In this document: one piece after another, positions 1 to 34,204 of the stretch | How the letters are laid out: each line of letters begins with the position of its first letter | Numbering within the stretch: position 1 is the first letter of the stretch | Origin: Myxococcales bacterium | GTDB lineage: Bacteria; Myxococcota_A; Polyangia; Polyangiales; Polyangiaceae | Direction of reading: 5' to 3' | DNA length: 34,204 bases | Assembly: GCA_025354825.1 (NCBI GenBank) | Contig: JANXMC010000249.1 | Location: 1 to 34,204, forward strand | Position numbers and translations under genes: made by a program | Notes under the pieces: model-generated | The model's input: the letters and a program-made list of their open reading frames with translations, nothing else | What the model was told of the DNA's origin: nothing | The model's database searches: none

Positions 1-93
1 GTACGTCGGGGAGCACCTCCGGAGGCTGCCATGCTTCTGTCATGGCTGCGTCATGGGGCGCGAGAATCTGGCGCGGCACCCCCGCGACGGCGC

Positions 94-378
94 TCAGCGC
101 AAGTTCGAATTGAGCGCGTTCAAGAGCGTGCCGTCGTCCCCCGAGAGCTCCCACAGCATGCCGCCGCCGAGCCCCTTGCTCTTGATGTACTTGGCTTTGT
201 ACCCCATCGATTCGGCATCGTCGTAGCGCGTCGGGCAACCTTCGAGATCTTCATCGTGACAGCCGACGTTGCAGCCGCAATGCCAACGTTCACAACGGGG
301 GGGCAGTGTGGGCGAACGCCGAAATGCCGCGAAAAGAAGCAGATCGCGCCCGTCCATCCTGCCCGCGGGGAGGATCAA
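94..378 (-). pseudogene. C-terminal remnant of a GH18 chitinase
   Basis: The last 45 or so codons read like the end of a glycoside hydrolase family 18 catalytic barrel: a YDDAESM segment, then K-x-KYIK, then GLGGGMLWELSGDD and a short helix before the stop at 94. In GH18 enzymes this region forms the last two barrel strands, and the Trp lines the sugar site. The upstream residues do not look like GH18, and the frame is closed by a stop near 437, so the catalytic DxxDxDxE part is missing. The remaining piece is far too short for an enzyme of about 350 or more residues. I infer a decayed gene whose 5' part was lost or replaced by the DUF695 gene just upstream on the same strand. A TTG at 376-378 is the only nearby start and is probably not used. 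Confidence 0.6.
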
Positions 379-412
379 CGCGATCTTCGGATCGCGCAGA
401 TCCAGACCGTGC

Positions 413-865
413 TCACTGCGGCAGTGAGGGAACGTCGGTCAGCATGCCGTTGTACGGGCGCCATTCGGGGTCGTAGACGAGGGTGAGCTCGTACCCAACG
501 GTCGGCCCCGCGGCTTTGACGACGCCGTCCGCGGCCTCGCCATTCGTGGGCGCTGCATGAAAGAAGAAGAGGTCGCGCGTGCCGTTGCTCGTGATGCAGA
601 GCGCGTAATACGCACCAAAGTGCGCCTGCAGGGCGTCGGCGATTCGCACTTCGGACGCGTCGAGGCGTGCGCTCTCGGCCTCGTCGCTCGGCCGGCCGTC
701 ACCGCCGAGATTCGTATAGGTCAACGTCACGAGCAGCAGGTAGGGCGCTTCGGCCCCGTCGAACGTGAGGAGCCCGGCGTTCTTTCGAAGCTGCGCGCGG
801 CGGCCTCCGAGGGAACCGATGCCCGTAATCCATTGCTGCGCCTTGTAGTCGGGGGAGGCTGCCAT
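413..865 (-). CDS. DUF695 domain protein
   Basis: A protein of about 150 residues, taking the ATG at 865; a TTG at 913 in the same frame is less likely. It shows the DUF695 pattern. An early segment FDGAEAPYLLLV is followed by a strand and a G-x-P turn (DGRPSDEAE), then a helix of the kind that aligns charged residues. A central SNGTRDLFFFH strand resembles the 'G-x-R-D' strand of the family. The tail DPEWRPYNGML matches the typical DxxWxxY ending. The function of DUF695 is not established, and many members are stand-alone cytoplasmic proteins. The gene is divergent from the GH16 gene and sits directly upstream of the chitinase scrap. I am fairly confident of the family and have no basis for a role. 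Confidence 0.7.
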   Translation of the reverse strand: MAASPDYKAQQWITGIGSLGGRRAQLRKNAGLLTFDGAEAPYLLLVTLTYTNLGGDGRPSDEAESARLDASEVRIADALQAHFGAYYALCITSNGTRDLFFFHAAPTNGEAADGVVKAAGPTVGYELTLVYDPEWRPYNGMLTDVPSLPQ

Positions 866-962
866 CTCGCGGGTAGCACGTAGTCGGACAGTGCCCTCTG
901 GTCTAGTCGTCAACCACGATCGGGTCGATCACGGTCGAGGCGCACCGCCCGATCGCGTTATG

Positions 963-978
963 CGTTGGAATACCAACG
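963..978. promoter_or_regulatory. 16-bp palindrome, candidate operator
   Basis: CGTTGG-AATA-CCAACG is a perfect inverted repeat with 6-bp arms and a 4-base centre. It lies in the roughly 190-bp divergent gap between the DUF695 start (865) and the GH16 glucanase start (1059). The position suits a dimeric regulator controlling one or both genes, but no regulator gene is adjacent and no second copy was noticed. The role is inferred. Confidence 0.3.
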
Positions 979-1058
979 ATCCACCCGGGAATTCGCCGAG
1001 TTATTTGCCAATTTAGGCGTCGCATCGCACTGGCACCCTTCTCGCTCTAGTGCCTGTC

Positions 1059-2351
1059 ATGCGAACAACCAATCTCGCGAATGGCGCCACGCGCTTGGCA
1101 CTCCTCCTTTCGACCCTCGCCATGCCGCTCCTTGGTTGTGGCAGCACGCCGGCCGACGCGACGTCGGGCGAAAGCGTCACCGCCCTCGGCGCAGGCTCGA
1201 CGTACCGCCCCGCGAACGGCGGCAGCATGTGCATGGACGTCTCCTACGCGAGCCGCGACAACGGGTCGCGCCTGCAAATCTGGAACTGCAACGGCGGCGA
1301 CCAGCAGCAGTGGGACTATTCCGGAGGGATGCTCCACGTCTATGGCAACAAGTGCCTCGACGTCGTCGAGGGTGTGAACCAGAACGGCACGCGGCTTCAG
1401 ATCTGGGACTGCACGCCGGGCAATACGAATCAGCAGTTCGTTCGTAATGGCAATACCTGGGTTTGGGCGAATCACAACAAGTGCATCGACCTCCCCTGGG
1501 GCAGCGCCGCGGCGGGCAACTTCCTCCAGGTTTGGGACTGCGTCGGCAACGCGAACCAGCAGTGGAACCAGTCGGGTGGCTCGGCCCCCGCGCCTGCGCC
1601 CGCCCCGGCACCGCCGCCCCCGTCGTCGGGGTGGAACCTCGTCTGGGCAGACGAGTTCAACGGCAACTCGATCGATCAAGGTAAGTGGAACTACGAGGTC
1701 AACTGCGACGGCGGCGGGAACAACGAGCAGCAGTGTTACACGAACAGCGGCGCCAATTCGTATGTTCAAGACGGCCACTTGGTCATCAAGGTCATCAAGC
1801 AGAATTACAACGGCAAGCCCTATACGTCTGCCCGGTTGAATTCGAACAACAAGGGCGACTGGACGTACGGTCGCTTCGAGTCGCGCGCCAAGGTCCCCTG
1901 TGGTCAGGGCTTCTGGCCCGCGGTCTGGATGCTCCCGACGGATTGGAAATACGGCTCGTGGCCCACGAGCGGCGAGCTCGACATCATGGAGGTCCTCGGC
2001 GGCCAGCCGAACGCGCTCTTCGGCACTGCCCACTTTGGCGCCGCCTGGCCCAACAACCGCCACGTCGGCGGCCAGTACAACATGCCCAATGGCAACTTCT
2101 GCGGCGACTACCACGAGTTCGCCATCGAACGGGCTGCCGATCACGTCGAGTGGTTCGTCGACGGCAAAAGCTACTTCACGATCCGCCCGGGCGATCAGAG
2201 CTGGAGCCCCGCGCCGAAGTGGCCCTTCGACGAGCGCTTCCACTTCATCCTCAACGTCGCCATGGGCGGCGACTGGCCCGGCGCACCGGACGGCAACATT
2301 CAGCAGGGCGAGATGGATGTCGATTACGTGCGAGCCTACGTGAGGCAGTAA
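1059..2351 (+). CDS. secreted ricin-lectin/GH16 endo-beta-1,3-glucanase lipoprotein
   Basis: A secreted beta-glucan hydrolase, most likely laminarinase-type (endo-1,3-beta-glucanase). The start is hydrophobic with a lipobox (PLLGC, Cys27), so a lipoprotein is predicted. Residues about 45-175 form a ricin-type beta-trefoil with three repeats, each carrying an LQ(I/V)W(N/D)C strand and a QxW-like motif (QQW, QQF, QQW). A Pro/Ala linker follows at about 177-195, then a GH16 domain to the end. The GH16 signature GELDIME places the nucleophile and acid/base at Glu306 and Glu311, with Asp308 between them. An in-frame GTG at 1050 would add three residues; ATG 1059 is preferred. The lectin domain probably anchors the enzyme on fungal, algal or prey glucan. 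This fits a predatory or polymer-degrading myxobacterium. Family assignment is firm; the exact substrate is inferred. Confidence 0.93.
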   Translation: MRTTNLANGATRLALLLSTLAMPLLGCGSTPADATSGESVTALGAGSTYRPANGGSMCMDVSYASRDNGSRLQIWNCNGGDQQQWDYSGGMLHVYGNKCLDVVEGVNQNGTRLQIWDCTPGNTNQQFVRNGNTWVWANHNKCIDLPWGSAAAGNFLQVWDCVGNANQQWNQSGGSAPAPAPAPAPPPPSSGWNLVWADEFNGNSIDQGKWNYEVNCDGGGNNEQQCYTNSGANSYVQDGHLVIKVIKQNYNGKPYTSARLNSNNKGDWTYGRFESRAKVPCGQGFWPAVWMLPTDWKYGSWPTSGELDIMEVLGGQPNALFGTAHFGAAWPNNRHVGGQYNMPNGNFCGDYHEFAIERAADHVEWFVDGKSYFTIRPGDQSWSPAPKWPFDERFHFILNVAMGGDWPGAPDGNIQQGEMDVDYVRAYVRQ

Positions 2352-2390
2352 ACTCACGCGGCTCGCCCAGGCTGATACGCTGGGCGGGCC

Positions 2391-2776
2391 ATGCCCGAGC
2401 TTTTCCGACGACTCTTCTCGGCGGACGGCTTCATGCCGCACGGACACTGCTATCTCTGGCGACCGGAAATCGTCTGGTTGCACGTCGTCTCCGATACGTG
2501 CATCGCGCTCGCCTACTTCTCGATCCCAATTACCCTCGGGTATTTCGTGAGGCGGCGCCGTGACCTCCCGTTCGCGTGGATGTTCGTCGCGTTCGGCGTC
2601 TTCCCGCCCAGGGGCGGAGGTTCGTCTTCGTGACGGGCGGCGCCTTCTCGCCGCGGGCGGAAGCGTTCCTCGCCGACGTCTCGAACCTTCGCGTGTCGAA
2701 GCCGTTCGCGATGGGGACGCTCCGCGCGGTCGCCCGAGAGTACGTTCGAAGCGCAGACGGCGGCGGAGATCCGTAG
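2391..2776 (+). pseudogene. internally deleted hybrid histidine kinase with ethylene-receptor-like sensor
   Basis: The first 70 codons encode a membrane sensor like the N-terminus of plant ethylene receptors and their bacterial relatives: VVSDTCIALAYFSIP, a second hydrophobic stretch, then FAWMFVAFGVF. Asp35 and Tyr42 have the same 7-residue spacing as two copper-site residues of ETR1. The Cys/His pair expected on the third helix is absent because the sequence breaks off at about 2605. Immediately afterwards, in another frame, comes the end of a response-regulator receiver domain (FVFVTGGAF, then SKPF with the conserved Lys, then a final helix), ending at 2776. Everything between (rest of sensor, PAS/GAF, kinase core, receiver start) is gone. 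One deletion that also shifted the frame explains this. The product should be inactive. Confidence 0.75.
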
Positions 2777-2967
2777 GTCAGCGCGAGGGTGTTCTCTCTT
2801 TCGTATCCCATCGCGTGGGTCTTAGGTCAAAGGGCTTTCGGGCCAACGCATCCTATGACCCAACTGCGCTCCCCATGTCTGCGCTCGATACCGCTCGACT
2901 CTCCGCGGTGGCCCTTCCGGTCGGTGGCTTTGCCTCAGCGCCGCGAATCGCAAACACCTTAAATGAC

Positions 2968-3000
2968 AAACAGCCGGAACCGCATTGCGGCCGGCTGTTT
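2968..3000 (-). terminator. strong hairpin terminator
   Basis: AAACAGCCGG and CCGGCTGTTT are perfect inverted arms enclosing a further CCGC/GCGG pairing. The T-rich end on the minus strand follows the small exported-protein gene, whose stop lies 40 bases upstream. The flanking A and T runs mean it could work in both directions, but no intact plus-strand gene feeds into it. Confidence 0.75.
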
Positions 3001-3039
3001 TGATCTCGTCTATCGTCGATCGAGATTAGGAATCACGAC

Positions 3040-3372
3040 TCAGGGAATCGCGACGTCCTTCTCGAAGTTCTTGCACTTGTCGCCCGAGCAGACGCCGCCC
3101 TTGAGCTTTGCCGTGCCTTTGGGCGCGCCCGCGAGGGTCGCCGTGGTCTCGCTGAACGTGAACTTCGACTTATCGAGCTTCGCGTCGCCGACCGTGAGCT
3201 TCCACGGGTATTCCTTGTTCACGTGCCAGCCGCCCTTCGAGGTGACGACGACCTTGCCGCCGGCGACGCTGACGTCGAACTCGTCGTCTGCGCGAGCATC
3301 GCCCGCGGCCGTCAGCGCGACGAACGCGGCCGCGACCGCAACGAAAGAGCCCAGGTGCTTGGCAATGCGCAT
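3040..3372 (-). CDS. small exported protein of unknown function
   Basis: The product is 110 residues. The start at 3372 is supported by an AGGAG ribosome site about 9 bases upstream. The protein opens with a clear signal peptide (MRIAKHLGSF, a hydrophobic Ala/Val core, and cleavage after ADARA or a similar site). The mature part is a small beta-rich domain with a GWHVNKEYPWKL segment, a Lys/Thr-rich strand region and a CSGDKC cysteine pair near the end. Similar 'HVN-x-EYP' proteins occur in delta-proteobacteria, and a superficial likeness to DsbD alpha-type immunoglobulin folds is possible. No function is assigned. It has its own terminator and probably its own promoter, so it is a single-gene unit. 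Confidence 0.75.
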   Translation of the reverse strand: MRIAKHLGSFVAVAAAFVALTAAGDARADDEFDVSVAGGKVVVTSKGGWHVNKEYPWKLTVGDAKLDKSKFTFSETTATLAGAPKGTAKLKGGVCSGDKCKNFEKDVAIP

Positions 3373-3805
3373 CGTTCTATCTCCTCTGCGACTCGGGGTT
3401 GGGAGTCGCTTGTTGTTCTTGGAAAACGTGTTGGCAGGCGAGGGTCGCACGATTCTGCGCTCCCCTCCGTCATCGTTCGACGTCGGTGGGGTCACCGAAA
3501 GTCATCGTCGCTTTCGGCTCCCGACGGGATGGGCGTAGTGCACGGCGTGGGCCACCTGCTTTGGACCCCCGAGGGGTGATCGCGAAGGCTCTGAAGTTGG
3601 ATCGAAGAGGCGCGTCAACACGCCGAATCCGATGGGGAATGACGCTCCCGGCACAGTTCCGGCGCGACCGCGCGGGTCGTGACTGCCCTGGCGCGGCGAC
3701 CCGCCAGAGGGGCGGATCGGCATTTCCTCGGGGAAGGGCTCGTACCTCGGTGCCGGCGTCGCACGATGGGCACTTTGGGCAAGACGCGGGCCGGGACTCG
3801 TACGC
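3373..3805. other. intergenic region, no gene seen
   Basis: These 433 bases separate the divergent small exported-protein gene and the OPT transporter. No frame gives a recognisable protein, and the longer open frames look like GC-driven noise. The region probably carries the promoters of both genes; a possible minus-strand sigma-54 element is listed separately. Confidence 0.5.
3539..3554 (-). promoter_or_regulatory. candidate sigma-54 (-24/-12) promoter
   Basis: On the minus strand this reads TGGCCCACGCCGTGCA. The GG and GC doublets have the canonical -24/-12 spacing, and TGGC and TGCA match the consensus ends. It would start a transcript about 155 bases before the small exported-protein gene. 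In GC-rich DNA such matches also arise by chance. Confidence 0.25.
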
Positions 3806-6319
3806 ATGATGCGCGCCGAAATGGCAGCCCCCGACTTCAAACCGTACATCCCCGCCTCCGCCAAGCTCCGCGAGCTCACGGTCGTGCCGCTCATCCTCGG
3901 CACCGTCCTCGGCATCGTCTTCGGCGCGTCGTCCCTTTACCTCGTCCTCAAAGTCGGGTTGACGGTGAGCGCGTCGATCCCGGTCGCGGTCATCTCGATC
4001 ACGCTGTTTCGGCTGCTGTCGAAGCTCGGCTTCAAGAACACGACGATTCTCGAGAACAACGTCGTTCAAACGGCGGGCTCGGCCGGTGAGTCGATCGCGT
4101 TCGGCGTCGGCGTGACGATGCCGGCCATCATGATTCTGGGGTTCGACCTGGAGGCGACGCGCGTCACTTTGGTCGCCGTCCTCGGCGGGCTCCTCGGAAT
4201 CCTCATGATGATTCCGCTCCGTCGCGCGCTCATCGTCGAGCAGCACGGCCTCCTCAAGTACCCGGAGGGGACGGCCTGTGCCGAGGTGCTCAAAGCCGGC
4301 GCCTCCGACGAATCGCGTAAGGCCGCGTCGCTCGACACCGCGAGCGCGGAGGCCGACGACGGCGACGAGTCAGGCTCGGGCGGCAAGGTCATCTTCGCCG
4401 GCTTCGCCTTGGGACTCATTTACAAGGCCGTGATGGTCGCCCTCAAAGGGTGGAAAGACACACCCGAGAAGATCTTCGGCGCGCCGTTCAAGGCCGGCTC
4501 GGTCTCGGCGGAGATCTCCCCCGAGCTTCTTGGAGTTGGCTACATCATCGGCCCGCGCATCGCGTCGGTCATGTGTGCCGGCGGCGTACTTGCCTATCTG
4601 GTGCTCATTCCCGCCATCAAATTTTTCGGCGAAGGGATGGTCGGCCCCCTCGCTCCGGGCACGATTCCGATCCGTGAGATGAGCCCCCACGAGATCCGCA
4701 GCGCCTACATTCTCTACATCGGTGCAGGGGCCGTCGCGGCGGGCGGCATCGTGAGCCTCTTGCGGTCACTGCCGACGATCTGGAGCGGCATCCGCGGCGG
4801 CCTGCGCGACTTCAAAGCCCGCAAAGAGCGCGGCGCCGGCGACGCCGTCGATACGACGTTGCGCACCGAGCAAGACCTGCCGATGAAGTGGGTTCTCATC
4901 GGGCTCATCGCCATCATGGCCGTCATCTCCCTCGCGCCGTCGCTTCACATGAACCTCGGCGGCGCGATTCTCATCGTCGCCTTCGGGTTTCTGTTCGTGA
5001 CGGTCTCGTCGCGGCTGACGGGCGAAATCGGCTCGTCGTCGAACCCTATTTCCGGCATGACGGTCGCGACGCTCCTCTTCACGTGCGCGATCTTCTTGCT
5101 CCTCGGTTGGACGGGCTCGGCCTACTACGTCACCGCCCTCTCGGTGGGCGCCATCGTCTGTATTGCCGCGTCGAACGGCGGCACGACGTCACAAGATTTG
5201 AAGACTGGCTTTCTATTGGGGTCGACGCCGCGCCTTCAGCAAATTGCCATTCTCGTCGGCGCCCTCGCGTCGGCCGTGATTCTCGGCCCCATCCTTCTTC
5301 GCCTCAATACGGCGGCCACCGTCTACGTCCCGCGCATCTCTTTCGAGCGCACCGAGCCTACCGTCGCAGCCGCGCCGCTCGCAAGCGACGTCGCCGCCAC
5401 GCTCCCGTCCTATTCGGGTAGCGCGCCCCACGGCGGCGGCACGTTCCTGAGCTACCATGCGCCCGGCGACAGCACGCTCCCCGCAGGCTCCTACCTCGTC
5501 GACGCCCAGACCCACGTCGTCGCCTTCAAGGTCTCCGAGACCTTCCCCGAAGCGCTCCACGTCGATCCGGCCACGCTCACCCAGCACGAGCACGTCGAAG
5601 GCCCCCAAGCCAAAGACGACGCCGCCAGCTACTTGGTTTGGCACAAGGTCGACGCCGAGAACGGGCCCCCCGGCAAATACCTCGTACGTGACGACGGGAC
5701 GCCGGCCTACTTGGTCGATCCGGGCATCAACGGTGTGCACTCGGCACGCCCGGACGGCTCCCACGTCGCCAAGTTCGACGCGCCCAAAGCGACGTTGATG
5801 TCGTACATCATCAAAGGGATTCTCAATCGCCAGCTCCCCTGGGGCCTCGTGCTTCTCGGTGTGATGATCGCATTGGTGCTCGAGATGTCGGGCATTCCGT
5901 CCCTCGGCTTCGCCGTTGGCGTGTACCTGCCGCTCTCGTCGTCGACGCCGATCTTCGTCGGCGGAATGATTCGCTGGCTGGTCGACATGAACCTTCGCAA
6001 AAAACACGAAGGGAAAAACCTCACCGAAGAAGAGCTCACCGCCGAAGGCGACAAGAGCCGCGGCGTCTTGATGGCCTCCGGCTACATCGCGGGCGGCGCT
6101 ATCGCCGGCATCGTCATCGCCTTCGTTGCAGGCGTTTTCGGCGACCTTCAGACGCGCATCGAAGAGTGGTCGAAAGCGAACAATCCATTCTTCGAAGGGC
6201 CCAACTCCGACGCATGGTCCATGGTCCCGTTCCTCGCCATCATGCTTCTCCTCTTCCTCGTGGGGCGCGACATGGTGCTCGCGGCGCCCAAGCGGATGGC
6301 GAAAACGGCTTCGAAGTAG
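3806..6319 (+). CDS. OPT-family oligopeptide/metal-chelate transporter
   Basis: A polytopic inner-membrane transporter of the OPT superfamily, which imports oligopeptides or metal-peptide chelates by cation symport. The N-terminal [21 protein letters not shown] region, the [20 protein letters not shown] segment and the [15 protein letters not shown] loop are all typical of bacterial OPT members. At 837 residues it is longer than the usual 600-700. Much of the excess is a soluble region at about residues 505-660 between membrane segments. It contains two similar stretches (SYHAPGD...[16 protein letters not shown] and VWHKVDA...[18 protein letters not shown]) before the final helices. ATG codons at 3809 and 3821 are alternative starts. 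The substrate cannot be read from sequence. The gene stands alone and ends at a hairpin shared with the GNAT gene. Confidence 0.92.
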
Positions 6320-6327
6320 AACGGGCG

Positions 6328-6357
6328 GCGAGCGGAGATCTCACCGTCTCCGCTCGC
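6328..6357. terminator. shared hairpin between convergent genes
   Basis: GCGAGCGGAGA and TCTCCGCTCGC are perfect 11-bp arms around an 8-base loop, exactly between the stop of the OPT transporter and the stop of the convergent acetyltransferase. No long T run follows, so termination may depend on the stem or on Rho. It can serve both strands. Confidence 0.6.
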
Positions 6358-6364
6358 GGGAATC

Positions 6365-6850
6365 TCACAGTTTCTTTTGCATGACCAGCGCTCGACCCGT
6401 CGCGGGGTCGAGCTCGTAGGTGCCGAATCCTACGTTCTCGTAGAGTGACCACGCGCGCGTGTTGTTCTCTTGGCACTCGAGGGTGAGCTTCGCGAAGCCG
6501 CGCTCGCGCGCGTAAGCCTCTGCGGCGGCCAAGAGGGCGCGACCGACCCCTTTCCCCGCATGGCTCGGGACGACGGCGAGGTCGTGGATGTTCAAAAGGC
6601 GATTGCCGGCGAAGGTCGAATACCCGACGAAGCAGACGGCGACGCCGATGGGCTCGGAGTCGTCGCGCGCGAGGAAGACGACGGTGCCCGGATGGGCGCG
6701 GAGCCCGGGAATCAAGCGTGATTTGATGTCGTCGGCGAGGGGCGCCCCGTTCGCGGTGGGGGATTGCGAATAGGAGTCGATCATCGCGACGGTGGCCGCG
6801 GAGTCGTCGTCATGCGTTAGGTCCGCCTGGGCTATTTCGAATTTGCTCAC
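6365..6850 (-). CDS. GNAT-family N-acetyltransferase
   Basis: The product is 161 residues, starting from GTG 6850 (VSKFEIAQ). A longer frame to 6916 would run into the start of the divergent ligase remnant and adds only Arg/Ser-rich noise. The GNAT core is clear. A beta-4 strand (LNIHDLAVVP) is followed by the acetyl-CoA pyrophosphate loop SHAGKGVGRALL. The AEAYARERGFAKLTLECQ strand-helix and an NTRAWSLYENVGF motif come last; the latter is the typical 'N-x-x-A-x-x-x-Y-x-x-x-G-F' of motif B. The protein would transfer acetyl from acetyl-CoA to an amine, but the acceptor cannot be inferred. It is cytoplasmic, single-gene and convergent with the transporter. Confidence 0.88.
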   Translation of the reverse strand: MSKFEIAQADLTHDDDSAATVAMIDSYSQSPTANGAPLADDIKSRLIPGLRAHPGTVVFLARDDSEPIGVAVCFVGYSTFAGNRLLNIHDLAVVPSHAGKGVGRALLAAAEAYARERGFAKLTLECQENNTRAWSLYENVGFGTYELDPATGRALVMQKKL

Positions 6851-6914
6851 GGGAGAGACGGTAGCCGATACGCGGCTTCGCGATCTCTCGCGCGCCCGAT
6901 TACGATGCGCCCCC

Positions 6915-7520
6915 ATGAGTGCCGAGACCGTCGCCGCGCCGCCGCGTCAGTACAACTTCGCCGCGGCCCTGTTCGAGGCTAACGCGTCGCGTCCACGAAA
7001 GCTGGCGTACATCGATGATGCGCAGACGCTCACGTACGGCGCCCTCGAGACGCTCGCAAAGCAGTTTGCCCAGGCGCTCTACGGTCTCGGTCTCCGGCGC
7101 GAAGAGCGGATTCTGCTGGTCCTGCTGGATACCATCGACCTCCCCATTGCGTTCCTCGGCGCGCTCTACGCCGGCGTCGTTCCGGTCGTCGTCAACACGC
7201 TGCTGCCTGCAGTCGACTACGCCTTCATGCTCGAGCACTCGGGGGCGCGCGCCGTCGTCGTCTCGGGGTCGCTCGCGCCCAAGCTCACGACCGCCATCGC
7301 GACGGCGGGCGACGACTACACCGCGATCCCGTCCGTTGTCTCCCAGCCCGAAGCGGCCGGCACCGCCTATTACCAAAACAGGCGCTTGTCGCCCGCTACA
7401 TGTCACATCTGTGAGGTCTGCGCTGAAGAGCGCCCTCGTGGTCCGCGACATCGTCGACAGCGAAGCGCCGACGCCCGCTCTGCTGGACCCTCGGCAGGAG
7501 TCGAAGGCGCCCGCGAATAG
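6915..7520 (+). pseudogene. truncated benzoate-CoA ligase family gene
   Basis: The start at 6915 gives MSAETVAAPPRQYNF, then ANASRPRKLAYIDDA, LTYGALE, and a VLLDTIDLPIAFLGALYAGVVPVVVNTLL block that closely resembles the N-terminal lobe of benzoate-CoA and related aryl-CoA ligases. Similarity fades after about 7320 (residue 135). The frame then runs through unrelated Arg-rich sequence to a stop at 7520. The ATP-binding P-loop, the adenylation core and the C-terminal lid (about 370 residues) are missing, so no ligase activity is expected. The break coincides with the left side of the secretion cassette, which suggests insertion or deletion there. The crotonase and dehydrogenase beyond the cassette could be its former pathway partners. 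Confidence 0.8.
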
Positions 7521-7676
7521 AGCTGCTCACGCTTCGGCGCCGGGGGCTTGGAACCGGGCCGAGCCTCGTTGTACTGTCCACGCGTGCATCATCCTGACCA
7601 GCGCCTCGCAGTCCTCGTCGCCGTTTTCCTTTTCCGGGCACCTGTAGGCGCGGTCGCTGTGGCTCGCTGAGATCCC
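7321..7676. other. junction region without a recognisable gene
   Basis: The ligase homology ends at the left and the thiolase-like gene begins at the right. The sequence between codes for nothing I recognise on either strand, although the ligase frame stays open to 7520. No inverted-repeat ends or transposase fragment were seen. The 10-mer ACAGCGAAGC at 7457-7466 recurs at 10354-10363 on the other side of the cassette, which may be chance. Promoters for the cassette would have to lie here. Confidence 0.45.
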
Positions 7677-8729
7677 ATGGAAACGTCGGTTCCGATCTCG
7701 ATTGTGGCAATGGGCGCGCGGACGCCGGTGGGGCTCCTCGCTGCGAGCACGGCCGCTGCGGTCCGTGCGGGCATAGGCCGGGTGCGCGAGCACGCCTTCT
7801 TCGTCGACGAGAAGAACGAACCGCTCCGTGGCGCGAGTGATCTACTGCTCGATCCGGCGTTGATCGGTTGGGAGCGGCTCGCCGGGCTCGCCCACGCCGC
7901 CCTCCAGCAGGTTGGCCCCCACCTCGCGCCATGCCCTGCAGATATCAAGATCGCCGTGCTCGTGGCCGGCCCCGAGCACCGCCCGGGGTGGACGCACGTC
8001 GACGAGCAACAGCTCGTTGTCAGCCTCGCTCAACGACGGCTTGGTGGTCGGGCTATCATGCCGACGCTCGCGGGTCGCGGCCATTCCGGAGCGCTTTATG
8101 CCCTCCAGCAGGCCGTCGAGATGATTCATGCCCGCGTCATCGACATTGCCGTGATTTGCGGCGTGGATGGCTATTTCGATCCGCAGACGGCGCAGTGGCT
8201 CTTGGACAACCGCCAGTGGCTCTCGCCTGGCTTCCGCGGTGGCTTCTTTCCCGGTGAAGCGGCGGGTGCGATTGCGATCACGAGCACACCGTTGGCCCGC
8301 GCCCTCCGCCTGCACGAGCGCGCGAGAGTCCTCGGTGTCGGGTCGGCAATGGAGCGCGAGCGCATTAAGACGAACAGCAACAATCTCGGTGTCGGTCTGG
8401 CCGATGCGATCCACGCGGCGATTGCCAAGGCCGGCGGAATCGATGCCCCCATCGACGCGGTGTGGTGCGACATCAACGGTGAGCGCTTCCGGTCCGAGGA
8501 GTGGGGATTCGCGCTCCTGCGATCTCAGGGCGCGTTCGTGAATCCGACCGACTACGAAGCACCCTGCGAGCTGTGGGGCGACGTCGGGGCTGCCTCTGGT
8601 ACACTCCTCACGATCCTCGCTGTGCAGGCTTGGAATCGCCACTATGCGCGTGGGCCACGCGCGCTCGTGTTCGCAGGGTCCGAGGCGGGCCAGCGAACCG
8701 CGCTTCTACTCGCGCAGACGCCGAGCTGA
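7677..8729 (+). CDS. thiolase/ketosynthase-fold protein lacking the catalytic Cys, T6SS cargo-associated
   Basis: The product is 350 residues with the thiolase fold of ketoacyl synthases. The N-terminal strand is SIVAMGARTPVG. A middle helix region (SGALYALQQAVEMI) is followed by a strand VIDIAVICGVDGY, equivalent to the post-nucleophile region of KAS enzymes. There is a CDINGERFRSEEW motif and a C-terminal GDVGAASG loop. The segment that should hold the nucleophile Cys (A-C-x-S/G-G) reads AGRGHSG at residues 132-138, so Gly135 or a neighbour replaces Cys. Such non-catalytic thiolase-like proteins recur beside DUF4150/PAAR-like type VI effectors, as in the Pseudomonas aeruginosa Tse7 locus, where an accessory or chaperone role is suspected. 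The gene stops 10 bases before the effector start, so co-expression is likely. The family is fairly sure and the role is inferred. Confidence 0.75.
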   Translation: METSVPISIVAMGARTPVGLLAASTAAAVRAGIGRVREHAFFVDEKNEPLRGASDLLLDPALIGWERLAGLAHAALQQVGPHLAPCPADIKIAVLVAGPEHRPGWTHVDEQQLVVSLAQRRLGGRAIMPTLAGRGHSGALYALQQAVEMIHARVIDIAVICGVDGYFDPQTAQWLLDNRQWLSPGFRGGFFPGEAAGAIAITSTPLARALRLHERARVLGVGSAMERERIKTNSNNLGVGLADAIHAAIAKAGGIDAPIDAVWCDINGERFRSEEWGFALLRSQGAFVNPTDYEAPCELWGDVGAASGTLLTILAVQAWNRHYARGPRALVFAGSEAGQRTALLLAQTPS

Positions 8730-8739
8730 GGAGAGAACG

Positions 8740-9669
8740 ATGGGCACCATATCAATCAACTCCCCCAAGACGCCGGTCACCGAGGGGAGCATGGGGCTCG
8801 CCGCCGCCACGCTCCCGAACGTGTGCAAGATGCCGGGGCCTCCCGCGCCGTTCGTGCCCGCGCCGCTTCCCAACATCGGTAAAAGCGGAGACTCGCCGAA
8901 GGACTATTCGAAGACGGTGACGTTCGATGGGAACGCCGTCGCGATCCGGGGAGCGTCCTTCGGTTCGATGGGAGATATGGCGAGCAAGGCCACCGGCGGG
9001 GGCATGGTGTCGATGAACACCCACGGCCCGACGAAGTTCGTCGGCCCAGGTTCGATGGACACGAAGGTCGAAGGGAAGAACGTGCAGTTGCTGAGCGATC
9101 CGATGCTCAACAACTGTGGTCCGAGCGGCAGCCCGGCGAACTCAGCAACGATGGCGGGATTGATGCAGCAGCCGTTGATGACGGCGATGCGGATCAACCC
9201 TGAGAACCTTCCGCGATGCGCGGAAGGCGAGCACACCGAGGAGCTCGTTAAACCCGATACCGAGGACCAGGGCGTGGAGGAGCGAATCGCCAACAAGGCG
9301 AAGGCGGCGAAGGAGCCGGGCGATTTCTATGAGGTCACGGCCATCCGGCACAACCTTGCGGCCGCGGAGGCCGGCAAGCTCGCCGGTATTTCGAACGCCA
9401 ACCAGATCTCGCACGGGCCATGGGACTCGGAGAAGGTGTGGGCCGTGTGTCGCGTATGCGGGTATCGCCGTGAGATTGACCATGTGCTCGATGACGGCAC
9501 CGCGGTCGAGGCCAAGTCCTCTGGCGAAGCGGTGACGGCGAGCAGGCAGAAGCTGAACAACGGGGCACTCCCCGGCGGCAGCATCTACAAGAGCCCGTCG
9601 GATAGCTGGCAGCGTGGCAAGAGCCTCTGGCAGGACTACGGCATCAAGCACATCACAGTGCCCCTCTAG
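8740..9669 (+). CDS. DUF4150 PAAR-like T6SS effector with putative nuclease C-terminus
   Basis: The product is 309 residues. The start at 8740 has an excellent AGGAGA site that overlaps the upstream stop. Residues about 15-145 are a PAAR-like DUF4150 domain: NVCKMPGPPAPFVPAPLPNIG, then VTFDGNAVAIRGASFGSM, FVGPGSMDTKVEGKNV and DPMLNNCGPSG. PAAR-like domains cap the VgrG spike and carry toxins out through a type VI machine. After a charged linker (about 155-200) comes a 110-residue domain I do not recognise. It has C237-x-x-C240 directly before an R-E-I-D247...E257-A-K259 pattern that resembles the PD-(D/E)xK nuclease core. The tail has a Trp-rich helix region and a last strand (IKHITVPL). I infer a DNA- or RNA-cleaving antibacterial toxin. 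A deaminase or other fold cannot be excluded. Confidence 0.82.
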   Translation: MGTISINSPKTPVTEGSMGLAAATLPNVCKMPGPPAPFVPAPLPNIGKSGDSPKDYSKTVTFDGNAVAIRGASFGSMGDMASKATGGGMVSMNTHGPTKFVGPGSMDTKVEGKNVQLLSDPMLNNCGPSGSPANSATMAGLMQQPLMTAMRINPENLPRCAEGEHTEELVKPDTEDQGVEERIANKAKAAKEPGDFYEVTAIRHNLAAAEAGKLAGISNANQISHGPWDSEKVWAVCRVCGYRREIDHVLDDGTAVEAKSSGEAVTASRQKLNNGALPGGSIYKSPSDSWQRGKSLWQDYGIKHITVPL

Positions 9670-9677
9670 GAGTCAGT

Positions 9678-10328
9678 ATGGGAACCCAGACTCACGTAAA
9701 ATTTTCACGCGTCTCGATGCCAATTGCCGACGCACTCGTCGCCCTTCGCGACCGCGCGTTCGAGCCGCTGGAGATAGAGCTGCGCAGGTTTTCCCGCATC
9801 CAGCCCACCGGCGAAGTTAACTTTCCCGGTTACGACGCGGTCGGCAAGCTGATGAAACTGACCACCGTGAAGGAGGTGCTCGACGAGGCCGGGCGTGGCG
9901 AGAGCTTCGGCCTTGTGTACCTCGTCGGTGTGCCGGCACAGGTCTACCTAAACTTCTTCGAATTCGACGAACACGGCTACTCGTTTCAGATGACATTTGA
10001 CTCGAGCATTTTGTTCTTTCGCAACGACGCGAACGAGTCGGGCGCACTACTTGAGCGCATTTTGACGAGAATTTGCGTCGCCCTCGATTCCGATGTCTGC
10101 GGCTACAACACGACTACCCGCTTCTGGGGTGAGTACAATGCGCTTACCGTCGACGAGATCGTCGATGGGGTCCGCTCGCGCGAGCTCCTCAATGTGCGGT
10201 TGCCGTACTTTTACGCCATAAAGACTAGCCACATCTCCACGAAAGAGCTGATGTCGGCAGTGTCGGGGACGCCCGCGAAGTACAAGATGTTCGGTAAGCA
10301 TCACATCCTGTCGGCGTGGCTCCCTTAG
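9678..10328 (+). CDS. putative immunity protein of the PAAR-like effector
   Basis: The product is 216 residues and cytoplasmic, with no signal peptide or membrane segment. Its AGGAG site overlaps the toxin stop codon and the ATG is 8 bases after that stop, so it is tightly coupled. I do not recognise the family. The sequence looks alpha/beta: a GESFGLVYLVGVP strand, an NFFEFDEHGYSFQMTFDSSILFF strand pair and a C-terminal helix after YFYAIKTSHIS. Position immediately after a toxin is the normal place for the cognate immunity gene; that is the only evidence for the role. The base composition differs locally from neighbours: 9961-10020 has only 25 G/C among 60 bases, which fits recent acquisition. 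Confidence 0.65.
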   Translation: MGTQTHVKFSRVSMPIADALVALRDRAFEPLEIELRRFSRIQPTGEVNFPGYDAVGKLMKLTTVKEVLDEAGRGESFGLVYLVGVPAQVYLNFFEFDEHGYSFQMTFDSSILFFRNDANESGALLERILTRICVALDSDVCGYNTTTRFWGEYNALTVDEIVDGVRSRELLNVRLPYFYAIKTSHISTKELMSAVSGTPAKYKMFGKHHILSAWLP

Positions 10329-10546
10329 CGCGACCCCATCAAGACACGAAGCCACAGCGAAGCCATCCGTGTTTCAAGCGAGCACGAGGGCCTCGGCGGG
10401 GGCGTCGAGGGCGAATCGCGGTCGCTCAGCTCATCGAGCAATCCGCTTGCAGTCGGAGTGGAGGCGGAGCGCAAATACCAGAAGAGTCGATTGCTCAGAA
10501 GTGCCGCATTGCGACCCCATCCCCCTCCCGCGTACCCTCGCTGCCC
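10329..10546. other. intergenic junction with weak tRNA-like segment
   Basis: No gene is seen. At 10424-10439 the sequence GCTCAGCTCATCGAGC has the size and pairing of a tRNA D-arm, and the following bases can form an imperfect anticodon-like stem. A T-arm and matching acceptor ends are not convincing. A separate 8-bp inverted repeat (GAGCAATC at 10436-10443, GATTGCTC at 10489-10496) lies in the same stretch. This may be a decayed tRNA at the right edge of the cassette, or chance. Confidence 0.25.
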
Positions 10547-11329
10547 ATGAGCGAGCCCGTTCTAACCCTCGAGACCCGCGGTCACGTTCTTCTCGTGGGG
10601 CTCAATCGGCCCGCCAAGCGGAACGCTTTCAACATCGAGCTCCTCAACCGCCTCGCCGCTGCGTACGGGCGCCTCGAGGACGACGCGTCTCTCCGATGCC
10701 TCGTTCTCTTCGCCCACGGTCCGCACTTCACGGCGGGGCTCGATCTCGCGGAAGTCGGCCCCCACGTTGCGGCGGGCGGCGGTCTCGTCGGTGAGGGCGC
10801 GGTCGATCCGTTCGACCTCTTCGGCCGGCGCCGCACGAAGCCGGTCGTCCTCGCTCTGCAGGGGTACTGCTACACCGTCGCCGTCGAGCTCGCCCTCGCG
10901 GCCGACGTGGTGGTAGCCGCGAGCGACGCGAAGCTCACGCAGTTCGAGGTGCGCCGCGGCATCATGCCCTTCGGCGGCGCGACGCTCCGTTTCGCGAAGG
11001 TCGCGGGCTTCCAAAATGCGATGCGCTACGTGCTCACGGGCGACGTGTTCGATGCGGCCGAAGCGCTCCGCATGGGCGTCGTCCAGCAGGTGGTCGAGCC
11101 CGGGAAACAGCTCGAGACGGCCGTCGCCATCGCGACCACGATCTCGCGGCAGGCGCCTCTCGCCGTGCAGGCTTCGCGCACGAACGCGCGCCTCGCGCTC
11201 GAGAAGGGGCACGACGTAGCGCTCGCCGAGCTGATGGAAAACGCGCGCGCGCTCATGCGCTCGGAGGACGCCGAAGAGGGCGTTCGCTCCTTCGTCGAGC
11301 GGCGCGACGCAAACTTCAAAGGGCGCTGA
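10547..11329 (+). CDS. crotonase/enoyl-CoA hydratase-isomerase family protein
   Basis: The product is 260 residues, the normal size for the family, starting at ATG 10547 (MSEPVLTLETRGHV). Crotonase landmarks are the LNRPAKRNAFN opening, the first oxyanion-hole segment HFTAGLDLAEV, a second segment around GYCYTVAVELALAADV, and the FEVRRGIMPFGGATLRF region. In the second segment the usual G-G is Y-T-V, so the oxyanion loop is atypical. A C-terminal helix with SEDAEEGVRSFVERR ends as usual. It would act on an acyl-CoA, by hydration, isomerisation or hydrolysis; the substrate is unknown. It begins a four-gene same-strand run with 28-, 11- and 10-base gaps. It was probably part of an aromatic or fatty acyl-CoA pathway with the truncated ligase. 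Confidence 0.88.
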   Translation: MSEPVLTLETRGHVLLVGLNRPAKRNAFNIELLNRLAAAYGRLEDDASLRCLVLFAHGPHFTAGLDLAEVGPHVAAGGGLVGEGAVDPFDLFGRRRTKPVVLALQGYCYTVAVELALAADVVVAASDAKLTQFEVRRGIMPFGGATLRFAKVAGFQNAMRYVLTGDVFDAAEALRMGVVQQVVEPGKQLETAVAIATTISRQAPLAVQASRTNARLALEKGHDVALAELMENARALMRSEDAEEGVRSFVERRDANFKGR

Positions 11330-11357
11330 GCGCGCCTACGCGAACGAGGAGAGAGCC

Positions 11358-12248
11358 ATGGACGATCTCAAAGGTAAAGTCGCCGTCATCACGGGCGCGG
11401 GCAACGGTATTGGGCGCGCGATCGCTCTCGCAGCGGCCGAAAAGGGGATGCGCGTTGTCCTCGCCGACATCGACCCCGCGCGCGTCGAGAAGGTCGCCGA
11501 GGAGCTCACGGCCCTCGGCGCCGACGTGCAGGCGGTCGTCGTCGACGTGGCCGACGTCGTCTCCGTGGGTGCTCTCGCCGAGGCGGCCTATGCCCAATAC
11601 GGCAAGGTGCATCTCCTGGTGAACAACGCCGGTATTGCCTATTTGAACAGCGCCTGGGAAACGCCGCTCGAGGTCTGGCGCCGGATGATGGCGGTCAATC
11701 TCGATGGCGTGGTCTACGGCGTGCGCTCCTTCGTTCCGCGCATGCTCGAAGGGGGCGAGCCTGGGCACATCGTCAACGTCGCCTCGGCCGCCGGCCTCGT
11801 CACGTCGCCCGGCCTCGCGGCGTACTGCGCGAGCAAGTTTGCTGTCGTCGGCCTTTCGGAAGCGCTCTTCCACGACCTCCGCGTTCGCGAGTCGAAGGTC
11901 TCCGTCTCGGTGGTCTGCCCGTCGTGGGTGCAGACTGCAATTACCTCCGTAGGCGGCGGTGACGGCGCGAAAGCGCACGGCGACGTCGACGTCGTCGACG
12001 ACATCGCCAAAGGGGCGCGGGCGGCGATCACCGAGGCCGTCCGCACCGGCATCCCCGCGAGCGACGTGGCGACGCAGGTCTTCGACGCCATCGCGGCCGA
12101 CCGCTTTTACGTATTGACCCACCCAATGACACTCGCCGGCGTCCGCATTCGTACCGACGACATTCTCGGTACCCGGCCTCCGACGCTCTTCCCCATTTTG
12201 CCGCCGCCGCGTGCACCCAAGCCTCCCAAGCCCGCGCAGCCGGCCTGA
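11358..12248 (+). CDS. short-chain dehydrogenase/reductase (SDR)
   Basis: A classical SDR of 296 residues with a GAGGAG-type ribosome site before the ATG. The NAD(P) loop is T12-G-A-G-N-G-I-G19 and the Asp in VVLADIDP suggests NAD preference. The NNAG motif is at 89-92. The catalytic set is Asn114, Ser143, Tyr156 and Lys160 (YCASK). The first 250 residues are the Rossmann domain. The extension after about 250 ends in a Pro/Ala-rich tail (PPPRAPKPPKPAQPA), longer than a normal SDR end. It would oxidise an alcohol or 3-hydroxyacyl group, or run the reverse reaction. The 28-base gap to the crotonase gene supports a shared acyl-CoA pathway, though the substrate is unproven. Confidence 0.93.
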   Translation: MDDLKGKVAVITGAGNGIGRAIALAAAEKGMRVVLADIDPARVEKVAEELTALGADVQAVVVDVADVVSVGALAEAAYAQYGKVHLLVNNAGIAYLNSAWETPLEVWRRMMAVNLDGVVYGVRSFVPRMLEGGEPGHIVNVASAAGLVTSPGLAAYCASKFAVVGLSEALFHDLRVRESKVSVSVVCPSWVQTAITSVGGGDGAKAHGDVDVVDDIAKGARAAITEAVRTGIPASDVATQVFDAIAADRFYVLTHPMTLAGVRIRTDDILGTRPPTLFPILPPPRAPKPPKPAQPA

Positions 12249-12259
12249 AGCTCGCGCGC

Positions 12260-13057
12260 ATGGGGCCTGGCAGTACCGGTCTCACGACCGACGCGATTCT
12301 CTTCGTCGCCGCCGCCCTCGCCGGTGCCCTCAATTCGGTGGCCGGCGGGGGGAGCTTCATCTCGTTTCCCGCACTCCTCTTTTCGGGAATCGCGCCTGTC
12401 AGCGCCAATGCCACCAACACCGTTGCGCTCTGGCCCGCCGGCGTGGCGAGCGCCTACGCGTACCGCAACGAGGCGCGTCAGGCCCCCGACGTTCTCGTCG
12501 CGTTTTCGATTGCCAGCGTCCTCGGCGGCGTCGCCGGCGCGGCGCTCCTGCTGCACACGCGGGACGTCACGTTTGTGCGCCTTTTGCCTTATTTGCTGCT
12601 CCTCGCGACGTTGGTCTTCACCTTCGGCACGAAGGTCGCCGCGCGCCTTCGAAGCCGCGCGGGCAGGGGCACGAATCCCAACGCGGCTCTCGCCGGTGCG
12701 ACGCTCGTTCAGTTCGTCATCTCGATTTACGGCGGCTACTTCGGCGGCGGCGTCGGCATCATGATGCTGGCGACGTTGTCGATTCTGGGAATGACGAATA
12801 TCCACGCCATGAACGGCGTGAAGGCGCTCCTCAATTCGCTCATCAACGGCGTCGCCGTCATCGCCTTCGTCATCGCCGGAGCGGTCGACTGGCGGGCGGG
12901 GATACTGATGGTCGTCGGCGGCACCTTCGGCGGCTTCGCCGGCGCCAACCTCGCGCGCCGCATCGACCCCGCCCGGGTGAAAGGCTTCGTGCTGCTCTTC
13001 GCCTGGTCGCTCACGTCGTACTTCTTTTTCCGCGCCTACAGGGCCGGAACGCTCTAA
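12260..13057 (+). CDS. TauE/SafE family membrane permease
   Basis: An inner-membrane protein of 265 residues with about eight helices and the TauE/SafE internal duplication. Characteristic segments are the LAGALNSVAGGGSFISFPALLF opening, ATNTVALWPAG in the first half, and the equivalent YGGYFGGGVGIMM and MNGVKALLNSLINGVAV in the second half. Members export sulfite, sulfoacetate or other small organic anions, or take up sulfur-containing anions; the sequence does not decide which. It starts 11 bases after the SDR gene, so it is probably in the same transcript and could move an anion linked to that pathway. Confidence 0.93.
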   Translation: MGPGSTGLTTDAILFVAAALAGALNSVAGGGSFISFPALLFSGIAPVSANATNTVALWPAGVASAYAYRNEARQAPDVLVAFSIASVLGGVAGAALLLHTRDVTFVRLLPYLLLLATLVFTFGTKVAARLRSRAGRGTNPNAALAGATLVQFVISIYGGYFGGGVGIMMLATLSILGMTNIHAMNGVKALLNSLINGVAVIAFVIAGAVDWRAGILMVVGGTFGGFAGANLARRIDPARVKGFVLLFAWSLTSYFFFRAYRAGTL

Positions 13058-13067
13058 GGCCACGTCC

Positions 13068-13964
13068 ATGCCCTCGCCCCGCGTCGCGATTCTCACGTCC
13101 GAGCAGTTCCCCGCGCTCTACGCCGAAGAGCAGGCGCTCCCGTCGCTCCTCGCGGCGCGCGGCGTCGATGCCGAAGTGGTCGTCTGGAGCGACCCCCAGG
13201 CCGACCTCGCGAAGTTCGATATCGCGGTCTTCCGTTCGATATGGGACTACTTCGAGCGTATGGGGGAGTTTCTCCCGTGGCTCGAGCGCGTCGCCGCGGG
13301 CGCGACGCCGTTCGCCAACGCGACGTCGCTCGTTCGGTGGAATCTCGACAAAGCGTACCTCCTCGAGCTCGCGGCCCGTGGCGTCGACGTCGTCGCGACG
13401 CGCCATTTCAAAGACGGCGACGCCCTTCGCCTGGGCGACGTCATGGACAACGCCGGCTGGTCGCGCGTGGTGATGAAACCGGCGATCTCGGGCGGCGCGT
13501 ACCGCACGCACCTCGTCGATCGCGCCGACGCCGCGCGCTTCGACGACGAGCTCAACGCCCTTCGCACGGCCGGTGGCGTCCTCGTGCAGCCGTACCTCGA
13601 CGAGGTCGCGCGCGGCGGCGAGCACTCGCTCATCTACTTAGACGGCGTCTTCAGCCACGCCGTCGTGAAGCTCCCCAAGGCGAACGACTTCCGCGTCCAG
13701 CTCACCCACGGCGGCACGTTCGTGCGATCGACGCCGACGCCTGAGATGCTCACGTCGGCCGAGGCGGTCCTCGCGGCGCTCCCCGAGGCGCCGCTCTACG
13801 CGCGCGTGGACGGGCTGGTCCTCGCGGACGGAAAATTGCACCTCATGGAGGTCGAGCTGATCGAGCCCTATCTTTACTTCGAGGCGGCACCCGAGGCCGT
13901 GCACGCCTACGTCGCGGCGATTGCCCGTGCCGCGCAGAGCGCGAAGTCGTCGTCATCCGACTAA
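13068..13964 (+). CDS. ATP-grasp domain protein
   Basis: The product is 298 residues. The N-terminal Rossmann-like part (RVAILTSEQFPALYAEEQ, then DIAVFRSIWDYFER) precedes an ATP-grasp fold. The ATP-binding lysine lies in VVMKPAISGGAYRTH at about residue 140, the hinge is VLVQPYLDEV, and the metal-binding end ARVDGLVLADGKLHLMEVELIEPYLYF carries the acidic ligands. The layout resembles glutathione-synthetase-like ligases and the DcsG-type cyclo-ligases, which join a carboxylate to an amine or cyclise a precursor with ATP. The product cannot be predicted. The 10-base gap after the permease gene suggests co-transcription, and such pairs can make and export a small peptide-like compound. That last link is speculative. 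Confidence 0.87.
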   Translation: MPSPRVAILTSEQFPALYAEEQALPSLLAARGVDAEVVVWSDPQADLAKFDIAVFRSIWDYFERMGEFLPWLERVAAGATPFANATSLVRWNLDKAYLLELAARGVDVVATRHFKDGDALRLGDVMDNAGWSRVVMKPAISGGAYRTHLVDRADAARFDDELNALRTAGGVLVQPYLDEVARGGEHSLIYLDGVFSHAVVKLPKANDFRVQLTHGGTFVRSTPTPEMLTSAEAVLAALPEAPLYARVDGLVLADGKLHLMEVELIEPYLYFEAAPEAVHAYVAAIARAAQSAKSSSSD

Positions 13965-14137
13965 ACGTGGAGCGGCGGACGAAAGCTGCACTGAGGCGTA
14001 GAGGGATCGCAGTGTGGTGAGGAAAAGATCCACCGCGGCGTCTCGGCGGTGCGCAAAACAGCCGATTGTTCCGATGAATCGCGCGAATGTAAGTCTTCGT
14101 GAAGCAAGGCACGCCTGTTGCGCTGCGGCCTTCTGTG

Positions 14138-15094
14138 ATGACCGTCCGAGAACCCTCCGTCCTCCCGTTCGTGCGCAATCCGCGAACGACGCTCAATGTC
14201 GCCGCCGGTCTCGGCTTCGACGTCGAGCAGCTCGCGCGGACCTGCCCGACCCTCCGCCCCACGGCCACGAAGAGCCTCGAGATCTTCGCGCGTCTTCACG
14301 ACAGCGCGCGGATCACGCTCCACGAAGGGGGCCGCGAAGCGCGCCTCGTTCTCGCGCCGTTGGTGCCTAATGCGTATTCGAGCACGTTCGCCGAAACCGC
14401 AATAACGATGATTGCGCAGCTCGCGCGGCATCTCACGGGGCGCGAGCTTCGTGCGACGTCGGTGCGGTTCGATCATCCGCGGCACGGCTTCGCCGCCGAG
14501 CTCGATGCGTTTTTCGGCTGCAGCGTCGTCTTCGACGCCGGCCGCGACGAGATCGCGTTCCCCGCGATTTATCTCGATTTAGAGCTCCCGCACCCCGAAG
14601 GCGCGGTCGCATCCGACGACGACGCACCGGTGTCGGGCGTGGAGCGCTCCGCCTCGGGCCTGCCGTCGGAGCCTCCCGTTTCGCAGCCGCCGATCTCCGC
14701 CGTATCGCCCGTCTCGCAAGAGGGGATTTTTCTCCCGCTCCTTCGTGGGCATATGGAGAACGAGCTGAAGCGCGGCGACGCATCGCTTGCGCGTGTCTCG
14801 TCGCTCATGGGGCTTCAGCCGCGCACGCTGCAACGACGCCTTCACGACGTGCAAACAACCTATCAGGATCTCCTCGAAGAGATCCGCCGTGGCCTTGCGC
14901 TGCAGTACGTCGGCGCAGGCTCGAGCCCGCTCGCGACCGTTGCGCGCGAGCTCGGATTTCGCGAGGCGAGCGCGTTCTCGCGTGCCTTCCGAAGGTGGAC
15001 GGGCGCGACGCCTCGCGACTACCGCACGATGGCACGCCGTCGCCACGTCGAGACGACCTCCTACGCCGTAGAACGGACACCGCGCCAGTGGTAG
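14138..15094 (+). CDS. AraC-family transcriptional regulator
   Basis: The product is 318 residues from ATG 14138; GTG 14099 is an alternative that adds 13. Residues 1-170 look like the arabinose-binding-type N-terminal domain used by OruR/ArgR-like AraC members (DVEQLARTCPTL, then LAPLVPNAYSSTF and RFDHPRHGFAAELDAFFGCSVVFDAG). A Ser/Pro/Glu-rich linker spans about 175-210. The C-terminal double helix-turn-helix is clear: ARVSSLMGLQPRTLQRRL, then LATVARELGFREASAFSRAFRRWTGATPRDYR, the hallmark second helix and 'F-x-R-x-F-x-x-x-x-G' motif. It is a DNA-binding activator or repressor responding to an unknown ligand. Neighbours do not identify its target; the nucleotidase-like gene begins 10 bases later. 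Confidence 0.92.
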   Translation: MTVREPSVLPFVRNPRTTLNVAAGLGFDVEQLARTCPTLRPTATKSLEIFARLHDSARITLHEGGREARLVLAPLVPNAYSSTFAETAITMIAQLARHLTGRELRATSVRFDHPRHGFAAELDAFFGCSVVFDAGRDEIAFPAIYLDLELPHPEGAVASDDDAPVSGVERSASGLPSEPPVSQPPISAVSPVSQEGIFLPLLRGHMENELKRGDASLARVSSLMGLQPRTLQRRLHDVQTTYQDLLEEIRRGLALQYVGAGSSPLATVARELGFREASAFSRAFRRWTGATPRDYRTMARRRHVETTSYAVERTPRQW

Positions 15095-15104
15095 GGGTGT
15101 GGCC

Positions 15105-16643
15105 ATGACGCCGCACCGCCTTCCCGGACAGCTTCGTTGGTCACCGCTCCTCTTGGGCCTTCTCGCAGCCTCCGCGGCCTGCCAAAAGGCCGACCCCGCC
15201 CCGACGGACACGCCGTCGACGTCTGCGCCCGCGACCTCTGCGTCGACTGCAGCGGCCGCCGCTGGCCCGCACACGGTCACGCTGCTCGTGACCGCGAACG
15301 AGAACGGTTATCTCTCGCGCGTCGCCGATGCGCCCGAAGGGGCGAAGGGCGGCGCCGCCGAGCTTCTCGGGCAGTGGGAAGCGAAAGAGAAGCACTGTGG
15401 CGGCCCCATCTCGCCGACCGGTGCTGCCGCGTGCGCGACGGATCCGACGATTGTTCTGTCCGCGGGTGATCACTGGGGCGGCCCCGCGCTCTCGTCGTAC
15501 TTCAACGGTCTCCCCACCGCCGAAGCGATGGCGCGAATGGGCTACGCCGCATCGGCCTTCGGCAACCACGAGCTCGACTTCAGCCGCGACGCGTTCTTGA
15601 AGGCACAGGGCGCAGCGAAATTTCCGCACCTCGCGGCGAACGCGAAGGTCGATCCGGCGGCGCTCGCCGGCGTGCAGCTTCCGCCGTTCAAGATCATCGA
15701 GCGCAACGGCGTGAAGGTCGGCATCGTCGGCCTCGCGAGCACGAAGACGAAGAGCTCCGTGATGGCGGGCCACGCCGACGGGCTCGAGGTCTCGGGCTAC
15801 GAAGCGGGCCTCGCCGCCGTGGTGCCCAAGGTCTGGTCGGCCGGCGCCGATGCCGTCGTCGTCCTCGCCCACGAGTGCCCCGAGGTCCTCGCGCCGATCG
15901 TTGCGAGCCACGCCGACTGGAAGATTTCGCTCGTTGCCGGCGCCTGCCGCACGAAGAGCCTCGAGACGAAAGGCGCGACGACCCTCGCCTCCGCAGGCGA
16001 GCACTTCGACGGCTACCTCCGCGCCGAGCTCACGGTCGACGCCACGAAGGCTGTTCCTGTGACGGTAAAGGCCGAGCAGGTCGCCGTGACGACGACGGCC
16101 GGCCCTGCGGCGCCGCCGGATGCCGAGCTCGCGAAGCTCATCGCCGGTTGGCAGACGAAGCTCGACGCCGCCCTCGGCGAAGAGATCGGCTTCGCCAACG
16201 CGGGCCTCGCGCAGGGCTCCCCCGAGCTTGGCAAGTGGATCACGACGGCGCTTCGCGACGTGTACAAAACCGACGTCGCGCTGGTGAACAAGAAGGGGAT
16301 TCGCGCGGGCCTTCCCAAGGGGAAAATCACGCGCAGCAGCGTCTACTCGGTGCTGCCCTACGAGAACTCGGTCTTCGTTCTCAAGGTGAAGGGGAGCGAT
16401 CTCGCGACGCTTCTCGCGCGCCCCGACGTGGTCGCTTCGGGCATCACGGGGAAGCCCGACGCGGCGAAGGTCTACACGGTTGCAACGCTTGATTACCTCT
16501 ACTTCGGAGGCGACGGCTTCGCGATCGAGCAGCTCGACGCCGACCCGAAAGAGACCGGCATGCTCTGGCAGACCGCCGTCGTCGAATGGACGAAGGGGAA
16601 GGCCACCACGGCTGCGAAGCCGCTCGAAGGTACTCTCAAGTAA
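15105..16643 (+). CDS. 5'-nucleotidase-like lipoprotein with degenerate metal site
   Basis: The product is 512 residues from ATG 15105 (GTG 15099 also possible). A signal peptide ends in a lipobox-like AASAAC (Cys26), followed by a Thr/Ser/Ala/Pro spacer, so a lipid-anchored outer or inner membrane protein is expected. The metallophosphatase part shows LSAGDHWGG and FGNHELDF, matching two metal motifs. The first motif, normally T-N-D-x-H-G, reads T-A-N-E-N-G, and the expected G-H-x-H is replaced by AGACRTK. The C-terminal part resembles a 5'-nucleotidase C domain (LGKWITTALRDVYKTDVALVN, VYSVLPYENSVFVLKVKG, DYLYFGGDGF). Activity is therefore doubtful. It may bind rather than cleave nucleotides. 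Confidence 0.82.
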   Translation: MTPHRLPGQLRWSPLLLGLLAASAACQKADPAPTDTPSTSAPATSASTAAAAAGPHTVTLLVTANENGYLSRVADAPEGAKGGAAELLGQWEAKEKHCGGPISPTGAAACATDPTIVLSAGDHWGGPALSSYFNGLPTAEAMARMGYAASAFGNHELDFSRDAFLKAQGAAKFPHLAANAKVDPAALAGVQLPPFKIIERNGVKVGIVGLASTKTKSSVMAGHADGLEVSGYEAGLAAVVPKVWSAGADAVVVLAHECPEVLAPIVASHADWKISLVAGACRTKSLETKGATTLASAGEHFDGYLRAELTVDATKAVPVTVKAEQVAVTTTAGPAAPPDAELAKLIAGWQTKLDAALGEEIGFANAGLAQGSPELGKWITTALRDVYKTDVALVNKKGIRAGLPKGKITRSSVYSVLPYENSVFVLKVKGSDLATLLARPDVVASGITGKPDAAKVYTVATLDYLYFGGDGFAIEQLDADPKETGMLWQTAVVEWTKGKATTAAKPLEGTLK

Positions 16644-16658
16644 CGACGGAGTGAGCCA

Positions 16659-16679
16659 CGTTCGCCACCGCGGCGAACG
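16659..16679. terminator. hairpin between convergent genes
   Basis: CGTTCGCC and GGCGAACG form a perfect 8-bp stem with a 5-base loop, filling the 39-base gap between the nucleotidase-like stop and the stop of the convergent carrier-like gene. No T run is present. It probably stops transcription from both sides. Confidence 0.5.
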
Positions 16680-16682
16680 CGC

Positions 16683-19157
16683 TCAGAGAAGGCCGCTGCT
16701 GTCGTCGTCGTCCTCGCCATTCAATGCGCGGTCCGACGGCGGCACCAGCGTCCATAGCGAGTGACGTGACTCTTTCAGCTGCTCGGTGAGCTCGCGCTCC
16801 GAGCGGCGTGTCGACGGAATCGACGGCTCGGCGACGCCGAGAATTGGGAAGAGCACCTCGACGACCTCGTCGTCCAGCACGGCGCCGAGGTATTCGAGGG
16901 CGGTGCCGCGGAGGTAGCCGTCGTTGGTGACGAGGGAGAGAAACGCGAGGCGCAGCGGCTCGCGCTCCATCGTAAGCGACAGGAGCGTGAAGAGCAGCTC
17001 GATGCGGCCGCGCTTCGACGTGTCGGCGAGATCGTTCGAGCGGTGTCGACTGCGGTGCGTGCCGACGCGTTCGCGCTCATGCTTCGTGTCGCGCGCCGGC
17101 GGCAGAACGCCCTCCTCGCGCACGCGCGCGGCTTCGCGCAACACCAGGCGAATCACCGTGTCGCGCGGCACCATCAGCTCGGGAATCCGTGCGGTCAGGC
17201 GCGCTGCGCCGACGCTCGCGCGAAAGCGGAGATCGAAGTCGCCATCGTCTTGCGCGGCGAGGAGGCCTTCGAGCGCGCGCGACGTTTTCCCGCTCGCGAG
17301 AATGCGTGGGAGCTGCCGCCGAAGCTTCGCCGGCAGGGTCTCGTCGAGCATCAGATCGACCAGCTGCCCTGCGATGCGATCGACGCGGCTTCGCAAAAAC
17401 GCCATCACGTCCGGGGAGACGCCGTCGCGCGTGAGGAGCTCCACGGCGTGGGAGACGAGCATCGCCTCGTTCACGTCGGCCCGCGCGAGTCCCGATGCGA
17501 CGCGCGCCCGGGTGCCGCTTCGAACGTCGGCGATCGCCTGCATGACCGGGCCGCCGGGCGCTTCGAAGACGCGCATGGTGATGGGCGGCGGCGTGTCCGT
17601 CAGGCTCGGCATCGAAGGCGCCGACGACGCGAATGCAGGCACGACGGACGGGGCCGAAGGCGGCATCGAGCCGCGGTTCAAGGCGACGGCGCTCGGCTCG
17701 TCCGGCGGTAAAAACGCGCTCGAGCTAGGCATCGGCGCCATCCGCCCGCCGCGGAGCGATTCGACCTCCGCGAGAAGGCTGCGAAGTACGTGCTTTCGAT
17801 CGAGCGCATCGAGCGCTTCGGTGACGGTGCCCACGGCGCCGTCCGCCGCGTCGCGCGCGTCCTGCTTGTCGAGGCGAAGCACGCCCGACCGGAGGTTTCG
17901 CTCGAGGGCGCGCACGTACCCGACGTGAAGTGTTCGCGAGACACCGAAGGTCACGAGCGAGAACAGCACCGTGAGGCCGATCAACGTGCGCCCCGTCATC
18001 GTCACGGGGAGCATAAGCACGAGTCCCGTGAGGCCGGCACCGAGGGCGCTGCCGAGGCGATCGAAGCCGACGTCGATCACGGTCTTGGTCGCGCGTTTCT
18101 CGTCTTGCGGCAGCGGCGCGTACAGCAGCTCGTACCCCGCGCGGTAAAGCGATCCACGGGCCGTCGACTCGGCGCCACGCACGAGCGTCGCGGCCCAAAG
18201 CTGCGGCAAGAAGAGGCGTGAGAGGCTCGCCGCCACCACGATGAGCGGCAGCGCCGAGATGGTCCCCGCGAGGCCGAAGTTTTCGAGGGCGCGCCGCGTG
18301 ATGGTGCTCTGCACGACGAACGAAACGAGGCCCGTCACCGTGTAGAACAGCGCGAAGAACGTCAGCAGCGCTTCGCCACGGCCGAACGTCGCCACGGCAT
18401 CGGCGTTGAGCACGAAGTCGAGCAGCGACTGAACGAGCGCGCCCAGTGCGACCAGCGCCGCGAGGGTGCGTAAATACGGAGTGCGGCGCACCGAGGCGAG
18501 AATCGCGAGGGGCGACACGCCGGCGCTCCGCGTGGTGTCGACGGACGGCTCCGAGCGAGGCGCGTCGCCAGGCTTCGCCGCGGGCGTCATGCGCACCGTG
18601 AGCGCCATTGCGATGAAGTTCAGGATGCCGAGGCCGAGCGGCACGGTGGCGACGTCGGCCGCTTGACCGATGCGCCACGTCACGAGGCCGCCCACGACGC
18701 CGCCGATGGTGGTCCCGCTGGTGATGCGCGAGACCACGCGCTTCGCCGTGTGCGGATCGAAGCGCTCGTTGACGAGCGACCAGAAGGCCGACGTCACCGT
18801 CGCGCCGAAAAGCGCCGTGTGGGCATAAACGGCAATGGCCATCGCGCGCGGAAACGGGCCGCTGAGCGCCCACTCGCCCATGAAGAGCGTCGCGCTGAGG
18901 CCGAACACGAAGGGGACGCCGCGCGCCGGACCCATGCGCGTCAAAACGCGCGCGAAGCCGAAAACACCTGCCGCGGAGAGCGCCGCCGACGCGGCCATCG
19001 CCTTGGGGAGGTACTCGATGGGGAAGTGCGACAGGAAAAGCGTGGTGCTGGTCGCGCGGCCGGCGACCTGCTGCCCCATCATGGCGACCGAGGCGAGCGT
19101 TGCGTAAAGCACGGCCGCGTGGACGCGTTTCGAGCTGTCTTCGGGGCGCACAGGCAT
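16683..19157 (-). CDS. AAA/NTT nucleotide-carrier-like membrane protein with cytosolic helical-repeat-like domain
   Basis: The product is 824 residues. The first 430 or so form about 12 membrane helices resembling the ATP/ADP antiporter-like (NTT/TlcC) and related MFS carriers: a TTLFLSHFPIEYLPKAMAASA opening, VNERFDPHTAKRVVSRITSG, and YELLYAPLPQDEKRATKTVIDVG before RLGSALGAGL. The latter two are typical of bacterial NTT-like proteins. After a Pro/Ser-rich linker (about 475-525) a long soluble helical region follows, with repeats like RSGTRARVASGLARADVNEA and LRRQLPRILASGKTSRALEGLLAAQDDGD, consistent with HEAT-like repeats. Carriers fused to such repeats are known in environmental bacteria, but substrate and function are unclear. 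The gene is single, and divergent from the di-heme oxidoreductase gene. Confidence 0.82.
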   Translation of the reverse strand: MPVRPEDSSKRVHAAVLYATLASVAMMGQQVAGRATSTTLFLSHFPIEYLPKAMAASAALSAAGVFGFARVLTRMGPARGVPFVFGLSATLFMGEWALSGPFPRAMAIAVYAHTALFGATVTSAFWSLVNERFDPHTAKRVVSRITSGTTIGGVVGGLVTWRIGQAADVATVPLGLGILNFIAMALTVRMTPAAKPGDAPRSEPSVDTTRSAGVSPLAILASVRRTPYLRTLAALVALGALVQSLLDFVLNADAVATFGRGEALLTFFALFYTVTGLVSFVVQSTITRRALENFGLAGTISALPLIVVAASLSRLFLPQLWAATLVRGAESTARGSLYRAGYELLYAPLPQDEKRATKTVIDVGFDRLGSALGAGLTGLVLMLPVTMTGRTLIGLTVLFSLVTFGVSRTLHVGYVRALERNLRSGVLRLDKQDARDAADGAVGTVTEALDALDRKHVLRSLLAEVESLRGGRMAPMPSSSAFLPPDEPSAVALNRGSMPPSAPSVVPAFASSAPSMPSLTDTPPPITMRVFEAPGGPVMQAIADVRSGTRARVASGLARADVNEAMLVSHAVELLTRDGVSPDVMAFLRSRVDRIAGQLVDLMLDETLPAKLRRQLPRILASGKTSRALEGLLAAQDDGDFDLRFRASVGAARLTARIPELMVPRDTVIRLVLREAARVREEGVLPPARDTKHERERVGTHRSRHRSNDLADTSKRGRIELLFTLLSLTMEREPLRLAFLSLVTNDGYLRGTALEYLGAVLDDEVVEVLFPILGVAEPSIPSTRRSERELTEQLKESRHSLWTLVPPSDRALNGEDDDDSSGLL

Positions 19158-19213
19158 CGCTAGGTTAAGGCTTCATAACTTGAAAACCCTCGGGCAGCGC
19201 GCCAAGCTGCGCC

Positions 19214-20512
19214 ATGCTTCCGCGGTTTTGGCTCCCCGCCGGCGTCGTTGCGGGCGCGGCGCTCGCGTGCGGTGGCTCGCCCACCGTGTCCGACGCGACG
19301 GAAGCGACACGCGCGACAGACGCAGGGGTGACGTTCGTGGCGGACGCCGGCGCCGGTGTCGACGCCGCCCCGAATACGGATCTCGCCGACAGCTTCGATA
19401 TCCCACTTCGTGGCATCACGACGGAGCAGTTGAATCAGTTTTTCGACGGCGACCGCCTCTTCGAGCTGACGCTTCGCCCCTTCGACGGCCTCGGCCCGCT
19501 CTACACGCGTGCGTCGTGCGGCGCGTGCCATAGCGGCGGGGTGCGAGGCCCCGGCCTCGTGCGGCGCATGGCGGTCATGCTGGTCGACGGCATCACGGTC
19601 GCGCCCGATCAAGCGACGCTGCTCCCCTACGGCTCCACGGTGCGCGCGCTCCTCGAGGCCGGCGCGAAGACGCCCATCGAGCCGCCCACGGATCCGAGCG
19701 TCCGCGTGTCGGTGCGCCTTGGTCCGTCGATTCTTGGTCGCGGCTATCTCGAAGCGGTCGCCGACCGTGAAATTCTGCGCGTCGAAAGCGCCCAAGCGCT
19801 GCGAGAAGACGGCATTCACGGCCGCGCGAACCGCGTGATCTATGCGTCGGAAGCGAACCCCGACACGCGCTTCAACGCCCACGCGAAGGGCGACTCGGTC
19901 ATCGGCCGCTTCGGTCTCAAGGCGCGCATCGCGACCCTCGACGAGTTCGTCGCCGACGCGCTCCAGGGCGACATGGGGATCACGAGCCCGCTTCGCCCCA
20001 CCGAAACCGTGAACCCCGACGGCCTCACCGACGACTTGAAACCGGGGGCCGACGTCACCGCCGACAGCGTGAACGGGCGGGCCACGTACATGCGCCTCAC
20101 GGCCATCCCCGAGCGGCGCGCGGCTACGCCGGAGGGGCTCGCGGCGTTCGACAGCGCGCTCTGCAGCGTGTGTCACGTGCCGAGTCTCGCGACCCGCGCC
20201 GATTACCCATTAGCGCCCCTCGCGGGAATTGCCGCGCCGGTCTTTACCGATTTCCTTTTGCACGACATGGGCGAGGCGCTCGCCGACGGCATCGTCGAAG
20301 GGGGCGCGGGCTCGCGCGACTGGCGCACGGCGCCTCTTCTCGGCCTCCGTTTCGCCAAGACGTACCTCCATGACGGTCGCGCGTCGTCCATCGCAGAGGC
20401 CATCGAGCTTCACGGCACGCCCGGCTCGGAAGCCGCCCCATCCACCGCGCTCTACCACGCGCTCTCCGCCTCTTCGCGCGACGCGCTCGTCGCCTACGTT
20501 CTCTCGCTCTGA
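19214..20512 (+). CDS. di-heme oxidoreductase (DHOR) lipoprotein
   Basis: A c-type cytochrome of 432 residues with a lipobox (ALAC, Cys19) and an Asp/Ala-rich spacer, so it should face the periplasm. Two heme-binding CxxCH motifs are present: C102-G-A-C-H106 and C317-S-V-C-H321. The surrounding segments (FFDGDRLFELTLRPFDGLGPLYTRASCGACH, LPYGSTVRAL, GLKARIATLDEFVADALQGDMGITSPL, and LLHDMGEALADGI before LGLRFAKTYLHDGRA) match the DUF1111/DHOR family, a relative of di-heme cytochrome c peroxidases. Family members are often encoded beside imelysin-type proteins, as here (55-base gap), and are linked to iron uptake or redox change of iron. Heme binding is well supported; the physiological electron partner is not. 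Confidence 0.93.
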   Translation: MLPRFWLPAGVVAGAALACGGSPTVSDATEATRATDAGVTFVADAGAGVDAAPNTDLADSFDIPLRGITTEQLNQFFDGDRLFELTLRPFDGLGPLYTRASCGACHSGGVRGPGLVRRMAVMLVDGITVAPDQATLLPYGSTVRALLEAGAKTPIEPPTDPSVRVSVRLGPSILGRGYLEAVADREILRVESAQALREDGIHGRANRVIYASEANPDTRFNAHAKGDSVIGRFGLKARIATLDEFVADALQGDMGITSPLRPTETVNPDGLTDDLKPGADVTADSVNGRATYMRLTAIPERRAATPEGLAAFDSALCSVCHVPSLATRADYPLAPLAGIAAPVFTDFLLHDMGEALADGIVEGGAGSRDWRTAPLLGLRFAKTYLHDGRASSIAEAIELHGTPGSEAAPSTALYHALSASSRDALVAYVLSL

Positions 20513-20567
20513 CGTCGCTCGCCTTCGTCGAGCGCGCCCGCCGATTCCCCCTCTCGAAAGCCCCTTC

Positions 20568-21728
20568 ATGCGCTGCTCTTCATTTTCGTCGGACCTTCGT
20601 GCCTTCGCGCTCGTCGCGTCCGTCGCGTCCGTCGCGCTTGACGCCTGTTCGTCGAGCACGTCCGACACGCCCGTCACGACGCCCACGGCCGATGCCGGCG
20701 CCGACGCCGTTGCGCCCGCGCTCACCGACGAGCAGCAGAAGTCGCTTGCCCTACAGGGGATGCACGATGCGCTTCTTCTCAACGCGAACGCCCTCGTGCA
20801 GGCCGCGACCGATCTGCAGGCGCTCGCGCCCGTGACCACCGGTCGCGGGTGGGACGTGACGGCCGACGCAAAGACGCTCACGGACATGAAGGCGACGTGG
20901 GTTCGTGCGCGTACGGCCTACGAGAAGATCGAAGGGGCCCTCGCGCCGCTCTTCCCCGACATCGATTACGTCATCGACGCGCGGTACGACGATTTTCTCG
21001 CCGACCTCGCGACCAAGGGGGGCGACGCCTATCTCTTCGACGACAGGGGCGTGACCGGCATGCATGCGGTCGAGCGCATTCTCTTCGCCGACGTAACGCC
21101 GGCGCGCGTCGTGACGTTCGAGAAGGCGCTCCAGGGGTACGTCATCGCGGCGGTCCCCTCGACGGAAACGGAAGCGAAGGACTTCAAAACGAAGCTCCTC
21201 GCCAAGCTCGTCAGCGACGCCATCGCCCTTCGCGACGCGTGGACTCCCGCGAAGATTAACGCGGCCGTCGCCTTTCAAGGGCTCATCGCGCTGATGAACG
21301 AGCAGCGCGAAAAGGTCGAAAAGGCGTCGTCGAACGAAGAAGAGTCGCGCTACGCGCAGCGAACGATGGCGGATCTCCGCGACAACCTCGAAGGGACGAG
21401 AACGGCCTATTCGTTTTTCAAACCGTGGATCGTGGCCAAAGTGAATACCAAAGATCCGTCGAAGGACGGCGCGGCGGTGGCGGCGAAACTCGACGCGGGC
21501 CTCGTCGCCCTCGACGCGGCCTACGCGAAGGTCACGGGCGACGCGATCCCGGCGCCGCCGGCAACCTGGAGCGCCGAGGCGCCGTCGGCGGCCGACCTCG
21601 CAACGCCGTTTGGCACGCTCTACGCCTCGGTCCGCAGCGCGGTCGATCCGGCGGCCGACGGCTCTGTCGTGTTCGAGATGAACGTCGCCGCCGAGCTGCT
21701 CGGCTTCCCGATCTTCACGGCCAATTGA
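20568..21728 (+). CDS. imelysin-family (EfeO/IrpA-like) lipoprotein
   Basis: The product is 386 residues, start ATG 20568. A signal sequence ends in a weak lipobox (LDAC, Cys27) and is followed by a Thr/Ala/Asp spacer. The imelysin hallmark GxHxxE is present as G164-M-H-A-V-E169. A W111-x7-E119-x-x-E122 helix precedes it (WVRARTAYEKIEG), and SEEE/Arg-rich helices lie toward the end. Imelysin proteins sit in the periplasm or outer membrane and take part in iron acquisition, often with a di-heme cytochrome gene next door. Here the pair occurs with a ferritin-like gene starting 7 bases after the stop, a likely operon. Iron-related function is inferred from family and context; protease activity should not be assumed. 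Confidence 0.9.
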   Translation: MRCSSFSSDLRAFALVASVASVALDACSSSTSDTPVTTPTADAGADAVAPALTDEQQKSLALQGMHDALLLNANALVQAATDLQALAPVTTGRGWDVTADAKTLTDMKATWVRARTAYEKIEGALAPLFPDIDYVIDARYDDFLADLATKGGDAYLFDDRGVTGMHAVERILFADVTPARVVTFEKALQGYVIAAVPSTETEAKDFKTKLLAKLVSDAIALRDAWTPAKINAAVAFQGLIALMNEQREKVEKASSNEEESRYAQRTMADLRDNLEGTRTAYSFFKPWIVAKVNTKDPSKDGAAVAAKLDAGLVALDAAYAKVTGDAIPAPPATWSAEAPSAADLATPFGTLYASVRSAVDPAADGSVVFEMNVAAELLGFPIFTAN

Positions 21729-21735
21729 GCGCGGT

Positions 21736-22893
21736 ATGCGGCACGAAGAGCGACGTATCAGTGCGATCTTTCAGCGCGCCATCCTTCTCGCGATGGCCGC
21801 GCCAACGCTTGCGGCCTGCGCCGACGCCGGCTCCGTGGGGCCGCCGTCCACGTCGCCGCCGGGCACGGTGGGCGATGCGGGAAGCGACGCGACGACCACG
21901 CAGTCGATCGACGGAGGGCTCGCCTTCGACGGAGGGCTCCACGTCGACGACGGCGGCATTTGCGCGTCCCACCTGATCGCGTCCGAGCCGGTCGATACGT
22001 GCGGCAACTACGTCAGACTGCCGTGCGGGGTCCCCCAAGGCGTCGTGCCTCGCGACAACTGCTATTTCGAAATCAACGACTGCGCGAGCATTTGCCCCGA
22101 TACGTATTTCAACTGTCATGCGATTGGCGACTCGTGCCTTGACGGCGGCGCCATCGTGGCCGACGACGCGGGGGGCGTCACGGTCGACTGCGCGATCTGC
22201 CTCACGGGCGTCGGCCGCATTCCCGCGGGTCTCGCCTCGGGAGCCGTCGCCGTCGCCTTCGTGCATCCGTCACCGGTCGGCGCGTACTTCGCGCGCGCAT
22301 CTCACTTCGAAGCGGCGTCGGTCCATGCGTTTCGCCGCCTCCGGCGCGAGCTCGCGCAGCATGCGGCTCCGCCTCGCTTGCTTCGCGCTGCACGCCGCGC
22401 CGAACGCGACGAGGCTCGTCATGCGCGCCTCACTGCCCGGGCCGCGCGCCGCTTTGGCGCCGCCCCGATCACGCCGCGCGTTCACCCCGTCGCGGCCCGA
22501 GCGCTCGACGCCGTCGCCCTGGAGAACGCCGTCGAAGGGTGCGTGCGCGAGACGTTTGGCGCTCTCGTGCTGCATGTGCAGGCGGCGGCGGCGGGCGATC
22601 GCGCCGTCGCCACGATGCTCGCCGAGGTCGCGCGCGACGAGACGCGCCACGCGGCGCTCTCGTGGTCGGTCGCAGCGTGGGCCTCGCCCCGTGTCGACGC
22701 CGCATCCCGCGCCCGCATCGCCGCGGCGTGCGCCGTCGCGATCGCCGAGCTGCGTCGTGGGGTCGACGCCGCGGCCTCCATCGCACCCGACGCCGAGCTC
22801 GCGCGCGTCACGGGCCTACCGAGCCGTGAGGTCTCTCACATTCTCTTGAATGTTCTGGAGGCGGATCTTTTTGCCACCCTCCCCCGTGCGTAA
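21736..22893 (+). CDS. ferritin-like di-iron domain lipoprotein
   Basis: The product is 385 residues. A signal peptide with lipobox LAAC (Cys28) leads into an Asp/Gly-rich spacer and a Cys-rich stretch (residues about 76-155, ten or so cysteines). From about 185 on is a four-helix ferritin-like domain. The di-iron pattern is two E-x(n)-E-x-x-H sets: Glu192 with E226-x-x-H229, and Glu268 with E302-T-R-H305. Such domains oxidise or store iron, or act as oxygen-using di-iron enzymes. Similar Glu/His pairs appear in many myxobacterial lipoproteins of unknown role. The seven-base gap to the imelysin gene suggests co-expression and periplasmic iron handling. The Cys-rich part is an unusual partner and may be held by disulfides. 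Confidence 0.85.
   Translation: MRHEERRISAIFQRAILLAMAAPTLAACADAGSVGPPSTSPPGTVGDAGSDATTTQSIDGGLAFDGGLHVDDGGICASHLIASEPVDTCGNYVRLPCGVPQGVVPRDNCYFEINDCASICPDTYFNCHAIGDSCLDGGAIVADDAGGVTVDCAICLTGVGRIPAGLASGAVAVAFVHPSPVGAYFARASHFEAASVHAFRRLRRELAQHAAPPRLLRAARRAERDEARHARLTARAARRFGAAPITPRVHPVAARALDAVALENAVEGCVRETFGALVLHVQAAAAGDRAVATMLAEVARDETRHAALSWSVAAWASPRVDAASRARIAAACAVAIAELRRGVDAAASIAPDAELARVTGLPSREVSHILLNVLEADLFATLPRA
21908..21939 (+). repeat. two-copy 18-bp-period tandem repeat in the lipoprotein spacer
   Basis: TCGACGGAGGGCTC occurs at 21908-21921 and again at 21926-21939, giving IDGGLAFDGGLHVDDGG in the flexible spacer after the lipobox. The unit is six codons. Such spacers tolerate slippage; no function is implied. 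Confidence 0.7.
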
Positions 22894-22936
22894 AGCGGCG
22901 CAGATGAAGCGCGCGTCGCGTGACGACGAGGCATCG

Positions 22937-23929
22937 ATGCGGCAGGCTGTGGTCGTGGCTTTCTTCTCACGTCACGGGCGTTCGCGCCGGGGCTCGCCTG
23001 TAGGTCTCGCGTGCGCGGTGCCCCTCGCGCTTGCCGCGTTCGCGGGGATGAGCGCCCTCACGGAGAGCCCCGCCGAAGCGTACTGCCGCAAGACGACGAA
23101 CGGACCCACCGACGCAAGCTACGACCCGTCGGCCACACAAACGTGTGGCGACGGCCCCAATGCGCTTCCGCTCTTTTGGCGAAGCGCGTGCGTCGAATAC
23201 TCGGTCGTCGTCGAGCCGGCGTTGCAGCCGCTTCTCAGCATCGAGCGCGCCCGCGCTATCGTCGCGAGCGCCGCGCAGACGTGGAGCGAAGCGCCGTGCC
23301 CGCGGGACAAGGGCGGCCTCAAGTCGCCCACGATTCGCATCGTCGACGTGGCGGCCGCGCGCTGCGACGGATCGTTGCCAAACGATACCGCGAAGGCGAA
23401 CAACGAAATACGTTTCTTCAATAAAGCGCCCGAAGTTTCGGGCACCCTCGCCGTGACGACGAACCTGTTCGGCGCCGCCTCGGGGACGATGACCGAAGCG
23501 ACGGTCACGATTTACAACACCGGTATCTTCGACGCGTATGCCAACGACGTCGACAAGACGAAGGGCCTCGAAGACAGCTTCTCGGCCGTGATTCGCCACG
23601 AGATGGGGCACTTTTTGGGGCTCGCCCACTCCGACAATAACTCGGCGATCATGTACGCGTTCTACAACGGCAACCCGCCGCCGGGCCTCACCGACGACGA
23701 CATCGCCGCCATCTGCGACGTCTACGACCCCTCGGCGCCCGTCGGTGCGGGGTGCAGCGTCGCGCCGACGAATCCCGCAAATGCGTCCAACCCGAGCGGC
23801 CGCTCTGCCAACGACACGAACGCCCTCATGCCGCTGTTTCTCGGCGCGGCGGCGTTCGCCGCCCTCAGTGGTCGTGTTGTGAAGAAGAGAGTGCGCGCGT
23901 TACGCCCAGGCCGACCCAGAAGCCCGTAG
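22937..23929 (+). CDS. matrixin-type (M10-like) zinc metalloprotease with C-terminal anchor
   Basis: The product is 330 residues from ATG 22937, with an AGG six to eight bases upstream. ATGs at 22904 and 22850 are possible, and the last would overlap the preceding gene. A long basic N-terminus and a hydrophobic helix end near AEAYC, a likely signal-peptide cleavage. The zinc motif is H221-E-M-G-H225-F-L-G-L-A-H231, followed by a Met-turn (SAIMYAF), so a metzincin is firm. At the C-terminus a Cys (AGCSVAP), a linker, a hydrophobic stretch and a Lys/Arg cluster form a tripartite tail like a diverged MYXO-CTERM sorting signal. I infer a cell-surface or secreted protease. The gene's last 65 bases overlap the convergent barrel gene. 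Confidence 0.85.
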   Translation: MRQAVVVAFFSRHGRSRRGSPVGLACAVPLALAAFAGMSALTESPAEAYCRKTTNGPTDASYDPSATQTCGDGPNALPLFWRSACVEYSVVVEPALQPLLSIERARAIVASAAQTWSEAPCPRDKGGLKSPTIRIVDVAAARCDGSLPNDTAKANNEIRFFNKAPEVSGTLAVTTNLFGAASGTMTEATVTIYNTGIFDAYANDVDKTKGLEDSFSAVIRHEMGHFLGLAHSDNNSAIMYAFYNGNPPPGLTDDDIAAICDVYDPSAPVGAGCSVAPTNPANASNPSGRSANDTNALMPLFLGAAAFAALSGRVVKKRVRALRPGRPRSP

Positions 23930-24953
23930 TTGCGAACCCCACGCCGACGCGCATGGCGTAGGCACGCGACAGGCGAAAGCGCAGCGCAGCCTGGGGTATT
24001 GCGAGCCACGGAATCACCGTGGGGGACGAGCCGCCGCCGGCCCAACCTTTTTCGATATAGCCGTTAATGCGAATAGGCGTCGGCGCCGCGTGATCCTGCG
24101 GCCGGCAGCCGATGCCGTCGTTCACCGTCTTGCACGCGGCGTAGCGGTTGTTCCCAAGAACGAGCGGCCCGTCGGCGGTTTGGTAAACCCAATTGTTTAT
24201 CAAATTACCAAACGGCACTCCCACCCCGATCCCGGCGCCAATTTCGGCGTCGACGGCGTGAGAGAGGGGAAACGTCCACGCAATGTCGACCGTCGCGAGA
24301 ATCGCACGGAGGTCGCTCCGCACGTACGAGACGTAGCCCGGCCCCGAGTGGCTCTTGTCGCCGAACGCATCGCCCTTCGTGGTGAGATCGGCGTAGGCGA
24401 GGGCAGGGGTGACGGAGAACCCTTTCCAGCGCGCGTCGAGCTCGACACCGAGAAAGTGAAACAAGTAGGTGCTCCCGCCCCGCGCAAAGACGCTCAGAAG
24501 CGGCTGTGGGAGGAGCCCGAGGCGATAGCGCGCGCCAAAGTGGTAGGCGACCTTCCCCTCCGCCGGCGTGCCTCCTTTTTTCTCCGAAGGCGTGGCTTCG
24601 ACCGCTGCCGTCGTCGCTTCGGGCGCCACGGCCGCGGTCGCCACGGGAGACGACGGCGTCGTCGGGGGGGCGGGCACCGGTTCGACCGGCTTCGTCTCCA
24701 CGGGCTTCGCTTCGACGGCGGGCGCGACCACCGGCGGCGGAGGTTCCACCGTCTCCGGCGGCGGATTGATTTTCGTCGGTTTCTTCGGCTTTTTGGGCCG
24801 TTTTGCCGGCGTCTTCTTCGTCGTCTTCGGCAGCGAGTCGACCGACACGGGGTCGCCCGGCGACTGCGCGGCGGCATCGCCGTGGGGCACGAAGGCCGTC
24901 ACGGCCGATGTGATGATCGCGAGCGCGATGTGGGTGCGGAGCCCGCGATGCAT
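23865..24953 (-). CDS. outer-membrane beta-barrel-like protein with Pro/Lys-rich N-terminus
   Basis: The product is 362 residues. A signal peptide (MHRGLRTHIALAIITSAVTAF, cleavage near DAAAQ) is followed by a Lys/Pro-rich block (TKKTPAKRPKKPKKPTK) and a Pro/Val/Glu block with EAKPVETKPVEPVP repeats to about residue 115. From about 135 to the end the sequence alternates aromatic and Gly-rich strands (YHFGARYRLGLLPQP, GVELDARWKGFSVTPALAY, FRLSRAYAMRVGVGFATTGFWVGLGV) typical of an outer-membrane barrel. The basic Pro-rich part could span the periplasm or bind peptidoglycan, as in TonB-like linkers. No family name is recognised. The tail-to-tail overlap with the matrixin gene means the two 3' ends constrain each other. 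Confidence 0.75.
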   Translation of the reverse strand: MHRGLRTHIALAIITSAVTAFVPHGDAAAQSPGDPVSVDSLPKTTKKTPAKRPKKPKKPTKINPPPETVEPPPPVVAPAVEAKPVETKPVEPVPAPPTTPSSPVATAAVAPEATTAAVEATPSEKKGGTPAEGKVAYHFGARYRLGLLPQPLLSVFARGGSTYLFHFLGVELDARWKGFSVTPALAYADLTTKGDAFGDKSHSGPGYVSYVRSDLRAILATVDIAWTFPLSHAVDAEIGAGIGVGVPFGNLINNWVYQTADGPLVLGNNRYAACKTVNDGIGCRPQDHAAPTPIRINGYIEKGWAGGGSSPTVIPWLAIPQAALRFRLSRAYAMRVGVGFATTGFWVGLGVTRALSSSQHDH

Positions 24954-25138
24954 ACGTTAGGTCTCGGGCGGGGAGCTTACCACGACTGCTCCCCCTCTTT
25001 TGCGACCGCTTCGCCGCGCGCGCGCTCTCCTTGGGCTGCCGATGTGCAAGCCTCGCGTATGCTCGGCGTGGTCCACCGTGTAGAACCGGTGACGCAACGC
25101 CACAATGCCCTCGAGGCCTCGCCCAGAGTCGTGACGCG

Positions 25139-26530
25139 ATGATCGAAACCGCCCAAGCTGCCCCCCGTCCCGAGCCCGAGAAGCGCCGCCCAACTGCGAC
25201 GAGCCGTTACACGCTCGCGGAGGTCGCGCGCCACGCTTCGGAGGACGACTGCTGGATCATCATCCGCGGCAAGATCTACGACGTGAGCGGCTTCGCGAAG
25301 ACCCACGCGGGTGGTCGCGTCGTCTACGCATTCGGTGGGCGCGACGCGACGGACGTCTTCACGACGTTCCACTCGCCGGCCGCATGGAAAGAGCTCTCGA
25401 CACGCCTCATTGGCGAAATTGCCGAGGCGAGCCCGGTTTCACCGCTCGTCGCCGAGTTTCGCGATTTGCGCGCAAAGCTGCACCGCGGGGGGCTCTTCAA
25501 GAGCAACAAGGCGTATTACGTCGCAAAGGTGATTGGCAACTTTGCAATCCTGGCCGCCTCTATTGCCATGTTGGTCCAGGCCCACGCGAACGGGCGCACG
25601 GGGAGCGCGTTCCTCTGGACGACGCTGTCGGCCGTTGTTCTTGGCCTCTTCTGGCAGCAGTCGGGCTGGCTCGCCCACGACTTTTGCCACCACCAGGTTT
25701 TCGCAGATCGCAGATTCAACGACGCCGCGAGCTACCTCCTCGGCAACGTTTCACAGGGGTTCAGCGTCGACTGGTGGAAGACGAAGCACAACGTCCACCA
25801 CGCCGCGCCCAACGAGCTTACGCACGAGAAGCGCGCCATCGATCCCGACATCGACACGCTCCCGCTCCTCGCGTGGAGCGCCGAGATGCTCGACGGCATT
25901 ACCGACAAGGGGCAGCTCCGCCTCGTTCGGATTCAGCCGTTTCTCTTCTTCCCGGTTCTCCTTCTCGCCCGCTTCAATTGGGCCATCGGCAGCATCTTCC
26001 ACGCGTTCGAGCTGGCGCGCACGGCCCGCCGCGGCAAGGGCGAGCTCGCGCTCCTCGCGGTGCACTACGCGTGGCACTTCGGCCTCGCCTTCGCGCTGCT
26101 TCCGCTGCCGATGGCCTTCTACTACTGCGTCTTGAGCCAGATCGTCAGCGGCGCGCTTCTCGCGATCGTCTTCGTGCAGAGCCACAATGGGATGGAGATT
26201 TTCAGCACTCCGAAAGACTTCGTCACCTCGCAAGTGATCTCCACGCGCGACATCGACTCGGGCCTCTGGAACAACTGGTTTACGGGCGGCCTCAATTACC
26301 AAATCGAGCACCACCTGTTCCCCACGATCCCGCGCCACAATCTCGCGCGCATTCGCGAGCCCGTGCGCGCGCTTTGTGAGAAGCACGGCCTCGCGTTCGA
26401 GGAGGCGAGCATGATCGAGGGGACGACCCGCGTCCTCCGTTGCCTCGCCGACGTCGCCGCCGAAGCGGCCACGCGGATTCCCGAGCCGCGCTCCCGCGCG
26501 TCGCGCGATTCGATCCGCGCCGAGCGCTGA
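25139..26530 (+). CDS. cytochrome b5-fused front-end fatty acid desaturase
   Basis: The product is 463 residues, start ATG 25139. Residues about 22-95 are a cytochrome b5 domain with heme ligands His56 and His78. The usual HPGG is H56-A-G-G59. The desaturase part has three histidine boxes: H180-D-F-C-H-H185, H217-N-V-H-H221 and Q388-I-E-H-H392. The Gln opening the third box is diagnostic of front-end (delta-4/5/6 type) desaturases, which insert a double bond between an existing one and the carboxyl end of a polyunsaturated chain. Membrane helices lie between the boxes. Electrons reach the di-iron site through the fused b5. Such eukaryote-like desaturases are known in PUFA-forming myxobacteria. 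The regiospecificity is not predictable here. Confidence 0.94.
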   Translation: MIETAQAAPRPEPEKRRPTATSRYTLAEVARHASEDDCWIIIRGKIYDVSGFAKTHAGGRVVYAFGGRDATDVFTTFHSPAAWKELSTRLIGEIAEASPVSPLVAEFRDLRAKLHRGGLFKSNKAYYVAKVIGNFAILAASIAMLVQAHANGRTGSAFLWTTLSAVVLGLFWQQSGWLAHDFCHHQVFADRRFNDAASYLLGNVSQGFSVDWWKTKHNVHHAAPNELTHEKRAIDPDIDTLPLLAWSAEMLDGITDKGQLRLVRIQPFLFFPVLLLARFNWAIGSIFHAFELARTARRGKGELALLAVHYAWHFGLAFALLPLPMAFYYCVLSQIVSGALLAIVFVQSHNGMEIFSTPKDFVTSQVISTRDIDSGLWNNWFTGGLNYQIEHHLFPTIPRHNLARIREPVRALCEKHGLAFEEASMIEGTTRVLRCLADVAAEAATRIPEPRSRASRDSIRAER

Positions 26531-26547
26531 CCCTTTTTTGCAGACCG

Positions 26548-27543
26548 TTACGGCGATAGCGCGAGGCGCCGCACCCGCCCGAGGCCGCGCTCCGTCCAGT
26601 AGACGTACCTCGCGTCGACGGCCACGTCGCCTTCGGTGAAGTCGGCGCCGTCGTAGAGCGTGGTGACCCTCTTGGTCGCGCGATCGCCCCGCATGATTCG
26701 CTTGCCGGCCTCCATCCAGTAGACCGCCTTCGAGTCGGCGGCGAGCCCCTGCACAAAGGTGGTCGTCGTGAATAAATTGGTCGCCGTGGGTGAGCCGGCC
26801 TCGGGCGCGGTGTCGGCTTCGTCGATTACCGAGAACGACCCCGCCGGGCCGTGGGCCCACACAATCGTATTCCCCACGTTCGCGACCCCCGCCGAGAGCC
26901 CCTGCGCGCCGAAGAGCGTGCCGTTGTTCTTCTGCACGCTGCCAGGCCTGTCGCCGCGGTAATCGGTGAAATAGACCGTCCCGGCCATCACCGTGAGGTA
27001 CGCGGCGCGCGCATCGCCGGTAAAGAGGTATTGGCGATTGTTGGTATTGACCTGTTGGCGATAAACGTTCGCCGCTTCGGTCCAATACATAAAGCTCCCC
27101 TCGATGGCGACGTCGAACGGCACCGTCGCTTCGACGACGACCTTCGTGCCCGCGCCGCCCGATTTTGGCGCGCGCCAGAACGACGCATCGCCGACCGTGA
27201 CCCAGTAGATCTCGGCGTCGGTGACTGTGAGCCCCATCGGCTCTTTCTGATTGTCCGCGAGCGTCTCGGCCCCCTTCGGGCCGCCGTCGAACGCGGCGCC
27301 CGTGTCGGCGTCGCCACCCGTACCGCCGCCCGTCGTCCCCGAGCCCGTGTCGTCCCTGGCGCCGTCGCGATCCGGCGGCGTCACCGAGCCGTCGAGCGCC
27401 GCATCGCCCTTGCCGTAGTCGTCCGAGAGCCCCGTGAGCGACGTCACGAACGAGCAGCCGAACGCGCCCGCTGCGACGAGGCTCGCCACGAGGGCCGAAG
27501 CCGGCGTGAAAAGTGGGTAACGAACGTGAGACCCGTGGCGCAT
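26548..27543 (-). CDS. lipoprotein with beta-propeller-like repeats
   Basis: The product is 331 residues. The signal sequence ends in a lipobox-like GAFGC (Cys30), followed by an Asp/Gly/Thr-rich spacer (to about residue 90). The rest consists of repeats of about 45 residues, each with a strand ending Y-W or Y-F: EIYWVTVGDASFWRAPKSGG, FMYWTEAANVYRQQ, VYFTDYRGDRPGSV, AVYWMEAGKRIMRGD and YVYWTERGLGRVRRL. This is the pattern of a beta-propeller domain of the kind seen in many myxobacterial surface proteins, often binding unknown ligands. No enzyme motif is visible. It is convergent with the desaturase gene and divergent from the nucleotidase gene; no partner is indicated. Confidence 0.82.
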   Translation of the reverse strand: MRHGSHVRYPLFTPASALVASLVAAGAFGCSFVTSLTGLSDDYGKGDAALDGSVTPPDRDGARDDTGSGTTGGGTGGDADTGAAFDGGPKGAETLADNQKEPMGLTVTDAEIYWVTVGDASFWRAPKSGGAGTKVVVEATVPFDVAIEGSFMYWTEAANVYRQQVNTNNRQYLFTGDARAAYLTVMAGTVYFTDYRGDRPGSVQKNNGTLFGAQGLSAGVANVGNTIVWAHGPAGSFSVIDEADTAPEAGSPTATNLFTTTTFVQGLAADSKAVYWMEAGKRIMRGDRATKRVTTLYDGADFTEGDVAVDARYVYWTERGLGRVRRLALSP

Positions 27544-27635
27544 TGCGTCCTACCGTTCTAGCTGCTCGGCGGCCCGCGCGCCGCCAAAGTGCGCGTCTGT
27601 TGGCGCTCCTCAACCCTCGCGACTACAGGTTGGCG

Positions 27636-29162
27636 ATGGTTCCGCCCCCTTCCGACAGCGTCCCCGCGGGGCGCGAAGATTCTTACTCGCTTGCCCCGTC
27701 GCTCTCGCCGCATTCGCGCGCGCTGACGCCTCGCGGCGTCTTCTGCAACCGCACGCTGAACCTCCGTTCGATCCGCGCCATCGGCTACGACCTCGACTAC
27801 ACGCTGGTCCACTACCGCGTCACCGCATGGGAAGAGCGCGCCTACGACCACTCGCGCGAGAACCTCGCCCGCCTCGGCTGGCCCGTCTCCCATCTCCGTT
27901 TCGACCCCACCATGATCATGCGCGGCCTCGTCCTCGACGTCGAACGCGGCAACGTCGTGAAGGCCAATCGCTTCGGCTTCGTGAAGCGCGCGGTGCACGG
28001 CACCAAGCTCCTCGATTTCGCCGAGCAGCGCGACGCCTACGCGCGCCTTCCGGTCGACCTCGCCGATCCGCGATGGGTATTTCTCAATACGCTTTTCTCC
28101 CTTTCCGAAGGGTGCCTCTACGCGCAGCTCGTTGACCTCCTCGACTCGGGGGTCCTCCCCGGCCCCATGGGGTACCGCGAGCTCTACGAACGCGTGCGCG
28201 ACAGCCTCGACGCAACCCACGTCGAAGGCGAGCTGAAGGCCGAAGTCTTGGCCGACCCCGCACGGTTCGTCGAAGACGACCCCGAGACTGCGCTCACACT
28301 CCTCGATCAGAAGAACGCGGGCAAAAAGCTCATGCTCGTGACCAATTCGGAATGGGCCTATGCCAATGCGATGATGCAGTACGCCGTTGGGCGCTTCTTG
28401 CCCGAGGGCGACTCGTGGCGATCGCTCTTCGACGTCATCGTCGTAGGTGCACGTAAGCCCGACTTCTTTACGAGCCGCGCGCCGCTGTTCGAAGTGGCCA
28501 CCGAAGACGGTCTCTTGCGGCCGGCGCGCGCCGTTGCGGCCGGTAAAGCGTACTTCGGTGGAAGCGCGGGGCAGGTCGAGCGCGCTCTAGGCGTGTCGGG
28601 CGATGAGATTCTCTATGTGGGAGATCACATGTTCGGCGACGTTCACGTAAGCAAGCGCGCGCTCCGCTGGCGCACCGCGCTGGTGCTGCGCGAGCTCGAA
28701 GACGAGATTTACGCGCTCGAGGGGTTTCGCGCGACGGAGGAGAAGCTCACCGTCGGAATGGCCGAAAAAGAGCAGTTGGAAGCCGAAATTGCCGATGCGC
28801 GCCTACGCCTTCAACGGCGGCGCAAAGGGTACGGCCCCGCGGTGACCGAAGACGAAGGCGCCCTCGAAGCGCGGCTCGAAGAGCTCCGCTCGGCCATCGT
28901 GGCGCTCGACGCCGTGCTGGGCCCCATGGCCAAACAGGCGAGCGAGCTTTTGAACGATCGCTGGGGGCTTTTACTCAGAGCCGGCAACGACAAGAGCCAC
29001 CTCGCGCGGCAGCTCGAACGCTATGCCGATATCTACACCTCGCGCGTCTCCAATCTCCTTCACGCCACGCCTTTTCTCTATTTGCGCTCGCCCCGCGGCA
29101 GCCTTCCACACGATCCGGCGCTGTTGCCGGACGTGCATTCCGGCTCGGCCGATATTCGTTAG
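27636..29162 (+). CDS. cN-II-like HAD-superfamily 5'-nucleotidase
   Basis: The product is 508 residues from ATG 27636. The haloacid dehalogenase nucleophile motif is GYDLDYTLVHY (Asp52 and Asp54). A helical cap-like region follows, then KLMLVTNSEWAYANAMM (motif II Thr/Asn) and YVGDHMFGDVHVSKR (motif IV, acidic metal ligands). The flanking FNR/HY/EER pattern and the long C-terminal coiled-coil-rich part match the HAD-IG 5'-nucleotidase family, which includes eukaryotic cytosolic purine 5'-nucleotidase cN-II. It should dephosphorylate IMP or GMP-type nucleotides in the cytoplasm, with the exact preference inferred. The long C-terminal helical part (about 360-490) is of the kind that mediates oligomerisation. 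It is transcribed alone or with the next small gene, which starts 41 bases later. Confidence 0.9.
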   Translation: MVPPPSDSVPAGREDSYSLAPSLSPHSRALTPRGVFCNRTLNLRSIRAIGYDLDYTLVHYRVTAWEERAYDHSRENLARLGWPVSHLRFDPTMIMRGLVLDVERGNVVKANRFGFVKRAVHGTKLLDFAEQRDAYARLPVDLADPRWVFLNTLFSLSEGCLYAQLVDLLDSGVLPGPMGYRELYERVRDSLDATHVEGELKAEVLADPARFVEDDPETALTLLDQKNAGKKLMLVTNSEWAYANAMMQYAVGRFLPEGDSWRSLFDVIVVGARKPDFFTSRAPLFEVATEDGLLRPARAVAAGKAYFGGSAGQVERALGVSGDEILYVGDHMFGDVHVSKRALRWRTALVLRELEDEIYALEGFRATEEKLTVGMAEKEQLEAEIADARLRLQRRRKGYGPAVTEDEGALEARLEELRSAIVALDAVLGPMAKQASELLNDRWGLLLRAGNDKSHLARQLERYADIYTSRVSNLLHATPFLYLRSPRGSLPHDPALLPDVHSGSADIR

Positions 29163-29203
29163 AAGGAGCGCGCATTTCCCAGCCTCCGACGTACTCTTCG
29201 GGG

Positions 29204-29821
29204 GTGGGGGAGAAGGCGCCGCTCGAAACGGTCGTGGCATTTGCTGTGCCTCGCGACCAGATGCCTATGGCGTCGTCGTTCCGCAGCACGTGGCTCGGTT
29301 CGAGCATTCGATCGCTTCGTAAGCGCGAGCTTCTCGGCGCGTACTTCAAAGTGCTCCCCACGGAATTCCACGATGCTATTCGCCTGAGCGTCGCCGGCGT
29401 ATGGCTTCCCATCGTCGTTGCCGAAGCGCACTACGCGGCCTGCGACGCGCTCAAGCTACCGGCTCGCGAAGTCTTCGAAATCGGCCGCGAGGCGACCGAC
29501 CACGTCAATGCCTCGCTTCTCGCCGTCGCCGTCAAAGTTGCCAAAGCCGGCGGCGCCACCCCGTGGACATTCCTTGCCCAGCACCAACGCATTTGGGAAC
29601 GCGTATGGATAGGCGGCGCGGCGGCCGTGTACAAAGCCGGCCCCAAAGACGGAATCGTCGAAATCGCCGGCTGGAGCTGCGCACGCTACGCCTACACACG
29701 GATCGCGTTTCGCGGCGTGCTCAGCCGACTGTCCGAGTTTTTTTCGACGACGGTCTACGTCTCGGAGATTCCCAAACTGTGCGACGCGACCGGCCTCGGC
29801 TACCGCGTTGCGTGGGCGTGA
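29204..29821 (+). CDS. unrecognised 205-residue protein
   Basis: I do not recognise this family. It starts at GTG 29204; no convincing ribosome site is seen. There is no signal peptide or membrane helix. The sequence reads as an alpha/beta domain: a helix AIRLSVAGVWLPIVVAEAHYAAC, a second helix REATDHVNASLLAVAVKVAKAGG with TPWTFLAQHQRIWERVW, strands around AAAVYKAGPKDGIVEIAGW and a last helix after RGVLSRLSEFF. Its size and helix-rich build are loosely like the DUF2378-type myxobacterial paralogues, but I could not confirm this. It lies 41 bases after the nucleotidase gene on the same strand, so it could be co-transcribed. Coding nature is supported by uniform GC-rich codon use and size. Confidence 0.6.
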   Translation: MGEKAPLETVVAFAVPRDQMPMASSFRSTWLGSSIRSLRKRELLGAYFKVLPTEFHDAIRLSVAGVWLPIVVAEAHYAACDALKLPAREVFEIGREATDHVNASLLAVAVKVAKAGGATPWTFLAQHQRIWERVWIGGAAAVYKAGPKDGIVEIAGWSCARYAYTRIAFRGVLSRLSEFFSTTVYVSEIPKLCDATGLGYRVAWA

Positions 29822-29914
29822 ACGCTGGGGTTTCTCCGCCAAAGGCACACTTCCGCGCACGCCAGGTCGTTCGATCATCGACGCGACGCGTCTCGCGCGC
29901 GTAGCATCGGCGCC

Positions 29915-30913
29915 ATGAGCGATGCCGGGAAGTGGAACGCAAGCGATCTCCCCGACCTCACAGCGAAGGTCGTCGTCGTCACCGGCGCCAACAGCGGCAT
30001 CGGCCTCGAAGCCGCACGCGAGCTCGCGCGCCACGGTGCGACGGTCGTTCTCGCGTGCCGAAGCCCCCAAAACGCCGACGGAGCGATCGCCTCCATTCGC
30101 GAGAGCCTCGGGGCTGCGGGCGCGTCCGCGAAGATCGAACCGATGCAGCTCGACCTCGCGAGCCTCGCGTCGGTGCGCGCCTTCGCGGCGCAAGTCACGC
30201 AGAAGCATCCGGCGATCGATGTCCTTTGCAACAACGCCGGCGTGATGGCGCTCCCGTACCGCAAGACCGCCGACGGCTTCGAGATGCAGCTTGGTACGAA
30301 CCACCTTGGCCACTTCGCGCTCACGGCGCTGCTGTTCGGCGCGCTTCGCAACGTGAAGGGCTCCCGCGTCGTGAACGTGAGCAGCATGGCGCACCGCACG
30401 GGGCGAATCGACTTCGACGACCTTCAAGGCACGAAGAGCTATGGCAAGTGGAGCGCCTACGGACAGAGCAAGCTCGCCAATCTGCTCTTCACCTACGAGC
30501 TTCAACGTCGCGTGACGAAAGCGGGTATCGATATTCTCAGCGTTGCCTGCCACCCCGGCTATTCGGCGACCAATTTGCAATTCGCCGGCCCCCGTCTCGA
30601 AGGGTCGTCGATTGGCGAAAAGCTCTCGGCCTTTGGCAACAAGGCTTTCGCGCAAAGCGCCGCAATGGGCGCGCTCCCCACGCTCTACGCGGCGGCCGCC
30701 GCAGGCGTGAAGGGGGGCGACTTCATCGGGCCCGACGGCTTTCTCGGCATGGCCGGCCATCCAAAGATCGCGCACTCGAATGCACGCTCCCACGAGGTCG
30801 ACACGGCCGCGCGCCTGTTCCAAATCTCCGAAGAGCTCACGGGCACGCGCTTCGACGCCCTTGCAACCAAGGTGAGCGCGGCGCCGCCCTTCGCATCGAG
30901 CGTATCGGCGTAG
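29915..30913 (+). CDS. SDR oxidoreductase, retinol-dehydrogenase-like
   Basis: The product is 332 residues. The NAD(P) loop is T23-G-A-N-S-G-I-G30, the NADPH-favouring Arg lies in VVLACRSP, the NNAG motif is at 106-109, the catalytic Ser at 156/157, and Tyr182 with Lys186 (YGQSK) complete the site. The middle segment YRKTADGFEMQLGTNHLGHFALTALL is typical of the long retinol-dehydrogenase/protochlorophyllide-reductase-like SDRs. The stretch from about 195 to the end, including GPDGFLGMAG, is the usual extra loop of this group. It would reduce or oxidise a lipophilic carbonyl or alcohol; the substrate is unknown. The next gene begins one base after its stop, so the two are translationally linked. 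Confidence 0.92.
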   Translation: MSDAGKWNASDLPDLTAKVVVVTGANSGIGLEAARELARHGATVVLACRSPQNADGAIASIRESLGAAGASAKIEPMQLDLASLASVRAFAAQVTQKHPAIDVLCNNAGVMALPYRKTADGFEMQLGTNHLGHFALTALLFGALRNVKGSRVVNVSSMAHRTGRIDFDDLQGTKSYGKWSAYGQSKLANLLFTYELQRRVTKAGIDILSVACHPGYSATNLQFAGPRLEGSSIGEKLSAFGNKAFAQSAAMGALPTLYAAAAAGVKGGDFIGPDGFLGMAGHPKIAHSNARSHEVDTAARLFQISEELTGTRFDALATKVSAAPPFASSVSA

Positions 30914-30914
30914 C

Positions 30915-31379
30915 GTGACCGCGATCGAGCCGGCGGGTGAGACCGAGATCGTCGAAACCCAAGGGTGTCGCGCGACGCTCTGGTTTCCCGCGCCTGGGAT
31001 GATCGGCGCGAAGATCGTCGGCCATGCGAGCGGCGCGGCGGTCGCGCGCATCTACGAGATCATCGATGCGCGTGCGGGCGGCGGGCCGCCTCCCGAGGAC
31101 GGCTTTCTCGACCTGACGGAGCTCGACGGCTTCGATTGGGAGGCGCGAGGGCGCGCGCTCCGCTGGAACATCGCGCATCGTGGTGCCAAACAGCGCCTCC
31201 ATCTTCTTGTGCAGTCTGCACGTATCGAGATCGGCGTTCGAATCTTCCGCCTCGTGCTGCGCGACATGGTCGAAATTCACACCAAGCCGGAGACGTTCAG
31301 CCTCGCCTATTCGGCAGTCGTCAAACGGCGACTTCGCATCACGGGTGGCGGGCCGCCGTCGTCGCGCCCGCGTTATTGA
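30915..31379 (+). CDS. unrecognised small protein, possible STAS-like fold
   Basis: The product is 154 residues, starting at GTG 30915 one base after the SDR stop. I do not recognise a family with confidence. The order of strands and helices (GCRATLWFPAPGMIGAKIVG, helix AVARIYEIIDARAG, strand EDGFLDLTELDGFDW, helix RGRALRWNIAHRG, strand RLHLLVQSA, helix IRIFRLVLRDM, strand EIHTKPETF) resembles the small alpha/beta STAS/SpoIIAA-like layout. No catalytic motif or membrane segment is visible. The tail is Gly/Pro/Arg-rich. The 3' end overlaps the convergent histidine kinase gene by 7 bases. The close coupling to the SDR suggests a related or accessory role. Confidence 0.6.
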   Translation: MTAIEPAGETEIVETQGCRATLWFPAPGMIGAKIVGHASGAAVARIYEIIDARAGGGPPPEDGFLDLTELDGFDWEARGRALRWNIAHRGAKQRLHLLVQSARIEIGVRIFRLVLRDMVEIHTKPETFSLAYSAVVKRRLRITGGGPPSSRPRY

Positions 31380-33325
31380 AGCGGGTCACCTTCGTCGTCG
31401 AGCGCTTCATCGAGCGACAGGCGCACGCGCGCGAGCAGCTGCGCATTGGTGAACGGCTTGCCGAGAAGCGGCGGCCCTTTGCCGCGCCACCCCGAGTTTT
31501 CGGCCGTGGCGGGCACGTACCCCGAAACCAGGAGCACGCGCAGTCGCGGTCGCCGCGCGCGGGCGAGCTTTACCAGGGCGATGCCGTCGATATTGGGCAT
31601 CACGACGTCGGTCACGAGAAGCGAGATCACGGGGTTGGCGTCGAGAACCGCGAGCGCGTCGGCGCCGTCCACCGCCACGAATACCAAATAGCCCGCGCGC
31701 TCCAAGAGCTCGACGGTCGCGCGGCGTATCGGCTCTTCGTCGTCGACCACTAGGAGCGACTCGCCGCGCGCGACGGCGTCCCCCTCGGCACGCGCGGGCT
31801 CGGGGGCCACATGATCGAAGGTGCGCGGAAGGTACACGCGAAAGCACGTCCCCACGCCGCGCTCGCTCTCGACGGTGATGTGCCCGCCTGCCTGGCGTAC
31901 GATTCCGTAGCAGGTCGCGAGGCCGAGCCCCGTCCCTTCGCCGGCCTTCTTCGTCGTAAAAAAAGGCTCAAAAATGTGGGCCATGACTGCCGGGTCGATT
32001 CCCGATCCGGTGTCGCGCACTTCGAGCACGACATGGGCGCCGAGGGCTGCGTCGGGGTGCTTACGAACGTGGCCTTCCTCGACGGTCGTATTGCGCAGCG
32101 TGATTGAGATGACCCCCGTCCCACTCGGCATCGCATCGCGGGCGTTCACCACGAGGTTCACGAGTATCTGCTCGACCTGACTTGGGTCGGCCTTCACGAG
32201 TCCGAGCCCCGGCTCCGACGCCAGGCGCGTCTCGACGCCTTGCCCCGCGAGCCTTCGGAGAAGGCCGTCGACGCTCAGGGCAATTGCGTCGAGGCGCACG
32301 ACGCGCGGCTCGATCGGCTGACGCCGCGCGAAGGCCAAGAGCTGCCGCGTGAGGGCCGTGGCGCGCTCGGCGGCGTCTTCGATATCGCGCAAACCGGCGT
32401 GGGTGGCGGCCGCGTCCTTCGACATTTTCTGCCGCACGAGGGCGAGCGAGAGGACCATCGACGCGAGCAGATTGTTGAAGTCGTGCGCCACCCCGCCCGC
32501 GAGGCGACCTATCGCTTCCATGCGCTGCGCGTGCGCCAAAAGCCCCTCGAGGTTTCGCGAATCGGTCACGTCGAGCACCGTGCCGATGAGCAGATGGCGA
32601 CTCCCCGACGGGCCCGCTTGAAACGCGGCGCACGCGATGACCGTGCGTGCTTCGCCCGACGGTCGCACGACGCGGTACTGAATGCGCCCCGTCCGCCCAT
32701 CGGCCGTCAGCTCCGCCGAGACGCGCTCCATCGTCGCGCGGTCGTCGGGATGAACGAGCGTCGGTGCGAGCTCGAAGGTCGGAGCGAAGGCCTGGGGCTC
32801 GAATCCGTGAATGCGAAAGAGCTCGTCGGACCAGGTGAGAACGCCCGTCGCGAGATCGAAGATCCACGTGCCGATGTGGGCGAGCTCTTGGACGAATGCG
32901 AGAAGGGCATTCGACTCGCGCAGTGACCCTTCGGAGCGCATCGTCTCGGTGACATCGCGAATCGTGCCGCGCATCTGCACGAGCGCGCCTTCGGCATTCC
33001 GCAAAAAGCAGGCGGTGGAGCGCACGTGGCGAAAGCCGCCCTCGGGCGCGACGACGCGGTACGTGAACGGCTCCGTATTCCCCGCGCGCGCGTCGCGCTC
33101 GAGGCGTGCCATGATCTCCGCGGCGTCGTCGGGCGCGAGCGCTTTGCGAAAGGTCTCGAGCCCCGGCGTCACGCTGCCCGGCGCGTACCCCAGGAGGACG
33201 AACAGGTTCTTCGACCAGCGAATTTCACCTGTCGCGAGATTCCACGCGTAGCTGCCGACGCCCGCGAGCGCCTCGACCTCATCGAGCGTCGGCGGTCGAT
33301 CGCGCTCTTCCGTTTCGTCGCCCAT
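31373..33325 (-). CDS. PAS-PAS hybrid histidine kinase with receiver
   Basis: A signalling protein of 650 residues without membrane helices. Two PAS sensor domains (about 15-130 and 140-258) each show the typical W-x(n)-GY/HGF opening and a closing RGTIRDVT or IGTVLDVT strand. A dimerisation helix follows with the phosphoacceptor His281 in GGVAHDFNNLL. The ATPase lid and G boxes are clear (VNARDAMPSG, VRDTGSGIDP, FEPFFTTKKAGEGTGLGL). A receiver domain (about 520-640) has phospho-acceptor Asp573 in LLVTDVVMPNIDG and the Lys in GKPF. It would sense a soluble cue, pass phosphate from His to its own receiver, and then to an unknown partner. No response-regulator gene lies next to it. The order is standard for myxobacterial hybrid kinases. 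Confidence 0.95.
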   Translation of the reverse strand: MGDETEERDRPPTLDEVEALAGVGSYAWNLATGEIRWSKNLFVLLGYAPGSVTPGLETFRKALAPDDAAEIMARLERDARAGNTEPFTYRVVAPEGGFRHVRSTACFLRNAEGALVQMRGTIRDVTETMRSEGSLRESNALLAFVQELAHIGTWIFDLATGVLTWSDELFRIHGFEPQAFAPTFELAPTLVHPDDRATMERVSAELTADGRTGRIQYRVVRPSGEARTVIACAAFQAGPSGSRHLLIGTVLDVTDSRNLEGLLAHAQRMEAIGRLAGGVAHDFNNLLASMVLSLALVRQKMSKDAAATHAGLRDIEDAAERATALTRQLLAFARRQPIEPRVVRLDAIALSVDGLLRRLAGQGVETRLASEPGLGLVKADPSQVEQILVNLVVNARDAMPSGTGVISITLRNTTVEEGHVRKHPDAALGAHVVLEVRDTGSGIDPAVMAHIFEPFFTTKKAGEGTGLGLATCYGIVRQAGGHITVESERGVGTCFRVYLPRTFDHVAPEPARAEGDAVARGESLLVVDDEEPIRRATVELLERAGYLVFVAVDGADALAVLDANPVISLLVTDVVMPNIDGIALVKLARARRPRLRVLLVSGYVPATAENSGWRGKGPPLLGKPFTNAQLLARVRLSLDEALDDEGDPLQ

Positions 33326-33412
33326 GCCGCTGGATCATCGCAGGGACGCTCGCGAGTTACCATGGCCGAGGTGCGCCCGATCGCGCGTTGCCGTCGTTTC
33401 GATTCGCTTCGT

Positions 33413-34204
33413 TTAGAGCGCGCAGTACGTGGGAAAGCCGCTCGGAAGCGCCGTGGCGTAGGGCTCCGGCGTCGTCCCGAAGCCGTGGGACTGGAAGAAC
33501 TTCCAGACGCTCGGCGCGGCGTCGGTCGGCACCATATGCCCTTTGCCGTGATTGCAGAGAATCGTGAAGTGACCGTCCGTCGTGAGCTGCGTGCGAAGCT
33601 TGTTCGTCGCCGCTTGGAAGTCGAAGCCGAAGGCGGTGTCGGTCGCGCCACCGAAGAAGAGCATCGCCGGAAACTTGTTCGCCGGGTTTTGGTAGGCCGG
33701 CGCCGCCGCACCGAGACCGCCCGAGTAGATGGCGACGCTCGCGAGGTACGACGAACGGACGAAGCTCATCGCCGTCGTCTGAAGGGCCCCCGCGCTCATT
33801 CCCATACTATGGATATGCGTCGGATCGACCCCGCCCGACTTCACCGCGCACGCAACGATCTCGTCGGCGACTCTCATGTCGTCGTCCTTCGTCCCCGAGA
33901 CCGCATACCAAACGAACTGCCCCGCCGCCGGATCGCCCTCGGGCGAGACGACGATGCCGCCTGCAGCGACGATGGCCGTGAGCGTCGCGCCTAGCGAGTA
34001 CGCCGCCTCGCCGACGACGCTCCCCGTGGCGTGCCAATAGATGACGAGCGGACCGTGCATCGTCGACGCGGCGTCGCTCATCCAGACCTGCGCGGTGCGC
34101 GCGGCGATCCCCGCGGGCGCGAACGAAAGCGTCCCCGCTTTCCATGTGGGGCATGCGCCCCCAGGCTGCGGAATCGCCGGGCTCCCTGCCGCCGTGCCGC
34201 CGCC
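33413..34204 (-). CDS. secreted esterase/PHB-depolymerase-like hydrolase (partial)
   Basis: The gene runs off the right edge of the window, so its start, and any signal peptide, lies outside. The visible N-terminal part (GGTAAGSPAIPQPGGACPTWKAG) looks like a Gly/Pro/Ser-rich spacer of a secreted or lipid-anchored protein. An alpha/beta hydrolase follows: an oxyanion region LVIYWHATGSVVGEA, the nucleophile elbow GMSAG in HSMGMSAGALQTT, a likely acid near FFGGATDTAFGF and the catalytic His in CNHGKGHMVP. This resembles the polyhydroxybutyrate depolymerase/feruloyl-esterase-like group. It would hydrolyse an ester outside the cell; the substrate is not readable. An alternative internal ATG at 34081 would lose the spacer and is unlikely to be the true start. 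Confidence 0.85.
   Translation of the reverse strand, partial: GGGTAAGSPAIPQPGGACPTWKAGTLSFAPAGIAARTAQVWMSDAASTMHGPLVIYWHATGSVVGEAAYSLGATLTAIVAAGGIVVSPEGDPAAGQFVWYAVSGTKDDDMRVADEIVACAVKSGGVDPTHIHSMGMSAGALQTTAMSFVRSSYLASVAIYSGGLGAAAPAYQNPANKFPAMLFFGGATDTAFGFDFQAATNKLRTQLTTDGHFTILCNHGKGHMVPTDAAPSVWKFFQSHGFGTTPEPYATALPSGFPTYCAL

Follow-up and report, generated by a model that had tools for sequence, protein, structure and literature searches.

A predicted ferritin-like lipoprotein in the place usually held by a cytochrome P460-like lipoprotein beside a di-heme oxidoreductase and an imelysin

Downstream of a di-heme oxidoreductase gene (DHOR) and an imelysin gene, a myxobacterial genome codes for a predicted lipoprotein with a Cys-rich domain and a predicted ferritin-like domain (FER). 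Does this third gene add to the pair, or does it occupy a place that is normally taken by something else, and what might its product do there? The window, i.e., the whole stretch of 34,204 nucleotides that was analysed, contains the three genes as successive forward-strand open reading frames (ORFs), with 7 bases between the stop of imelysin (21728) and the start of FER (21736). Gene calls come from a longest-ORF script, and starts and overlaps are rough.

19214–20512, + strand: DHOR, di-heme oxidoreductase or putative peroxidase, predicted lipoprotein, 432 residues (PF06537, two CxxCH, lipobox pattern)
19517–19531, + strand: first heme c motif of DHOR, CGACH, residue 102 (CxxCH pattern)
20162–20176, + strand: second heme c motif of DHOR, CSVCH, residue 317 (CxxCH pattern)
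20568–21728, + strand: imelysin (Peptidase_M75, PF09375), probably exported, 386 residues (PF09375, GxHxxE, likeness to EfeO)
21057–21074, + strand: GxHxxE motif of imelysin, GMHAVE, residue 164 (pattern match)
21736–22893, + strand: FER, predicted lipoprotein, 385 residues, Cys-rich towards the N-terminus and with a predicted ferritin-like domain at the C-terminus
21817–21819, + strand: lipid-attachment Cys28 of FER (Cys in 69/70 rows of the alignment, a gap in the other)
21961–22200, + strand: Cys-rich domain of FER, residues 76–155, 10 Cys (alignment)
22267–22890, + strand: ferritin-like helical domain of FER, residues 178–385 (model helices, fold matches)
22309–22311, + strand: predicted metal ligand E192, helix 1 (70/70)
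22411–22422, + strand: predicted metal ligands E226 and H229, ExxH, helix 2 (70/70)
22534–22551, + strand: predicted metal ligand E267 and/or E272, helix 3 (both 70/70)
22639–22650, + strand: predicted metal ligands E302 and H305, ExxH, helix 4 (70/70)

A sequence-only reading of this DNA had named the first two genes correctly, as both score well above the Pfam cut-offs (DHOR, 147.1 bits for PF06537, cut-off 22; imelysin, 70.8 bits for PF09375, cut-off 23.5). At least two CxxCH motifs are present in 55 of the 57 DHOR proteins of the set, and the GxHxxE motif, described for imelysins in PMC3143127, in 48 of the 50 imelysins. The imelysin of the window is a distant sequence match of EfeO (7wgu, E = 1e-5); the DHOR has no match at E ≤ 0.01 in a sequence search of the PDB. 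The same reading had taken all three proteins for lipoproteins. Under a PROSITE-style lipobox pattern, applied to the three families alike, this holds for DHOR (46/57 of the set also pass) and for FER (71/90), but not for the imelysin of the window, which appears to have Asp at position −2 (38/50 of the set pass).

The three genes are probably co-transcribed. The spacing between imelysin and FER is 7, 6, 6, 4, and −4 bases across loci. A scan of the locus gave no promoter-like site and an uninformative number of terminator-like ones (4 versus 3.4 expected), and the window has no Fur-like box at up to three mismatches from the consensus used. The repeats at the locus, among the families listed, were dismissed as short imperfect GC-rich matches. 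A module on the scale of four genes, as had been proposed, finds no counterpart here: only three genes are seen together, and a fourth conserved gene was rejected, for the neighbouring ORFs within 6 kb differ among FER loci, with the exception of one gene common to L116 and L117, which are close relatives.

FER falls below every Pfam and NCBIfam cut-off among the families listed, and its ferritin-like nature is deduced from invariant ligands and a predicted fold. The ligand set E, ExxH, E, ExxH, with a spacing of the rubrerythrin type, is complete on four model helices and invariant in the 70 aligned sequences; the model has helices at 180–208, 213–239, 257–285, 289–319, and 322–347. The helical domain (residues 178–385, pLDDT 83.9) matches a PaaC-like protein (Z = 14.4), R2lox (13.7), and an aldehyde-deformylating oxygenase (13.5), scores close to the level at which the tool advises caution with helical bundles; bacterioferritin is also among the matches (13.1). 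Foldseek returns nothing at E ≤ 0.001 (best E = 0.026), and the only matches of FER in a sequence search of the PDB are a designed helix bundle (E = 0.002) and, at E = 0.5, a desaturase. The Cys-rich domain modelled alone (pLDDT 82.8) has a best PDB fold match at E = 1.5. It is very probable that FER is a ferritin-like lipoprotein of the di-metal type; its description as a Cys-rich lipoprotein of this kind 7 bases after imelysin stands. Its predicted helical bundle and its order of ligands resemble those of the ferritin-like di-iron enzymes PaaA/PaaC, R2lox, aldehyde-deformylating oxygenase, symerythrin, and rubrerythrin, but, unlike these, it would be lipid-anchored and carries a Cys-rich N-terminal domain, a build for which we know of no characterised member. 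These features bear on the idea that FER might be a true ferritin, storing iron for imelysin. The ExxH-bearing ferritin-like domain and the bacterioferritin match speak for it; however, the anchor, the Cys-rich domain, and the extra helices would make an unlikely cage subunit, and the best fold matches are di-iron enzymes, so that this role is very improbable.

DHOR and imelysin do form a recurring pair, as had been noted, with 42 loci in the order. The third position of these loci is occupied by a cytochrome P460-like gene in 30, by FER in 4, by neither in 8, and by both in none. The table of all 58 loci, drawn up without the weaker DHOR loci L105, L106, L109–L111, and L146 and without L078, gives 35 with P460, 7 with FER, and again none with both; the figure attached to this zero overlap (8e-4) ignores shared ancestry and is descriptive only. 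The P460-like gene is 1.1–2.1 kb away in 5 of the 35 loci and otherwise nearer or in an overlapping ORF. Some contigs end soon after the genes (e.g., L099, L107, L108, L116, and L134), and there the absence of P460 is uninformative. Clusters of ORFs were listed from four loci upwards; the largest (41 ORFs) was left unused, consisting by its look mostly of opposite-strand shadow ORFs. Outside the order, DHOR, imelysin, and P460 follow one another on the same strand in all seven readable loci, their ORFs abutting or overlapping; the eighth contig stops after imelysin. The usual form in Myxococcota, as established by this comparison of gene neighbourhoods, is therefore DHOR, imelysin, and a predicted cytochrome P460-like monoheme lipoprotein. 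Because eight of the 42 pairs have neither partner, a third gene is not essential to the pair.

The assignment of the usual third protein to the cytochrome P460/c′-β superfamily (PF16694) deserves some detail. Of the 17 members scanned, ten reach PF16694 at E ≤ 1, the best of them at 3e-8, and the three members shown score 22, 22.5, and 18.1 bits, all below the cut-off of 27. The family carries a C-terminal CNxCH motif, and its profile matches a solved P460 weakly (E = 0.002). It also has an invariant Lys; the alignment to solved P460 is too weak to equate this residue with the heme-cross-linking Lys of true P460. Some of the loci outside the order have a β-barrel porin after P460; none is seen directly behind FER, where neighbours were inspected without a Pfam scan.

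At the level of whole genomes in the order, a P460-like match is present in 32 of the 40 genomes with an imelysin of the window's type versus 12 of the 143 without, a difference whose Fisher p (2e-18) ignores shared ancestry and is descriptive only. The eight exceptions among the 40 are four genomes with FER (G000, G034, G141, and G144) and four with neither partner (G019, G169, G170, and G172). No P460-like gene is found in the window or in the rest of its genome, which has further imelysin matches on contigs C255 and C658 and DHOR matches on C255, C257, C598, and C736. Six genomes have FER next to DHOR or imelysin; a P460-like gene was not found in four of them and is present in the other two, G143 and G050, where it lies at loci lacking FER. 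The 11 genomes of this last comparison were chosen by hand, six for comparison and partly for known P460, and the cross-table of the whole order is the fairer one.

Hence, FER fills a place more than it extends the pair, since the usual partner is the P460-like lipoprotein; of the earlier proposal of an extension, what holds is that the adjacency is kept within one lineage. Its suggested check, co-occurrence across myxobacteria, yields four triplet loci, the window's and those of Minicystis rosea (DSM 24000, on a complete chromosome) and two other genomes, plus a split form in G034, and finds FER at only 4 of the 42 pairs. The replacement of P460 by FER is in this comparison a pattern of genes, not of function.

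How often did this replacement occur? In the imelysin tree, from which the long branch of L112 was removed, the FER loci come out as a single group (93/79) that lies within the P460 rows, and in the DHOR tree five of the six FER rows group together (96/93). Since the imelysins of FER loci are one group among those of P460 loci, FER most likely took the place of P460 once in the lineage of the window. The mutual exclusion of P460 and FER would accordingly represent few independent events, as FER loci are largely of one lineage. The trees of FER itself are less simple. The five linked copies do not form one clade, and their forced monophyly is weakly rejected (p-AU = 0.037); in a tree of 23 hand-chosen rows, the linked copies and the G034 paralogue L151 form a group of six with low support (63/67). 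Another FER tree retained 52 of 80 rows after the removal of near-copies.

A single origin leaves room for FER to be a hitchhiker that landed once in a slot for lipoproteins, with P460 lost for unrelated reasons and FER acting independently, e.g., as an oxygenase or in stress. This is unlikely, but it deserves serious weight. Besides the grouping of the linked loci in the imelysin tree and the pairs with neither partner, it is favoured by the fact that FER is multi-copy and mostly located elsewhere, with seven matches in the genome of the window and up to 17 per genome; 75 of the 80 best named FER loci have neither DHOR nor imelysin within two ORFs (nine of the 80 have less than 600 bases upstream of FER). 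Against it, the linkage of the triplet persists at 49%–63% protein identity to the window although the flanks have changed, and both halves of the split G034 locus carry a FER of their own. Ferritin-like genes also recur beside DHOR: G050 has a separate DHOR-FER-FER arrangement, and divergent ferritin-like ORFs adjoin DHOR in G056 and on contig C390 of G143.

Another explanation starts from DHOR. MauG and MbnH are di-heme enzymes, and a DHOR acting in their manner could oxidatively modify the third protein as a maturation partner, P460 in most loci and FER here. DHOR is indeed a two-heme oxidoreductase, 34 of the 42 loci have a predicted metalloprotein as the third protein, and FER has two near-invariant residues, Trp 310 (65/70) and Trp 315 (69/70). 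Yet DHOR belongs to a Pfam family that we take to differ from that of MauG and MbnH, two unrelated substrates would be needed, and eight pairs have neither. Such a modification is improbable.

Known systems provide some guidance on function. The operon PA4370–PA4373 of Pseudomonas aeruginosa is Fur-regulated, linked to iron uptake, and codes for an imelysin, a DHOR, and an imelysin (PMC3143127). The present locus likewise has a probably exported imelysin beside a di-heme protein of the DUF1111/DHOR type, but with one imelysin instead of two, preceded by DHOR and followed by a P460-like or FER lipoprotein. It resembles EfeUOB in bringing together a heme peroxidase-type protein and an imelysin-domain protein and differs from it in that neither an Ftr1-type permease nor a DyP-type EfeB is among the seven window genes scanned with Pfam; EfeB is a DyP-type peroxidase, not a DHOR (PMC9174327). 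Relatives of the P460 family act on hydroxylamine, bind NO, or have peroxidase-like activity (PMC11928373). The literature found on imelysin, ferritin-like proteins, and myxobacteria has no title or abstract opening that describes such a triplet, and no paper was found that names both cytochrome P460 and imelysin.

We infer from the sequences and the model an exported iron/redox module in which FER would act as a di-iron oxidase or peroxidase. Imelysin would bind iron and hand it on, DHOR would dispose of peroxide or relay electrons, and the third protein would be a small redox unit at the membrane surface whose reaction partner is an oxidant (O2, H2O2, or NO). In FER, the di-iron site may oxidise Fe(II) or reduce peroxide. 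The pattern of replacement suggests that the job of FER overlaps that of the P460-like heme protein, and an exported iron-protein module with FER in the P460 position and an overlapping job is our preferred reading, held tentatively at somewhat under an even chance. The stricter version, by which a di-iron FER has functionally displaced a P460-family protein and carries out the same chemistry on H2O2, NO, NH2OH, or Fe(II), is conceivable but rather doubtful.

Imelysin-DHOR systems are widespread, and the gene in third position offers a handle on what they do with iron. If FER and P460 are interchangeable, a substrate common to both cofactors would reveal the job of the module. The locus also places a large and uncharacterised myxobacterial family of di-iron-type lipoproteins in a genomic context.

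The three genes of the window lie on the forward strand, at the same coordinates and with the same 7 bases between imelysin and the third gene as in the sequence-only reading, which had proposed a DHOR-imelysin-ferritin-like iron module; DHOR and imelysin are 55 bases apart.

19214-20512, + strand: di-heme oxidoreductase (DHOR), Pfam 147.1 bits, two CxxCH motifs
20568-21728, + strand: imelysin, Pfam 70.8 bits, one GxHxxE motif
21736-22893, + strand: ORF of the predicted lipoprotein FER, below every curated cut-off

Both DHOR and imelysin belong clearly to their Pfam families, and FER attains no curated cut-off of Pfam or NCBIfam. Directly downstream of FER is a Matrixin-like protease gene (M10, 48.7 bits; 22934-23929). 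As listed, its ORF begins at 22850, within FER, and the true start is probably around 22937; no similar ORF was found near other FER loci.

FER and 69 relatives (80 ORFs minus near-copies), each scanned by itself at E ≤ 0.1, gave weak matches, most often to Rubrerythrin (24/70), AurF (16/70), and Ferritin_2 (12/70). In the alignment of these 70 sequences, E192, E226, H229, E267, E272, E302, and H305 are invariant, and Cys28, the site of lipid attachment, is identical in 69 rows. The invariant residues sit on helices 180-208, 213-239, 257-285, and 289-319 of an AlphaFold2 model (mean pLDDT 83.9). Structural alignment pairs this domain with a PaaC-like protein (Z 14.4, rmsd 3.0, 188 residues), an R2-like ligand-binding oxidase (Z 13.7), an aldehyde-deformylating oxygenase (13.5), symerythrin (13.3), and bacterioferritin (13.1). 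For helical bundles a Z value below about 13 can be of little significance, and Foldseek with the model gave nothing at E ≤ 0.001 (best E 0.026); the ferritin-like fold is therefore probable. The N-terminal domain, with ten Cys in the window protein (pLDDT 82.8), has no significant match in the PDB.

Among 183 genomes of the Polyangiales searched with the window's imelysin and DHOR (DHOR loci taken at E ≤ 4.4e-57), 40 have an imelysin of the window type. The fetched surroundings gave 58 loci, 42 with both genes and 16 with only one. The gene recurring beside the pair encodes a small lipoprotein with a C-terminal CNxCH; 10 of 17 aligned members match Pfam Cytochrome_P460 at E ≤ 1 (best 3e-8), and their profile matches a solved cytochrome P460 at E 0.002. 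This P460-like gene is the third partner at 30 of the 42 complete pairs, FER at 4, and neither at 8; where only one gene of the pair is present, the counts are 5, 3 (twice in genome G034, once in G050), and 8. The triplet of the window thus recurs in Minicystis rosea, G141, and G143 (on contig C338, where FER is cut by the contig end), but it is carried by just 4 of the 42 loci. The P460-like gene lies 1.1-2.1 kb from the pair at five of the 35 loci that carry it. One locus (L083) has a single pair flanked by two P460-like genes, at 2025-2654 (-) and 5249-5752 (+). Near another pair is a PhoX-type phosphatase-like gene (L123, 1880-3739, -; 31.1 bits versus a cut-off of 24), and similar ORFs lie near three further loci.

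Across the order, 32 of 40 genomes with window-type imelysin have a P460-like match, versus 12 of 143 others. Among 282 genomes across the phylum, some of them of the order, 15 have this imelysin, 8 of these outside the order. Of these eight loci, seven have the order DHOR-imelysin-P460, all three on the same strand and with ORFs that abut or overlap; in the eighth the contig stops behind imelysin. Some of these loci have a beta-barrel porin gene behind the three genes, possibly an outer-membrane pore of the module:

L245, 4023-5207, - strand: porin-like gene, Porin_O_P above cut-off
L239, 3953-5365, - strand: porin-like gene, BBP2 just below cut-off

FER and P460-like genes never occur together at the 58 loci; chance figures for this exclusion, and for the association of imelysin with P460, ignore shared ancestry. 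The eight imelysin genomes of the order without a P460-like match are the window's own, G034, G141, and M. rosea, all with FER, and G019, G169, G170, and G172, with neither; G019 lacks both at its two tabulated loci. A deeper search in 11 chosen genomes again found no P460-like gene in the four FER genomes. G143 has one, at its other DHOR-imelysin locus, where window-type FER is absent, and G050 has one adjoining a separate imelysin; the other five have at least one each, some having been selected on that knowledge. Single absences are weak evidence, since G034 is 82% and G141 94% complete; M. rosea is a complete chromosome. G034 has DHOR on one contig and imelysin on another, and behind each lies a FER of its own (after 22 and 6 bases, respectively).

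In the imelysin tree, which includes loci outside the order, all FER rows fall into a single group (93/79) that lies within the P460 rows, beside three P460 loci. In the DHOR tree five of six FER rows group together (96/93) and G050 is apart, so FER became linked to DHOR on at least two occasions. Trees of FER itself have poor resolution: in them the five linked copies do not form a clade (a single clade is disfavoured, p-AU 0.037), and together with a third G034 copy (L151) they form a group with support 63/67. The plain reading is that FER took the third position once, with loss of P460 and later split and duplication in G034, so that the FER loci represent few independent events.

FER might instead be a hitchhiker beside the pair. 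Against this, FER has stayed linked at 49-63% identity to the window, while the FER loci share no ORF within 6 kb apart from one gene common to two close relatives (L116 and L117). The family itself is large: at E ≤ 0.001 it occurs in 40 of 59 genomes searched, including the window's (seven matches), with up to 17 per genome, and at E ≤ 1e-30 in 54 of 108 genomes of the window's family. Among the best 80 named loci of the matches listed (Corallococcus, Myxococcus, Sorangium, Minicystis, and others), DHOR or imelysin is within two ORFs of FER in 5 (L147-L150, L213), 9 of the 80 having less than 600 bases of sequence before FER. One record titled Comamonas sp. KCTC 72670 has a FER grouping with Myxococcus copies, and its assembly may therefore be mislabelled or mixed.

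Other arrangements hint that ferritin-like proteins and DHOR are connected: DHOR-FER-FER in G050, and divergent ferritin-like ORFs, scoring well below the FER family, upstream of a window-type DHOR in G056 (L134, 2708-5164, -) and, in G143 (contig C390), upstream of the pair and on the strand opposite to it (L118, 5239-5985, +). Two families carry almost the same FER-FER pair (L093, 332-2889, contig C145 of the window genome; L077, 7139-9555, contig C89 of G050; end branches 0.04-0.09). In the former it follows a multicopper oxidase and an OEP gene, in the latter DHOR, which suggests either recent transfer or contamination of the 859-contig assembly.

In the library searched, which lacks bioRxiv preprints altogether and the majority of subscription journals, no paper has both "cytochrome P460" and "imelysin", and the triplet is in no title or abstract start, either for imelysin with ferritin-like, myxobacteria, or di-heme or among the matches listed for DUF1111 or imelysin. 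Imelysins are tied to iron uptake, and the imelysin operon of P. aeruginosa is under Fur, according to PMC3143127; no Fur-like box was found in the window, which counts against an iron reading. Iron storage by FER, and FER as a substrate of DHOR, are further rivals. Members of the P460/c'-beta superfamily are described, in PMC11928373, as acting on hydroxylamine, binding NO, or having peroxidase-like activity. In the mechanism we propose, DHOR would deal with peroxide or electrons, and FER, as a di-iron-type protein, would handle an oxidant or oxidise Fe(II) for imelysin. Since such a protein occupies the seat of the P460-like one, the two may have a task in common, be it oxidant handling or Fe(II) oxidation for imelysin.
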